This document shows, in pieces, positions 1-58,922 of a stretch of DNA of 58,922 bases. The stretch covers positions 1 to 58,922 of the forward strand of contig JACYMD010000017.1 in the NCBI GenBank assembly GCA_015272215.1. Reading direction: 5' to 3'. The notes below the pieces were generated by a model that was not told the DNA's origin, made no database searches, and saw only the letters and a program-made list of their open reading frames with translations. Positions within the stretch are counted from its first letter, which is position 1; every line of letters starts with the position of its first letter. The translations under genes and the position numbers were made by a program. This DNA is from Rivularia sp. T60_A2020_040 (lineage in GTDB: Bacteria > Cyanobacteriota > Cyanobacteriia > Cyanobacteriales > Nostocaceae).

Positions 1-55
1 CTATTCCCTTACATTCTAGCTGATATAATATCTAAATTTTCTTGCGTTTACCCTG
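1..55. repeat. 55-bp terminal inverted repeat, left copy
   Basis: These 55 bases are the exact reverse complement of the last 55 bases of the window (58868-58922); the match stops at base 56. Read outward, the repeat begins CAGGGTAAACGC at base 55. On the right the same sequence interrupts a permease gene, so it is probably the end of an insertion sequence at which assembly stopped. A shared 55-base end also fits a de Bruijn k-mer overlap. No transposase is visible. Confidence 0.85.
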
Positions 56-109
56 GATATTCACCATCTGCGGTTACAAGCCAATCTTTTCCTTGCATAA
101 TACAATTTT

Positions 110-176
110 AGATTTTAGATTTTAGATTTTGGATTTTGGATTAAATCTAAAATTTAAAATTCAAAATCCAAAATAT
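110..176. repeat. heptanucleotide (ATTTTAG-type) repeat with inverted half
   Basis: Tandem ATTTTAG/ATTTTGG heptamers are followed by their inverted counterpart (AAATCTA, AAATCCA), so the stretch can fold into a hairpin just past the stop codon of the TPR gene. Heptameric STRR repeats of this kind are typical of filamentous cyanobacteria. Sister tracts lie at about 1385-1415, 5191-5215, 13712-13745 and 54498-54525. Confidence 0.6.
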
Positions 177-177
177 A

Positions 178-654
178 TTAGTCATCTTCTGGCGGACGTG
201 TTAAAATATCAACCAATATTCCCGCGCCAAAGTCATTCTTATCATCTATCTGTTTGACTTTATTGCATATTTCTTGAGCTTCTTCTTCCTTTCCTAATAT
301 AGCTAAAATTAGTCCTGTTGCAGCATAAGAATTTAAATATAGTCGGATTATTTGTTCTTCTTTGCGTTTAATTAATACTGGTTTTAATTCTTCCCAATTA
401 TCGGGTAATTTCTCGGTTTTTTTAACTTTATTTTGAACTTTATCAGCCGTTAATAGCGCCATCTGATAATTTTGCTTGTAATAAAAATATCTATAAGCTG
501 ATATTAAAACGTCTATATTATCTTGGGATTTAGCTAAAGCTTGATTAATGTATTTTTCTGACTCTGAGCTATTTTCCCAATTATCTGCCGCCAATATCAA
601 TAGTTGTTTGACATCTTCAGGTACCTGGTACCAGGAGAATTCTTTGTTTTGCAT
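178..654 (-). CDS. TPR-like hypothetical protein downstream of coxC
   Basis: A 158-residue soluble protein with no signal peptide or membrane segment. The helical pattern, with alanine and leucine at TPR-like spacing (for example around residues 35-70 and 108-140), suggests two or three tetratricopeptide-like repeats, so a role in protein binding is possible. It ends in an acidic RPPEDD tail. It follows coxC on the same strand after 140 bp of heptamer repeats and could be a distal member of the cox operon. I do not recognise a specific family, and no function is assigned. The start is chosen at the first ATG, MQNKEFSWYQ. Confidence 0.6.
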   Translation of the reverse strand: MQNKEFSWYQVPEDVKQLLILAADNWENSSESEKYINQALAKSQDNIDVLISAYRYFYYKQNYQMALLTADKVQNKVKKTEKLPDNWEELKPVLIKRKEEQIIRLYLNSYAATGLILAILGKEEEAQEICNKVKQIDDKNDFGAGILVDILTRPPEDD

Positions 655-670
655 GGTTTTTTAGTCGTAA

Positions 671-793
671 TAGGTAATAGGTAATGGGTAATAGGTAATC
701 GGCGAAATAATTAATAATTAGGGAGTTTTGACGGACACGCTAGGCGCTTCAATTTCAATTCCCAATTCCCAATTCCCAATTCCCAATTCCCTA
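671..793. repeat. STRR heptamer tracts between coxC and the TPR gene
   Basis: Two heptamer arrays: TAGGTAA/TGGGTAA units at about 671-703 and CCCAATT units at about 757-790. Between them is the fragment GACGGACACGCTAGGCGC, which recurs in variants elsewhere in the window (for example near 19100 and 13820). Confidence 0.7.
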
Positions 794-794
794 T

Positions 795-1385
795 TTAAAA
801 TTTGGTAAGAATATAAAGCAGGGTGAAGAGTATAATCCAAATGATATCTACAAAGTGCCAGTAGATTTCTGCCATTTCGATTCCGGTGTGTTTGTGTTCG
901 TTATAATGTCCGGGGCGACGAGAACGCCATAATACACCTAAAATTAATAGGACTCCGATTAACACGTGTAAGCCGTGGAATCCTGTCATCAGATAAAAAC
1001 AGTTCGAGAATAAATTGGTACTCAATCCATACCCTAAAGTCAGATACTCATAAACTTGACCGAGCAAGAAAATTACTCCCATAATAGCGGTAATTTTGTA
1101 CCATTTCCGCATTCCTTGAACATCATTCTTTTTAATTGCAGAATCGCCGAAGTGAATTACAAAACTGCTGGATACTAAAATGATAGTATTGATAGTCGGT
1201 AACAATAACTCAACCTCGGTTCCTTGGGGAGGCCAAGTTGGAGTAGTTCCACGATAAAATAAATAAGTAGCAAAAAATCCGCCAAACATCAAGGATTCTG
1301 AAATTAGGAAAGTTATCAATCCTAAAACTCGTAAATCTGCATGTTCTTCGTGGTGTACTGGAGTTTTTTCTGTTGCGATCGCCAT
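795..1385 (-). CDS. coxC: cytochrome c oxidase subunit III
   Basis: This 196-residue protein is subunit III of an aa3-type oxidase. It has five hydrophobic segments, the motif GFFATYLFYRG after TM1, and the typical C-terminal stretch ending HFVDIIWIILFTLLYIL, with GFHGLHVLIG in the fourth helix. Length matches cyanobacterial CoxC. Subunit III stabilises the core and carries no redox metal. The gene is last of the conserved order coxB-coxA-coxC on the minus strand, 289 bp after the 3' part of coxA. With patB and fdxB next door it probably belongs to the heterocyst-specific oxidase (cox2 type), which removes oxygen to protect nitrogenase. The start MAIATEKTPV overlaps a HIP1 site. Confidence 0.95.
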   Translation of the reverse strand: MAIATEKTPVHHEEHADLRVLGLITFLISESLMFGGFFATYLFYRGTTPTWPPQGTEVELLLPTINTIILVSSSFVIHFGDSAIKKNDVQGMRKWYKITAIMGVIFLLGQVYEYLTLGYGLSTNLFSNCFYLMTGFHGLHVLIGVLLILGVLWRSRRPGHYNEHKHTGIEMAEIYWHFVDIIWIILFTLLYILTKF

Positions 1386-1426
1386 TTTAGATTTTGGATT
1401 TTAGATTTTAGATTGTGCCGTCTTCC

Positions 1427-1536
1427 TAGTAGTCTGTGACATAAATTCTGAAGGGTTTGTAGCTCCGGGATTTATCCCTCAAATCAAGGGCTGAAGCCCA
1501 ACTACAAACATTTAAATTTAATGAAATAGACTACTA
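1427..1536. repeat. MITE-like palindromic element, family A copy 1
   Basis: A 110-bp element with 9-bp terminal inverted repeats TAGTAGTCT/AGACTACTA and an inner palindrome GTTTGTAG...CTACAAAC. The same core (GGGATTTATCCCTC, then AAGGGCT) recurs at about 42216-42430 and 57758-57865. It lies between coxC and coxA. No coding capacity; probably a non-autonomous transposable repeat. Confidence 0.7.
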
Positions 1537-1549
1537 GCGTATCCGTCAG

Positions 1550-1610
1550 CACATACATCTGACTCGTTGTATGTGTATCGCGAGCAAGATGTATGTCAGA
1601 GCCGGACACG
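1550..1610. repeat. hairpin-forming spacer with ACATACATCT arms
   Basis: Inverted ACATACATCT...AGATGTATGT arms sit around GTATCGCGAGC between coxA and coxC, followed by GGACACGCTAGC. It could be an RNA processing or attenuation point within the operon or a decayed repeat. Confidence 0.4.
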
Positions 1611-1674
1611 CTAGCCGTTTACCCACAGGGTGAGGTGAATGCACTACAATAAATTAATTCAACCTTTGACCTCT

Positions 1675-2409
1675 TTAAGCAGTAACTTCTGTGGAAGGCT
1701 TCAAAGGTTCACCTTCAGTAACGGTACCGTAATCATAAGGACCGTGGGTGACAATGGGTAATTCTGACCAATTTTCAATGGCAGGTGGGGAAGAGGTTGT
1801 CCATTCCAATGTCAGAGCATTCCAAGGATTATCACCGGCTTTTGCACCAGCATTCCAACTCCAAAGAATATTCAGAGTGAAAGGAATTACCGATATTGCT
1901 AATAAATAAGCACCGTAGGTACAAAGTTGATTGATAGCCTCAAATTGTGGATCGTACATGGCAACTCGACGCGGCATTCCTTGTAAACCCAATTCGTGCA
2001 TGGGTAGAAAGGTTAAGTTGGTGCCGATGAAGGTGAGGACAAAGTGAATTTTACCCAAAGTTTCATTCATCATCCTTCCCGTCATTTTGGGGAACCAATG
2101 GTAAATCGCAGCATAAATACCAAATACAGAACCGCCAAATAAGACGTAGTGGAAGTGCGCGACTACATAATAAGTATCATGAACGTGTCCGTCAAATGGT
2201 GCGGTACCCAAAGTAACTCCACCAATACCACCCAAAACGAACATCATTAATAAGCCAATGGCAAACAACATTGCGCTAGTATAACGGATTTTCCCTTGCC
2301 AAAGAGTTGCTACCCAACTAAATATTTTAATTCCTGTAGGAACCGCAACTATCAGGGTGGAGATGGTAAAAAACATCCGCATCCAACCGGGGGTTCCGCT
2401 GGTAAACAT
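1675..2409 (-). CDS. coxA: cytochrome c oxidase subunit I, 3' part of interrupted gene
   Basis: Carries the C-terminal 244 residues of CoxA, from MFTSGTPGWMRMFF onward. It contains helices VII-XII, including the heme ligand motif AHFHYVLFGG (fragment residues H85 and H87, which would be H394 and H396 in the joined protein). It has no start region of its own; the apparent ATG is internal Met310 inside the 15-bp repeat. Joining at 2404-2418 to the repeat at 4256-4270 restores the frame: GTT CAT CAT ATG TTT then ACC AGC GGA, read VHHMF-TSG. By itself this piece cannot make an oxidase. It is presumably expressed only after excision of the element. Confidence 0.95.
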   Translation of the reverse strand: MFTSGTPGWMRMFFTISTLIVAVPTGIKIFSWVATLWQGKIRYTSAMLFAIGLLMMFVLGGIGGVTLGTAPFDGHVHDTYYVVAHFHYVLFGGSVFGIYAAIYHWFPKMTGRMMNETLGKIHFVLTFIGTNLTFLPMHELGLQGMPRRVAMYDPQFEAINQLCTYGAYLLAISVIPFTLNILWSWNAGAKAGDNPWNALTLEWTTSSPPAIENWSELPIVTHGPYDYGTVTEGEPLKPSTEVTA

Positions 2410-2418
2410 ATGATGAAC
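2404..2418. repeat. attachment-site direct repeat, copy at coxA 3' part
   Basis: AAACATATGATGAAC, identical to 4256-4270. On the minus strand it encodes VHHMF, the CuB histidine pair of CoxA. The flanks differ on the element side (AGTTAAAA here) and match coxA on the other side, as expected for a site-specific recombination core. Confidence 0.93.
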
Positions 2419-2746
2419 AGTTAAAATCTTTAATTAGCAAAAGTTCAACGTTTATTTTTAAAACTATTCTCTATATCTTCCTTAAGTTTATATTTGAATG
2501 TTGTCTGTTCTCATTTAAATAAGGTTACTAATTAATAATTTGATTCACTATTTATTCCTTAAAAACAGATATTATTTTTCTTCTGTATTAATATAAACAA
2601 AAAACCTGAAAATTCTTCTTATTTTCAAGCCTTGTATCGTATATTTTAGAAGATTACGGATTTAAAAACCGCAGAGACGCTGAGAGCGCAAAGAAAAGAT
2701 AAGAGAGAGGAAAGTTTAGAAGGGGAAGGGAATAGTTTGATGTTGG
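2419..2746. other. AT-rich non-coding end of the coxA element
   Basis: No gene is visible between the attachment site and the recombinase stop codon. It is AT-rich and holds, at about 2651-2690, a ~40-bp repeat (AGATTACGGATT, then AAACCGCAGAGACGC) that recurs at about 13768-13800 beside the RND operon. That repeat is not specific to the element. Confidence 0.6.
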
Positions 2747-4141
2747 TTATATAATAATTTTATTTAATTTATAATTTTCTAGTTCTAAAGATAGAGATGC
2801 TACTTTTTTCTGTAAATAAATATTTTTTTCTCGAAGCATTTTCATTTCTTCTTTTTCATTTAAAGCTGTATTCATCGCTTTCTTACGATTTTCTAAGGAA
2901 AACCATTTTTGATAAACTTTAGTGTGCATTTCTATAGAATGCCCTAAATTATCTGCTGCTGCTTTAAGAGGTATCCCTTGTAAATGCGCTCTGATAGCAC
3001 AAGCATGGCGTAAATCATAAGGTTTAAATTCTAACCCAATTCTTTTAAACCATTGTGAATTTTTATCTACTATAATAGTCAATTGTGAAAAAGATTTTAT
3101 TTTATCAGTTCTTTGTTTAAGCATTTCCAGTGCCTTTTTATTTTTTAAATCAAATAGTTCAATCCATTCTGGCATAAAAGGTAATACTTCTCTGGCTCCA
3201 GTTTTATTGTCATTATGAACTTTCCAAGTATTATCTTTGTTATCTTCACTTATAAACCAATCAATATCAGGTTGGTTGAATATTTCTCTAGGACGCAATC
3301 CGTAATTAGCTATTAAACCGTAAGCCAATCTATATATTAAATAAGTATTCCAATAAGGATTCTTTTTGTGTTTGTTTAATTCGTAATATTTTTCAAATGT
3401 ATAAAAACCATCTATAATTACTTTATCTTGAGGAATGTCTCTTTTTTGAAGTATAATAGGGAGTTTTAACTTTTTAAAATCAATATCTATTTCTAAATGT
3501 TTACATATAATACTAGCTACTTTTATCGCTTGAAATCTTTTACTGCTAGAATCAATTTTACTCAGTGAAATTTCTAGATTGTTTTTATTCACAATTAAAT
3601 CAGATTTAAATTCTCTTTTAAAGACTTTTTTATATTCAGCAAAAGTATGTGCGCTTTTAATATCTCTTTTTCTTGTTTGAAAAAATATATCCTCAAATTT
3701 GTCATATATTTCTCCAAAATTTAGATCAATATTTTGAAAAGCTTTGCATCCTAAATATTTATCATTCCATTCAAAACACTTTCTTGATATTAATCTACTT
3801 AATTCATAAGCTTCTTCTTCTGCTGTTTTTAATCCGTCTAGGTTTGCTGGAATATTTAGGGATATTTGATACTGCTTTGTTTGTCTACCTTTTATATTCG
3901 TATCACCTGGTTTAAGTGGTAGTGTAGCCCGTAACTGTATTGCATTACCTTTCATTGTTAAGGAAACCTTTGCTTTCATTTCCTTAAGTCGCAAATTAGC
4001 TTCTTTTAGTTGTTCTTCTACTTTCATTCTCATATGTGCTTCTTGTTCTTTGGCTGCTTTGTTTATACCTAAGTAGCTACCGTCTGTGGTTGCTGATGAC
4101 TGGAAATCTTTAAATGCTTCTTGGTAGATGTCTGCTTTCAT
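2747..4141 (-). CDS. XisA/XisC-like tyrosine site-specific recombinase
   Basis: A 464-residue integrase-family recombinase predicted to cut and rejoin DNA at the 15-bp repeats flanking the element. Catalytic elements are visible: first Arg in YGLRPRE (R283), a likely beta-strand Lys (K313), box II written YDLRH (Y375, R378) instead of the usual HxLRH, GH at 400-401, and the nucleophile Y410 in TKVYQKW. Residues 40-60 and 425-460 look like coiled coils; 160-260 should be the core-binding domain. A Tyr in place of His in box II is, from memory, characteristic of the XisA/XisC group of heterocyst excision recombinases. The gene starts 72 bp after the truncated coxA frame stops, on the same strand, so it could be read by transcription from the cox promoter. 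It may also integrate. Confidence 0.9.
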   Translation of the reverse strand: MKADIYQEAFKDFQSSATTDGSYLGINKAAKEQEAHMRMKVEEQLKEANLRLKEMKAKVSLTMKGNAIQLRATLPLKPGDTNIKGRQTKQYQISLNIPANLDGLKTAEEEAYELSRLISRKCFEWNDKYLGCKAFQNIDLNFGEIYDKFEDIFFQTRKRDIKSAHTFAEYKKVFKREFKSDLIVNKNNLEISLSKIDSSSKRFQAIKVASIICKHLEIDIDFKKLKLPIILQKRDIPQDKVIIDGFYTFEKYYELNKHKKNPYWNTYLIYRLAYGLIANYGLRPREIFNQPDIDWFISEDNKDNTWKVHNDNKTGAREVLPFMPEWIELFDLKNKKALEMLKQRTDKIKSFSQLTIIVDKNSQWFKRIGLEFKPYDLRHACAIRAHLQGIPLKAAADNLGHSIEMHTKVYQKWFSLENRKKAMNTALNEKEEMKMLREKNIYLQKKVASLSLELENYKLNKIII

Positions 4142-4213
4142 TTGCTTTGATTCCCTATTTCTTCCCTAAATATATGTTTCAAGCAAACATTGTTTATCGC
4201 TTACAATGTTTGG

Positions 4214-5188
4214 TTAATAACAATTTAGGACTTTTAAAGTATCTAAGTCAATCAGAAACATATGATGAACCCATACGAACAAACCGACAACGCAAATTGC
4301 TAAACTAGAATAAGCAATTGCTTTATATCCAAATATTGGTTTACGTGCATGAACTGGAATTACTTCAGAAAGAATCCCGAAGATAGGCAGAATCATCAAG
4401 TAAACTGCTGGATGAGAGTAAAACCAGAATAAATGCTGATAAATAACTACATTACCACCTGCATCTGGTTTAAAGAAGGAAGTACCGAAGTTGATATCAA
4501 ATAACAACAGTACTAATCCAGCAGCTAATACTGGTGTAGAAACAAGTGCTAATAATGAAGTAGCTAAAATTGCCCAGCAAAATAAGGGTAATTCATCCCA
4601 CTTCATCGAAGGAACTTTCATTTTCCAGATGGTAACAACAAAGTTCAATGAACCCAAAATTGAAGAACTTCCCACCAATACAATGGCAAGAATCCACATA
4701 CTTTGAGCAGTATTCGCTGTTACCAAGCTCAAGGGTGGATAGGCTGTCCAACCAGATTGAGAACCACCAAAATAAAAACTACCTAAAATCAATGCACCAG
4801 CGGGTGGGTTTAACCAAAAGGCTACAGCATTCAGCTTCGGGAAAGCCATATCTCTAGCACCAACCATCAGCGGTATTAAATAGTTACCAAAGCCACCAAT
4901 GGCACTGGGGACAATCCATAAAAAAATCATGATTGTCCCGTGATTAGTCAGAAAAGCATTATACAAATTGGGATCGAGTAAATCTGCATCCGGTGTGGCT
5001 AATTCGGCACGCATAGCTACAGCCATCAATCCACCAATCAGATAAAAAATAAACGATGTCACTAGGTATTGGATACCAATTACCTTGTGGTCTACATTAA
5101 ACGTAAAATAGTGATACCACTTCCATGCTTGGGGATGAGCATGAGTAGCCACTTGAGTTGTATTTTGTGGATGTTCTAATTGAGCCAT
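4214..5188 (-). CDS. coxA: cytochrome c oxidase subunit I, 5' part of interrupted gene
   Basis: Encodes the N-terminal 311 residues of CoxA plus 13 residues read from the element before a stop. Visible ligands are the low-spin heme His in TNHGTIM (H83), CuB His and the cross-linked Tyr in SHPAVY (H259, Y263), and the CuB pair VHH (H308, H309). With the 3' part (1675-2409) the protein would be 553 residues, the usual length. Without excision the product lacks the HFH heme ligands and helices VII-XII and cannot be active. It lies 96 bp downstream of coxB on the same strand. The terminal oxidase reduces oxygen to water; the heterocyst-specific copy keeps the cell micro-oxic for nitrogenase. Confidence 0.96.
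   Translation of the reverse strand: MAQLEHPQNTTQVATHAHPQAWKWYHYFTFNVDHKVIGIQYLVTSFIFYLIGGLMAVAMRAELATPDADLLDPNLYNAFLTNHGTIMIFLWIVPSAIGGFGNYLIPLMVGARDMAFPKLNAVAFWLNPPAGALILGSFYFGGSQSGWTAYPPLSLVTANTAQSMWILAIVLVGSSSILGSLNFVVTIWKMKVPSMKWDELPLFCWAILATSLLALVSTPVLAAGLVLLLFDINFGTSFFKPDAGGNVVIYQHLFWFYSHPAVYLMILPIFGILSEVIPVHARKPIFGYKAIAYSSLAICVVGLFVWVHHMFLIDLDTLKVLNCY
4256..4270. repeat. attachment-site direct repeat, copy at coxA 5' part
   Basis: AAACATATGATGAAC, identical to 2404-2418. The outer side (CCCATACGAACA) continues coxA codons for VWV; the inner side belongs to the element. CATATG forms a palindromic centre, a plausible strand-exchange core. Confidence 0.93.
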
Positions 5189-5284
5189 TCGATTTTAGAT
5201 TTTAGATTTTAGATTGTCTTGAGGAGTTAGAAGTTAAGAATTACCTTTCCTCTCTCCCGCTACTTCCAATGTCCTATGCCCAAT

Positions 5285-6268
5285 TTATTTCTGAAGTTGA
5301 GTTAAAGTATCTGAATTAATTCCAATATCCGAACTGTAAGCAGCTAAATATGCGGATGGTGATAATTCTACGGGATTAACTGCAATTGTTGGTGATGATT
5401 TTTGTGCAATCCGGTTTTCTTGCAACCAACTTTGATATTCTTCGGGAGTCTCAACGATTACTTGACTCCTCATTGAACCGTGATAACCGCCGCACAATTC
5501 TGTACAAACTATAGGGTAAGTTCCTAGTCTAGTCGCGACAAATCGCAGTTCGGTAGCTATACCGGGAATTGCATCTTGCTTCAAGCGGAATTGCGGTACC
5601 CAAAATGAATGGATTACGTCTTTTGCGGCAATGTTCAACTGGATGTCGGCACCAATTGGGATATGTAACTCACCGGATGTGATGTTATCTTCGGGATAAT
5701 TAAAAATCCATGCGTACTGCATTCCCGTAACATCTACAGTTACTTCTGCTGCTTGATTCTGCTGTGCGGGTGAACCTTTAATTCCAATCTTTTGATTGAC
5801 AGACTGTGCTGTATCTGAGGATATGGTAGGAGCTTCACTAATCGTTGCTGCAATTGCACTTCCAGAATCAGAATTATTCTGAGTCTCAATTATTGCAGGA
5901 TTAGCTGACGGGAATCCTCCCATTTGCTTGTAAACATCGACGCTATAGATACCTAGAGCAAATACGATCAGAGTCGGAATTGCAGTCCAAAATATCTCTA
6001 AGGGTACATTACCTTCAATTGGTGGCCCGTCTGTATTATCGCCTTTACGCTGACGAAAATGAATCGCGAAATATAAGATAGTTCCTTCTACGATTAAGAA
6101 TAGAGCAATCGCGATAGCGAACATGACATTAAAGAATCCGTCTACTAAAGGTGCTTGTTCGGATGCTTGTATTGGTAATAGATTATGAGTTTGACTAACC
6201 CAGATACCTACAATTGTGACTAAAGCTCCAGCAACTAAAGTTAATAACGAAACAGGAATTTGTTGCAT
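5285..6268 (-). CDS. coxB: cytochrome c oxidase subunit II
   Basis: A 327-residue subunit II with the CuA electron-entry site. An N-terminal membrane anchor (about 8-26) and a second helix (about 45-70) precede a periplasmic/lumenal cupredoxin domain with HSFWVPQ (H220) and CTELCGGYHGSM (C255, C259, H263, M266), all CuA ligands. A low-complexity Ser/Ala-rich linker at about 125-170 is longer than in classical CoxB. First gene of the minus-strand coxB-coxA-coxC operon; a 320-bp AT-rich spacer separates it from fdxB upstream. It probably accepts electrons from cytochrome c6 or plastocyanin in heterocysts. Confidence 0.95.
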   Translation of the reverse strand: MQQIPVSLLTLVAGALVTIVGIWVSQTHNLLPIQASEQAPLVDGFFNVMFAIAIALFLIVEGTILYFAIHFRQRKGDNTDGPPIEGNVPLEIFWTAIPTLIVFALGIYSVDVYKQMGGFPSANPAIIETQNNSDSGSAIAATISEAPTISSDTAQSVNQKIGIKGSPAQQNQAAEVTVDVTGMQYAWIFNYPEDNITSGELHIPIGADIQLNIAAKDVIHSFWVPQFRLKQDAIPGIATELRFVATRLGTYPIVCTELCGGYHGSMRSQVIVETPEEYQSWLQENRIAQKSSPTIAVNPVELSPSAYLAAYSSDIGINSDTLTQLQK

Positions 6269-6588
6269 AGTGACCTGCTGTATAAAACCGATGGTGTAAT
6301 CTAGTGATGAATGCCGTTGTATAGAATTTTTAATTTACTTATTGCATTCATTTTATTTTGCAATACTTGTAGGATTTTTCACAATTGAATAACTATAAAT
6401 TCTCCAATATATTAATGAGGCTATATTAATCATCAATCTAAATTTGTTCAACTTAGACAATTTTAAATTTATAATTTTGTTCTTCTGCGAATTTATTGTT
6501 CGCCGGTAGGATATAAGAGATTCCCCTCTATTAATTTATTCACTGCCCTGTACTAGTTACTCTGCTAGCAAAACTTGATTTTCAACAA
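6269..6588. promoter_or_regulatory. upstream region of coxB; probable operon promoter
   Basis: This 320-bp AT-rich spacer lies upstream of coxB on the minus strand and downstream of fdxB. The operon promoter should lie here, but I could not find an exact NtcA box (GTA-N8-TAC) or a convincing -10/-35 pair. Confidence 0.35.
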
Positions 6589-6882
6589 CTAATTGTCTAT
6601 TGCAACGTGGGTATAGCAGTTTTTTGGACAAATTTTAGAACAAGATTCGCAACCAATACAGTTATCTGCTTGAGCAACAACCATTACTTTTTTCTCAATT
6701 TCATCGTCGTCTTCGTCTTCGACAAATTCACCTTCTTCGTTCATTGCCATTAAAGACAATACGTTGTGTCCGCAGACTTTAAAACATCTACCGCAGCCGA
6801 TACATTTGTCTTTATCAATTTCTTGCACAAATTTGGGTGTCCATGTTTTACCACCTGCTGTCAAACCTGTTAGTACTGCCAT
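6589..6882 (-). CDS. fdxB: nif-specific ferredoxin III (2x[4Fe-4S])
   Basis: A 97-residue bacterial-type ferredoxin with two cysteine clusters: C27-C30-C33-C37 and C75-C78-C81-C85, joined by an acidic loop (EDEDDDE). The N-terminal [13 protein letters not shown] and the [20 protein letters not shown] pattern are characteristic of ferredoxin III encoded in nif gene regions. It is a low-potential electron carrier linked to nitrogen fixation. It lies upstream of coxB on the same strand and faces away from patB across a 1.1-kb spacer. CnfR/PatB is known in other cyanobacteria to activate nif genes under micro-oxic conditions, so this ferredoxin may be a target; no site was identified. Confidence 0.92.
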
Positions 6883-8003
6883 AATTGAACCTGTTAATAA
6901 TAGATATGCTTACATTGCTTGTAGCTTTCTTCTTAATCTTAAACCAAATTTATCTATTTTTATCTGGCGATAATCAAATGCTTTAAATCATAGACATTAC
7001 TTTTAATTTTAAAAAAATAAAGTATCAATTTTTGATTTGATATTATTCTTTTATTGCAACTAATTACTAATTTTTTCGAGTCTCTTAAGAGGTTAAAGTA
7101 TTACCATATAATCTTTTAAGCGATTTATACTTTTTTGTATAACTACAAAATATAAATTTATTTTTAAACCAATTATCTTATTTATTATCAAGAATCAGAA
7201 GCAAAAAAAACTTCCTATACGCAATTTAATATATGATAAATATTTTAATTAATGACATTATTTATTAATTGCTCAACAAAAGAAATTAAAAAAAAATCGT
7301 ATACATATATACAAAATATATTTTTGAACTTTTATCACTACAACAAAAGTGGTCAAATTATATTTAGCGCTCTTTTTACTAGTTATAGTAACTACAGTTA
7401 AGTATATATAATCAAGTTCAAATTAAACTTGAATGTTTTATGATATTTATTTTCCATTAACTATCTAAACTAGGATTTTTCTTTGCTACACAAATAATTG
7501 TAGAAAATACTGTTAATCAATAAATATTTGTAAATAGTTATTATCTAAAAAATTAAAAAAAACAAAAATTATGAAATTTATGTGAAGAGTATGTTAAGAT
7601 AATGAATAGACAAAAATATTTTTGAAAATAGCTTTGAAAAAATCTTGATATTATTAGTAATTGGTTTGTTCTTCGAGAACAGTTTAAAAACCACGAAGAT
7701 TTGAATATAAAAGGTATGAATGAATCTTTTATTAATAATATAAAAAACCTTCATAGCTCATTGCGAACAAAACTTTTTAATAACTTTATGAAAACTATAA
7801 ATAAGGAAGTTTTAAATATAGGCTCTGGTTAATACTTTTAATTAAGAGACCTATTCTTAATTGAAAGTACATATATAGATGTGAGTCAGTGCGATAAAAA
7901 GCCTTTATTTTTATCGTCAAGTGTGGTATTGAGCATATCTAAAAAACACATCTAGATAAGACTTGAGCCAAACGTCGCAAGAAGTTAAGTGGCACATAGC
8001 CTT
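6883..8003. other. 1.1-kb very AT-rich spacer between fdxB and patB
   Basis: No supported gene. The region is dominated by A/T runs and contains an exact GTA-N8-TAC match at 7299-7312. It presumably holds divergent promoters for fdxB and patB, and patB may have a long 5' untranslated leader. The end near 7860-8000 contains short open frames overlapping the patB start that I treat as spurious. Confidence 0.5.
7299..7312. promoter_or_regulatory. candidate NtcA-binding site
   Basis: GTATACATATATAC fits the NtcA consensus GTA-N8-TAC exactly. It lies 417 bp upstream of fdxB and about 690 bp upstream of patB, farther than usual, in very AT-rich DNA where chance matches are likely. NtcA control of heterocyst genes is established; use of this site is inference. 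Confidence 0.3.
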
Positions 8004-9593
8004 ATGCCTTATACAATTTCTAACAACAGTTGCGCTGGATGCGATAAATGTCGTTTTCAGTGTCCAACAGGTGCTATCAAAATCGACAATGGTGAATATT
8101 GGATTGACCCTCATTTATGTAACAATTGTGAAGGTTATTATTCCGAACCCCAATGTGTATCAGCTTGTCCGAGTAAGTCCCCAATTCCATTACAGGTAAA
8201 AAAAGGCAGGTGTAAAATTGATGATCGAGAATTGACTAGTTCAGATTTATTTTTCAATGGTAAGAGTAATCCATTTGCATCTGGTATTCCGATTTGGGAA
8301 GCTTGTAACGTGCTGTCTCAAAGGACATCTTTACCTTGGGAAATCGATGAAACTGATAAAGTGCGCTACGGCAAACAGATAAATCAGGGACGAGGAAAAA
8401 TTGCGTTTCACATCAACTCTTCTTCTGAAGTATACGAACTGGCAACAGATTTAGAAGTAGTGGAAGAACTTGATATTCGTGCTGCTTGCGTACATTTAAT
8501 TTTTGCTGCTTATGCGACATTTTCAGAAAAAGCTTGGCAAGAAGAGTTTGTTGTAGATGATAAACAAATAGAAAAATATTTGGGATTAGAGAAACGCAAA
8601 GATTTGAACAAAACGACAAAATTGGCTTTGATGAAAAGATTAGTCCAGCAAGCTTGTTCCTTACTTATTTCCATTGATTTACCACAACAAGGACGTTTAG
8701 AGCCAATTTCATTTGAAAAAACTTGCTTGTGGGATTTGATGGGAATCCAGCATCATTTCCAACAAGACGAACTAGGGTGTAAATATCTGATTGGTTTGAC
8801 ATTTAGAATCAAAGCTGGTGTTTGGGCGAAATATTTCTTAAATAAACAAGCCTGTAAAGAGCGTACAGCCTTTTATCAATATGGTAACTTGCCTAAATCT
8901 CTGCTGACTACAGTCATGAGTATCTGGCAACAGCATGAAGGTGCAGCACGGTTGATGATGTGGTTGATGTTCAAAACAAAAATGGGTAAACAACAACGGA
9001 TTACAATACCCACATTAATGCGCGTTGCCTATGGCGATCGCAAAGTGGCGATTGCTTGCAGACAAAGGGAAGAACGAAAGCGGTTGCTGCGAACATTTGA
9101 GAGTGATTTAGAAACACTGTCACATTATGGAATGAAACCGATTTTCGATCCGGTGAGTTATCCAGTAGAAATTCAACCATTGTGGGCTAAATTAGCCGAT
9201 ATTCCCGAAGATCCAGACGAAGCCATCGAATTTTGGATTAACGATGGTGTTGAAGGAAGACGTTTAACCGATGTCAGTCCCCGTGGTAAATGGAAAATGC
9301 TGATGAATGCGCGAATTTTATGCTTTGAACTTGCACCGCAATGGGATCAACCAAACCTCACAGCAAAGAAAAAACAGCAGCAAACCACTAAAAAAAGCAG
9401 AAAAATTAAAACAGCAGGTGGTTTGCTTGGGGAACAGATCCGTTTAGCCAGAAAAAATTTAAGTATTTCTCAAAGGGAACTAGCAAATCTGATGGGTAAA
9501 AGTCAAAGTTGGATTCGGGATATAGAAAATGGTCGTCTTAAAGTTAAATCAGAAGATCAGTTAGTTTTACGTAAAGTCCTGAGAATCGGTTAA
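8004..9593 (+). CDS. patB: heterocyst regulator PatB / CnfR (ferredoxin-HTH fusion)
   Basis: A transcriptional activator with an N-terminal ferredoxin-like domain (C10, C13, C16, C20 and C39, C42, C51, C55) that should hold oxygen-sensitive [4Fe-4S] clusters, a long middle region, and a C-terminal Cro/XRE-type helix-turn-helix (about 470-525: QIRLARKNLSISQRELANLMG). This domain order and length define PatB of Anabaena, also called CnfR, which turns on nif genes under low oxygen and is needed in heterocysts. I take the ATG at 8004 (MPYTISNNSC, 529 residues) over an in-frame GTG at 7989, because it sits directly before the first cysteine motif and gives the length I recall for PatB. The gene faces away from fdxB and cox. 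Confidence 0.93.
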   Translation: MPYTISNNSCAGCDKCRFQCPTGAIKIDNGEYWIDPHLCNNCEGYYSEPQCVSACPSKSPIPLQVKKGRCKIDDRELTSSDLFFNGKSNPFASGIPIWEACNVLSQRTSLPWEIDETDKVRYGKQINQGRGKIAFHINSSSEVYELATDLEVVEELDIRAACVHLIFAAYATFSEKAWQEEFVVDDKQIEKYLGLEKRKDLNKTTKLALMKRLVQQACSLLISIDLPQQGRLEPISFEKTCLWDLMGIQHHFQQDELGCKYLIGLTFRIKAGVWAKYFLNKQACKERTAFYQYGNLPKSLLTTVMSIWQQHEGAARLMMWLMFKTKMGKQQRITIPTLMRVAYGDRKVAIACRQREERKRLLRTFESDLETLSHYGMKPIFDPVSYPVEIQPLWAKLADIPEDPDEAIEFWINDGVEGRRLTDVSPRGKWKMLMNARILCFELAPQWDQPNLTAKKKQQQTTKKSRKIKTAGGLLGEQIRLARKNLSISQRELANLMGKSQSWIRDIENGRLKVKSEDQLVLRKVLRIG

Positions 9594-9603
9594 ATATTTA
9601 TTT

Positions 9604-10128
9604 TTAAGCTGAAGTTACCCCGGTTTCTGTTTGAAATCGGGTTTTTGAGTTGATTTCCATCACATAATCATCCATGACAAAGCCACTACCAATGTCCGTA
9701 ACCACATCATCAACAATATTAAAACCAACATTTTTATAAAAAGTAATACTGTCAGAATTATTCTTGTTTACCGTCAGTTGAATAATCGGATTGTCAAAAG
9801 CACTTTTGATAAATTTAATTGCTTGCTTACCAATACCCTTTCCCCGAAAAGATTTGAGGACATATAATTTACTTAAAAATAATCTATCTCCTCTATCTTG
9901 AACCGAAAAATATCCGGTTTCAACTTGGTTATAAAAAATCATGTAATATTTATACTCTTGGGCTATTTGCTGCGCGATCGCATCTTCACTTTGAAACTTT
10001 TCTAACATATATAAAACCTGATTGCTTCCAATCACTGGTATATAATGTTCGTTCCAAATATCCTTCGCTAATTTTACAACTTTGGCAATAGCGTTAATAT
10101 TATCGACAATTTTAAATTCAATCAACAT
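9604..10128 (-). CDS. GNAT-family N-acetyltransferase
   Basis: A 174-residue GNAT protein. The acetyl-CoA motif A is visible as KLYVLKSFRGKGIGKQAIKFI (about 89-110), followed by LTVNKNNSDSITFYKNVGF, the usual motif B segment. The substrate cannot be deduced; similar proteins acetylate small amines or protein N-termini. It converges on patB with an 10-bp gap between stop codons and is not obviously part of the heterocyst group. The C-terminal SKTRFQTETGVTSA is outside the fold. Confidence 0.8.
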   Translation of the reverse strand: MLIEFKIVDNINAIAKVVKLAKDIWNEHYIPVIGSNQVLYMLEKFQSEDAIAQQIAQEYKYYMIFYNQVETGYFSVQDRGDRLFLSKLYVLKSFRGKGIGKQAIKFIKSAFDNPIIQLTVNKNNSDSITFYKNVGFNIVDDVVTDIGSGFVMDDYVMEINSKTRFQTETGVTSA

Positions 10129-10196
10129 AATCCTATATATTAAAAAGCTTTAATAATAGAACTACAATATATCAAAACTCAGAACGTGATATGTAG

Positions 10197-10322
10197 GGAA
10201 ATGCTTCTGCTTTACTAATTGCTAAAAATAATCAAGGTCAAACAGCTTTAAATATTGCAGATAAATTAGGTAAATCGGAAATAGTAAAATTAATTAAACA
10301 GCAAAATAGGGATATATATTAA
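10197..10322 (+). pseudogene. ankyrin-repeat gene fragment
   Basis: An in-frame stretch of about 41 codons with no start reads like the last ankyrin repeat of a larger protein: NNQGQTALNIADKLGKSEIV followed by KLIKQQNRDIY and a stop. A stop codon lies immediately upstream at 10194-10196 and no further repeats are visible, so it is a relic. The rest of the 10129-10524 spacer holds no supported gene. Confidence 0.6.
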
Positions 10323-10524
10323 GCTTTTTTCAAACCATTTTTCAAATCAGTAACCAGGAAAGCTGGCTTCTGAATGAAAGATAATACCAACAGGTAATTT
10401 TAGAACCAGTCTTAGAATATTTCGAGCGATTGTGTTAGATGGTGGATCGATCGCAGCACCAATTCCTAATCCACACTTTACCATGCGTTGTTTGTCAAGT
10501 CTGTTGGTATATTTTTAAACCACT

Positions 10525-13500
10525 CTACGAAACTGCCGGAGGAAGTAAAAGCTGTTTGCGCTTACTCGGTTTCTTCCTCCGCTTTTTCACTAGTAAATAA
10601 GCGGCAGGGGTAAAATAAAGTGCCAGAAACGGAGAACCACCAATCCCACCCGCGATTGCAATTGCTAGAGGTTGCCAAAAGCTACCACCACTTGTAATTA
10701 GCGGGATAAAACCGACCATTGTAGTAATAGTTGTGGTTAATACGTGACGAGTTGCTTTGACTACAACTTCCCGCACAGCTTTCACATCACCGCTCCGCGC
10801 TGCTTCGTTTTCATTGAAGGCAGACAAAATGATAATGGCACCGTTGATAGCAATCCCAATTAAACCCATTGTGCCGACAATAGCCATAAATCCGAATACC
10901 GAACCAAAAGCCCATAAAGCGAATAAAGCGTAACCAACAGAGCCAACACCAACAGCAAAAACAATACCTGTTTGTCGAAATGAACCTAGAGATAATACGA
11001 GTGTAATTATCATCACTAAGAATAACAATCCTACGGTTGACACAAGACCACCTACTGCATCGCTGCGTTCTGCTTGCTCGCCGCCAAACTCGTATCTATA
11101 TCCTGGAGGAAGTTCGGATTCAAATTTTTGTACTTCAAGACGTTGCTGTAATTCTTGCAAAACCGTTGACGGTAAAACTCCAGCAGTAATAAAAGCTTGG
11201 ACGGTGTTAACTCGTTGTTCGTTACGTCGAGAAATTCGAGCTAATTGAGGTACTAAGTTAAAATCTGCCAACGCTGATAAAGGACGCAGGGAAACTTCAG
11301 AACCAGCACCTTGTTGATTCGGCTGTAAATTAAGAGAAGCAATTTGAGATAAATCTCCTCGGTTAGCATTGGCAATCCGAACGCGCACTGGTAAATTTTC
11401 TGTAGCTTCAAGAATCGAACCCCCAACAGAACCTTCCAAATAACTTTGTAACTGTTGCGCGATCGCAGTATTATCAAGTCCTACTAACCGGGCTTGTTCT
11501 TCATCTACAGTCAATCCCAATTTGGGCAGAACTTCGGTCAAATCATCCCGTACATGAGTAACATTGGGTATCTGTGTTAAAATTTCCCTGACTTGAGCGC
11601 CTAATATTCGCAATTGTTGGATATCAGGACCATAAATTCGCATTTCTACGGGAGCATTAAATGGTGGTCCTTGCTCCAGTTGTTTGACTAAAACCCGTGC
11701 TTGGGGAAAAGAAAAATCTAATTCTTCCTGTAAACTCCGAATTAATAACGTAACCCCTTGATCTGTATTCAGCTGCACCATTGCTTGAGCATAGTAAGCA
11801 GCATTTTTGATCCCGCCAGTAAAGTTATAGTAAAACTTGGGAGCATTTTCCCCCACAAACCAGTGAACTTCTTCTACTTGGGGCTGCTTAAGAATCAACT
11901 GACGAGCGCGGAGTACATCTTCACGAGTTTGAGCAATAGAAGTTTGAGCGGGAAACTCTACTTCAATTTGAAACTGATCGCGATCGAGGGAAGGAAAAAA
12001 CTGTTCTGGTAGGGAACCTACATTCATAAAACCCACTATGGGCAGTACAAATGTTAAAATAATAGCAATTACAGGTTGTGCTATGGTCCAATCTAAAGTA
12101 TGCCGGTAAATCCCACCTAAAAAAGCCGAAGAAAAGCCTGCATTCCACCAAGCATCGGGATTTTTCAGTTTTGATAATAAAGATTTACGGGATTTATGGC
12201 TCTGTCTCGAACTTTCTTTTCCGATTCCAGTTTGACCGAGAAAACGCCCCGCAAGTGCAGCAATTACTGTTAAAGATATCGCGAAAGAAGAAACCAGCGA
12301 CATAATTACACTCCAAGCAATAGAGCCAACAAATTCACCCGCTCCTCCCGGTAATAAACCAATTGGTAAAAAGGTAATCATAGTTGTCAAGCTTGATGCT
12401 ACCAAAGGAACTGTTAAATAATTAACCGTTTTTACCACAGCATCTTTAGGTGTTAAACCTGCTTTCAATTCAACTTGAATCTCATCTACAACTATAATTG
12501 CGTTATCAATTAACAATCCCAAAGCAATAATTAACCCCGAAACTGACATTTGGTGAATGGGAATATTAAATACTTGTAATTCTCCAAACACTGCAAATAC
12601 CGTTAATGGTAGGGCAGCACCAACAATCAAAGAAGAGCGCCAACCCATGCCCACAAAAGTTACAGCAACTACAAGAATGCCACTAAATATTAAGTTAGAT
12701 ATTAGATCCTCTAACCGTGTTTCTACATAACTACTTTGGTCAAAAATCACTTCTAATTTAATTCCATTAGGCAATCTTGTTCGGAAATCATCTAATAAAG
12801 AGCGAATTTTTTCCGCCCATAAATCAATTCGATTCCCAGATTCCATCAGCACTCCCAAGGCTACCCCTGGTTTGCCACCAATCAAAGCCAAATCTGTAAC
12901 TGGTTGTGTGATACCGCGAGTAACTTGGGCAATGTCTCCCAAGCGGGTAAACTGTGCGTTGGTAGTCGAAGAAATCGGAATTTTACGAATTCGTTCCGTT
13001 GAATCAAGTTCCCCTTCCACCTCAATCGCTAAAGTATTATTTGGGCTGCGAAGTTGTCCCGCGCTGTTTTTAGCATCACTTTGCTGTATCTGTTGCGATA
13101 ATTGTTGAGCATTTAATCCGACTGCGGCTAAATCGGATGGATTAATTTCCACAGTTATTTCTTCCGCAGGAAAGCCAAATTTATCTACTTTCTCGGTTCC
13201 ATCTACCCCTCGAATTTGCACATCAAGTTCTTCGGCAAAGCGTCGTAAAATTGCATAATTAGGTTCGCTTTCTCCTTGCCAAACCAAAGATGCAATTACA
13301 GGATAGGCTCGTGTTTCTGCTCGCTCTAAATCTGGTGACAACACACCTGGTGGGAATTGTACCGTTGCATCTGCTAATCTATCCCGCACCCGCGTCCAAA
13401 TTGGTTCGGCATCAGTTACAGCATCTTTTAACTCAACCGAAATTGTAGATAAACCAACCCTTGAATCAGAACTGACAGTTGTAATTTCTTCGATTTCAGA

Positions 13501-13707
13501 TATTTCTGACTCGATAACTTCTGTTACTAGTGCTTCTACACGTTCGGCGCTAGCTCCAGGAAATATAGTTGTAATTACAGCAGTGCGTGCTACTAATTGC
13601 GGGTCTTCCTGACGCGGTAATGATTGATACGCTGAAAAACCCCACACAAGTATTAATACCATACTTAGAATCAGCAGGCGGATGTTACGAAAAAATGGGA
13701 GAACCAT
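10525..13707 (-). CDS. RND-family multidrug efflux permease
   Basis: A 1,060-residue inner-membrane RND pump with the twofold-repeated plan: TM1 at the N terminus (FFRNIRLLILSMVLILVWGF), a large periplasmic loop, TM2-6 (about 335-490), TM7 (about 545-565), a second periplasmic loop, and TM8-12 to the end. TM4 has LGLLIDNAIIVVDE, keeping one of the two proton-relay acidic residues of AcrB (DD there, DN here). The HAE/AcrB-like type suggests export of hydrophobic compounds by proton antiport; the substrate is unknown. It is preceded on the same strand by its adaptor gene (13993-15381), and a divergent TetR regulator lies beyond. No outer-membrane factor is encoded here, so a TolC encoded elsewhere would be used. 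Confidence 0.92.
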   Translation of the reverse strand: MVLPFFRNIRLLILSMVLILVWGFSAYQSLPRQEDPQLVARTAVITTIFPGASAERVEALVTEVIESEISEIEEITTVSSDSRVGLSTISVELKDAVTDAEPIWTRVRDRLADATVQFPPGVLSPDLERAETRAYPVIASLVWQGESEPNYAILRRFAEELDVQIRGVDGTEKVDKFGFPAEEITVEINPSDLAAVGLNAQQLSQQIQQSDAKNSAGQLRSPNNTLAIEVEGELDSTERIRKIPISSTTNAQFTRLGDIAQVTRGITQPVTDLALIGGKPGVALGVLMESGNRIDLWAEKIRSLLDDFRTRLPNGIKLEVIFDQSSYVETRLEDLISNLIFSGILVVAVTFVGMGWRSSLIVGAALPLTVFAVFGELQVFNIPIHQMSVSGLIIALGLLIDNAIIVVDEIQVELKAGLTPKDAVVKTVNYLTVPLVASSLTTMITFLPIGLLPGGAGEFVGSIAWSVIMSLVSSFAISLTVIAALAGRFLGQTGIGKESSRQSHKSRKSLLSKLKNPDAWWNAGFSSAFLGGIYRHTLDWTIAQPVIAIILTFVLPIVGFMNVGSLPEQFFPSLDRDQFQIEVEFPAQTSIAQTREDVLRARQLILKQPQVEEVHWFVGENAPKFYYNFTGGIKNAAYYAQAMVQLNTDQGVTLLIRSLQEELDFSFPQARVLVKQLEQGPPFNAPVEMRIYGPDIQQLRILGAQVREILTQIPNVTHVRDDLTEVLPKLGLTVDEEQARLVGLDNTAIAQQLQSYLEGSVGGSILEATENLPVRVRIANANRGDLSQIASLNLQPNQQGAGSEVSLRPLSALADFNLVPQLARISRRNEQRVNTVQAFITAGVLPSTVLQELQQRLEVQKFESELPPGYRYEFGGEQAERSDAVGGLVSTVGLLFLVMIITLVLSLGSFRQTGIVFAVGVGSVGYALFALWAFGSVFGFMAIVGTMGLIGIAINGAIIILSAFNENEAARSGDVKAVREVVVKATRHVLTTTITTMVGFIPLITSGGSFWQPLAIAIAGGIGGSPFLALYFTPAAYLLVKKRRKKPSKRKQLLLPPAVS

Positions 13708-13992
13708 GTCGATTTTGGATTTTAGATTTTGGATTTTGGATTAGAATTTACTCTTTTGTTCCCGAAAGATTACTGATTAAAAAACCGCAGAGACGCAGAG
13801 TACGCAGCGTTAGCGGAGCGTGTCCGTAGGACATAAAGTGTTGGGGGTCTCCCCCATGAAAAACTTTGGCTAGACAGAGGAAGGAGGTAAAAAGAGATGA
13901 GCCGCACTAACCCGGGTGAAATGTAATTTTAGAGTGGAATAGGAGTTAGGAATTAAAAAATTTAATTACGAATTACGAATTACGAATTATAC
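13708..13992. repeat. repeat-rich spacer between RND pump and adaptor
   Basis: Contains ATTTTGG heptamers (13712-13745), the AAACCGCAGAGACGC repeat (about 13768-13800) shared with the coxA element, a GTTAGCGGAGCGTGTCCGT repeat whose inverse occurs near 19110, GGGGGTCTCCCCC, and TTACGAA heptamers (about 13960-13988). The same GGGG..CCCC motif recurs near 48125. No gene. Confidence 0.6.
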
Positions 13993-15381
13993 TCATTCCC
14001 CAATCGGACGCACAATTTGACCGGGAACTAAGCGATGAACACCGTCAGCAACAATTCTGTCTTCCTCTTGCAAAGTACCGCGTACTAAAACTCTGTCGCT
14101 TTCTTGATGTAATATCTCTACGCTGCGCTGTTCAAGCATGAAAGCATTTTGGGAAATGTTAGAATTCGATTTCGGTTTGGTTAAAACATAACTTGTCCAA
14201 AGTCCCCGTAATCCCTGAGTTAAGGCTTTATTGGGCAGCCAAAATCCTTCTGTGGGAATTGTATCTGTAAGTTTTAATCTAACTGTTTGACCGGGATTTA
14301 TTTGAGATATTGTTGAAGATTCTAGTTTTAATACAACTACTTGAGTGCGAGTATTGGGATTAACTACTGGCAAAATCGCAGCTACTCTTGCTGAATAATT
14401 CTGGTTATTAATCTCTACGGTTTGAGAACTACCAATTTGTAATTTATTTACAACTGTAGCAGGCATTCCAATTCTAGCTTCTGGACTAATATTTTCGACC
14501 AAACGCACCACTGCTTGACCTGGATTAACTACGGTTCCTTCATCGATTTGCCGAGATGAAACAATACTCGCAAATGGTGCTTTGATTGTACTTTTAGCTA
14601 TATTAATCTGTAAGTCTGATATACTCGCTTCTAATTGTTTGACAACGGCTCGTTGCGCTGCTAACTGCTCAACACGAGTTCCTGCTAAAAGTTCATCTAA
14701 ATTACTTTGTGCTTGCTGTAAACGAGCATTTAAAGAATTTTCCCCAAAAGCTATTTCATCAAGTTGTTCTCGTGCGATCGCTCCTTCTCCATAAAGATAT
14801 TCTCTTCTCTTGAGTTTGGTTTTCTGTAATTGCAATTGCTGTTTGATATCATCAACTGCTGCACGAGCAACTGCAATATTTTGCTGACGCGGCCCTGCGA
14901 TCAATTCATCTAATCTAGCTTGTGCTTGAGCCAGTTGAGCCTCTAACTGCAACTTCTGCATCTGCAAATTACTCACATCCAACTTGGCAATGGGTTGTCC
15001 CGATGTAACTTTATCTCCTTCTTTGACAAAAACATCCACTAGCTTCCCACCCCGCTCAAATCCCAATTCGCTAGTCCGAATTGCCGCAATTTCACCTGTA
15101 TAAGTCCGCAATACTTGATAGGATTTCACAGGTTCTACTCGTAAAGTCGTTACGGGTATTGGACGAGCCACAGCAACTTCCTTGGTTTCAGGTTCTGTTT
15201 TAGTAAAATTGTTCGCACCAAACACTGTCCCTACTACCAGCATTAACCCAAGCACACCCAACATCCCATAGCGAAGTAACTTGGAATCATCTTTATGCTG
15301 ATTCTCTAACTCTTGGGAATATTCCCCCTGATCAATTTCATCACCTGATATCTGCGAGTGCGGAGTCAAATCTGGGTTCAT
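13993..15381 (-). CDS. RND efflux periplasmic adaptor (membrane fusion protein)
   Basis: A 462-residue adaptor linking the RND pump to an outer-membrane channel. It has a cytoplasmic N-terminal tail, one membrane anchor at about 38-56, a lipoyl/barrel-sandwich hybrid (LGFERGGKLVDVFVKEGDKVTSGQPIAKLD, and the second half around APFASIVSSRQIDEGTVV), an alpha-helical coiled-coil hairpin rich in Gln/Leu/Ala (about 130-265), then beta-barrel and membrane-proximal domains. It is transcribed with the pump gene downstream (286-bp spacer with repeats) and divergently from a TetR regulator; two palindromes resembling TetR operators lie upstream. Confidence 0.9.
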   Translation of the reverse strand: MNPDLTPHSQISGDEIDQGEYSQELENQHKDDSKLLRYGMLGVLGLMLVVGTVFGANNFTKTEPETKEVAVARPIPVTTLRVEPVKSYQVLRTYTGEIAAIRTSELGFERGGKLVDVFVKEGDKVTSGQPIAKLDVSNLQMQKLQLEAQLAQAQARLDELIAGPRQQNIAVARAAVDDIKQQLQLQKTKLKRREYLYGEGAIAREQLDEIAFGENSLNARLQQAQSNLDELLAGTRVEQLAAQRAVVKQLEASISDLQINIAKSTIKAPFASIVSSRQIDEGTVVNPGQAVVRLVENISPEARIGMPATVVNKLQIGSSQTVEINNQNYSARVAAILPVVNPNTRTQVVVLKLESSTISQINPGQTVRLKLTDTIPTEGFWLPNKALTQGLRGLWTSYVLTKPKSNSNISQNAFMLEQRSVEILHQESDRVLVRGTLQEEDRIVADGVHRLVPGQIVRPIGE

Positions 15382-15465
15382 GGGGTTTATCTCCAGTGGG
15401 ATTTATGTCTTTTAAATAAGTTTTCTCATGGTTACAATTCAAACACACGTTTTAATTTTAGTCAA

Positions 15466-15477
15466 TCATACGTTTGA
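15466..15477. promoter_or_regulatory. candidate TetR operator (adaptor side)
   Basis: TCATACGTTTGA differs by one base from the perfect palindrome TCAAACGTTTGA at 15659. It lies 85 bp upstream of the adaptor start. A more degenerate version (TCAAACACACGTTTTA) is at 15439-15454. Confidence 0.55.
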
Positions 15478-15658
15478 TACATTAGACATCGACCGAATTA
15501 AATTATTGGTTGGCTGAAACCTGTGTAGAGAGCAACACACCCCGGCTCTAAATTTATCTTCGGATATGCCTATTAGTTAAGCTACATAGATAATAGCTCG
15601 ACAAATTTTGGTTTCGTTTATAGTTATAATCGAATTATTATAAGTGAAAAGTTATAAT

Positions 15659-15670
15659 TCAAACGTTTGA
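15659..15670. promoter_or_regulatory. candidate TetR operator (regulator side)
   Basis: TCAAACGTTTGA is a perfect 12-bp palindrome ending 9 bp before the regulator's ATG. This position is typical of autorepression. The related site at 15466 suggests joint control of the pump operon. Confidence 0.65.
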
Positions 15671-15679
15671 TTTATATTG

Positions 15680-16306
15680 ATGAAAAATGCCATAATAGTA
15701 ATTGATACAAAAGAACAAATACTCAACGTTGCCGAGGGGCTATTTGCAGAAAAAGGCTTTGCTGGGACAAGTTTACGCAATGTGATTCGGGAAGCTGGAG
15801 TCAATATTGCTGCTGTTCACTATCATTTTGGCTCCAAAGAAGAATTATTTATTGCGGTTTTACAAAGAGTAGCGAGACAATGTATCGAAGCTCAACTTCA
15901 GCAACTAGGGAAACATGAAAATCAACATGAGCCACCATTAGTAGAGGATATTTTAGAAGCCTTCTTCGCTCCTCCTTTGCGAGTGATTTCCCAGATGGGA
16001 GAAACGGGAATGATTCGCGCTCAATTTATGGGGCGTTGCCGTGGAGAACCTTTACCCATACAGCAACTTGCCAATAAAGAATTTGAGGAAAGTACTCAAC
16101 GCTTTTTGGATATTCTGCAACGAGCGCTTCCCAATCAAACACGCACAGAATTGCATTGGAAATTAGATATGGCGATCGCAGTACTAATCCGTACCTTAAA
16201 TCAAGTTGGTCAGTCGGGAAAGTTGATAACGGGAAGTTCTTCAGAAGAAGTAGAAATTGCGATCGCTCGTCTCGTTAAATTTACTGCTGGAGGGATGAAA
16301 GCATAA
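15680..16306 (+). CDS. TetR/AcrR-family repressor, probable regulator of the RND operon
   Basis: A 208-residue TetR-family protein. The N-terminal HTH is clear: KEQILNVAEGLFAEKGFAG, then TSLRNVIREAGVNIAAVHYHFGSKEELF. The C-terminal helical domain should bind the inducer, with a segment (PLPIQQLANKEFEESTQRFL) resembling the CecR/YbiH group. I choose the ATG at 15680 over a TTG three bases earlier. It is transcribed away from the adaptor-pump operon, and the shared upstream DNA carries two near-identical palindromes, so it probably represses both itself and the pump until a substrate binds. Confidence 0.87.
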   Translation: MKNAIIVIDTKEQILNVAEGLFAEKGFAGTSLRNVIREAGVNIAAVHYHFGSKEELFIAVLQRVARQCIEAQLQQLGKHENQHEPPLVEDILEAFFAPPLRVISQMGETGMIRAQFMGRCRGEPLPIQQLANKEFEESTQRFLDILQRALPNQTRTELHWKLDMAIAVLIRTLNQVGQSGKLITGSSSEEVEIAIARLVKFTAGGMKA

Positions 16307-16498
16307 GAATATGGAGCATGGGATATTACTTTTATAACTCCTAGCTTCCTACAATTCATTACCAAAACTCGCTGCAAACGGAAAGAGTAAGATACAATTA
16401 TTAAGGGATGTTTACAGAATAACCATTTTTATCCAGATTCTGTTAATACAACCTTCACAAGTTTAAAATATAAAATTCGCAGTTCATCGGACGCACTT

Positions 16499-18289
16499 AT
16501 GACGCTCCCAATCCGCAACGTCGCTATTATCGCTCACGTAGACCACGGCAAAACAACTCTCGTTGATTCCCTACTCAAACAATCTGGCATTTTCCGTGAA
16601 GGGGAAGACGTTCCGGATTGCGTCATGGATTCCAACGATTTGGAAAGAGAACGAGGAATTACGATTCTTTCCAAAAACACCGCCGTTCGTTACAAAGAAA
16701 CTTTAATTAATATTGTTGATACTCCCGGACACGCTGACTTCGGTGGAGAAGTAGAACGGGTACTAGGTATGGTGGACGGTTGTGTCCTGATTGTAGATGC
16801 AAATGAAGGTCCCATGCCCCAAACGCGCTTTGTGTTGAAGAAAGCTTTGGAAAAAGGATTACGTCCGATTGTTGTAGTCAACAAAATCGACCGTCCGCGA
16901 GCCGATCCCCACGTGGCAGTTGATAAAGTATTGGATTTGTTCTTGGAATTAGGGGCAGATGACGACCAATGTGATTTCCCCTATTTGTTTGCTTCGGGTT
17001 TAGCGGGTTTCGCTAAAAAAGAACTCGAAGACGAATCTAGTGATATGAAGCCTTTGTTTGAGGCAATTTTACGTCACGTTCCACCCCCAGTAGGTGACCC
17101 AGAAAAGCCGTTACAATTACAAGTCACAACTCTAGATTATTCTGACTATCTAGGACGAATTGTGATTGGAAGAATTCATAACGGTACCATCCATGCTGGA
17201 CAACAAGCGGCTTTAGTTAAGGAAGATGGCAAAATTGTCAAATCCAAAATTAGTAAATTGATGGGTTTTGAAGGTCTATCACGGGTAGAGTTAGAGCAAT
17301 CATCTGCTGGTAATCTGGTGGCAGTGGCAGGCTTTGCTGATGCCAATATTGGAGAAACCATCACCTGTCCCAACGAACCCCAAGCCTTGCCACTTATTAA
17401 AGTGGACGAACCTACTTTACAAATGACCTTTTCTGTGAATGATTCACCATTTTGCGGTCAGGAAGGTGATTTCGTGACTTCTCGGCAGATTAGAGACCGT
17501 TTGATGCGGGAGTTGCAAACTAATGTAGCCTTGCGGGTGGAAGAAACCGATTCTCCCGATAGATTTGGAGTTTCCGGACGTGGGGAACTTCATTTGGGTA
17601 TCTTAATTGAAACCATGCGCCGCGAAGGTTACGAGTTTCAGGTATCCCAGCCCCAGGTTATTTACCGTGAAGTCAACGGACAACCTTGCGAACCTTACGA
17701 ACTTTTAGTTTTAGACGTTCCCGAAGAAGGCGTTGGTGGCTGTATCGAACGACTCGGACAGCGTAAAGGTGAAATGCAGGATATGCAAATGGGTAGTGCA
17801 GGGCGATCGCAATTAGAATTCATCATTCCGGCTCGTGGTTTGATTGGTTTCCGTGGTGAATTTATGCGTCTAACTCGTGGTGACGGCATCATGAACCACA
17901 GTTTCCTCGATTACCGTCCGATTATTGGCGAAATTTCTGCTCGTCGTAACGGTGTACTGATATCTTTTGATGAAGGTGTTGCTACTTTCTACGCTTTAAA
18001 AAATGCTGAGGATAGAGGTTCTTACTTTATTACTCCCGGTACCAAAGTTTATAAAGGCATGATTATTGGAGAAAATAATCGTCCTCAAGACTTGGAATTA
18101 AACGTTTGTAAAACCAAGCAGTTGACAAATCATCGGGCTGCTGGTGGTGATGAATTGGTTCAATTACAAGCACCCACAGATATGAGTCTGGAAAGAGCTT
18201 TAGAATATATTGGACCTGACGAATTAGTAGAAGTTACACCCGAATCAATTCGTTTACGGAAAATGTCGAAGAAATTCGCCAAGCGGTAA
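16499..18289 (+). CDS. typA: translational GTPase TypA/BipA
   Basis: A 596-residue ribosome-binding GTPase of the EF-G superfamily. G1 is AHVDHGKTT (about 12-20), switch I region [11 protein letters not shown]3 DTPGH, and G4 NKID. Domain II, III, V and the BipA-specific C-terminal domain follow, with [18 protein letters not shown] and [20 protein letters not shown] typical of TypA. It helps 50S ribosome assembly and stress adaptation. It stands alone on the plus strand, followed by a palindromic repeat and an intrinsic terminator. Length and motifs are complete. Start ATG at 16499. Confidence 0.97.
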
Positions 18290-18311
18290 TTTAACCTAAG
18301 TTAGACGAGAA

Positions 18312-18385
18312 TCTCAGAAGTCGGGTTTTGATGATAATTTTCTGGTATTACCGATATATTTCTTGTAAAAACCCGACTTCTTAAC
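18312..18385. repeat. AGAAGTCGGG palindromic repeat, copy 1
   Basis: Arms AGAAGTCGGGTTTT and AAAACCCGACTTCT flank an AT-rich loop that includes TGGTATTACCGATAT. The same unit recurs at about 31709-31780, 36116-36182 and 36192-36258. It is a dispersed cyanobacterial palindrome that may act as a bidirectional transcript end. Confidence 0.7.
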
Positions 18386-18415
18386 CGATGAAAAATTCAA
18401 ATATATTTCTTGTAG

Positions 18416-18441
18416 AACGGGTTCAACCGCCCGTTTTTTTT
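18416..18441 (+). terminator. intrinsic terminator after typA
   Basis: Stem AACGGG/CCCGTT with an 8-nt loop is followed by an eight-T run. It lies about 130 bp after typA. Confidence 0.75.
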
Positions 18442-18473
18442 ATTGTTTTTTTATTCTAAAACCTAATTATTTC

Positions 18474-18776
18474 CTATTCCCAAGTTGCTACATCTCGAAA
18501 TACTTGGGGAATATCTGTAGATTGAGGAAATTCTAACATCGTTTCCCTCAAACCTAAATATCCCGACTCGGTAAAAGACATCAACATCCTCGATAAAGCA
18601 AACCAAACTTCAGTTTCATACTCCCAATCGCTGTAACGTTTAGATTTTCCCGCAATCGATCGCAAAGCCCAAAAAAAACTATTTCTCACCATAGAACCGC
18701 CTTTTTTGTACTCCGGAACATCTTCGTGGTTGATGTATATTACGTCATTTTCAATTTTGGCTTTCATAATCGGCAA
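18474..18776 (-). CDS. hypothetical protein, 100 residues
   Basis: A small soluble protein of 100 residues with no signal peptide or recognisable motif. Sequence features are an N-terminal beta-rich start (MKAKIENDVIYINHEDV), a basic stretch (GKSKRYSD) and an acidic, aromatic C terminus ending FRDVATWE. I do not recognise the family. The frame has ordinary composition and ends close to the typA terminator, transcribed toward it. The start could also be the Met at residue 4. It is probably a real gene, conserved only narrowly; function unknown. Confidence 0.5.
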   Translation of the reverse strand: MPIMKAKIENDVIYINHEDVPEYKKGGSMVRNSFFWALRSIAGKSKRYSDWEYETEVWFALSRMLMSFTESGYLGLRETMLEFPQSTDIPQVFRDVATWE

Positions 18777-19291
18777 TTAAAAGTTAAGAGTTAGTTTTGT
18801 AAAGACGGGGCGTATTGCTACGTCTTCACTGAATCACCGGAATAAAGAGTTAGGATTTTCTTGAATATAGCGCTTTATTAATCAATTACCATTGATAATT
18901 GATAATTGATAGTTGAGTTTACATTCTCAACCAAGAAAGAAAAGTTTGCCACAATGAAATACTAACTTGTCCTTCAATTTTCATTTTTTGCGAATATCTT
19001 GAATATTCCAAGTTTCTCGTATGTGGTTGATAAGCTGTTAAGCGCCTAAATTAGATAGACAAAGCGGGCAGGATGCCGCACAATAAATTCATATTTATGT
19101 CCTACGGACACGCTACGCTAACGCTTTATACAATTTAACTGTGCATCAGCTTAGTCTACATCGGACTGACTTTTGGAATTGGACTTTCTTGTTCTCTACC
19201 TTGTTTTTTGTATTATCGAGAACAAATTAATCAGCGAAACATATCGAGATAACAAGTAATATCACGGATAAAAATCCAGGAGAAACTAGAA
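18777..19291. other. spacer with short repeats, no gene
   Basis: Contains fragments of the dispersed repeats GACGTAGCAATGCTACGTC (near 18805) and TCCTACGGACACGCTACGCT (near 19100), the latter inverted relative to about 13820. I see no coding frame. Confidence 0.5.
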
Positions 19292-19456
19292 ATGAAAATA
19301 CCTTTTACTGGTGGTTGTATGTGCGGAGCTATCCGCTATGAATGCACAGCAGAGCCGATTGCAATGGGAAATTGTCATTGTCGCGCTCAACCGTGGGATT
19401 GCATGAATCCAGATTTACCTAAGTTTGAGAAAATGCCACCACTTAAAAATACTTAA
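19292..19456 (+). pseudogene. GFA/CENP-V-like enzyme gene relic with internal deletion
   Basis: A 54-codon frame starts [18 protein letters not shown] and reaches GNCHCR, the zinc-binding N terminus of the GFA (glutathione-dependent formaldehyde-activating enzyme-like) family. It then jumps to [17 protein letters not shown], which resembles the extreme C terminus of such proteins. The middle (~80 residues, with the remaining zinc ligands) is missing, so this is an internally deleted pseudogene. A purine-rich ribosome site (CCAGGAG) precedes the ATG. Confidence 0.7.
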
Positions 19457-19617
19457 AAACTAAATTGCTGATAGAACATACTCAAAATTGGCTTAATTTC
19501 ACCAAAAAGAACTGCCGACGATGGTGTAACTCATATCTTCAAGCGATGGCGCAGCAACTCCAACTCTTGTTCTAACTGTTCGAGGGTTTCTCGATCTTTG
19601 TTGTTGATTTCCATGAT

Positions 19618-19881
19618 TTATCCAAAATATTTTTCATATTCATCATGACTACCAATCCAAAACCACGTAACCGTATCGCCCGTTAAAACCCCTATTGCTC
19701 GATAGTTTAATGTGATTCTTACCGACCAAATATTTTCTGCGTCATTAATACATTTAAAATGTAAAGATGGATGAAAACTATTTTCATTCCAAAGTTTATA
19801 AGCTTTTTTTGCGCTTTTTTTTGTTTGAGAATCAAGACTAAAATAAGCATCCCAAAAAGAAGGGAGTGTGGCAGATTTCAT
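19618..19881 (-). CDS. RelE/ParE-like toxin
   Basis: An 87-residue basic protein of the RelE/ParE/HigB fold: two N-terminal helices (SFWDAYFSLDSQTKKSAKKAYKLW), then beta strands with FHPSLHFKCINDAENIWSVRITLNYRAIGV, and a C-terminal WFWIGSHDEYEKYF. The pattern (core Lys/Arg, SVR, YRAIG, and terminal GSHDEY) is typical of toxins that cleave mRNA on the ribosome. It overlaps the upstream antitoxin gene by 4 bp (19878-19881), the usual coupling for a type II module. The toxin is second in order. Confidence 0.8.
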   Translation of the reverse strand: MKSATLPSFWDAYFSLDSQTKKSAKKAYKLWNENSFHPSLHFKCINDAENIWSVRITLNYRAIGVLTGDTVTWFWIGSHDEYEKYFG

Positions 19882-20108
19882 AACTTATCGTAGTCCATCG
19901 GCTCGGAAAGACCTTGTGCAATTTCTTGTTTGGCTTTTTGGGCTGCGGTGACTAGTTTATTTTGGGTTTTTTGAAATGAGTTATCCCATTTTATTTCATC
20001 TTGTAAATCTTGGATATACTCATGAAGATGTTGTGCTATGTGATTTTGGACATCTTCTGGTAAAGATTCCATCATTTTGATGACAGTGGAAATGGCTTCT
20101 GATGACAT
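19878..20108 (-). CDS. antitoxin of the RelE/ParE-like module
   Basis: A 76-residue acidic, mostly helical protein with no obvious HTH: residues 8-35 form amphipathic helices (VIKMMESLPEDVQNHIAQHL), and the C-terminal part with AAQKAKQEIAQGLSEPMDYDKL is the likely toxin-wrapping segment. It is the first gene of a two-gene unit, overlapping the toxin by 4 bp. The role as antitoxin comes from position, size and charge. No operator palindrome was identified upstream. Confidence 0.75.
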   Translation of the reverse strand: MSSEAISTVIKMMESLPEDVQNHIAQHLHEYIQDLQDEIKWDNSFQKTQNKLVTAAQKAKQEIAQGLSEPMDYDKL

Positions 20109-20191
20109 AATTTGATTATATTTAGCTGTGGATGAATGGATTTGAAGATACTAATGTTAAGTCTAGCTAAACTGTTGAAGGCTCGCAATTC

Positions 20192-21405
20192 CTAACTTTT
20201 ATGCGTGAAAAGTCCGATTAATAAAGCAATTGGTGCAGTAATTAATAACCACATGGTACTTCCCAATCCGTAATTTTGAGCTAACCAACCCAATAGCAAT
20301 GGTATCAAACCACCAACCAAACCAAACAAGTTACTCAATGTTAAAACTGCACCGCTTTGTCCCGGCATTGCTGTATACAATTGTCCTTGGAGAATCGAGT
20401 ACCAACCTGCATTTAATAAACCCAGTAAACCCAGAATAAACAACTTGATATTGATGCTGGGTACAAGTAAAAAAGCCGGGTAAGCAAACAAAACCATTGC
20501 AGCACTTAATTTTAAATAAGTCAGTCCCCGCACCCTTTCCAATAAGGGAATCAGTAAAAAATCTCCCACCAAACCAAATCCCAACCAAATAGTAATAGCT
20601 AAACTCACTTGGGTATTATTTACGCCGACTACATCAACAAAATACAGTGCCACAAACCCACGAAATACATCCAGCATCAAATCGGAGAATTGCAACAAAG
20701 TTAACCACCGCACAACATTACACCGTTTTAAAGCCTTAATGGCATTGCTGATTCCCTCTCCTACACTCTGGATTGACTCGTCATGATGGGAAATAGTACC
20801 GGGAATGAGTTGACGATATTTCCACAACACCACCAACGACAACACCGTCAGTATTGCCAAGCTAAAAAACGCACTGCGCCAACTGTTAGTTAATCCCAAT
20901 GCAATTGCAAATATTAGGGGACCAATTGTATTTCCCACAGAACCAGCTAAAGTCCAACGTGCCATATTTTGCTCGTGACGGGTTGGCTCGATGTCCATAA
21001 ATGTGGCTTGAGAAAGGCTGACAAAAGTACCTGATGCGGGATTGAACAGAATCAGCGCTACCAATAATACAGAAAAATTATGACTGAGGGAAATTAGTAA
21101 TAAAGCCCCCGCAAACGCAATCCCACCACCCAAAATCAACTGTCGTCGCTGACCGATATCTGCCAAAATTCCCAGGATTGGCTCAGTAATACTACTGACG
21201 GTATTGGGTATTTTAACAACATCATAATTCGCGTGTAATTAAGATGTAGGTCGTTGCGAATCAAGGGTAAAGCCAGACTATATACCCCATCAACAAGTTC
21301 ATCTAAGAATTCGATGACAAGGAAAATTATGGTTAATAAAAATACTTTGTTTGCAGTTTTGTTTTTACCGCGCAATGACATCGTGTATTCTCCTATTTCC
21401 AACAT
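20192..21405 (-). pseudogene. MFS transporter gene split by a single-base frameshift
   Basis: Two overlapping frames (21136-21405, 89 residues; 20192-21166, 324 residues) together encode a major facilitator protein of about 400 residues. The first begins MSLRGKNKTANKVFLLTIIFLVIEFLDELVDG; the second contains TM2-12. The correct join is LLK-IPNTVSSITEPILGILADIGQRR, which needs one more A in an AAAA run near 21212, so one base has been lost. The loop motif ADIGQRR corresponds to the MFS motif A. The substrate is unknown. It is either a recent pseudogene or an assembly error. No downstream partner. Confidence 0.8.
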
Positions 21406-21632
21406 TTAGTAGCCAACGCAAATCAAAATTGTTGGTTTGTTGGTGGAGGAATCCACGTAGTAGCGCTATTTGCAGTTTTTCTGGCAGAACAAAGTTGTAA
21501 AAGTTTTAATCTAAATCGCCGTTGCGGTGTTTGATGGGCTTACCAGGGTGGGTATTTCATCAGAATTGGGGATAACGGGTTAGTTAGAGAATATCTGTAT
21601 TATATTGTAATATGCAAAAAATGGTTCACACA

Positions 21633-22664
21633 TCAAACTGCGATCGCAACTTTTCCCCGCACTTGACGTTCTTCCAAATAGCGAATTGCCGCAGGAATTT
21701 CACTCAATGGGTAGCAGCGATCGATGTAAGGACGAATCATCTCTGCTTCTATCAAATCTTTCAACACAATTAAATCATTTTGATTGGGTTTGGAAACCAA
21801 ACACTTAACTTTTTTACTGTTAGTTCTGGAAATCCAAGCTCCAAGAAACATTGCCTGGAACAATCGTTTGGTGCAACCACCCACGACAACATAGGTGCCT
21901 GTGGCTGTCAATAAAGGTAAATAGTCAAACGCCGAATTATAGGCGGCAGCATCAAGTATCAAGTCGTAATAGCCCTGATTTAGCTTCGATTGTGCTTGGG
22001 TGCGAGGGCAAATGTAATCTACACCGATTGATTGTACCATTTCGATTTTACTCGTACTGCATACCCCAGTCACCTCAGCCCCGAAAGCCTTGGCAATCTG
22101 GACTGCAAACGACCCCACACCACCGGAAGCCCCATTCACCAACACCTTTTGTCCTGACTGAATTTGTCCCACGTCCCGCAGCCCCTGGAGGGCAGCAAGG
22201 GCAGAAACGGGAATGGTTCCAGCTTCCTCAAAACTCAAATTAGCTGGTTTCAAGGCGAAAGCAGTTTCAGGGGCACAAACATATTCGGCAAAGGTACCAA
22301 AACCAGATTCAGATAAATCTCCAAAAACCATATCCCCAGGTTTAAACTGCGTCACATCCTTACCTACAGCTTCCACTTCCCCTGCAACATCGCAACCCAG
22401 GATTTTGATTTGAGGCTTTCGCAGTCCTCCGTAAATCAACCGAATCAGGAACGGTTTACCCCGCATTAAATGCCAGTCACCTGCGTGGACGGCAGCACCA
22501 CGAACCCTGACCAACACCTCATTATCCCCCACAACAGGGCGGTCAATTTCCACTAATTTCAACACATCGGGCGAACCATATTCGGATTGGGCGATCGCTT
22601 TCATTTTTGCAACTGCTTGATCGGCTATCATTGCTTTTTCTCCATTTGGGGAGGAACTACTCAA
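21633..22664 (-). CDS. NAD(P)-dependent quinone oxidoreductase / zinc-free alcohol dehydrogenase-like
   Basis: A 343-residue MDR-superfamily oxidoreductase. The GroES-like fold (AVHAGDWHLMRG, GCDVAGEVEAVG, FKPGDMVFGD) is followed by a Rossmann domain with NGASGGVGSFAVQIAKAFGA (177-196) for NADPH. The structural zinc cysteines are absent, as in quinone oxidoreductases. It probably reduces quinones or alkenals. Family members usually begin MKAIAQ, so the start may be the Met at 22604 rather than 22664. It is divergent from a TetR gene, and the shared upstream DNA carries a strong palindrome. Confidence 0.87.
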   Translation of the reverse strand: MSSSSPNGEKAMIADQAVAKMKAIAQSEYGSPDVLKLVEIDRPVVGDNEVLVRVRGAAVHAGDWHLMRGKPFLIRLIYGGLRKPQIKILGCDVAGEVEAVGKDVTQFKPGDMVFGDLSESGFGTFAEYVCAPETAFALKPANLSFEEAGTIPVSALAALQGLRDVGQIQSGQKVLVNGASGGVGSFAVQIAKAFGAEVTGVCSTSKIEMVQSIGVDYICPRTQAQSKLNQGYYDLILDAAAYNSAFDYLPLLTATGTYVVVGGCTKRLFQAMFLGAWISRTNSKKVKCLVSKPNQNDLIVLKDLIEAEMIRPYIDRCYPLSEIPAAIRYLEERQVRGKVAIAV

Positions 22665-22689
22665 GAGCGAGCAGAAACTCCATCATTTT

Positions 22690-22706
22690 AACTTACACTG
22701 TAAGTT
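22690..22706. promoter_or_regulatory. candidate TetR operator between oxidoreductase and tetR
   Basis: AACTTACACTGTAAGTT is a perfect palindrome with 8-bp arms and one central base. It lies 26 bp upstream of the oxidoreductase start and 48 bp upstream of the tetR start. This layout fits a TetR-family repressor controlling both directions. Confidence 0.75.
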
Positions 22707-22753
22707 TGTCAAGATAGTATAGCGAAAAATACACGATCATTCCCATAGTATTT

Positions 22754-23440
22754 ATGCAAGACGGTGAAATGGCGAAGAGAGACAACCCAGAGCCAATACC
22801 CCAACTACCATTGAGCCGGGAACGGGTATTAGATGCTGCACTCAGCATGGCTGATAGGGAGGGAATTGAGGCGCTCTCGATGCGAAAACTTGCCCAGGAA
22901 CTGGGTGTCAAGGCGATGTCCCTGTACAATCATGTCACCAATAAGGACGATATTTTGGATGGCATTGTTGATATTGTAATTAGTGAGATTGAGAGACCAG
23001 ACCTCGGACTCGACTGGAAGATAGCTATGCGACGGCGATCAATTTCAGCTCACGCTGTTTTGCTGTGTCACCCTTGGATGATAACAACGATGGTATCGCG
23101 GGTAAATAAAGGAGCAGCAATGTTACACTACGTTGATGCAACCTTGGGTTGTCTAAACGAAGCGGGCTTTTCCTTGGAGATGGCAGATTATGCATGGAAT
23201 GCGATCGACAGTCACATTTACGGATTTACGCTGCAAGAATTGAATTTTCCCTTTGAGCCAGGGGAGTATGCACAAAAGGCGAAGAATTATATTTCGCTCA
23301 TCCCCGTAAATCGCTACCCCTACCTTAATCAACTTGCCCATTACGTGATGGAGGGACGTTATAACGGTGTTTATGATTTTGAATTTGGGTTGGATTTAAT
23401 TCTCGATGGTCTCGATCAATTGCGGAAAAATACTCAGTAG
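22754..23440 (+). CDS. TetR/AcrR-family regulator of the oxidoreductase
   Basis: A 228-residue repressor with the TetR HTH at about 20-65 (RERVLDAALSMADREGIEAL, SMRKLAQELGVKAMSLYNHV). The longer C-terminal domain resembles the TetR class proper (TetR_C), with WMITTMVSRVNKG and YAWNAIDSHIYGF. It is transcribed away from the oxidoreductase gene and separated by a perfect 17-bp palindrome, so it likely represses both. An internal start MAKRDN at 22769 is possible. Confidence 0.86.
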   Translation: MQDGEMAKRDNPEPIPQLPLSRERVLDAALSMADREGIEALSMRKLAQELGVKAMSLYNHVTNKDDILDGIVDIVISEIERPDLGLDWKIAMRRRSISAHAVLLCHPWMITTMVSRVNKGAAMLHYVDATLGCLNEAGFSLEMADYAWNAIDSHIYGFTLQELNFPFEPGEYAQKAKNYISLIPVNRYPYLNQLAHYVMEGRYNGVYDFEFGLDLILDGLDQLRKNTQ

Positions 23441-23570
23441 TAGGTAGTCCTGATGAAAAACAATTTACACCACCAATTGTCTAAGCCTTAATACTTCTTC
23501 CCACTGCCGCTCATCTCAAAGAGATGGTTCTGTGCCGACTGCCCGACTTAGAAGTCAGAGATGGTGGTAA

Positions 23571-24050
23571 TCACAGCTTTTTAAAATATCTAGCAACAGG
23601 CAATAGTCCAAAGCCAGCTTTTTCATAGGTATGACGTGCTGGAGCATGACCAGAATCGGCTCCAGTTTCCACCATCGCCACAGCCATTCCCGCATTTTTC
23701 ATCCAATCGAGGGCAAATTTTATCAAAGCAGAACCCATACCACGACCTTGAAAATCTGGATCGACTGCGACCATATAGATTTCGCCCATACTGCTTTCAC
23801 AATCGAGTTTGACTGCAACAAAACCTACTGTTGAATCAGCATCAATTGCAACCCACACATGAGTATCTTCCGCAGCGCACACCTCCTCAACTGCTTTTTG
23901 CTGATTAATCGACCAACCACCGGGGTAAAAATGCTCGTATATCTCGGTATCCAAGGCTTTCTGAATCGAGTCAAACACCGGAGACCAAGCTCGTAGGGAA
24001 AGGTTTACAATCGCATCAAGTTGCTCGGAACTGTAGGTTTCAATCTGCAT
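23571..24050 (-). CDS. GNAT-family N-acetyltransferase
   Basis: A 159-residue GNAT acetyltransferase. Motif A is MVAVDPDFQGRGMGSALIKF (about 93-112), with the R/Q-x-x-G-x-G/A acetyl-CoA loop, and motif B is DSGHAPARHTYEKAGF. The aminoglycoside-acetyltransferase-like ending (AGFGLLPVARYFKKL) resembles many small-molecule or drug acetyltransferases. The substrate is unknown. It stands alone, downstream of and converging with the tetR gene. Confidence 0.83.
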   Translation of the reverse strand: MQIETYSSEQLDAIVNLSLRAWSPVFDSIQKALDTEIYEHFYPGGWSINQQKAVEEVCAAEDTHVWVAIDADSTVGFVAVKLDCESSMGEIYMVAVDPDFQGRGMGSALIKFALDWMKNAGMAVAMVETGADSGHAPARHTYEKAGFGLLPVARYFKKL

Positions 24051-24430
24051 TGCCAGAAATACTCCAAAAGATAAAGCTCTCTAATCCTGTAATATATGTA
24101 TTACAAAATCATCAGAAAATTTCGATAAATGCATTAGTTTTGGCTATGTTCTAATCGCTCGGCAATGTGCCAACTCCCACTGTGCCTACAATCAAAGGGG
24201 TAAAAAGATAACTTGTATTATATTTTAGTTTGCAAAAAATGGTTCATATATCAAACTGTGATTGCGTATTTTTCAGGTGCAAGATAAGCTATCGCGCATT
24301 TAATTTATATTTTTATAACGGGCTAACAACCCGCACTACAAGAAGATCGGGCGGGGAACGCCGGTCGCTTTACTACCCGCCGAGAATCGGCTCCTGTACC
24401 GGCTACTTGAATAAAATTTCAATATACAAA
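24051..24430. other. spacer with a decayed duplicate of the oxidoreductase 3' end
   Basis: Bases 24217-24274 resemble 21598-21655 (shared GCAAAAAATGGTTCA and ATCAAACTG), that is, the stop region and downstream flank of the oxidoreductase gene. In reverse it reads EKYAITV-stop, a decayed copy of GKVAIAV-stop. The remaining bases hold no gene. Confidence 0.45.
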
Positions 24431-25747
<1,317 letters not shown>

Positions 25748-25766
25748 TTACTAAGTTTGCTTACGA

Positions 25767-26585
25767 TTACTTCTGCACAACTTTGACATTAGTTGCCAAT
25801 CCGAGGAATTGTAGTAATCTAATGGTCATCCAAGTCACATCAATTTCCCACCATTGCAAACCATGACGGGCTGAATATTGAAAAGCATGATGATTATTAT
25901 GCCAACCTTCGCCAAAAGTCAAGAAAGCAACCCACCAACAGTTAGTAGAGCGGTCTTTTGAATCATGATTACGATAGCCGATCATATGACAAGCACTATT
26001 CACGAACATCGTAGAGTGAAGTCCGACAAATAAACGTACAAAGATTCCCCAAATGACAAAAGACCATCCACCGATCAAATAGAGGATAACCCCTAAAGCA
26101 ACTTGCAATTCAATGTAATATCTGTGACAAAAACGATAAAATGGGTCATCGGCAATATCCTTAGTAAGACGGGGAAGTTCAGTTCTCATAGGCACCGAGT
26201 GCATTAACCAACTGATGTGACTCCACCAAAAACCCTGGGTGGAGTTATGAGGGTCTTTTTCCTGATCGGAATACAAATGATGCGCTCTGTGATATCCAAC
26301 CCAGCCAAGTACGCCTCCTTGAAGAGCCAAAGTACCGCACAAAATCAAAAAATACTCCAGCCATTTAGGAATTTGTAAACTGCGATGGGTAGCCAAACGA
26401 TGAAAACCAAAAGAAATTCCCAAACCGATGGTTATCCAGTGTAAAAACACTGCCACCCCTAGAGCAGCCCAACTAAATGTATGGGGTAAAAATACTAACA
26501 ATACTGCTAAATGAAGTATACAAGTAAAAATAATTACCTTTGGTCTTGGGGTAGCTGGATTAAATTGAGATACATTGCTAGTCAT
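25767..26585 (-). CDS. acyl-lipid delta-9-type fatty acid desaturase
   Basis: A 272-residue membrane diiron desaturase. Histidine boxes are HRLATH, HRAHH and HNNHH, in the order and spacing of DesC/acyl-CoA delta-9 desaturases; WVGYHRAHHLYSDQEKDPH and EGWHNNHHAFQYSARHG are diagnostic. Four hydrophobic segments surround the boxes. It inserts a cis double bond in an acyl chain using ferredoxin as electron donor. It is the first gene of a probable two-gene unit with the CFA-synthase-like gene 40 bp downstream. It may be DesC or a side paralogue dedicated to making the CFA substrate. Confidence 0.9.
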   Translation of the reverse strand: MTSNVSQFNPATPRPKVIIFTCILHLAVLLVFLPHTFSWAALGVAVFLHWITIGLGISFGFHRLATHRSLQIPKWLEYFLILCGTLALQGGVLGWVGYHRAHHLYSDQEKDPHNSTQGFWWSHISWLMHSVPMRTELPRLTKDIADDPFYRFCHRYYIELQVALGVILYLIGGWSFVIWGIFVRLFVGLHSTMFVNSACHMIGYRNHDSKDRSTNCWWVAFLTFGEGWHNNHHAFQYSARHGLQWWEIDVTWMTIRLLQFLGLATNVKVVQK

Positions 26586-26667
26586 AATTTTATTGAATTT
26601 TAACTTTACACTGGATTGAATTGATTGGGGTTGTCACTTGAATAATTTCACCATCACGGGCGTTTCT

Positions 26668-27045
26668 GAGAAAAGTTACCAGAAAACTCATTCTATCGCT
26701 GACGCACCTGCTAGTAGTATTTTACGGGAGAATATCGACCTCAAGTTGGCAACCATCTTTAACCAATAGAATCATTTCCATTTGAGGATTATAACCATCA
26801 ATCGCTTGTAAGATATTAGAAATTGTTTGCTGTGCGACCATCCATTCATGTAAATAAGTTGAAAGTGATTTTTTTGACTGCACCTCTCAAAAAAAAGCAC
26901 ATTGCTTTAAACTTGATCAGCGCTGTAATATTGACCACAAACACGATGAAAATGTTCGCGGGGTAAATCAAGTTTCTTAATATGACAAAAAATAGTCCCA
27001 AATCTCAGCTTTGTAATCAATTAGTAAAATATTGGTAAAATTTCA
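26668..27045 (-). pseudogene. decayed third copy of the ~145-residue unknown family
   Basis: Read on the minus strand, pieces align with the gene at 28858-29286: LHEWMVAQQTISNILQAIDGYNP matches that protein's LHEWMIAKETITSILQAVDSYNP, and the DNA at 26668-26710 matches its 3' end. Stops and frameshifts break it (around 26730, 26890 and 26980). It lies between the desaturase gene and the two intact copies. I see no other gene in 26586-27266. Confidence 0.75.
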
Positions 27046-27266
27046 CAAAACTACTTATAAATTTTTTGCACGTTTTGTAAGTTTGACGGCGATTAAAATC
27101 TTCTGTTCAAAATGTTTTTGATTAAGACTTAGGTAATATATGACTGAAAAAGTTATTATTGCCTAGGCGTAATTCATGAATTACCTCTACTTACGTTTGA
27201 TTTTATGTAAGTCTTGTTTATTTCAAATCTGATTGATATATAAATTAATTAGTATATCCTAAAATA

Positions 27267-27710
27267 TTATTTATTAGATGGCGCAAAATGTGGTTGAAAA
27301 TCAGCCCATTTTTTACAGATAATTTGAAAACATTGCAGTGGTGTAATTGGGAGATTTGTGAGATAACAAAAAGCAACTTTATTTCCAGACTCTAACAAAA
27401 ATACCACATCTTTTTCCGGATTATAACTATCTACTGCTTGAAGTATATGACCATTCATAAAATGTCTTTGCATCAGTACGGTATCGGGTGCAGCTAACCA
27501 AGCATTTAGGAAAGGTGCAAGATTTTTACGCGAAACAAAATGGGATGTAAATGTTTCCCCAGAAACACCTAAATGAGGTGAATTAGTGCTACAAATAACT
27601 GCACCACGATTACCATTTAAGTAGCCCAACCAAGCATTATAGCCAATTGCAATTAAATTGGTAGAAATAAAATCTTTTTGCCAATCTTGGGGATTTATTT
27701 CTGAGGTCAT
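27267..27710 (-). CDS. unknown ~145-residue protein, copy 1
   Basis: A 147-residue soluble protein without signal peptide. It shares a pattern with the gene at 28858-29286: GYNAW.G...GNRGAV.C near the N terminus, ILQAVDSYNP in the middle, and TPLQCFQ......W..F at the end. I do not recognise the family. It directly follows the Rieske gene on the same strand (17-bp gap), so both are likely co-transcribed. The conserved GxRGAxxC and DSYNP motifs may mark a binding surface. Function unknown; a partner of the Rieske protein is possible. Confidence 0.7.
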   Translation of the reverse strand: MTSEINPQDWQKDFISTNLIAIGYNAWLGYLNGNRGAVICSTNSPHLGVSGETFTSHFVSRKNLAPFLNAWLAAPDTVLMQRHFMNGHILQAVDSYNPEKDVVFLLESGNKVAFCYLTNLPITPLQCFQIICKKWADFQPHFAPSNK

Positions 27711-27727
27711 CCGATATTAAACTCCTA

Positions 27728-28192
27728 TTATTTAGTTATCAATTCAGTTTGTGTCACCATGATTGCATTCTTTTCTATCTTCGTTTTATAGGTTAAAAGT
27801 GGTTTAGTGGCTGGTCCATTTTGAACTTTGCCTTCTGTGGTAAACTCGGAAGCATGACAAGGACATAAAAAGATATTTTCTTCCGTTTCCCAGTCTACTG
27901 TACAACCAAGATGTGTACAAATTGGGTTGACTGCAATTAATTTTTTACTCTTTGATGTTCCAATTACTAAAACAGCACCTAAAGAAGTTTTTTCTTTGAG
28001 GATTTGACCATTTTGATCTAGTTCTGCTACCGTGCCAACAGAAATCCAATTTTCAGTTGTTTTGGGTTTAGTTTTGAGTTTTAATTTGGGCTTTGGTTTC
28101 GGTTTTGCTGCATAACTTGCAGTTAACAACAAAGGGGAAAAGCTCAAAAAGAAGCTAACACTAAATAAGTTGATAAATTGACGACGTTTCAT
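27728..28192 (-). CDS. exported Rieske [2Fe-2S] protein
   Basis: A 154-residue Rieske protein. Cluster ligands are in CTHLGC (C92, H94) and CPCH (C110, H113), with the disulfide pair C97/C112. The N terminus is [20 protein letters not shown], a twin-arginine-like signal, followed by a Lys/Pro-rich spacer ([15 protein letters not shown]). It is not PetC (too short; no second transmembrane design) and not a dioxygenase ferredoxin. It would transfer electrons in the periplasm or thylakoid lumen. Its neighbours are an unknown 147-residue protein 17 bp downstream and a secreted Cys-rich protein 123 bp upstream. Partners unknown. Confidence 0.85.
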
Positions 28193-28315
28193 CTTTTCAA
28201 ATAGTAAATTATTGTAGATAGAATTTAGTGCGGGAATTAGATTACCGGTTAGGATACATCGAATTTAAATTACTAGCAAATACTCAGTAACAAGTAAAAC
28301 CAAATTTATTGTAAA

Positions 28316-28711
28316 TTATTCCGGTAAACTATTCCGTAAACGACGCAGACAATTAATTGATGCAACACAGTCACAACCAAACATCCCCACAGCAGCATCA
28401 CTTTCTTCATCACTAACACCAAGTAATGCACTTTCATTATTTACATCACTTGCGTCAATTTCTGGATTACCTTTTTTTAAATGAGATAATTCTTGTGCAT
28501 TAGCGCAGAAAAATTTACCGAGTTTTGGATGTTTTACACAAGCTTTTTGACTTTCTGCTGATACTGGTGTAACACTTGCATCGGGACGTTCTACTGGTTG
28601 TACATTTTTGATTGTTTCGTTCGCTACAGCAATTTTTCCAGTCATTAATAGTGAACCGAGAGAAATAAATGCTAAAGGTTTACTAGTTAGGTATGAGAGT
28701 ATTTTTTGCAC
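28316..28711 (-). CDS. small secreted Cys-containing protein
   Basis: A 131-residue protein with a hydrophobic N terminus (residues about 11-30, LAFISLGSLLMTGKIAVA) that looks like a signal peptide or anchor. After it come a polar stretch and five Cys (58, 69, 113, 115, 121), including the C-terminal CDCVASINC. No domain is recognised. It could be a redox or metal-binding exported protein or a precursor peptide; its position between the Rieske gene and the unknown-family gene suggests a shared function. Start at MQKILSYLTS, the only sensible Met. Confidence 0.65.
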   Translation of the reverse strand: MQKILSYLTSKPLAFISLGSLLMTGKIAVANETIKNVQPVERPDASVTPVSAESQKACVKHPKLGKFFCANAQELSHLKKGNPEIDASDVNNESALLGVSDEESDAAVGMFGCDCVASINCLRRLRNSLPE

Positions 28712-28857
28712 TTAGTTATCCTCAAAATATAGAAATTGTTAACATCGTCAATTTATTTTACCCAGATTGATATGATTAATCAGGATAAAGTTTTTCAAAT
28801 TAATCAGTCATAACACACTTTTGATATTTACTTTTTCTTGATTTATGCTGCATTTAA

Positions 28858-29286
28858 CTATATTTTGATTTGAGAAATATAACTAGAAAACTCATCCCAA
28901 CGCTGACGTATTTGTTGATAGCATTCAATCGGTGTCATTACAGAGTTTTGCAGAATATCTACTTCAATTTGTGAACCATCTTTAGCTAAAATTATCATGT
29001 CTTGTTGGGGGTTATAACTATCAACTGCTTGCAAAATACTAGTAATTGTTTCTTTTGCAATCATCCATTCATGTAAATAAGCTAAAAGTTCTTTTTTTGG
29101 TAGAAAATGCGTACCAACAACTTCATCTACACAGTGAGATTTTCCACGAACACTAAGAAACGGGAATCGGGGTAAATCTACTTTTTTGATTTGACAAAAA
29201 ACAGCCCCCCGTCCCATCTTGGAAAAACCTTTCCAAGCAGTATAACCAATTAGTAAAAAATTGGTAAAATTTAATTCTTTCGACAA
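28858..29286 (-). CDS. unknown ~145-residue protein, copy 2
   Basis: A 142-residue soluble protein, paralogue of the product of 27267-27710. Shared positions: GYTAWKGFSKMGRGAVFC, YLHEWMIAKE, ILQAVDSYNPQQDM and TPIECYQQIRQRWDEF. I do not recognise the family. It lies only 15 bp downstream of metE on the same strand and could be read with it. Together with the relic at 26668 it forms a local three-copy family around the Rieske gene. Function unknown. Confidence 0.72.
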   Translation of the reverse strand: MSKELNFTNFLLIGYTAWKGFSKMGRGAVFCQIKKVDLPRFPFLSVRGKSHCVDEVVGTHFLPKKELLAYLHEWMIAKETITSILQAVDSYNPQQDMIILAKDGSQIEVDILQNSVMTPIECYQQIRQRWDEFSSYISQIKI

Positions 29287-29301
29287 GTTAATTATTCTCC
29301 C

Positions 29302-31557
29302 TTAATTTTCTTTGCTAACACTTGCTTCCTCCCGTAAAACTTTTGCTGCATCCACCATATTTTTAATTGAAGGAATTACCTCTTCCCAACGACGAGTTTT
29401 TAACCCACAATCGGGATTTACCCAAATTTGTTCGACTGGTAAATTAGCTATTCCTGTACGTAATTGAGATAGCATTTGTTCGGTAGTGGGAACTGCTGGA
29501 CTATGGACATCATATACCCCATTTCCTACCTGTTTGGAATAGCCTCCATCTGTAAGTTCGTAGAGAGTTTCATTATTACTACGGCTATTTTCAATTGATA
29601 AAACATCCGCATCCAAACGTTCGATGTGGGTGATAATATCCCCAAATTCTGAATAACACATATGGGTATGAATTTGTGTTTCTGGTTTGGCAATTCCTGC
29701 ACTCAATTTAAAGGAATCTACAGCCCAAGATAAATAGTCATTCCAACGCTGTTCTTTCAACGGTAAACCTTCTCTTAATGCAGGTTCATCTATTTGGATA
29801 ATCTTCGCACCTGCTGCTTCTAAATCTGCAACTTCATCCCGCAAAGCTAATGCAATTTGATAAGCTTGTTCCTGACGGGAAATATCTGTCCTTGTATACG
29901 ACCAATTTATCATTGTTACTGGTCCGGTTAGCATTCCCTTCACAGGTTTTGTTGTCAAAGATTGAGCATATTCAAACTCTCTGACTGTCATCGATTGAGT
30001 GCGGTTAATATCTCCATAAATAAACGGAGGACGTACATATCTACTTCCATAACTTTGCACCCAACCATGTTCGGTAAAAGCATAACCAGAAAGTTGCTGA
30101 CCGAAAAATTCCACCATATCGGTGCGTTCAAATTCACCGTGAACTAAAACATCCACTCCAGCTTCTTCTTGCATCTTAATACACTCAGCAATTTGTGCAT
30201 CAATTGCAGTTTGATATTCTGCTAAAGATATTTCCCCCCGCTTGAATTTGACTCGTAGCTGTCGCACTTCTGAAGTTTGGGGGAAAGAACCAATTGTGGT
30301 GGTGGGGAAGGGTGGTAAGGGGAGTTGCTGAGTAATTCTTTCTGAGTAGGGTAAAGCACGTTCAAATTCATCAGTTTTGAGGTTTTTGAGTTTGGTTTGT
30401 ACCTCTAAATTTGTGGGACTAAAGTTGTAAAATTCTTGCTGTTTGGAGGCAATTAATTGTATCTCCTGAGTAGTATCTACATCAGAAATAGTTTTTGCAA
30501 GTAGAACAATTTCTTGTAATTTCTGTTCTGCAAAACTCAACACATTCCGTAAAGCTTCAGGAAGATTTGTTTCTCGTGTTGCATCGTAGGGAACAAATTG
30601 TAAAGATGCAGAAGGTTGAATTGTAAATTGCTGATTTTTGACTATATCTTTGATAACTTTCAGTTTGGAAATCACTTCTTCTGGACGAATTTGCCAAATA
30701 TTTCTTGCATCAACTATACCCACTCCCAAACGTTTATCTTCGGGGAATCCATAGTTTTTAATTAACTCGAAATTTCTTCCCCGTGTCAAATCCAAGCTAA
30801 TCCCATTTACAGGTAATTCCATCACCCAATTATAGGTTTCACCTAAATCATCAAAATAGGTGACTAAATCCAAAGATAACCCTACTTCAGCCAAGGATTT
30901 ATAAACAGTTTGGTAATGTTCTTTCCAGTTATTCGCATCACTTAAAACCAGTGCTGGTTCATGTATTTGCACTTGCTTAATTCCTAGAGATTTTAACTCT
31001 GTGAGCAAGTTTGTATACAAAGGAATTAACTGAGAAATTGCTTGTTCAATATTTACCTCTAACTTACTCAAACGGAACAAAGTACAAAGTCCAAAAACGA
31101 TGGGAATTGCTCGTTCACCTAATATTTTTTGAGCGCGAGTCACCCGTTCAATAAAATCACTCCAATCAGCAATTAAAAAATTATCAGGAATTTCTGGAAC
31201 TAGATAATGGTAATTTGTATCAAACCATTTTGTCATCTCTAATGCGGGTATTCCTTCCTTACCCCTAGCCATTGCAAAATAGCGTTCTAATCCAGAAAAT
31301 TGCTGAAATCTTTCGGGAATTAAACCAAAGCGAAATGTCCAATCAAGAATGTGATCGTAGAGTGTAGTATCACCCACTCCTATTTTATCAATTCCTGTAT
31401 CTAATTGAGTTTTCCAATTAGCTTCTTCTACTTCTTTGACTGTTTCTAATAACGATTCTGAGGTAATTTTTCCACTCCAAAAAGCTTCTAATGCTTTCTT
31501 TACTTCCCGATTTTTACCAATCCGAGGATAGCCTAATGTCGCTGTTTGAGTTGTCAT
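29302..31557 (-). CDS. metE: cobalamin-independent methionine synthase
   Basis: A 751-residue two-domain MetE that makes methionine from homocysteine using methyltetrahydrofolate polyglutamate, with a catalytic zinc. Start TTQTATLGYPRIGKNREVKKA and the C-terminal catalytic features are all visible: VDVLVHGEFERTDMVEFF, the His/Cys zinc ligands in IHTHMCYSEF and NPDCGLKTR, and the substrate helix. The B12-independent route is useful when cobalamin or cobalt is short; a B12 riboswitch lies upstream beyond the DUF1636 gene. The stretch 31558-32275 holds a candidate TGAGAA-N3-TTCTCA box. Metal control seems likely. Confidence 0.95.
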   Translation of the reverse strand: MTTQTATLGYPRIGKNREVKKALEAFWSGKITSESLLETVKEVEEANWKTQLDTGIDKIGVGDTTLYDHILDWTFRFGLIPERFQQFSGLERYFAMARGKEGIPALEMTKWFDTNYHYLVPEIPDNFLIADWSDFIERVTRAQKILGERAIPIVFGLCTLFRLSKLEVNIEQAISQLIPLYTNLLTELKSLGIKQVQIHEPALVLSDANNWKEHYQTVYKSLAEVGLSLDLVTYFDDLGETYNWVMELPVNGISLDLTRGRNFELIKNYGFPEDKRLGVGIVDARNIWQIRPEEVISKLKVIKDIVKNQQFTIQPSASLQFVPYDATRETNLPEALRNVLSFAEQKLQEIVLLAKTISDVDTTQEIQLIASKQQEFYNFSPTNLEVQTKLKNLKTDEFERALPYSERITQQLPLPPFPTTTIGSFPQTSEVRQLRVKFKRGEISLAEYQTAIDAQIAECIKMQEEAGVDVLVHGEFERTDMVEFFGQQLSGYAFTEHGWVQSYGSRYVRPPFIYGDINRTQSMTVREFEYAQSLTTKPVKGMLTGPVTMINWSYTRTDISRQEQAYQIALALRDEVADLEAAGAKIIQIDEPALREGLPLKEQRWNDYLSWAVDSFKLSAGIAKPETQIHTHMCYSEFGDIITHIERLDADVLSIENSRSNNETLYELTDGGYSKQVGNGVYDVHSPAVPTTEQMLSQLRTGIANLPVEQIWVNPDCGLKTRRWEEVIPSIKNMVDAAKVLREEASVSKEN

Positions 31558-32275
31558 AGATGCCTGTAAATAAATGTGAGTAAAGACAGTAAAAATTTGA
31601 AACCGTTACACCATTTTAGATTGTGGATTTTGAATTAACGTGAGTACCTCTATGTGTAAACGAACTACGACAACAATCTCTTCTCGAAGCCTTGCTACGC
31701 ACGTCTACACAGAAGTCGGATTTTTATGATCTAAATATCTGTAATATCAGAAAATATTAATAAAAATCCAACTTCTTACCCCACGAACAATTCAGCTTTT
31801 ACTAATGGATAATCTTCTCAAATTCGAGATGGATTTAATTGATTAAACTCAATCAAATGACCTAAACTTTATATCTTTAAAGGAAACTTGAGCCGCTAAT
31901 GCAAATAAACTTAACCGCAATGAAGGCAAAATAAATTACTAGCCATCAACGCTATCAGCATACGATGAGAATCATTCTCACGTCAAGTTGATTAGAAAAG
32001 ATAGGGAAGGGAAAATCGGAAGTTCAGATGTAGATATCCTGCTTTCTAAACTCTTAGAATTTGAGTATTGCGACAACAAAAAAACGTCAGTGATGATATC
32101 GACAGAGGATAATAATAAGTAATAGTGCAAGAAATTTACACATTCTTAAAACGTCTAATCCTTCCAGCAGAGAAAGTCGCAATTGCAGTATTTAGTTAAT
32201 TTGGCTTAACCAATTGTATAAGGTTATGCTTGATTAAAAAAATCTCAAATTCCAAATTTCTCAAATCCCTAATTT
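31558..32275. other. metE upstream spacer with palindromic repeat
   Basis: Holds a diverged AGAAGTCGG palindrome at about 31709-31780 and the box at 31966. I see no gene; the metE promoter should be here. Confidence 0.45.
31966..31980. promoter_or_regulatory. Fur/Zur-like palindrome upstream of metE
   Basis: TGAGAATCATTCTCA, a perfect 6-3-6 palindrome close to Fur-family boxes, about 410 bp upstream of metE. It differs from the TGATAA boxes elsewhere in the region, so another Fur-family protein may bind it. Confidence 0.4.
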
Positions 32276-32701
32276 CTAATTATAGATTTCTTGGGGTATT
32301 TTTCCGTTTTGTGTAGGAACAGAAACTGCGGGAATTCTTGCTAAAATCCCTTTTTTAAGCGGTTGGGGACGCTCAACCCAAGGTAAGGAACCATCTGGAT
32401 GTACGTAGTATTTCTCCGCACAATCGAATACACCCTTGATTTCTTCTGGTGTTAATTCCGGGGAAATATCCCCAAAAAGATAAGTATTTTTACCAGGAGA
32501 GGCGAAGGAAACAACACAAGAGCGATTACAAGCACTCATGCATTCGACTGGTTGAATAGTAAATTCTGTATTTAAACCCCAATTAGGATAATCATCTTGT
32601 AAGCGTTTGAGTAGTTTCTCGCCACCACTTTCACCAACACGCTTACCATTTTCCCACTTACTAGCACAAGTGGTACAAACAAAAATTGTATGAACGCTCA
32701 T
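32276..32701 (-). CDS. DUF1636 cysteine-rich metal-binding protein
   Basis: A 141-residue DUF1636 protein, thioredoxin-like ferredoxin fold, with Cys at 9 and 12 (CTTC), 54, 58 and 62 (CMSACNRSC), suited to a metal or cluster. In cyanobacteria and proteobacteria it is often encoded with cobalamin synthesis or transport genes. Here a cobalamin riboswitch at 32735-32950 reads directly into it on the minus strand, so it should be turned off by B12. A Zur-like box lies farther upstream. It may bind cobalt or store an Fe-S cluster; no direct function is established by the sequence. Confidence 0.85.
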   Translation of the reverse strand: MSVHTIFVCTTCASKWENGKRVGESGGEKLLKRLQDDYPNWGLNTEFTIQPVECMSACNRSCVVSFASPGKNTYLFGDISPELTPEEIKGVFDCAEKYYVHPDGSLPWVERPQPLKKGILARIPAVSVPTQNGKIPQEIYN

Positions 32702-32734
32702 CTATACCTCGTAGATTGTCGCTGGTTTTTTCGA

Positions 32735-32950
32735 TTTATCGGCGGGCATTCTGACTTACTCAATTTGAGATTTTAGATTTGCGATTTTGGATTTCTAATC
32801 ACATTTCCAATCAAAAATTCAGTTTACAGTTGCGGGACAGCGCCGGATTTACACCGGACTTTCCCCGTTTCCTCTAGTGGCTGATACCCACTAGAACCGA
32901 AGTTAGTTTTGATGGTAACACAAATTGGTGTTGTTTGCTTAAAAACCAGC
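32735..32950 (-). ncRNA. cobalamin (AdoCbl) riboswitch
   Basis: Minus-strand RNA upstream of the DUF1636 gene has the conserved core AGTCCGGTGTAAATCCGGC, then CGCTGTCCCGCAACTGTAA, preceded by the GGTATCAGCCACT region. The 3' part AGTCAGAATGCCCGCC lies at about 32741-32756 (reverse). Between core and 3' end (32761-32820) the variable stretch is built from AAATCCAAAATC-type heptamers, an insertion in the riboswitch. Ligand binding is expected to block expression of the gene at 32276-32701. Confidence 0.92.
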
Positions 32951-32990
32951 AAAGAGATGATCAAGTTGAATGGCTTTTTTGAGACTTTAC

Positions 32991-33005
32991 TGATAATGAT
33001 AATCA
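32991..33005. promoter_or_regulatory. candidate Zur/Fur box
   Basis: TGATAATGATAATCA is one mismatch from the TGATAA-N3-TTATCA palindrome. It lies between the riboswitch gene and the cytochrome c' gene and could serve either direction. Confidence 0.5.
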
Positions 33006-33061
33006 TACTATAGTGCTTTGATGCAAAGTAATTGTTAAAAAAATATCTGGAGAACTAGTAA

Positions 33062-33610
33062 ATGTACCGTTTTTTTCGGCTGACTATTTTAGTAATGATT
33101 GTAATCACATTAACTTTTTATCTCTCTGAACTGCCTGGGAAAACCCAGGAAAAGAATCCTCCGCAAATTATACCTGGTCCTTGGGGGGAGATTGTCGATC
33201 CTGTTGCTCCACAAAAGTTTGAGTCAGATGTAGAAAAAGTTATCTTTTATCGTCAACAGCAAATGAGAGCTTTATCGGCGCATTTTCGTTCTTTAGAAGG
33301 TATTATCGATTACGAGATACCATTCCAAGGGCAAGCAATCCAGCATATTGAGGCTCTAAATAATATTGCTAAATACCTGCCAGATTTATTTCCAGAAGGA
33401 ACAGCAGCCAATCCAGATAAAAAAGGAGCAAAAGATTTAATTTGGAAAGAACCAGAGAAATTTTCTCAGCATATACAGGGGTTTCAAAAAAGTCTTGCTG
33501 ATTTACAGTGTGTGCTTAACCAGTCTGGGGAAAGTAATAATAAGAAAACTGCATTGATTGCGGTTCGTCATCAGTGTTTAGCTTGTCACGCATCCTACCG
33601 TGTACGTTAG
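33062..33610 (+). CDS. cytochrome c'-like protein
   Basis: A 182-residue exported cytochrome with an N-terminal membrane segment (about 6-24) and a mainly helical body. The single heme site is at the extreme C terminus, C172-L-A-C175-H176 (CLACHASYR), which is typical of the four-helix cytochrome c' family that binds NO or transfers electrons in the periplasm or thylakoid lumen. It begins about 56 bp downstream of a Zur/Fur-like box and is divergent from DUF1636. Function here unknown; metal or nitrosative stress is possible. Confidence 0.85.
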   Translation: MYRFFRLTILVMIVITLTFYLSELPGKTQEKNPPQIIPGPWGEIVDPVAPQKFESDVEKVIFYRQQQMRALSAHFRSLEGIIDYEIPFQGQAIQHIEALNNIAKYLPDLFPEGTAANPDKKGAKDLIWKEPEKFSQHIQGFQKSLADLQCVLNQSGESNNKKTALIAVRHQCLACHASYRVR

Positions 33611-33627
33611 AGATTACGGGGGATTAA

Positions 33628-33987
33628 CTACAAAATTCGTACCCCATTATTCACAAATAAATTTGGCTGTAGTAGAACAGTACCCTGCTGTTGACAAACC
33701 GCAGCCAAAACCAAAACTTCTGATTTAACACCAGCAACCAATTTGGGAGGGAAGTTAACAACCGCTACAATTTGCTGGTGAAGTAGGCTTTCCTTGGTAT
33801 AGTTTTCGACAATTTGTGCAGAACTGGTTTTGAACCCGAATTCACCGAAGTCTATTTTCAAGATATATGCAGGTTTTTTGGCTTTGATATTTTCTTGAAC
33901 TTCGATAATTGTGCCAACTCTGATATCAACTTTTAAAAAAGTCTCAAAATCAAGCTGATGCTCGTGCTGAGAAGAATTTTGCTCCAT
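33628..33987 (-). CDS. CsaA-like tRNA-binding-domain protein
   Basis: A 119-residue OB-fold protein of the CsaA/tRNA-binding family. FLKVDIRVGTI, KKPAYILKIDFGE and the SSAQI...YT...L..QQIVAVVNFPPKLVAGVKSEVLVL pattern match CsaA closely. Such proteins bind tRNA or act as export-linked chaperones. It is convergent with the cytochrome c' gene (17 bp between stops). A His near the N terminus (HEHQ) is outside the fold. Confidence 0.85.
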   Translation of the reverse strand: MEQNSSQHEHQLDFETFLKVDIRVGTIIEVQENIKAKKPAYILKIDFGEFGFKTSSAQIVENYTKESLLHQQIVAVVNFPPKLVAGVKSEVLVLAAVCQQQGTVLLQPNLFVNNGVRIL

Positions 33988-34035
33988 GAGGTGATGGTTT
34001 TCTGTGGATATTTACAGATTTGAGTTAATTTTGAA

Positions 34036-34050
34036 TCATAATAATTATCA
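34036..34050. promoter_or_regulatory. candidate Zur box between csaA-like gene and hisI
   Basis: TCATAATAATTATCA is one mismatch from the TGATAA-N3-TTATCA palindrome. It lies 23 bp upstream of the hisI ATG and 48 bp upstream of the csaA-like start. Confidence 0.6.
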
Positions 34051-34073
34051 TACCCAGATTTACAGTTAATGTT

Positions 34074-34559
34074 ATGAATCGATTATTTAGTCCTCGCACT
34101 ACCGTAGAGCAAGTCGAAGAAGGTTCCCAGCTTGCTCCCAAATTTGACAGTAACGGTTTAATTCCCGTAGTTACAACCGATGTGAATACTGGTGAGGTAC
34201 TAATGCACGCTTATATGAACGAGGAAGCGTTAGTGAAAACTATTCAAACAGGGGAAGCTCACTATTATAGTCGTAGTCGTCAGCAATTATGGCACAAAGG
34301 AGGTACAAGCGGATTGGTGCAAAAAGTCCAGCAATTATTAATCGATGATGATCAAGATTGTGTGTGGATGCGAGTGGAGGTTGCGGGTTCGGGTGCGAGT
34401 TGTCATGTGGGTTATCGTTCGTGTTTTTATCGCAGTATTCCCGTGGGAGAAAATGCGGTTTTATCCGAGGAAGGTGTATATTTGCAGTTTACGGAAACGG
34501 AAAAAACCTTTGAACCGCAGGTTGTGTATGGGGATGCACCTAATCCGACGCAACTTTGA
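34074..34559 (+). CDS. hisI: phosphoribosyl-AMP cyclohydrolase
   Basis: A 161-residue HisI that opens the purine ring of PR-AMP in histidine synthesis. Conserved motifs are [30 protein letters not shown] and the metal-binding IDDDQDC (D92, D95, C96) with [14 protein letters not shown] (C110, C117). The three Cys bind zinc. It is HisI alone, without the fused HisE pyrophosphohydrolase. A Zur-like box just upstream and the nearby znuA and Fur-like genes suggest it is a low-zinc paralogue expressed during zinc shortage, as known for some zinc enzymes in cyanobacterial Zur regulons. Confidence 0.93.
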
Positions 34560-34775
34560 GGAAGTTAATTTATGTAGGTATAATGCGATCGCGTAGCCTT
34601 GTTCCCCAAAGCATACCATAACCTGAAGTTAGCACTCCTTTGACGTGCCAGATATAATAAACTGTATTAGTAGCACATAATTGGTGCGGGAACTGAAATT
34701 CATATTGGGGTAGAATTTTGGTTATATCTATTATTTTGTAAGCAATACTAATGATCGTGAGCAAGGAGCCATCCC

Positions 34776-35294
34776 ATGTATACTAAGAATTCCCTGAAGG
34801 CAGAACTGAATGCTAAAGGGTGGAGATTAACTCCACAACGTCAGTTAATTTTGCAATTGTTTCAAAATCTACCAAAGGGAAGACATTTAAGTGCAGAAGA
34901 ACTATTTGAGTTATTGGAAAAGCGTTCAGAAGGGATTAGTTTATCGACGATTTATCGAACTTTAAAGTTAATGACGCGAATGGGGATTTTACGTGAATTG
35001 GAGTTAGCAGAAGTACATAAGCACTATGAATTAAATACGGCTGCTCCTAACCACCACCACCATATTGTTTGCACTCAATGTAATATGACAATTGAATTTG
35101 AGAACAATATGATTACCAAACAAGCAATCAAACAAGTTGAAAAATCTGGTTTGGAATTGATTGATTGTCAGTTAACAATTTATGCAATTTGTCCGCAAGC
35201 AATACGCCAAGGTTTCCCCGCAGTCATGTCTAACAATTGGGTTTGTTCTCGTGCAATAAATGCAGCAAATAAGTTAGAAAAAGATGAGGAGTAA
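34776..35294 (+). CDS. zur: Fur-family regulator of the FurB/Zur group
   Basis: A 172-residue Fur-family protein. The winged HTH spans about 5-80 (LNAKGWRLTPQRQLILQLF, SAEEL, STIYRTLKLMTRMGILRE). The dimerisation domain has the His-rich NHHHHIVCTQC (C99, C102). The second structural Cys pair is incomplete: CPQA at 139-142 instead of CPxC, with another Cys at 157. The N-terminal half is very like cyanobacterial FurB/Zur, which represses zinc-uptake genes when zinc is plentiful. It sits between hisI and a secreted protein gene, close to znuA and several TGATAA boxes. Zur is the best guess; a specialised paralogue is equally possible. Confidence 0.78.
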   Translation: MYTKNSLKAELNAKGWRLTPQRQLILQLFQNLPKGRHLSAEELFELLEKRSEGISLSTIYRTLKLMTRMGILRELELAEVHKHYELNTAAPNHHHHIVCTQCNMTIEFENNMITKQAIKQVEKSGLELIDCQLTIYAICPQAIRQGFPAVMSNNWVCSRAINAANKLEKDEE

Positions 35295-35468
35295 ATTTAT
35301 CACTATATTTCGCTAAAAAAGCAATAAGACGCTCTGAAACAGCAACAGATTTTTTTGTCTAATTAAACACCAATCAGGTAATCGTATTTTATCTATATAG
35401 ATATTATTTGAAATCACAATTTGTGGGAAAATAAATAAGTGGACATTTTTTTAAATTAATATCTTCTT

Positions 35469-36092
35469 ATGAATCTCTTCAAACGCAGCATTTCAGTATT
35501 GTTTGTTGCAGCTACAGCTATCTCTGGCGCTGTTGTGGTATCCAAAATATCCGTTGCTGACTTCCAGGAGAAAATCACGACTGAGAAAAATCAAAAAGTG
35601 GCATTTGTCAATAGAACAATTACTGAAAACGAAGTGTTAGCTGCTCAAAAGGCTTGGGGAGATGCATTGGTAGCTATTTCTACAACCCATGATACAAAAG
35701 GTAAAGCAGCGGCTAAAGCCTTAGCTGGAAAGGTAATTGACGATGCTTATGGATATCAATTTGGTCCAGTGCTTTTCAAACCAACACTCGCCGTTGCTCC
35801 GCAGACATTCCGCACCACTCGTGCAGGAGCTTTAGCATACTTTGTGGGTGACGATACCAATTTCCCTACGGATAAAGGTTTTGCGTTGAACAGTTGGCGT
35901 AAAGTAGAGATTCAAAATGCAGCAATTTTTCTGAATGGTAACACGGCTACTACCATGGGAAATGTGATGGTAACTGACAAACAGGGTAAAACTACCACAG
36001 TGGACAAAACTTGGAAGTTTCTCAAAGACGATAACGGTAAGCTGCGTATTGTTCTACACCATTCCTCATTGCCTTATACAGTAAATAAGTAA
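35469..36092 (+). CDS. secreted SnoaL/NTF2-like protein
   Basis: A 207-residue protein with an N-terminal signal (MNLFKRSISVLFVAATAISG...) and a mature domain that looks like the NTF2/SnoaL fold: alpha-helical start (VLAAQKAWGDALVAISTTHD), a conserved LFKPT....T..GALAYF region, and a C-terminal VDKTWKFLKDDNGKLRIVLHHSSLPY. Similar secreted proteins are found in many bacteria with no defined substrate. It follows the Zur-like gene (174 bp) on the same strand. No metal motif stands out. Function unknown. Confidence 0.65.
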   Translation: MNLFKRSISVLFVAATAISGAVVVSKISVADFQEKITTEKNQKVAFVNRTITENEVLAAQKAWGDALVAISTTHDTKGKAAAKALAGKVIDDAYGYQFGPVLFKPTLAVAPQTFRTTRAGALAYFVGDDTNFPTDKGFALNSWRKVEIQNAAIFLNGNTATTMGNVMVTDKQGKTTTVDKTWKFLKDDNGKLRIVLHHSSLPYTVNK

Positions 36093-36113
36093 ACACTAAA
36101 CAGTAAACTAATC

Positions 36114-36260
36114 ATAGAAGTCGGGTTTTTACAATCAATATCGGTAACACCACAAAACAATCATAAAAACCCGACTTCTTAGCCCAATAATTATAGAAGT
36201 CGGGTTTTTACAATCAATATCGGTAATACCAAAAACAATCATAAAAACCAGACTTCTTAA
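36114..36260. repeat. two tandem AGAAGTCGGG palindromes
   Basis: Two nearly identical hairpins lie at about 36116-36182 and 36192-36258, each with arms AGAAGTCGGGTTTT/AAAACCCGACTTCT around TACAATCAATATCGGTAA. They are members of the same family as 18312 and 31709, here duplicated side by side between convergent genes, a possible transcription barrier. Confidence 0.75.
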
Positions 36261-36288
36261 CCTATTCCCTGTTCTCTATTCCCTACTA

Positions 36289-37764
36289 CTAAAAAGTAAA
36301 GGTAGTTCTAAGAGTACCAATTACCGCATCATCATTGCTACTTTTGTTACCGGGTGCTGTCACCCAAATAACTCCCGGAGTAATGCTGATATTGTCATTG
36401 ACTTTGTACTGATAAAATCCTTCGATATGATAAGAGGTATCTTCGGCTTTCTCTAAACCATCAATGCTTGAACTAGTAACTTTAGGGTTCATCCCAAAAA
36501 TCACGCCAGCGACATTACCTTTTTTACCCAAATCGGGTAATCCCAAAGTCACAGCCCAATTCCAAATCTCTGCATCACCACTTGAAGTCAAGCTACGGGT
36601 ATTTGTATAACCTCCCCAGCCTCCAAGGACAAAATTATCGCTCAAACCGAGTGTTGCTTGAACACCGTAAGAATCGCTCTTATAAGCTGTGTCTAGTTCT
36701 ACACCTTGAGCATCTATACCTTGATTATAAGCATTGATATAGGTAAGACCAACTTTAAAACGCTTGCTAGGTTCAAAGGTAAGTTGCGCTAAAGCACCGT
36801 AAGGACCATTAAATATACCGTTTCCTGGGCTGGAATCGTTATTAGTACTAGCTAAATAGCTCAAACTCAACGACAAACTATCCCCAAACGCTTGGGTAAT
36901 TCCTAATCCAGAACCATCCATTTGATAATAAATAGGGTTGCGAGTACCAAAGCTGGATAAAGCACCTTCGGCACCATCACCATCAAATTGGTTCACCGTA
37001 TCTACCACATCATCCGCTGCACCGGCATTGGCGATCGCAATGACGTTGGTTGATTTAGTCAGAGGGAAATTATACCATAATGCGTCTAAATAAGCATTAG
37101 TATCCTCATCACCAGCAAAAGCTAAAGGAACTTCGGTATCGGGAATATTATTCGCTTGAATGCGGGTATAGAGAGTATCTTTACCACTAAAAGTGGTAAC
37201 AAAATTAATCCGCGCTCTTGTACCTAAAGTCGTGTTGTTGTTTGTTAAATTACCTTCAAAAGCATCAGTTACGGCTATAACTACTTCTCCCTCTAATTTG
37301 GAAGTTGTAGAGAATTGATTGGCTTCTAATTGAGCGGTTTTAGCTTCGACTGCATCTACTCTACCGCGTAATGTCGCCAATTCAGGAGAAAATTCTGATT
37401 GCAATCTTTTAATGGTTTCTAAATCTTCATTGCTGGTATTGCTGGTTGCGACTGCGATTAGTTCGTTAACTCGATCCAAACAAGCATTCAAACCGGCAGC
37501 AAATTCATATCTAGTTAATGCTCGATTACCGCGAAAAGTACCATTAGGATATCCAGCAATACAACCGTAACGTTCTACTAAAGATTGTAAAGCTTGAAAT
37601 GCCCAATCTGTAGGTTGTACGTCAGAAAATTGAGATACAGAAGTAACTTGTCCTAATGCTTCTTCTTGAATTTCAGTTTCTGCAATAGCAGTGTTGTTAA
37701 TGAATAACGATGTTGCAAAAACGACGGGACTAACTAGTAGAAATTTCCACAAGTTTTTCTTCAT
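36289..37764 (-). CDS. SLH-domain OprB-type porin (iron uptake porin-like)
   Basis: A 491-residue outer-membrane porin of cyanobacteria. It has a signal peptide (MKKNLWKFLLVSPVVFATSLF), an SLH domain at about 35-90 (FSDVQPTDWAFQALQSLVERYGCIAGYPNG), a coiled-coil stretch (about 115-150) and a C-terminal OprB beta-barrel. It admits small solutes and ions such as iron through the outer membrane. I choose the ATG at 37764 (MKKNLWKF) because a good GAGGAG ribosome site precedes it; an upstream in-frame extension to 37932 has no signal-like logic. Flanked by two hairpins and znuA. Confidence 0.9.
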   Translation of the reverse strand: MKKNLWKFLLVSPVVFATSLFINNTAIAETEIQEEALGQVTSVSQFSDVQPTDWAFQALQSLVERYGCIAGYPNGTFRGNRALTRYEFAAGLNACLDRVNELIAVATSNTSNEDLETIKRLQSEFSPELATLRGRVDAVEAKTAQLEANQFSTTSKLEGEVVIAVTDAFEGNLTNNNTTLGTRARINFVTTFSGKDTLYTRIQANNIPDTEVPLAFAGDEDTNAYLDALWYNFPLTKSTNVIAIANAGAADDVVDTVNQFDGDGAEGALSSFGTRNPIYYQMDGSGLGITQAFGDSLSLSLSYLASTNNDSSPGNGIFNGPYGALAQLTFEPSKRFKVGLTYINAYNQGIDAQGVELDTAYKSDSYGVQATLGLSDNFVLGGWGGYTNTRSLTSSGDAEIWNWAVTLGLPDLGKKGNVAGVIFGMNPKVTSSSIDGLEKAEDTSYHIEGFYQYKVNDNISITPGVIWVTAPGNKSSNDDAVIGTLRTTFTF

Positions 37765-38148
37765 GATGCTTAATTCTCTCCTCACACTTAAATTTAGAAA
37801 AATCAAAAATACAGATATGCAGATGGTACACAAGATGCTTAGGTACCTTTTTTTAATCCCTGATATTAACCGACTACTGATTAGGAATAAACTAGATATT
37901 GGAAAAGGAAACGGAAACGGAATACACCCCAAACTTCAAAAAATAAACAACCGGATTTCTACACATTAACTAAACATAAACTAAATATTGAGTCAAGTAA
38001 TTTTACTCAAAATGTAGCTTTTCTGTGTTATAAATAACTAACTAACCCGGTTTTTTCTGGAAGACAAGGCATGATAAAAAAGTTACTAATACCATAACCA
38101 GAAGTTAATCAGACTTATTATTAACTACTTAGCTTCCACTGTCAATTA
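37765..38148. other. spacer between znuA and porin gene
   Basis: No gene. It contains the porin promoter and the end of znuA. No Zur-like box was seen here. Confidence 0.4.
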
Positions 38149-39183
38149 TTATTTCTGAAAAGCGGTATATTGACCTTCCAAACCTTCCACAATGGCTTTA
38201 GTATTAGCAGTTAACATTTTCTGATAACTATCAGCATCTGTTCCCGGTTCACCTAAACCATCAGCATATAATTTTTCCGGAGAAACTTTTACATTCGCTT
38301 CTTGAGCAACTCTTTCAATCAGTTTAGGACTATGAGTACTTTCAGCAAAAATTGTCGGTACGTTTTCCTGTTTAATTTGTTTTACTAGTTCAGCAATTCT
38401 GGCTGCTGTTGGTTGTGCTTCAGTACTCAAACCTTGAATAGCACCTTCGTACTCAATATTATATGCCTGAGTATAGTAACCTAAAGCATCGTGGGTGGTA
38501 ACTAATTTACGTTGATTTGCAGGTATTGTAGCGATATTTTTTTGAATCCAGCTATCGATTTGTTTGATTTCGCCGGTCACTTTTTCCGCATTAGTTGCAT
38601 ACAATTGAGCATTATCGGGAGAAACTTTCTCTAAATTACTACGAATCGCTTCTACCATTTGAATGCCATTTTGAGGATTATGCCATACATGGGGTTCTGG
38701 TGCTTTTTCTTCAGAATGTTTTTCTTCTCCCTCATGTTCCTCATGATCATGGTCATGTGCTTCCCCTATAATCGGTTTGGGTACTGCAACTTCATGAACT
38801 GCTACTTTCGGGGCTGTATTACTACTCGCTTCAACTAATTTGATGATACTCGGTTCAAAATCATAACCACCGTACAAAACTAAATTAGCCTGTTCAATCG
38901 CTTTACGATCATCAGGTTTGGGCTGATATGTGTGGGGATCTGAACCTGCATCTACCAAACACTTCAAATCAACAGTTTCAGCAGCTACTTGTTTGGTTAA
39001 GTCGCAAAGTACGCTTGTAGTGGCTACAACTAGGGGACGTTCTCCCGTAGTGCTGCTGGTGTTCACCGCAGAATCATTTTCCGTACCAGATTTGGAGTTA
39101 ACTTGCTCGTTGCCACCACAGCTAATTATACCGATAGCTAAAGTTAATGCCGCAATTGCGTTCAGAGGTAGTTTTCTAAACAT
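38149..39183 (-). CDS. znuA: zinc ABC transporter substrate-binding lipoprotein
   Basis: A 344-residue cluster A-I metal-binding protein. Lipobox at IISCGG (C22), then LVVATTSVLCDLTKQVA, H84 in GSDPHTYQP, a His/Glu-rich loop at 143-156 (HDHDHEEHEGEEKH) typical of zinc proteins, and H165/H168 in EPHVWHNP. It captures zinc for a ZnuBC transporter; those genes are not in the window. Two TGATAA-type boxes sit directly upstream (39208-39224, and a weaker one near 39270), so Zur repression is likely. Confidence 0.93.
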   Translation of the reverse strand: MFRKLPLNAIAALTLAIGIISCGGNEQVNSKSGTENDSAVNTSSTTGERPLVVATTSVLCDLTKQVAAETVDLKCLVDAGSDPHTYQPKPDDRKAIEQANLVLYGGYDFEPSIIKLVEASSNTAPKVAVHEVAVPKPIIGEAHDHDHEEHEGEEKHSEEKAPEPHVWHNPQNGIQMVEAIRSNLEKVSPDNAQLYATNAEKVTGEIKQIDSWIQKNIATIPANQRKLVTTHDALGYYTQAYNIEYEGAIQGLSTEAQPTAARIAELVKQIKQENVPTIFAESTHSPKLIERVAQEANVKVSPEKLYADGLGEPGTDADSYQKMLTANTKAIVEGLEGQYTAFQK

Positions 39184-39207
39184 TACTTATGAGAGTTTTA
39201 CAATAAA

Positions 39208-39224
39208 ATGATAATCGTTATCAT
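39208..39224. promoter_or_regulatory. Zur box upstream of znuA
   Basis: ATGATAATCGTTATCAT is a perfect palindrome (7-3-7), 24 bp before the znuA start. A second, weaker repeat with the same TTATCATACAG right half is at about 39278-39288. Confidence 0.8.
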
Positions 39225-39337
39225 ACAGCAGCTATTGCACTATTGTGAAGTAAGTTTTTAACATGAAATAATTATCATTATCATACAGTAAAAATTAATT
39301 TTTATCATAGTCAAGGATGTGATATCAGTATTTACCC

Positions 39338-39420
39338 ATGTCTTTACGGACACGCCCTCGCCGCACGCCCCCCGCGTGAACGCCGCCCAGACGGTCATCC
39401 TGGGGAACCAACAAAGCCCA
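39338..39420. repeat. GC-rich dispersed repeat
   Basis: A GC-rich segment with TTTACGGACACGCC and GCCGCACGCCCCCC... shares the ACGGACACGC motif with repeats near 730, 13820 and 19100. It is flanked downstream by TTACCCA heptamers (about 39508-39540). No gene. Confidence 0.45.
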
Positions 39421-39555
39421 CCGTTAAGATGGGCTAATTAAGTGCATATTCGCACAAACAAAAATATAACCTATTACTCTTGTCTCCGGATACTAGTAAT
39501 TTTCTATTACCAATTACCCATTACCCATTACCCATTACCAAAATCAAATGCTATG

Positions 39556-39572
39556 ATGATAACGATTATCAT
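39556..39572. promoter_or_regulatory. Zur box upstream of the FAD-enzyme gene
   Basis: ATGATAACGATTATCAT, a perfect 7-3-7 palindrome, ends 12 bp before the ATG at 39585. It shares the core with the znuA box, so the two genes are likely in one regulon. It also helps to decide the start. Confidence 0.8.
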
Positions 39573-39584
39573 TGTAGAAAATGT

Positions 39585-40826
39585 ATGGAAAGTAATCCAC
39601 CACACCTTTTGAAGAAAATCGACTTAGCGATTATTGGTGCTGGACCTCACGCTTTGACTTTGGTTGCTCATTTACTACAAAAAAGGCAAAAAATCCATTC
39701 CAAAATTGCGGTGTTTGATCCGAGTGGGAGATGGATGAATCAGTGGGAGCATCAATTTGCTGCATTGGAAATAGCGCATTTACGTTCTCCAGCTGTTCAT
39801 CATCCAGATCCGAATCCTTTTGCTTTACGTAAGTTTGCTGAGTCTCGTGGAAATGAATTTTACCCTCCCTACGTTTTACCGGGAACTCGGTTATTTAACG
39901 ATTTTTGTCAGGATGTAATTCACCGTTGCGATTTAGAAAATGTAGTTATAGGTGAAAAAATAACTCGAATTCAACCATTACGTAATCCCTTGTTGTCGCG
40001 GTTTCGTTTATGGTTGGGTTCAGGGGAATCAATCCTAGCGCGTCGAGTGGTGCTAGCAACTGGTAGCAGTCAATTACAAATACCGGATTGGGTAAATCAG
40101 ATAAATACAAAATATCCCGAAGATAAACTAATTCATTCTCATCTAATAGATTTACGTCAATTATATTTAGCTGGTGAAAGAGTATTGATTATTGGTGGAG
40201 GATTAACCAGCGGACATTTAGCAGTGGGTGCGATATCTCGCGGTGCAGAAGTGCAGATATCGATGCGACGACAATTGCAAGAAAAGATATTTGATGCAGA
40301 TGCAGGTTGGTTAGGACCGAAATATTTGAAAGGATTTTTTGCGGAATCAAATTTTGAACAACGTTTTACAATGATTCAACAAGCGCGTAACGGTGGTTCG
40401 ATGACACCTGCAATGGGAATCAAGCTGCGACAACAAGTGCGTCACGGTAAGCTGAAAATTCAGGAAAATATTCAAGTAGTTAAGGCTGAATGGACGGATA
40501 ATCATTGGCTGGTAAAATTTACTGATGGAAGCGAATATGAATGCGATCGCATTTGGTTATCTACCGGAACCCGTTTCGATGTCAATTGCGAACCTTTATT
40601 AGAAGAAGTTAGCAAGTCATATCCAATTCCTGTGGTGAAAGGTTTACCAGTTTTAGATGGTAACTTACAATGGAAAGGTTGCTCATTATTTATTATGGGT
40701 GGTTTAGCGGCTTTACAAGTTGGACCAACAGCCCGAAATTTATCGGGTGCAAGAATGGCTAGTGAGAAAATGCTCAAAGCAATTATTAAATCTCATGTTG
40801 TTCAAAGTCAAGCAAAGTCAGCGTAA
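39585..40826 (+). CDS. FAD/NAD(P)-binding oxidoreductase (SidA/lysine monooxygenase-like fold)
   Basis: A 413-residue flavoprotein with an N-terminal FAD motif (LAIIGAGPHALTLVAHL) and an internal NADPH motif (VLIIGGGLTSGHLAVGAI). The layout resembles class B flavin monooxygenases and the FAD/NAD(P)-binding protein group (SidA/PvdA-like). The ATG at 39585 (MESNPPHLLKK) is chosen because the upstream frame reads through heptamer repeats and the Zur box; it would make a 448-residue protein with a repeat-derived N terminus. The strong Zur box 12 bp upstream implies a role in zinc shortage, perhaps in metallophore formation, but the substrate is unknown. Confidence 0.8.
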   Translation: MESNPPHLLKKIDLAIIGAGPHALTLVAHLLQKRQKIHSKIAVFDPSGRWMNQWEHQFAALEIAHLRSPAVHHPDPNPFALRKFAESRGNEFYPPYVLPGTRLFNDFCQDVIHRCDLENVVIGEKITRIQPLRNPLLSRFRLWLGSGESILARRVVLATGSSQLQIPDWVNQINTKYPEDKLIHSHLIDLRQLYLAGERVLIIGGGLTSGHLAVGAISRGAEVQISMRRQLQEKIFDADAGWLGPKYLKGFFAESNFEQRFTMIQQARNGGSMTPAMGIKLRQQVRHGKLKIQENIQVVKAEWTDNHWLVKFTDGSEYECDRIWLSTGTRFDVNCEPLLEEVSKSYPIPVVKGLPVLDGNLQWKGCSLFIMGGLAALQVGPTARNLSGARMASEKMLKAIIKSHVVQSQAKSA

Positions 40827-41015
40827 GCAGTTGACAGTGGACAGTGGACAGTGGACAGTTGACAGTGGACAGTGGACAGTTGACAGTGGACAGTGGACAG
40901 TGGACAGTTGACAGTTGATGGTGGTTAGTTGATGGTTGACAGTGGACAGTTGACAGTTGATGGTGGTTAGTTGATGGTTGATGGTGGTTAGTTGATGGTT
41001 GATGGTTGAGAGTTA
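40827..41015. repeat. heptanucleotide STRR array
   Basis: A ~190-bp tandem array of 7-bp units, mainly CAGTGGA and CAGTTGA, shading into GTTAGTTGATGGTTGATGG variants. It lies between the FAD-enzyme gene and the WD40 gene. It is a typical cyanobacterial short tandem repeat; any open frame through it is spurious. Confidence 0.9.
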
Positions 41016-41040
41016 ACCATTCTTTGGAGAAATTTAATTT

Positions 41041-42114
41041 TCAAGAAAAACCAAGTCCACGACTAGCTTTAGACCAAATTATGACTTCTCCATTTTGACC
41101 TCCAGCAGCAATTTTACTTGCTTGGGGATGCCATGCAACACAAGAAAAGCCGTTATTAGCACCTTGGAGAACGATTGATAGTTTCTTGGCTTTCTTCCAT
41201 AAACAAAGCCAACCGTCAGCAGCAGCAGAAGCAAGCATCAAGCTATCGGGTGCAAATTCTATTGCTTCGACAATATCACTGTGATTGCTTAATACAGTCG
41301 CACCCCAACCCAAAGATGTGTCATCTTGTTTTTCCCATACAACTATACCTTCGGCGCTAGAAGATGCTAATAATGGTTCTTTTTTCGATGTACTAACTTT
41401 TGACCATACTAAATGACGAATTTTACCAGGAAAACCATGCATTAACCAAGGCTCGGCTTGTTTCGCATTAATAATAAAATCTGTTTGCAATACACAGATA
41501 GTTCGATCCATATTACCCGAAGCAATATATTTACCATCTTCAGACCAAGCCACAGTTAGACTAGCGGATGGTACACTAAAAAAATATGGGTCTTGATCCC
41601 ATTCATGAGAACGCCAAATTTTCACACCTTGATAACCAGCAATTGCCAGAAATTTACCATCATGACTCCAGTCAATACTCAGTACTGAAGAATTATCAAA
41701 GTTTAAGGTGACAACAATTTCTTGAATATCTGCATCCCAAACCTGTACATAACGTCCCAAACTAAAAGCTAGTAAATTGTTGCGGGGACTCCATGCTAAT
41801 TTATCTACCCAAGCCGGTGCATTTTCCAAAGTAGCAACAACTTGATTATTAGAAGTAATCCAAATTTTTACTTTACCATCTTGTCCCCCTACTGCAAGAA
41901 ATTGTCCATCCGCAGAAAAACTCATTCCATCAATAGATGTATTAGTTACTTCTTGCAAAGCGATTAATTCTTTTTCTACTAATAACTTCACTTCTCCAGC
42001 CGCAGAAGTCATCGCTAAAGTATTACCATCAGGAGACCAATTTATAGCGGTTATATAATCAGAAAGTGTACAATTCCAATCCAAATCAAAGTCAGTAGAT
42101 TTAATTGTTTTCAT
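41041..42114 (-). CDS. WD40-repeat protein
   Basis: A 357-residue beta-propeller with about seven WD-like blades, for example INWSPDGNTLAMTSAAGEVK, MSFSADGQFLAVGGQDGKVKIW, VAWSEDGKYIASGNMDRTI, IEFAPDSLMLASAAADGWLCLW and VAWHPQASKIAAGGQNGEVIIW. It is cytoplasmic and has no other domain. WD40 proteins of this kind often accompany cyanobacterial zinc-homeostasis genes (COG0523 GTPases), and znuA with its Zur boxes is close. No box was seen upstream of this one. Probably a scaffold or metal-chaperone partner. Confidence 0.85.
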   Translation of the reverse strand: MKTIKSTDFDLDWNCTLSDYITAINWSPDGNTLAMTSAAGEVKLLVEKELIALQEVTNTSIDGMSFSADGQFLAVGGQDGKVKIWITSNNQVVATLENAPAWVDKLAWSPRNNLLAFSLGRYVQVWDADIQEIVVTLNFDNSSVLSIDWSHDGKFLAIAGYQGVKIWRSHEWDQDPYFFSVPSASLTVAWSEDGKYIASGNMDRTICVLQTDFIINAKQAEPWLMHGFPGKIRHLVWSKVSTSKKEPLLASSSAEGIVVWEKQDDTSLGWGATVLSNHSDIVEAIEFAPDSLMLASAAADGWLCLWKKAKKLSIVLQGANNGFSCVAWHPQASKIAAGGQNGEVIIWSKASRGLGFS

Positions 42115-42515
42115 TTTATTTTACCTTTTTCAATCGATTTTATCTGCTTGCAAAAAAAAATAGCCGTTATTGAATTTTGTTTGTGAACTTATATTTTCTA
42201 TATAAATATAACAACTATTAGTCCAAATCATTAATTATGAAGGGTAATTTAAGGTTCGTAGTGAGGGATTTATCCCTCAAATCAAGGGCTAAAGCCCGGA
42301 GCTACAAACTATCAAAACTAATGGGACAGAACACTAGTCCAAATCATTAATTATCAAGGGTAATTTAAGGTTCGTAGTTGCGCTGTCTTCGCCTCATCCA
42401 CCAGGAATCCAGAGGGAACCAAGCCCAACTACAATAGAGTTAGCGATCGCCAGTGGAATTTGAAAATTTGCAGTCGTGCCACTGGCTTTATTTTCCATAA
42501 AAAATGTCATCGACT
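42115..42515. repeat. MITE-like palindromic elements, family A copies 2 and 2'
   Basis: Bases 42216-42345 hold a family A copy (GAGGGATTTATCCCTCAAATC and AAGGGCTAAAGCCC core). A ~44-bp unit starting TAGTCCAAATCATTAATTAT occurs at 42219 and again at 42335, so one unit has been partly duplicated 116 bp apart. The rest of the spacer is non-coding. Confidence 0.65.
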
Positions 42516-44093
42516 TTATTTAATTTCGTATCTCGTAATAATTGTTACTCCTTGTCTGCCATTAGAACTGGGTTTGAGTTTCCATTTACGGGCTAAACTC
42601 AAATGATAATTATCTAATCTGCTGTTTCCGCTACCACTAACTAAGTCCACATTAATCACATTACCTTGAGCATCCGTATCTACAGATACCGTTACGTTAC
42701 CTTCTATTTCATCTGCTTTTGCCCAAGACGGATAGCTTGTATTACATCGCCGACAGGCAGCGCGTCCGTCGCCATCACCAACTGAATCCGCCGTACCTTT
42801 ACCTAACCCATTTCCATTTTTAGTATCATTAGTACTGGGTGTAGTCGCAACTTGATTACCTCCAGTAATAGGTCGTTTTCTTCTAGGAGCATTATCGCTA
42901 CTTTCGCCGGTAGAAGCATTACTATTACTATTGCTATTACTAGAAGAATCAGGTAAGGAAGGTGCTGTATCTCGGTTTTTTCTAATTCCTGAAAGAGTAT
43001 CTCTTAAGTTTTGATTGTCTTGTTGACTTGGCTGTGTTGGTGGTTCTATGGGAGGATTAACGGCTGTTGTTCTAGAATCTCGTTGTTGTGCCAGTAGACG
43101 TTTTAAATCTTCGGAGGCTTGACTTGGCTGTGTTGGTGGTTCTATGGGAGGTTTAACAGGAGCAGGAATTTCTCGTGCTGTTCTAGAATCTCGTTGTTGT
43201 GCCAGTAGACGTTTTAAATCTTCAGAGGCTTGACTTGGCTGTGTTGGTGGTTCTATGGGAGGTTCAACAGCAGCAGGAATTTCTCGTGCTGTTCTAGAAT
43301 CTCGTTGTTGTGCGAGTTCACGCAAACGCCTTAAATCTTCGGAAGTTTTTGGTTGCGGTATTGGTGGTTCTGGAGGAGTAACGACTGTTGTTCTAGAATC
43401 TCGTTCTTGTGCAAGTAAACGTCTTAAATCTTCGGAAGCTTCATTTGGTTGTGTTGGTGGTTCAATGGGAGGTTCAACAGGAGCAGGAAGTTCCCGTGCT
43501 GTTCTAAGTTCCGGTTCAGGTTGTGTAGGAATATTATTCTCAGGGATGGATTCTGGTTTTTGCTCTGGAATAACTGGCTGTTCCCTTGCGACAACAGGAG
43601 GAGTAGATGGTTCTTTGAATGGTTCAAAGGGGACTAGTTTTGGTTTCGGAAGGGGTTCTGCTACAGATGGTGCTTCGGGAGTAATTCTCGGTTGTGTGGG
43701 TATGGGTTCAGGTAAAGAACTTGGACTTCCACCGCTAATTTGAGATTGGCGGTTAGGAATTTCTAAATCCGGTTCAATTTTAGTTGTATCGGGAACAGGA
43801 GGCTTTATTTCTGGCTCTTTTTGTATTTTTTCTAATTTAGGCTCGATTTTTTTCGGTTCTGGTTTTGGTTTTATTTCTTCTTTCGGTTCAATTTCTTCTA
43901 TAGGAATATCAAGAAGAGTTATTTCAACTGGTTCCTCCTCCACTTGGGGAATCCTGCTTAACAGCCTGCCAATACCCGAAGCTAACAACACAATATGAAA
44001 TAGTAGCGAGCCGACTAAACTACACGCTAAAAAAATTCGTAGAGCTTTTAATTCTCTCTCTCGCTGTTGTAGCACTGTATTTGCAAAGCTCAT
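42516..44093 (-). CDS. tonB: TonB-type energy transducer with long proline-rich repeat region
   Basis: A 525-residue TonB. One N-terminal membrane anchor (about 18-45), a very long Pro/Glu/Lys-rich spacer (about 50-360), a low-complexity Ser/Asn segment, and a C-terminal TonB domain (about 445-525: YPSWAKADEIEGNVTVSV, ...LSLARKWKLKP). The spacer contains several ~37-residue repeats (EPPIEPPTQPSQASEDLKRLL, then AQQRDSRTAREIPAP). TonB spans the periplasm to power siderophore receptors. ExbB and ExbD genes lie divergently beside it, and siderophore genes follow. Confidence 0.88.
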   Translation of the reverse strand: MSFANTVLQQRERELKALRIFLACSLVGSLLFHIVLLASGIGRLLSRIPQVEEEPVEITLLDIPIEEIEPKEEIKPKPEPKKIEPKLEKIQKEPEIKPPVPDTTKIEPDLEIPNRQSQISGGSPSSLPEPIPTQPRITPEAPSVAEPLPKPKLVPFEPFKEPSTPPVVAREQPVIPEQKPESIPENNIPTQPEPELRTARELPAPVEPPIEPPTQPNEASEDLRRLLAQERDSRTTVVTPPEPPIPQPKTSEDLRRLRELAQQRDSRTAREIPAAVEPPIEPPTQPSQASEDLKRLLAQQRDSRTAREIPAPVKPPIEPPTQPSQASEDLKRLLAQQRDSRTTAVNPPIEPPTQPSQQDNQNLRDTLSGIRKNRDTAPSLPDSSSNSNSNSNASTGESSDNAPRRKRPITGGNQVATTPSTNDTKNGNGLGKGTADSVGDGDGRAACRRCNTSYPSWAKADEIEGNVTVSVDTDAQGNVINVDLVSGSGNSRLDNYHLSLARKWKLKPSSNGRQGVTIITRYEIK

Positions 44094-44509
44094 GGTTAAA
44101 ATCTATTAATTGATATATTTTTGCATTAACTTAGGATTTTAGAATAATTAATTATAAAAGTCAATTAATTTGTCAACAATTATTTAATAACTTGTTGCAA
44201 TTATCGAATTAAATATACCTTTAACTTTAAGTTTAAATTACATTGCGATCGCAAATACTATTGTCAGAATAAAAACGCTCAAAGTCTTGATATTGCATTT
44301 ATTGAATATCTGTAATATTGATAATTGTCTTTGTACAGCACGTTGTTTTACAAAGTAATAATACCTTGAGACTCAATTCTTTGTTGATTTTTAATACCTA
44401 AAAGAGATTGACATTTATTATCATCTGTTATAAGTTGATTTGATAAGTTCTGTCATCTGCGCCTTTTGACGGTAGTAGTGACTTTTATTAATGTACTTGA
44501 GAGCTATAC
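44094..44509. promoter_or_regulatory. divergent tonB/exbB promoter region
   Basis: A 416-bp AT-rich spacer between tonB and exbB. TTTATTATCATCTGTTATAA at about 44411-44430 is a weak Fur-box candidate; a HIP1 site is at 44245. No gene. Confidence 0.4.
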
Positions 44510-45145
44510 ATGGGAATACAGAATCTATTCTCCGCAGGTGGCATTGTGATGATTCCACTGCTGGGTTTTTCAATATTGGCATTAGCGCTGATTGTCGAAA
44601 GAATAAGGTTTTGGCTGAAAATAAATAATCGTCAAACTAAAGTAGTACGAGATATCTTAAATCTCTATCGTCGCAACAATGTCGTGGGTGCAATTGATGG
44701 ATTGAGAAAGAACGCAGATTTACCTATCGCTCGGATGTTTCTGACTGCTTTAGAGTTAGAAGAACCGACTCCCGAAGAATTTCGTTTAGCATTGGAAAGT
44801 GAAGCACAAGCGGAGATTCCTTTACTCAAACGCTTTCAAACTATATTTGATACTATAATCTCTCTCGCACCGTTATTAGGTCTTCTTGGTACAGTATTAG
44901 GACTAATTACTTCCTTTGCTTCTTTAAATCTTGGTGATGTGGGTGGTTCTCAAACAGGGGATGTAGTTGGTGGTATTAGTGAAGCACTGGTTTCCACTGC
45001 TGCGGGATTGATTGTAGCAATTTTCACGCTTTTATTTGCCAATACCTTTCGAGCAATGTATCAAAGACAAATGGCATTGATTCAAGAATACGGTGGGGAG
45101 TTAGAATTGCTTTACCGTCGTCGTTACGAAAGAGGAATAGAATAA
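44510..45145 (+). CDS. exbB: ExbB / TolQ-family proton channel protein
   Basis: A 211-residue MotA/TolQ/ExbB protein with three membrane helices (about 15-35, 120-145, 160-185) and the signature LAPLLGLLGTVLGLITSF, then GGISEALVSTAAGLIVAI. With ExbD it forms the proton-driven motor that energises TonB. The exbD gene starts 6 bp downstream. Together with the divergent tonB and the siderophore genes it completes an iron-uptake energy unit. Confidence 0.92.
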   Translation: MGIQNLFSAGGIVMIPLLGFSILALALIVERIRFWLKINNRQTKVVRDILNLYRRNNVVGAIDGLRKNADLPIARMFLTALELEEPTPEEFRLALESEAQAEIPLLKRFQTIFDTIISLAPLLGLLGTVLGLITSFASLNLGDVGGSQTGDVVGGISEALVSTAAGLIVAIFTLLFANTFRAMYQRQMALIQEYGGELELLYRRRYERGIE

Positions 45146-45151
45146 AAGATT

Positions 45152-45556
45152 ATGCGTCTACCTGATGAACCGGATATACCAGCGCAAATTAATATCGTCC
45201 CCATGATAGATGTGATATTTGCAATTTTGACATTTTTTGTGATGTCAACATTATTTTTAACTCGTCAAGAAGGATTACCAGTAAATTTACCTCAAGCATC
45301 CACTGCAAAACAAGCCGCTGAACCAGCAAGAGTGACTTTGACAGTAGACAAGACTGGAAATTTATTTTTGAACAAGCAGCCGATTACTTTGGAAGGGTTA
45401 GAAGCGGGGGTGAAAGAACAAGTCAAACCCGAACAGCCTTTAATGGTGGTGTTGAATGCTGATGAAGGGGTGAATCACGGCAAAATTGTTGAGGTGATGG
45501 ATAAAGTGCGACGGGTGAAGGGTGCTTCTTTAGCGATCGCTACTCGTCGAGATTAA
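45152..45556 (+). CDS. exbD: ExbD / TolR-family protein
   Basis: A 134-residue ExbD with one N-terminal membrane helix holding the key Asp (VPMIDVIFAILTFFVM) and a periplasmic C-terminal domain (residues 45-134). It follows exbB by 6 bp, so it is co-transcribed. It acts as the proton-motive stator partner of ExbB for TonB. Length and motif are complete. Confidence 0.92.
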   Translation: MRLPDEPDIPAQINIVPMIDVIFAILTFFVMSTLFLTRQEGLPVNLPQASTAKQAAEPARVTLTVDKTGNLFLNKQPITLEGLEAGVKEQVKPEQPLMVVLNADEGVNHGKIVEVMDKVRRVKGASLAIATRRD

Positions 45557-45931
45557 TTAAATCAACTAACCGTATTATATCGGTTTTATTGTCATCAAAA
45601 TATGCATCTATTGAATTAAATGTCAAATGTAGAGACGTAGCAATGCTACGTCTTTAAAAAGAAAGTTGAATAAATAAATTTTCGCAAAAAATTATATGTA
45701 GGGCTTACTGTTGGGACTTGAAAAGCCTTGTATTTTAAGACTTAAATGTGATTTTTACTCTAAAAAAGTGCAAGATATTTGGGGTAAGGTCTTTATCATA
45801 CCTTGGACTTATAATTGATACTCGTTCAAAAATCAGAAAAAAATAGGGGTGAAACTTTTGCCTCTTGCCTCTTGCCTCTTGCAAGAAAGCCTTTTGCCTA
45901 TCCCTACTAGAAGATTTTTACAGCAAACCCT
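45557..45931. other. spacer after exbD with hairpin and heptamers
   Basis: A perfect inverted repeat at 45633-45653 (arms AGACGTAGCA, one-base loop) resembles a terminator after exbD, and CTTGCCT heptamers lie at about 45858-45900. No gene. Confidence 0.55.
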
Positions 45932-46933
45932 ATGTATATATTATCAAACCGAAAACCTGTAATAGGGTTAATAATCGGATGCTTGGTGCTTGTAATCTGT
46001 GTTGTTTTCAGCGTCACTTTGGGTGCGGCAAAAATTCCTCTGGATACGATTTATCAATCGTTTCTGTCTTTTGATGCTTCCAGAGAACATTTAATCATTC
46101 ATACTGTGAGATTACCGCGATCGCTATTAGCAATCTTAGTCGGTGGATCAATATCGGTTGCAGGTGCCTTGATGCAAGGTGTGACACGCAATCCTCTGGC
46201 TGATCCAGGAATTTTGGGAGTAAGTTCCGGTGCAGCTTTTTCGGTGGTGATGGCAATTTTCTTATTTAGTGCATCTTCTCCGAGTATCTACATTTGGTAT
46301 GCGTTTTTGGGTGCGGGTGTGGCTGCTTTTAGCGTTTATTTTCTGGCTTCTTTAGGACGAGGTGGAGCGACACCCTTGAATCTTACCATAGCCGGGGCAG
46401 CAATTAGCAGCTTACTTGCTTCATTGACTTCGGGAATATTAATTGTCAGTCAACGCACTTTAGAAGAAATTCGTTTTTGGTTGGCTGGTTCTTTAGCAGG
46501 TACAGATACAAGTGTTATTCTCCAAGTTTTACCTTATATTTGTATCGGCATGATATTGGCTTTAGTAATCTCCCCCCAAGTGACGATTTTGAGTTTAGGG
46601 GAAGATATTGCTTCAGGTTTAGGACAAAAAACTGTAGGTGTAAAAATTGCGGCGGTTATCTGCGTTTTATTGTTAGATGGTAGTGCGGTAGCGGTTGCTG
46701 GTGGGATCGGATTTATCGGTTTGGTGATTCCCCATATTGTCAGATTTATCGTCGGAGTCGATTACCGTTGGATTATTCCTTATAGTGCATTATTTGGAGC
46801 CATATTACTGTTAGTTGCCGATATTTTTGCTCGATTGCTTATTCAACCGCAAGAGATTCCAGTGGGGATTATGACAGCTTTAATCGGTGCGCCATTTTTT
46901 GTTTATTTAGCTAAAACCAAGGTGAAGAAATGA
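45932..46933 (+). CDS. FecCD-family ferric-siderophore/iron ABC permease
   Basis: A 333-residue permease with about ten membrane helices. Motifs VRLPRSLLAILVGGSISVAG, NPLADPGILGVSSGAAFSVV and GFIGLVIPHIVRFIVG are diagnostic of the FecCD/BtuC family. It imports siderophore-bound iron with a binding protein and ATPase. Only this permease is intact in the window; a second permease gene at 58151 is truncated, and no ATPase gene is present. The binding-protein gene at 47047 is convergent with it. Confidence 0.92.
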   Translation: MYILSNRKPVIGLIIGCLVLVICVVFSVTLGAAKIPLDTIYQSFLSFDASREHLIIHTVRLPRSLLAILVGGSISVAGALMQGVTRNPLADPGILGVSSGAAFSVVMAIFLFSASSPSIYIWYAFLGAGVAAFSVYFLASLGRGGATPLNLTIAGAAISSLLASLTSGILIVSQRTLEEIRFWLAGSLAGTDTSVILQVLPYICIGMILALVISPQVTILSLGEDIASGLGQKTVGVKIAAVICVLLLDGSAVAVAGGIGFIGLVIPHIVRFIVGVDYRWIIPYSALFGAILLLVADIFARLLIQPQEIPVGIMTALIGAPFFVYLAKTKVKK

Positions 46934-47046
46934 AAACTTGTTTACTAGCCAACAGCAAATCCATCAAACTGTCGCATAAATGGTGAATGAGAATTTATAG
47001 CTAGCATATTGCTCTAAAACTTGTTTTATTAAAAGTCGATATTTTT

Positions 47047-48204
47047 CTAGTTTTTCCATTCGACAATAACCTCCTTTTTCGGATCAAAAATTAAAAGTTT
47101 CAACTGATACTTAGATACCAATAGTGGTAAATATTTGAACAGATCGTCTAAAACGCTATTGGCTCCAATCATTCCCCAGGAACTAATCCAGGTATCGCTA
47201 GAAACTTGATAAATCCTATCTTCCCGTACAGCTTCTAATTGTAACCACAATGGATGATTAGTAAATTGTTTCAACTTCGATGGATTATGTTCTCCTAGAA
47301 TCAAAAAAATTACATCACCTTCTAATTGCGGAATAAATTCTAGGGAAATATTTTCGCTATTTTTATCTTTATCTTGATAGCTAGGACGAGGTAAGCCGAT
47401 TTCTTTAATAATTGAACCAGCAAAAGAATCATTCATGTAAATACGAGTATAGTTATTCCAAAAATTCACTAAAGATACTTGAGTCTTAGAAAGGTTATTA
47501 CCCATTTTTTGACGTACAGTAATTATCTTTTGGTCGTAATCTTTTAGTAACTTTTCTGCTGTTTCCGTTTCACCTGATGCTTCTGCAAATTTTGTCAGCC
47601 ATTCTTTCCAATTCTTATCTCCATCAGCCAAAACTGTTGGTGCAATTTGAGATAATTGCTGATATAAATCGGCATCCCAATTAAGTCCTAAAATTAAATC
47701 GGGTTTAAGATATAAAATTTTTTCTAAATTGGCACTACCATTAACACCAACTTTTTGAACTTCTTCAGTTTTTGATTGCAGATAACTAGGATATTGGTCG
47801 TAGAGTAAAGTAGTGGCTGCTATTGGTTTGATTCCTAAAGCCAAAACATTATCTAATCCACCTAAGACAACTACTCGTTTGGGATGTAAAGGTACTTTGG
47901 TTTCACCCATCGCGTGTTTTATAACTCGCGTTTGTGAAGTTATATTTTCAGAATTTGAACTGATATTTTTAGAAGTACTAACTCCACAGCCAATAATAAT
48001 TAAAGCTGTGATGATACTGAATAAAATTAATTGGATTTGACGAGAATTAAAAATAGGAGTGAAAAAACTCCGCGTGACTCCGCGTTTACCTCCGCGTCCC
48101 TTTTGTCTTGAAAAGTTGTTTATGGGGGAAACCCCCAAGACCACACTTTTCGCTGCGTTAAAAAACATAATATAGCTACTACTAATAATAATTAAATTTT
48201 CCAT
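47047..48204 (-). CDS. FecB-type ferric-siderophore-binding lipoprotein
   Basis: A 385-residue periplasmic binding protein of the FecB/FhuD-like class. The lipobox LIIIGCG is at about residue 70, followed by the metal-binding domain with PKRVVVLGGLDNVLALGIKPIAA and a C-terminal SSWGMIGANSVLDDLFKYL. The N-terminal ~60 residues (up to NSRQIQ) are read from repetitive DNA, and the real start may be the ATG at 48168 or an unusual codon nearer the signal. The gene is the last of a minus-strand group (MFS exporter, sucrase/ferredoxin-like, FecB). Confidence 0.88.
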   Translation of the reverse strand: MENLIIISSSYIMFFNAAKSVVLGVSPINNFSRQKGRGGKRGVTRSFFTPIFNSRQIQLILFSIITALIIIGCGVSTSKNISSNSENITSQTRVIKHAMGETKVPLHPKRVVVLGGLDNVLALGIKPIAATTLLYDQYPSYLQSKTEEVQKVGVNGSANLEKILYLKPDLILGLNWDADLYQQLSQIAPTVLADGDKNWKEWLTKFAEASGETETAEKLLKDYDQKIITVRQKMGNNLSKTQVSLVNFWNNYTRIYMNDSFAGSIIKEIGLPRPSYQDKDKNSENISLEFIPQLEGDVIFLILGEHNPSKLKQFTNHPLWLQLEAVREDRIYQVSSDTWISSWGMIGANSVLDDLFKYLPLLVSKYQLKLLIFDPKKEVIVEWKN

Positions 48205-49145
48205 AAGTTGGTAATTGCAAATTGTGGAGTTTCAGTTAATTCAGTATTACAGCATTCACCTTTTGTATGTATACTTTTTGTTTGTTCTTCAATGACGTTA
48301 CATCTATAAGTATTAGTCATGCCATCTGGTGTTTTAAAACATATTTCTACATGATTATAAGTTTCGTCTTCATTGTGTTTAATTACCCGACCTTCTATTT
48401 GATAATTAAACCATTCCCACCCATACTTAAGTATTAGCTCTCTTTCCAAAAACTGAACTTGCCAAGGTAAAACTCCCCAACCTCGATAGATATTTTTCAA
48501 ACATTCAATATCACCAGTTCTAGTCAAAATAGCAGCAAAAGATTTTTGGTCAAGTCTACCGTAATATCTTCCTTCTGGAAGGTCTATCATAGTTGGTGCA
48601 AAACGATGTCCGCCGAAATGACTACTTTGCCAAACTCGAACATGAGATAATGACAAATCTTCTACTGTAAATACAGCTTGGCGAAAAAAAGGATTGCCAT
48701 ATTTAGCACAACATTTATCGTGACTTCCATGAGTACAGACTAAAATATCTCTAGTTTGAATATTGTTATTTTCAGATTCTAAAGTCTCACCCTTGATGCA
48801 TTTTTCTATTATTGGTATTGCATCGTTGATATTTGATAAAACGAATTCTTTCTTCAGATAAGCAGAGAAATTTTCTTCTTTTTGATAATATATAATTAAA
48901 CGAGTATACCCCTTCTGATAATATTGGGAATTATAAATAAATACTAGCCTTAAAAATAATTCCACTTCTTCATTAATAACTGCTTTTAAAGCTTTTAATT
49001 TATCGGAAAGAGCTTTTGAATCCAAAGGCTCAGATGTCCAAGGTGGAGGAAATTCGAGTAAGACATAATATCGGCGATTTAATGCACAGCCAATCGGGTC
49101 TTCTTTTACTTCACACGATTCTTCCGCACAGAAAAAATTTTTCAT
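48192..49145 (-). CDS. sucrase/ferredoxin-like (thioredoxin-fold) protein
   Basis: A 317-residue Suc_Fer-like protein. The N-terminal part has FFCAEESCEVKEDPIGCA, and the second domain has the typical ILVCTHGSHDKCCAKYGNPFF and SSHFGGHRFAPTMIDLP. The cysteines suit a [2Fe-2S] cluster of thioredoxin-like ferredoxin fold. Such genes often sit in siderophore clusters and may supply electrons for reductive iron release. It lies between an MFS exporter gene (27 bp away) and a FecB gene. The role here is inferred from context. Confidence 0.85.
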   Translation of the reverse strand: MKNFFCAEESCEVKEDPIGCALNRRYYVLLEFPPPWTSEPLDSKALSDKLKALKAVINEEVELFLRLVFIYNSQYYQKGYTRLIIYYQKEENFSAYLKKEFVLSNINDAIPIIEKCIKGETLESENNNIQTRDILVCTHGSHDKCCAKYGNPFFRQAVFTVEDLSLSHVRVWQSSHFGGHRFAPTMIDLPEGRYYGRLDQKSFAAILTRTGDIECLKNIYRGWGVLPWQVQFLERELILKYGWEWFNYQIEGRVIKHNEDETYNHVEICFKTPDGMTNTYRCNVIEEQTKSIHTKGECCNTELTETPQFAITNLWKI

Positions 49146-49172
49146 AATCTAAAAAATTAAATATTATTTATA

Positions 49173-50495
49173 TCAATAATCTTCAGTATCGTAATCTGGT
49201 ACAATAGTTTCCACATTCCGCAATCGAGGAACAAAGAATCCGCTCAAACCAATTAACAATAAACTAATAGAAGAAAACACATACAAAATTGCCATTCCTG
49301 CACCTTTTCCGGTACCAAATAAATTACCAAATAAGGGAACAAAATTACCTCCTGGCATCATAGCAGGTTCAAAAACATGGTCGGCAAGCAAAGCAGCAAT
49401 AAAAACCGCGATCGCCGAAACAATCTGTTGCATAATAGACTCGGTGGCAAAGACTCGTCCTTGTATATCCGGTTTAACTTTACTCAGTAATATAGCCCTT
49501 GAAGAACTTGTCAACATGGGAAAATTGAGAGAGGAACAAAATTGAGCGGGTAGCCAAATCATTAACCCTTGTCCCAAAGCAAATATCGTTTTACTGACTC
49601 CAGCACCTATCATTCCTACAAGAAAACCATGAATTCGTCGTTTAGAACCACCCCAAATACTCAAAAGCACAGTTCCCGTTACTCCTCCCAATCCAGCCGC
49701 AGAGGAAATACTACCTAATATCCTGGTGTCATTATTGGTACGTGCCAAAATCATCGGTGAGTGTAAGGTTGCACCGATGTCATGAGCAAACCAAAATAAA
49801 GAACCAACGACTACCATCGCTAAAAGGCTGGGATTTTTGATCAGATAGCGAAAACCAAAGATAATTTGTTGCCAAAAGCCGATACTTTCCTCAGATTGAA
49901 TTGTTGTTTTTGGTTGAGGAATACGTACCTTCAAAATAGTCGCAATTGCAATTGTGAAAGTAATAAAGTCAATTAATAAGATACCACCCAAATCAATTAT
50001 GTAATAGAGGAAACCTGCAAGTGCTGGAGCAATGATTACTGAACCGTAATGAATTGCAGAATTCATGCTAGTAGCCCTTTGGTAATGTTGTTTGGGTACT
50101 AGCATGGAAATTGAGGACGAATAAGCTAATGCTTGAACTTCGCTAAATGCTCCATTTACCGCACCAGTTGCGTAAATATGCCATATTTGTAATTGGTCAG
50201 TAAAATAGAAATAGCCGATAATTATAGTAGATATAGCTGCGACGCAATCAGCAATTATCAACAAAAATTTCCGATTTACACGGTCTACAATCAGTCCAGA
50301 TACCAAGGTAATGAAAATACTTGGAATTAATTCAAAAAAACTCAATAAAGCGATTGTAGTTACCTGATTGGTCAGTTGCCATGCCCAAATTTTGATAGCA
50401 AAATAAGTCATATAGCTACCAATATTTGATATTAACTGACCGAACCAAATAATTATGAAAGTACGCAGGTGGTGAGGAATTTTTTGTTTTGTCAT
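49173..50495 (-). CDS. MFS transporter, EntS-like (probable siderophore exporter)
   Basis: A 440-residue MFS_3 transporter with twelve hydrophobic segments. The N terminus IIIWFGQLISNIGSYMTYFAI and the loop VDRVNRKFLLIIADC are typical of the EntS/enterobactin-exporter group. It probably exports a siderophore made elsewhere or a related small molecule. It is located within a siderophore-uptake cluster, 8 bp downstream of a broken FecB gene. No siderophore synthesis gene is in the window. Confidence 0.83.
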   Translation of the reverse strand: MTKQKIPHHLRTFIIIWFGQLISNIGSYMTYFAIKIWAWQLTNQVTTIALLSFFELIPSIFITLVSGLIVDRVNRKFLLIIADCVAAISTIIIGYFYFTDQLQIWHIYATGAVNGAFSEVQALAYSSSISMLVPKQHYQRATSMNSAIHYGSVIIAPALAGFLYYIIDLGGILLIDFITFTIAIATILKVRIPQPKTTIQSEESIGFWQQIIFGFRYLIKNPSLLAMVVVGSLFWFAHDIGATLHSPMILARTNNDTRILGSISSAAGLGGVTGTVLLSIWGGSKRRIHGFLVGMIGAGVSKTIFALGQGLMIWLPAQFCSSLNFPMLTSSSRAILLSKVKPDIQGRVFATESIMQQIVSAIAVFIAALLADHVFEPAMMPGGNFVPLFGNLFGTGKGAGMAILYVFSSISLLLIGLSGFFVPRLRNVETIVPDYDTEDY

Positions 50496-50503
50496 TCAAA
50501 TAA

Positions 50504-50915
50504 TTATGGCATTGAATTTTTGAGATTTTTATTATTCAATAAATATTTTTCTAAATCATCTAAAATTGCATTTGCTGAGAGAATATTGCCAAATATCCAG
50601 TAACTTGAATCAACAGTATATACTTGGTTATTTTGTACAACATTCAGCTTTTGCCATAAAGAACTATTTTGGTATTTCTGGAAGTTTTCTTCTGCTTTAT
50701 AGTCTAATGCTGCAAATAAAATATCTGCATCAAATAAATCTATACGTTCTAAACTTACTGATACATAAGGATAGCCTGAAGTATTAGTAATTTGACTTTG
50801 TTTTTCTGGAATAGATAGTCCCACTTCTGAAAGAACGCTGACGGGAAATGAAAATTTGTTGCGAAATTCTGGGATTCCTCCGGGTGCATAAAAGCGGGTG
50901 ACAGTAACTGTTTTT
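50504..50915 (-). pseudogene. 5'-deleted FecB-type binding protein gene
   Basis: The last ~136 codons of a ferric-siderophore-binding protein: FYAPGGIPEFRNKFSFPVSV, IDLFDADILFAALDYK, and SSYWIFGNILSANAILDDLEKYL. It lacks the signal and first lobe. The sequence upstream reads directly into the 3' part of the TonB receptor gene in another frame (50784-51362). The fusion point near 50905 shows a deletion. It cannot encode a functional binding protein. The paralogue at 47047 is intact. Confidence 0.85.
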
Positions 50916-53334
50916 AAAAGCGCGATCACGACTTCCAACATATAATGCTTGTAGTCGATTGCTCCATCCCGGTAACGTTTCATTCTCCACATATGCTGTA
51001 AGTTTCAAAGGTGAAACTTCATAACCAGTAATGGCAACAAATCCACTTTCTTCTGATTCTTCCCGGTCTCCTTCACTCCAAGTTAATGTACTTCCCAATT
51101 TCCATTTGTCGGTTGGTTGCCAATCTACTGCTAATTCAACACCATAATTACGTTGGGGAGAACGTAAAATACTAAAACGACCAGTGTTAAAGTCTTCAAA
51201 TCGTATTGATGATCCTAAAGCTGAATAACTGTAAAATCCTGCCAGAGAAGCTTGAAGATTGTTCCACCGTCCGCGAATTCCCAATTCGTAACTATCGACT
51301 TTTTGAGGTGCCGATAGTTCCACATCTTCAGCAAAATTGAAGCCATCTTCAGGACGCTGCAATATGCGTGAAATATTGGGAAGTGAAAATCCTTGAGCAA
51401 AATTAGCAAATACACTTACTTCTGGGGTGGCTCTATAAACTACACCAGCATTAAATACTACATCATCTAAGGTTTTTTCCCCACCTTGAGCAGATGCTCC
51501 ATTTCTTCCATCAACCCAATTATCGATTACCGATACGTTGAAATTTTCGTAACGGACTCCACCACTAAGAGATAAACGTTCGCTTGCATCCCACTTTAAC
51601 TGAGAGAATAAACCTAAGTTTTCGATCTCAAAAGGTGCTCACCACCGAACGACCAACATCTAAGGGACTGTTGGGGCTAAATATACGGTTATCGAAAAGA
51701 CCAGCAGCAGTTTTTGTTTGACGGTAATAAGCTTGTGCTTTGAGGGAACTGTTGAGAATATCGTTGTGAGTGTAGTCGAGACTAATCACAGTTCCTCGGT
51801 TAAAGGGGTCGCCAGAATCAATAAAATCAATTGGTGTATCTAGAAAACGTGCTTTTTGGATATCTTCTCCAGGAGTCTCATCTAACTGTCCCTCTTGACT
51901 TTGAGAATCATTAAAATGGTTTGCACTAATTTGCAATCGCTGTTGCGAACCTAGGTCAACACCCAGCTTACCAAAAACGTTGATAGAAGCACTATCTGCT
52001 TCCGAGTCAGCAATCAAAGGAATGCGATCGCCTTCAGCATCAAATGGTGTTCCAAAACTATCACGAGTTAAATATGCTACAAAATCTACATCTCCTTGCT
52101 TACCGGAAAACCCGTAGTTAATAAAGTTGCCAAAACTACCAGATTTGAAGTTACCAACAGAACGTACTCCAATTTCTGCTTCGGACATAACTCTGTCTTG
52201 GTCAGGCTTGCGGGTAATAATATTAATTACTCCACCCGCAGCTCCATCACCATAAGTAGCACTTGGTCCCCTAATTACTTCTATACGCTCAATTGCCGCA
52301 GGATCAATCCGACGTAAATTTGCAACTGAGGTATCATTATCGATATTCGAGGTAATTGGTACCCCATCTACCAATACTAAAGGTGGTCTTCCTCGCAAAT
52401 TCTGAGTAAAACTTTGTTGTGATTCAGAACTTGGGCCTAAACCAGGAACTGTATTAGCAAGTATCGATGTTAGATCGCGATTAACAGTAGTTTGCTCCTC
52501 AATTTGTTCGCGGGTTATTACCGTCACCGAACGCGGTACTCTCTGCACATCTTCTTCAGTACGTGTGGCACTCACTATCAATTCAATCGGCTCATCTTGC
52601 GCTGGTTTTTTTGATGGAGTTTCACTTGTAGTAGGCTTCTCTTCTTCTGGTTTTGGAGTTGGGGTTTGTGCGGTAGAAGCAGTAGGTGCTAACCCAAAAA
52701 TCAAACCTTCCCCGCTGTCGAACAACTCAATTTTTGGTAAACCAGTCTCGCCCTTGACTGCAATTCTGACGGTATTTTTATCTAAATTAGTTACCGTAAT
52801 TTCAGTAATTCCCTCAGTTGGTTTTTCTTGAGTAAATTTAAACGCATCTCCGGTCGCTTGTTGCAGTTGAGCATTAGGAATATCGGCAATAAAATCATTA
52901 CCACTGCTGCGATTTACTACCTGTAACTGTCTTGCTTGAGATGTCTGCAAGATTATTTCCAAACCTTTATCTGTGGAGTTGGTTTTAACTCCCGTGATTG
53001 GTACAATACTTCCTTGAGAAGGTGTTGGAGTTTGTACCAACATTTGAGCGCTGGTTGCAGGAAATTCGATTTCGCTGAGTTGGAGAATATTTTTACCTGC
53101 TTGATCCAACTTTATCCTTTGTTCCGAACTTGTTATTGAAGACTGAAAATTTCGGCGTATCGGAGAACCCAGAGATTTATTATCTGTAACAGCAATCTTG
53201 TTACGTACTCCAGATTTACTGATTCTATCTTTTTGTAATTCCTCACTTTTAGCAGGAGTACCAATTAAAAAAACAATCGCAGTTGTGAGCAGCAGGCTTT
53301 GAAACAATTTATCTAACTTCATTAATCTTCTCAC
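50906..53334 (-). pseudogene. TonB-dependent siderophore receptor, frameshifted and 3'-truncated
   Basis: Encodes a receptor with N-terminal signal, AMIN domain (about 105-215), and plug (about 250-365: SVTVITREQIEEQTT, RGRPPLVLVDGVPI, IERIEVIRGPSATYGDGAAG). The first frame ends at 51628; the rest of the barrel continues from about 51626 in another frame (EIENLGLFSQLKWDASERL) after a +1 shift in a TTTT run, which is open to about 50906. The C-terminal ~100 residues are replaced by the FecB remnant. It therefore has two lesions and is probably inactive. The AMIN-plug arrangement is common in cyanobacterial receptors. Confidence 0.88.
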
Positions 53335-53471
53335 ACCAAATAATAATACTTACTCGTAATCAGCCACACAGTAGATGCTCAAACAATTTTTTCGGACTCT
53401 AAACTACAGTCTTATTAATAACTTTTATCAGTAATTCTACAGTAAGCGAGGGGAAAACTGAAGCTCGGAAT

Positions 53472-53512
53472 CTTCTCCAAACGGAATTTTACCTTCTCTA
53501 AACGGAATTTTT
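53472..53512. promoter_or_regulatory. paired direct repeat, candidate AraC/PchR-type binding site
   Basis: Two copies of CTTCTCYAAACGGAATTTT start at 53472 and 53493, 21 bp apart (two helix turns). They overlap the last codons of the araC gene and lie about 140-180 bp upstream of the TonB receptor gene. PchR-type regulators bind tandem direct repeats in front of siderophore receptor genes. Confidence 0.65.
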
Positions 53513-54496
53513 CCGGGAATAAACGCTAGGATTAATACCAAACTTTTTGCGAAAAGCAGTCATAAAAGCACTGTAGCTTGAATAACCGACAGTTTGTGCA
53601 ACTTGATTTATGGTATTTTTTTCTAAAAGTAATTCTTTGGCTCGTTCCATACGATAATCATGTAAATAACCAAATACAGTTGTACCGAATATTTGCTGAA
53701 ACCCTTTCTTTAAAGTGCAGTCATTAAGATTTACTTGCCGCGCTAATGCTAATAATGATGGTGGATTGCTAAAGTTATTAATGATAATATCTCTCGCTTG
53801 GTAAATACTATCAATTTGTTCCGACTTAAGATTCGTAGTTGAGTTTAACGGCTTAGAATCTTGCAAATCTTCCAAACGTAACGCCATTAATTCTAATACT
53901 TTGCCTTCTAAATAAAGCTGTCTTGTTAAACCTTGATAAGGACAAGTTAAAATTTGCTGCAAGATAGTTTGCATTTGCGGTGTTGTCCTACCAACTTGAA
54001 AATAATTTGTATCGATATTTGTTTTGTCAATAATATTTCGGAAATTGTCAGGTAATTTATCGTTAGCAGACAAGACCAAACTTTCAAATAACGAATATTC
54101 AATATGAATATCTAATTTTAAAATTCTTTCTTGTGCTTGCCATTCCTTTGTGTTACCTTCATCTGCATCTGTATCTAAGTCAAGTGATATAAAATTTTGT
54201 CCAGAATTTATATTGATACCACAACTATGACCAAAAATACTGAAACCTAATTCTAAAGAAGTGCAAGATTGAGTTGGGGAAGTTTCAACAACTAAGTTTT
54301 CTTGCAATTTATAATCTTCTACCAAAAGAGAGATTCCCGGACGCAACTGAAACCAAAGTCTCCTACCATGACTGATTCCTTTGGGGTCATGCAGTTGAAA
54401 TTCGTAAGTTTTTGGTTGAAAACGGCTTTGATTATCTAGTGATTTTAAAGGCAATGAGCGATCGCAATCTGCCGATTCTTTAATGAGAAGGGTCAT
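53498..54496 (-). CDS. AraC/PchR-family transcriptional regulator
   Basis: A 332-residue regulator with an N-terminal ligand domain and a C-terminal double HTH (about 245-330). PSLLALARQVNLNDCTLKKGF and VAQTVGYSSYSAFMTAFRKKFG are the two helix-turn-helix motifs. The group is PchR-like, which activates siderophore receptors in response to the ferric siderophore. I choose the ATG at 54496 (MTLLIKES) because the preceding 13 codons are read from ATTTTGG heptamers. It lies upstream of the receptor gene on the same strand; a tandem repeat between them is a likely target. Confidence 0.83.
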   Translation of the reverse strand: MTLLIKESADCDRSLPLKSLDNQSRFQPKTYEFQLHDPKGISHGRRLWFQLRPGISLLVEDYKLQENLVVETSPTQSCTSLELGFSIFGHSCGININSGQNFISLDLDTDADEGNTKEWQAQERILKLDIHIEYSLFESLVLSANDKLPDNFRNIIDKTNIDTNYFQVGRTTPQMQTILQQILTCPYQGLTRQLYLEGKVLELMALRLEDLQDSKPLNSTTNLKSEQIDSIYQARDIIINNFSNPPSLLALARQVNLNDCTLKKGFQQIFGTTVFGYLHDYRMERAKELLLEKNTINQVAQTVGYSSYSAFMTAFRKKFGINPSVYSRKNSV

Positions 54497-54946
54497 GTCA
54501 ATTTTGGATTTTGGATTTGAGATTAAAATTTTCAAAGGCAGATGAGAAATAATACCATTAATTTGTATCTGAAATGAGTATCGTGAGTCACAGATATTTT
54601 CCAGAAAAGTAGAATAATCTGTATAAATTCGAGCAATTTTGAGGTCTTTTCTTCATCTGGAGGCAGATCGACAATTAGTTAAGTCGGTTTTTTTTGGGGA
54701 CTGCAAATCAAAGCTGCCCACCAAAATCATCATGTTGATCAAGTTGAACAATTATGGCACTATGCTAATGGGACTCGGATGATTAGTTTAACTCTGGATA
54801 AATTAATGCGAAGAATCTATCCTGAAATTCTAGAAGCAGATACAAAGATAATTTATTAAATTTTTTCTGTATGTATTGAGAATTATTGTAATTGTATATT
54901 TTTGTCATATTATTAATAAATATTCGCAATATCTCTAAAACATAAA
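54497..54946. other. spacer with gene remnant
   Basis: Heptamers lie at the start (54498-54525). At about 54711-54859 an unbroken frame reads HVDQVEQLWHYANGTRMISL and TLDKLMRRIYPEILEAD before a stop; no start or family is recognised, so it may be a relic. No other gene. Confidence 0.4.
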
Positions 54947-55693
54947 ATGTTGAAATCGCTACAATCGAAGTATCATGTCGTTGTGAGTGGATCTGTTATC
55001 GCTGCGATCGCGCTTCTGGCTGGATGTAATTCTACTCCTAGTGAACCAACTAGTGATAACATCAATATTCCTGAAACCACTGCTCAATCTGTCGCAAGTG
55101 AGGAAAAAATCAGTGAGGGAGAAAAAGCCAATGCGGATTTTCAAGATAAACTTAGTGGTCAAGCCCTTCTGAATGCTTTAAAACAAGGGGGTCATGTAAT
55201 TTATTTTCGTCATACCCAAACTGAAAAAGACTATGCTGACCAAGTAAAAGCGGTGATGGGTGATTGTTCAACTCAACGGATGCTGAGTGAAACGGGATGG
55301 AAACAAGCTAAAACTATTGGCTACGGGTTTCGCAAGTATACCATTCCCTTTGATCAGGTGATTTCCAGCCAGTATTGTCGGGCTTGGCAGACCGCAGACT
55401 TAGCCTTTGGTAAATACGAGAAAAATGCCGACCTCAACTTTCCCAAAGCAGAAGACTACACACCTGAACAAACCGCTCAAATGAAAGCTCAGCTAACACC
55501 GATGTTAACGGCTGTACCGGCAAAAGCGACTAATACGGTAATTGTCGGTCATGATGACTTGTTTGAAGCCGCAACAGGGATTTATCCAGATCCACAGGGT
55601 ATGGCTTACGTTGTGAAACCTGATGGTAAAGGTGGTTTCGAGTTGATTGCCAATATGCTTCCTGAAGAATGGGAGAAGTTAGGAGATAAATAG
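54947..55693 (+). CDS. histidine phosphatase-superfamily lipoprotein
   Basis: A 248-residue exported protein with a lipobox (LLAGCNS, C27) after a membrane segment. The phosphatase fold includes the catalytic RH motif GGHVIYFRHTQTEKDY, an SQYCRAWQTADLAFG segment, and the second catalytic His in VIVGHDDLFEAATG. It belongs to the phosphoglycerate-mutase-like/SixA histidine phosphatase group and should act outside the cytoplasm. Substrate unknown. It stands alone, followed by a perfect hairpin at 55711-55742. The start MLKSLQSKY is clear. Confidence 0.87.
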   Translation: MLKSLQSKYHVVVSGSVIAAIALLAGCNSTPSEPTSDNINIPETTAQSVASEEKISEGEKANADFQDKLSGQALLNALKQGGHVIYFRHTQTEKDYADQVKAVMGDCSTQRMLSETGWKQAKTIGYGFRKYTIPFDQVISSQYCRAWQTADLAFGKYEKNADLNFPKAEDYTPEQTAQMKAQLTPMLTAVPAKATNTVIVGHDDLFEAATGIYPDPQGMAYVVKPDGKGGFELIANMLPEEWEKLGDK

Positions 55694-55710
55694 ATATTTC
55701 CGATAAAGAA

Positions 55711-55742
55711 TGTAGAGACGGGATACTATGAGCGTCTCTACA
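55711..55742 (+). terminator. perfect inverted repeat after the phosphatase gene
   Basis: Arms TGTAGAGACG and CGTCTCTACA (10 bp, 12-base loop) 17 bp after the stop codon. No T-run follows, so it may be a dispersed palindrome, as the same GTAGAGACG arm is near 45630. Confidence 0.5.
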
Positions 55743-56066
55743 AGGGTTTCCTTTGTCGGATATTTAATTTCCGCAGAGCAGTATAATTTTTAAAAATTGT
55801 TTGAATACACTGGCTGTAATGCTCTAATTTATTTATTGGACAATCACCTCTTGAACTGGGTTGTAAATGAGTCGCTTGATTTGATATCGTTCAACAACAG
55901 TAAAGCCAAACGCTAATTTGTTCAACTGGTTGCAAAGTAATTCAATCGGGTTACTTAGTTTCTATAAATACAGATTGCCAAAATATAATTGCGATTTTTC
56001 TGCAAATAAACACGTATTTTTGTGATTTTTAAGTTAAAAAATATTCTCAGAATCAAAAACCCTATT
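55743..56066. other. spacer upstream of sod, no gene seen
   Basis: AT-rich non-coding DNA with no recognised gene. It precedes a MITE-like repeat and the sod promoter region. Confidence 0.4.
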
Positions 56067-56168
56067 ATATTACGTCCGGTTAATTGCTTACTACATGACT
56101 CAACGCATTTACCCAAAACCCATTACCAGCCCTCACAGAGATGATAAGTGTTTAACCGGACGTAATAT
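56067..56168. repeat. MITE-like element, family B copy 1
   Basis: A 102-bp element with perfect 17-bp terminal inverted repeats ATATTACGTCCGGTTAA / TTAACCGGACGTAATAT. The inner part includes CATTACCAGCCCTCACAGAG, whose reverse complement matches 57878-57915. No coding capacity; a probable miniature transposable element. Confidence 0.8.
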
Positions 56169-56279
56169 TACACTTTCCCATCGAGCATAACAATTATTCA
56201 TCGTTATTGATAGATTAAACTATCAAAAGTTTTGATAGAATAATCTATTGAAAGCTACTATTGAGAAAAATATTCGCTT

Positions 56280-56897
56280 ATGTCATACAAGCTAGAAGCT
56301 CTGCCGTATCCTACAGATGCCTTAGAACCTTACATTGATTCACGAACAATGCAAGTTCATCATGATTTTCATCATGGTGGCTACGTCAACAACTTGAATG
56401 CTGGACTAGCATCGTATCCAGAATTACAAAGTAAAAGCCTAGAAGAATTGATTCGTGACTTAAATACCTTGCCAGAAGGGGTTCGTAATGTAGTTCGCAA
56501 TCATGGAGGAGGTCATTTTAATCACTCGATATTTTGGACGGTTATGGCTCCTAATGCAGGTGGTGAACCCACAGGAGCGATAGCAGAAGCCATCAACGAA
56601 ACTTTTGGTAACTTTGAAAACTTTAAAACTCAGTTTAATGATGCTGGTGCCAAACACTTTGGTAGTGGTTTTGTTTGGTTGGTTCGGACTACTGGGGGTA
56701 AATTGGAAGTGATGAGTAGACCTAATCAAGATTGTCCCTGGTCTGAAGGTCATTATCCGATTATGTGTAACGACGTTTGGGAACACGCTTATTATCTTAC
56801 CTATCAAAATCGTCGTCCAGAGTACCTTAAACAGTGGTGGAATACAGTTAACTGGAACGAGGTAAACAACCGTTTAGCCATATCAACTAGTCTCTAG
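56280..56897 (+). CDS. Fe/Mn superoxide dismutase
   Basis: A 205-residue SOD. Metal ligands are the N-terminal His in [17 protein letters not shown], the second His in [12 protein letters not shown], and Asp/His in [19 protein letters not shown]. Length and spacing are standard for the iron/manganese family. It converts superoxide to hydrogen peroxide and oxygen. There is no signal peptide, so it is cytoplasmic. The metal cannot be fixed from sequence alone, although features such as GSGFVWLV fit either. It is followed by a hairpin and a SufR-like gene; a MITE sits about 110 bp upstream. Confidence 0.95.
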
Positions 56898-56909
56898 GTA
56901 AAGACGAAA

Positions 56910-56955
56910 CAAGATCCTCGACTTCTTCTCTTTGAGAAGCCGGGGATTTGTTCTG
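56910..56955 (+). terminator. hairpin after the SOD gene
   Basis: Arms around ATCCTCGACTTCT and AGAAGCCGGGGAT form an imperfect hairpin directly after the gene. No U-run follows, so it may be a weak terminator or a dispersed palindrome. Confidence 0.5.
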
Positions 56956-57106
56956 CTATAAATTATCCCGTGGAGTTTTTTCGCGAGCGCTTTAAAAAGA
57001 ATAGGTTTCCAAACTACGGCGTGTTTTTTATGATTGCTTAAGACTTAAAATTTATTCAAATTTGCGTTAATCTAGGTAGACAGTTCATAAAATCTATCCA
57101 CCTAGC

Positions 57107-57760
57107 ATGGATGAATCTGCTACAGTTGAGCGGGTAAAAAACAAAAATCAAATCCTTTATTTCCTGAAAATTAAAGGACAACAGTCAGCAGCTGAGTTAG
57201 CTCAACAGTTACAAATATCACCAATGGCAATTCGTCAACATTTACAAACTCTGCAAGATGAGCAATTGGTGACTTATATTGAAGAACGTCAAGCTGTAGG
57301 TCGTCCACTGAAGTTGTGGTATTTGACTGCTAAAGCCATAAATTTTTTCCCTAATCATCACGCAGACTTAGTGGTGAATCTAATTGAGGGAGTAACTGAA
57401 GTATTTGGGATGAATGGGTTAGAAGCATTAATTGCCCAACGCACCCAAACTCAGATTAACAATTATTCTGCTAAAATGCCAGATAATTTATTATGGCAAG
57501 AACGAGTAGCTGCACTTGCAGCCTTCCGTACTCAGGAAGGGTATATGGCAGAGGTGATAGAGGAGTCACCAGATGAATTACTGCTGGTGGAAAATCACTG
57601 TTCAATTTGTACTGCTGCCCGAAAGTGTCCCCAATTGTGCAGTTCAGAATTACAAGTCTTCACCGGGTTACTTGGTTCTACAGTTAGCATTGAACGAGTC
57701 GAACATATTTTAAATGGCGATCGCCGCTGCGCTTATCGTATTTGTGCCAATAATAATTAG
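57107..57760 (+). CDS. SufR-like Fe-S-sensing transcriptional regulator
   Basis: A 217-residue DeoR/ArsR-type regulator. The winged HTH is N-terminal (QILYFLKIKGQQSAAELAQQ, LQISPMAIRQHLQTLQDEQLV). The C-terminal part holds a cysteine set: HCSICTAARKCPQLC and RCAYRIC, resembling the [4Fe-4S]-binding region of SufR, the suf operon repressor. No suf gene is in the window. It follows the SOD gene on the same strand (209 bp), so it may also sense oxidative stress. Paralogue of SufR rather than SufR proper is possible. Confidence 0.83.
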   Translation: MDESATVERVKNKNQILYFLKIKGQQSAAELAQQLQISPMAIRQHLQTLQDEQLVTYIEERQAVGRPLKLWYLTAKAINFFPNHHADLVVNLIEGVTEVFGMNGLEALIAQRTQTQINNYSAKMPDNLLWQERVAALAAFRTQEGYMAEVIEESPDELLLVENHCSICTAARKCPQLCSSELQVFTGLLGSTVSIERVEHILNGDRRCAYRICANNN

Positions 57761-57865
57761 TAGTCTATTTCATTAGTTTTTATGGGTTTGTAGTTGCGAT
57801 TTATCGCTCCAATTGAGGGCTAAAGCCCAACTACAAACATTTAAATTTAATAAAAAAAACTACTA
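57758..57865. repeat. MITE-like palindromic element, family A copy 3
   Basis: Starts TAGTAGTCTATTTCAT and ends ACTACTA; it shares the CTACAAACATTTAAATTTAAT ending with copy 1. It is directly followed by a half copy of family B. Confidence 0.7.
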
Positions 57866-57867
57866 AT

Positions 57868-57945
57868 TATATCACGTCCGGTTAAACACTCCTACTGTCT
57901 GTGAGGGCTGGTAATCGGTAATCGGTAATCGGTGATGGTCTAAAG
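57868..57945. repeat. half MITE-like element, family B, with GGTAATC heptamers
   Basis: ATCACGTCCGGTTAAACAC, then CTGTGAGGGCTGGTAAT, is the reverse complement of the right half of the element at 56067-56168. It runs into GGTAATC heptamers (about 57909-57935) and lacks the left end, so it is truncated. The following 200 bp to 58150 hold no gene. Confidence 0.65.
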
Positions 57946-58150
57946 CCGTTCGAGCAGTTAAGAAACTCACTGTTCTATAATAATATAAATTATCAACAAG
58001 TAGTGAGTTATACAGTAGTTGGCTGTAGGATTATATAGTTAGTGGGGAGTTGATCTGATATAGGATAATTAGATTATACTGTTAATTATTCTCAATAAAT
58101 CTCACAAAATCAACGATTCTGCGTTGACTTAGCCCAAACTCAGGTATCAA

Positions 58151-58891
58151 GTGAAGAATAATACTATTATTTTCCGCTCAAAATTTTTACCCATATCCTT
58201 TCGTCTGCACCGACGTATTCCGTCAGTTTTGCTGTTGATTCTCATTATTACCTTGATAACATTTATAATTAGCACCTCTGTCGGTGAATATCCCACTCCA
58301 CCGCTTGTGGTTTTACAAACCCTATTAGGAATCGACACGGGAAATGCTGATTATGGATTTGTGATTAATACTTTGCGATTACCAAGAACATTAACAGCTT
58401 GTTTAGTCGGCATAGCATTAGCAATTTCCGGTGCAATTATGCAAGGTTTAACGAGAAATGCTCTCGCCGATCCGGGAATTATTGGTATTAATGCAGGTGC
58501 AAGTTTAGCAGCAGTTAGTATTATTATTTTACTACCAAATTTACCCGCCGGAATTTTACCCATATCAGCTTTTTTGGGTGCTTTAATTGCTTCTTTATTA
58601 ATTTATATTTTTGCTTGGGATAGGGGAACTCACCCAGTTAGATTAATTTTAATTGGTGTGGGAATTTCTGCGGTTGCTGGGGCTTGTACCAGCTTTATGG
58701 TCACGTTTGGTAATATTTATGATGTCAATCAAGCATTAGTTTGGTTAGCAGGAAGTGTCTATGGAAGAACTTGGGAACAGCTTTTTGCATTTCTACCTTG
58801 GCTGATTGTATTTGTTCCTTTAGCGTTAATTAAAGCGAGTGAATTAAATACTTTAAATTTAGGAGATCAGGGTAAACGCAAGAAAATTTAG
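58151..58891 (+). pseudogene. FecCD-type permease gene truncated by a mobile-element end
   Basis: A 246-codon frame begins at a GTG (KNNTIIFRSKFL) and carries the first eight or so membrane helices of a FecCD permease: TLRLPRTLTACLVGIALAIS, NALADPGIIGINAGASLAAV. It reaches ELNTLNLGD at 58867 and then reads eight residues (QGKRKKI) from the 55-bp repeat before a stop. A normal permease has ~330 residues with GFVGL-IPH still to come. It looks like an insertion-disrupted second permease of the siderophore locus, or a gene continuing beyond the contig. Confidence 0.85.
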
Positions 58892-58922
58892 ATATTATAT
58901 CAGCTAGAATGTAAGGGAATAG
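58868..58922. repeat. 55-bp terminal inverted repeat, right copy
   Basis: Exact reverse complement of bases 1-55. It begins CAGGGTAAACGCAAG immediately after the LNLGD codons of the permease gene and ends the window. Probably the terminal end of an insertion sequence present in at least two places. Confidence 0.85.

Follow-up and report, generated by a model that had tools for sequence, protein, structure and literature searches.

In Rivularia sp. T60_A2020_040, a filamentous cyanobacterium that fixes nitrogen, the coxBAC2 operon lies on the minus strand of the 58,922-nucleotide stretch of DNA that we analysed (the window). Between coxB2 (5285–6268) and coxC2 (795–1385), coxA2 is found in two parts: codons 1–311 at 4256–5188, and codons 307–553 with the stop codon at 1675–2418. 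The parts are separated by an element (2404–4270, minus strand, both ends included) bounded by perfect 15-bp direct repeats, AAACATATGATGAAC, at 2404–2418 beside the 3ʹ part and at 4256–4270 beside the 5ʹ part, 1,852 bp apart from start to start. On the gene strand the repeat reads GTTCATCATATGTTT and encodes Val-His-His-Met-Phe, so that it contains the codons of the CuB-site His-His pair; we refer to the site as codon 308. The only substantial open reading frame in the element is xis (2747–4141, minus strand), which encodes a 464-aa XisA-type tyrosine recombinase; the remaining frames, of 30–80 aa, overlap xis or span an element end. We also identified three candidate arm sites on the same strand: a left arm at 4150–4169, just upstream of the xis ATG, with tandem half-sites at an 11-bp period, and two right arms, R1 (2543–2562) and R2 (2466–2485), 77 bp from each other. 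Three adjacent TGT-N9/10-ACA sites occupy 4175–4222 of the minus strand (N10 at 4207–4222; N9 at 4191–4205 and 4175–4189), and we call them VF1/NtcA-like on the basis of what we take to be the VF1 consensus. The operon adjoins a gene for a nif-specific ferredoxin III (6589–6882, minus strand; TIGR02936), and a ferredoxin-HTH regulator gene lies at 7989–9593 on the plus strand; we presume the latter to be CnfR/PatB-like.

Deletion of one repeat unit yields a coxA2 gene of 554 codons including the stop (553 without it) and no internal stop codon, and residues 1–552 of the joined protein align at 95% with the uninterrupted homologue of a relative, genome G006. The reading made earlier from the sequence alone had proposed just this: a coxA gene cut by 1,852 bp between perfect 15-bp repeats, restored to 553 continuous codons by loss of one repeat unit, with an insert of single-gene content. 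All of it holds. The length of the repeat is weak proof by itself, since repeated 15-mers at such spacing are not rare in the window: it is AT-rich and contains 21 of them at 1–3 kb spacing, in about four families, the coxA2 repeat being one. Chance is nonetheless excluded, because the repeat marks the exact junction between both parts of a single reading frame, has just two copies in the 6.02-Mb genome, and is found in the same place in four relatives. With an XisA-related recombinase, a cox2-type host gene and an interrupted frame under strong selection, the comparison to xisA/xisC-type elements is also sound: the coxA2 insert is an XisA-type tyrosine-recombinase excision element.

An orthologous element at codon 308 with an identical core is present in five of the eight genomes of the genus, including this one, and is absent from the intact coxA2 of G006. 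Plectonema cf. radiosum LEGE 06105 is among the carriers. Both coxA halves are under strong purifying selection: dN/dS is 0.012–0.057 for the 5ʹ half and 0.014–0.067 for the 3ʹ half, and silent changes reach about 0.8 per site, including downstream of the cut. Left out of these values are G007 for the 5ʹ half, where the frame is broken, G003 for the 3ʹ half, which has another cut, and, in both G003 and G004, the codons before about 90. For xis, dN/dS is 0.10–0.30. On such values we rejected a dead coxA2, and they bear on the idea that the insertion is never removed and that coxA3 does the work of a coxA2 pseudogene. That idea would fit the intact coxA3-type and coxA1-type loci elsewhere in the genome and the assembly, in which the core is found only twice and neither an excised chromosome nor a circle junction appears. 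We nevertheless consider it very improbable, given the constraint on both halves and on xis and the letter-for-letter identity of both core copies in all five carriers.

The core itself is conserved at the nucleotide level. Among 215 coxA codons compared, 102 of the 184 that are invariant in amino acid vary silently, and the core sits within a stretch of 26 invariant nucleotides, the longest in the comparison. Its spelling is the same in 5/5 carriers and occurs in none of the 22 genes that are uninterrupted at that site, a sequence-based sign that excision matters. The in-frame ATG of the 3ʹ part, inside the repeat, raises the question of whether the two CoxA halves could be made as separate polypeptides that assemble, with no need for excision. 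We give this almost no credence, as it leaves both the nucleotide-level locking of the two repeats and the upkeep of the recombinase unexplained.

What is the significance of the element for its host? The operon is cox2-type by synteny, with nif-specific ferredoxin III and CnfR-like genes as neighbours, and HetR is present in the genome. In Anabaena, Cox2 and the coxA3 oxidase are both reported to be expressed only in heterocysts (PMC6616624). The sequence-only reading held that the insert would let vegetative cells keep the oxidase silent and be removed in the terminally differentiated heterocyst. Silencing as its purpose is unsupported. We find no need for the insert in regulation, because an uninterrupted coxA2 match is present in 72 of the 82 genomes that we examined from other genera of the family (32/38 and 40/44 in two sets) and coxA2 is intact in G006. 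That reading also named a second intact coxA with the heterocyst function as a finding that would speak against it. Half of this is the case: the genome has an intact coxA3-type locus (C12), as well as an intact coxA1-type locus (C25). The heterocyst role of the former is by analogy with its Anabaena counterpart, and by that analogy the gene could provide heterocyst respiration.

Of the catalytic residues of the recombinase, R283, K313, R378, H401 and Y410 are invariant in all 13 aligned sequences, and the first His position of the H-x-x-R box is a tyrosine, Y375, in the same 13. Identity to the widespread nifD form of XisA is 45–50%. In the structural model, the N-terminus is predicted to form a three-stranded sheet and a helix, and lambda integrase is among the top structural matches. 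No directionality factor is evident, as no frame of at least 30 aa lies wholly within the non-coding parts of the element. Genes for structural, replication or transfer functions of prophages and integrative conjugative elements are absent from this single-gene element. A phage source was rejected, since the search gave no phage match and only three plasmid matches, all weak (~28%). Purely vertical inheritance is disfavoured by the low dS of xis among the three closest carriers (0.07–0.09, against 0.26–0.30 for coxA). Differences at fourfold sites show the same pattern (6–8 of 114–115 for xis, 21–24 of 113–137 for coxA), which suggests a possible recent exchange of the element, with the caveat that fdxB is likewise low (0–1 of 34).

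The arm layout seen here, one site by the start of xis and a pair close to the opposite end, recurs among related elements. The layout was found in 28 of 53 related loci and in 6 of 530 Markov-shuffled ends; it was not seen in the other 25. These 53 loci derive from 78 recombinases, of which five were set aside for insufficient flanking sequence and 20 as widespread nifD-type loci. When real ends of different elements were cross-paired, the layout appeared in 122/530 pairs; judged by raw score, only 7/73 loci passed the 99% level of the cross-pairs. Arms have a family consensus in common across lineages, which is why cross-pairs often show the layout; we therefore took the shuffled ends as the null. 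Arm similarity correlates with identity of the recombinase N-domain (r = 0.50, p = 0.001), less so with the core-binding region (r = 0.23, p = 0.05), and not clearly with the catalytic domain (r = 0.105, p = 0.20). By these sequence comparisons, arm sequence is lineage-specific and tracks the N-domain. In one carrier, G003, the left arm is rearranged and R1 has four mismatches.

Repeats of this kind could instead be operator or promoter sites for a host regulator, and the position of one arm just upstream of the xis start would suit that role. We regard this as unlikely: two copies lie past xis, near the far core, the arm sequence follows the recombinase N-domain from lineage to lineage, and an arm-like match is present at each end of the three classic nifD elements, long or short, for which both ends are known. 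We infer that the arms are bound by the N-domain of the recombinase, which would make this a new, lambda-integrase-like arm anatomy and would open XisA-type excision, both its mechanism and its directionality, to direct tests.

The sites upstream of the left arm point to a second layer of control. Across 33 lineages, TGT-N9-ACA occurs 28 times upstream of xis, in 20 lineages, against 1.8 expected, and the control spacings N8 and N11 give zero sites and one site, respectively. TGT-N10-ACA is unenriched in these lineages (4 sites versus 2.0 expected). The canonical NtcA box, GTAN8TAC, was rejected as the motif: it is absent before the coxA2 xis and unenriched overall (one site in 33 lineages). 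With the left arm immediately before the start of xis, and three TGT-N9/10-ACA sites preceding that arm, expression of xis is probably tied to both recombinase binding and a nitrogen regulator. Such recurring sites across relatives suggest how these inserts are controlled.

We propose, with high confidence, that this is a self-encoded, arm-assisted XisA-type element and a long-resident passenger of coxA2, with excision most likely timed to heterocyst development. The recombinase would bind both 15-bp cores and the three internal arms, one left and two right, through an N-terminal domain of approximately residues 40–130 for the latter, and cut out a 1,852-bp circle; the repeat left behind would restore the His-His codons of CoxA2. 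Excision would most likely occur as the heterocyst develops, in the cell that makes use of coxBAC2, and vegetative cells would retain and transmit the interrupted copy. The element would be tolerated because coxA2 is needed only in terminal cells; it may still be exchanged among close relatives, and we do not see it as a required switch. The same excision might have another trigger, such as low-level stochastic activity, another cell type or stress, and the survey of Hilton, Meeks and Zehr (2016) discusses triggers other than heterocysts for some elements (PMC4874684). We think this improbable for a cox2-type operon whose neighbours include genes for nif-specific ferredoxin III and a CnfR-like protein, in a genome whose sibling elements cut nifB, nifD and nifK, and with VF1-like sites before xis.

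The earlier reading noted that coxA insertions have been listed in genome surveys, and indeed the 2016 survey lists three coxA elements, in three variants, two of them in coxA3, in heterocyst-forming cyanobacteria, among them the coxA3 element of Calothrix PCC 7103 and a coxA element of nearly 1 Mb in Calothrix PCC 6303 (PMC4874684). Like the codon-308 element, these are recombinase-bearing inserts between direct repeats in heterocyst-type coxA genes. The nearly 1-Mb element resembles that of genome G055 (the strain match is our inference), where coxA2 is cut at codon ~92 and 984 kb separate the halves. As far as the consulted part of the survey goes, the published coxA2 site is apparently codon ~92, and codon 308 appears to be new. 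The description of the element as one of the smallest imaginable was overstated: the smallest in that survey is 1.3 kb (PMC4874684), and in the same genome nifK (repeat spacing 1,764) and nifD (about 1,755) each carry an insert of comparable size with a single recombinase gene. The 1.85-kb size does permit transfer of the whole system into E. coli. Within the genus, coxBAC2 is interrupted at four positions (coxB ~190; coxA ~92, 308 and ~393) by two recombinase classes, and in one genome coxA is split into four pieces, of which the last lies on a different contig; at the serine-recombinase sites (codon ~92), no clear core emerged from a search for repeats. This makes the operon a further hot spot for developmental DNA rearrangement, outside the nitrogenase genes.

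Small elements of the genus in nifD (codon ~85), nifK (codon ~90) and nifB (codon ~69) share recombinase family and approximate size with the coxA2 element, but belong to separate recombinase lineages, each with its own target where identifiable. The coxA3 element of G040 cuts at the same His-His-Met codons, with core CACCATAT and a spacing of 2,242, but has an independent recombinase lineage and an oppositely oriented xis. A common origin with the codon-308 clade was rejected (p-AU 0.006, on a long branch) in a quick-search tree with several long branches, from which 16 near-identical nifD recombinases were left out. The classic nifD/XisA element, inserted near the nifD 3ʹ end, has a related tyrosine recombinase; an arm-like tandem site lies near xis in 5/6 loci, and in 3/3 a single match lies close to the far core. 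The classic element differs in core, target and arm sequence, in the single far-end arm found, and in its size, often about 10 kb or longer. Unlike lambda and Tn916 systems, the coxA2 element has no evident separate directionality factor and no phage genes; like them, it combines candidate arm-type sites and core sites with a predicted N-terminal sheet-plus-helix, and we take the domains to play similar roles. More broadly, we see an even chance that XisA-type elements of heterocyst cyanobacteria, the classic nifD element among them, work as heterobivalent systems like that of lambda integrase, with tandem 11-bp half-site arms; that the arm at the xis start couples recombinase binding to xis expression and VF1-like sites provide the link to nitrogen status; and that the active-site codons of heterocyst oxidases are a point of convergence for independent lineages.

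The 15-bp direct repeat AAACATATGATGAAC occurs at 2404–2418 and 4256–4270, and its copies lie 1,852 bp apart. On the minus strand, one copy ends the 5ʹ part of coxA and the other starts the 3ʹ part. Deletion of one unit in silico yields a CoxA of 553 residues, of which residues 1–552 align at 95% with the product of the uninterrupted gene of a relative, G006. The sole substantial ORF inside the element encodes a 464-aa recombinase (xis). Thus the perfect repeats, the continuous 553-codon gene and the single-gene content described in the sequence-only reading all hold. 15-mers repeated at 1–3 kb spacing are not rare, with 21 in the window; hence, the evidence is the coding join and not the repeat length. 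The core 15-mer has no further copy in the 6.02-Mb genome.

Among 217 family genomes (E cut-off 1e-139), xis matches of 83–95% were found only in four genus-mates: LEGE 06105 (G001), UBA3308 (G003), Rivularia sp. MS3 (G004) and Richelia sp. SL_2_1 (G007). The next match was at 54%. The codon-308 element is therefore present in 5 of 8 genus genomes, in every case with the identical codon and the identical 15-bp core (spacings 1852, 1897, 1994, 1838 and 1897). For the others, coxA2 is cut only at codon ~92 in G005, is intact in G006, and was not found in G002, a genome that is 84% complete. Of the 82 family genomes compared outside the genus, 72 (32/38 and 40/44) have, among the matches listed, a near-full-length coxA2 match of at least 82% identity; in the 44-genome set, splits of coxA3 could be missed. 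A cut at codon ~92 was seen on one contig in G039, G055 and G082, and with parts on different contigs in G019 and G026; in G014, coxA2 is scattered in pieces over separate contigs. The uninterrupted matches in G034 and G079 are all more distant (71–73%), and coxA2 was not found in G031 or G088. The coxA of SL_2_1 has a frame break near residues 178–191 (L091:4772–4814), where the matches overlap, representing a small duplication or an assembly error.

In the coding orientation, the core is GTTCATCATATGTTT, which encodes Val-His-His-Met-Phe; in this peptide we take the His pair to be CuB ligands. This spelling is found in both copies in all five carriers. It is absent from all 22 coxA2 genes without an interruption at codon 308 (20 family genomes, G005 and G006), which show seven other spellings there. 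Silent variation among carriers affects 102 of 184 amino-acid-invariant codons, and the longest invariant run in the 215 coxA codons compared, 26 nt, exactly holds the joined core; this evidence is somewhat weakened because three of the five carriers are closely related. A coxA3-type gene in G040 has its interruption at these codons too, with the core CACCATAT and a recombinase from another lineage: a common lineage with the codon-308 recombinases was rejected (p-AU 0.006, in a tree whose long branch calls for caution).

Pairwise dN/dS among the carriers and G006, with some rows left out, was 0.012–0.057 for the 5ʹ half of coxA, 0.014–0.067 for the 3ʹ half and 0.10–0.30 for xis. Although it lies beyond the interruption, the 3ʹ half is no less constrained than the 5ʹ half, which implies that an intact gene is used somewhere. 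In the more distant pairs, xis has diverged as much as coxA (dS 0.77 versus 0.81–0.84 for the window and MS3; 0.52 versus 0.56 for the window and UBA3308), as expected for an old resident element. For the three closest carriers (L091, L092 and window 2750–4141), dS is 0.07–0.09 for xis, versus 0.26–0.30 for coxA and 0.23–0.30 for coxB; fourfold sites differ at 6–8 of 114–115 positions in xis and 21–24 of 113–137 in coxA, a silent divergence roughly three times lower in xis. Fourfold differences are low in fdxB too (0–1 of 34). The low xis value could reflect either recent exchange of the element among close relatives or constraint on xis silent sites; we regard it as a hint of movement between close relatives. 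By dS, the coxA of MS3 is nearer that of G006 (0.28–0.43), which is without the element, than that of the window, so the element was either lost in G006 or gained in MS3. We lean towards loss in G006.

Clustered in the window are coxB, the split coxA, coxC, a nif-specific ferredoxin III (TIGR02936) and a ferredoxin-HTH regulator, presumably the equivalent of the Anabaena coxBAC2/patB (cnfR) neighbourhood. The same genome has a HetR-family match and two intact coxA genes. One, on contig C25, adjoins CtaA and CtaB genes (recognised by eye) and is of coxA1 type. The other, on C12, has two small membrane-protein genes preceding coxB, an order that fits alr2729-alr2730-coxB3-coxA3-coxC3 of Anabaena as given in the available text of PMC6616624. 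That text confines expression of Cox2 and the coxA3 oxidase to heterocysts and describes both as essential for diazotrophic growth. The sequence-only reading proposed that the element would let vegetative cells keep the oxidase silent until its removal in the heterocyst, and that a second intact coxA locus with the heterocyst function would refute this; given the intact coxA3-type locus and the heterocyst expression in Anabaena, the objection applies in part.

Upstream of the window's xis are three adjacent TGT-N9/10-ACA sites; a fourth site lies at 2584–2599. We take this motif to be the VF1 consensus. Across 33 lineages, TGT-N9-ACA occurs upstream of xis at 28 sites in 20 lineages, versus 1.8 expected and 0 and 1 for control spacings. 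Neither TGT-N10-ACA (4 versus 2.0 expected) nor the canonical NtcA box is enriched in these lineages. NtcA is reported, in the available text of PMC3898017, to activate xisA, cox2 and cox3.

Other interruptions make the same operon a hot spot. In UBA3308 (L085, L086 and L087), cuts at codons ~92, 308 and ~393 leave coxA in four pieces; because the final piece lies on a different contig, the far end of the third element is outside view. In MS3 (L088:3725–12010), coxB (~190) and coxA (~91 and 308) of one operon are all cut, by three small elements, of which two encode a tyrosine recombinase and one a serine recombinase. Serine-recombinase-like genes are found in the codon-92 elements (Pfam confirmation for MS3 only), and the remaining elements are of the tyrosine type. 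In the window's own genome, nifH is split on contig C106 (21564–21962 and 47528–47962; L164 and L165) into residues 1–133 and 129–273, by ~25.6 kb with genes that, by eye, resemble those for heavy-metal efflux. No uncut nifH above the curated cut-off was found in this genome, a third full-length match (C92) falling below it. At the nifH junction lies a serine recombinase shortened to ~80 residues. Recombinase-bearing interruptions on C106 and C56 also affect nifB, nifK and nifD, the last cut at codon ~85 and again near its 3ʹ end (the latter's recombinase being on another contig). Elsewhere in the window, a TonB-dependent receptor spans two overlapping frames (50787–53349), with the plug in one and the barrel in the other, which suggests a frameshift.

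Xis matches Pfam Phage_integrase below the curated cut-off (24.2 versus 27.1 bits) and an integrase in PHROG. All 13 aligned sequences share R283, K313, R378, H401 and Y410, and Y375 stands where the H-x-x-R box usually has its first His; we assume these roles from XerD/lambda motifs. The structure model (pLDDT 81), in which domain placement is unsure because pTM is 0.48, predicts an N-terminal three-stranded sheet plus helix (59–119), a helical core-binding region and a catalytic domain. Its best structural matches are XerA and lambda integrase, the latter over 373–389 columns with modest TM-scores (0.37–0.41 on the query). A distant relative (33%) lies near a ParA-like gene at G000:C46:16255–17547 (L006, L014); no gene for nitrogen fixation was seen next to it.

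Three direct copies of TTWAGGRAKAWATAGNGAAT lie within the element: a candidate left arm just upstream of the xis start (4150–4169), and two candidate right arms, 77 bp apart, near the far core (2543–2562 and 2466–2485). When up to 3 mismatches are allowed, the pattern matches at 4 places in the window versus 0.46 expected, three being the candidate arms, which are recognisable in all five carriers, most poorly in UBA3308. The same layout with other sequences occurs in the nifK element of the same genome and the MS3 coxB element. Defined as a left site 18–32 nt before xis and right sites 76–81 or 87–93 bp apart, the layout was found in 28 of 53 loci, spread over 16 of 29 recombinase clusters, versus 6 of 530 Markov-shuffled ends, a contrast somewhat flattered because the spacing windows were set after first results were seen. 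The arms have an internal period of 11 bp (autocorrelation 0.51 versus 0.26–0.34 at other spacings). Across 16 lineages, arm similarity correlates with identity in the N-domain (r 0.50, p 0.001 by permutation). The correlation is weak for the core-binding region (r 0.23, p 0.05) and absent for the catalytic domain (r 0.105, p 0.20).

How do these elements compare with known ones? The codon-308 coxA2 element belongs to an already known kind. The sequence-only reading mentioned coxA insertions in genome surveys, and Hilton et al. 2016 indeed list, in the available text, three coxA elements in three variants, with element sizes from 1.3 kb (PMC4874684). One, in Calothrix PCC 6303, is nearly 1 Mb and resembles the codon ~92 cut of G055, whose coxA2 halves are 984 kb apart; we infer that the strains are the same. 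Since the published element resembles that cut, the interruption at codon 308 of coxA2 appears unreported in the literature as available to us. Our literature search found no other paper naming a coxA element in its title or abstract start, and the main text of PMC6616624, as available, has no match for "excis" or "interrupt". Nor did the search, which mostly did not reach older papers, find an earlier description of the arm sites, which are a new observation. Among classic nifD elements, 5 of 6 loci carry a tandem site ahead of xis. In the three whose far core was available, a match at 16–17 of 21 positions lies 81–103 bp from that core, against background maxima in these elements of 14, 15 and 12; no further far-end arm was found in them. 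The arm anatomy may apply to the whole XisA type.
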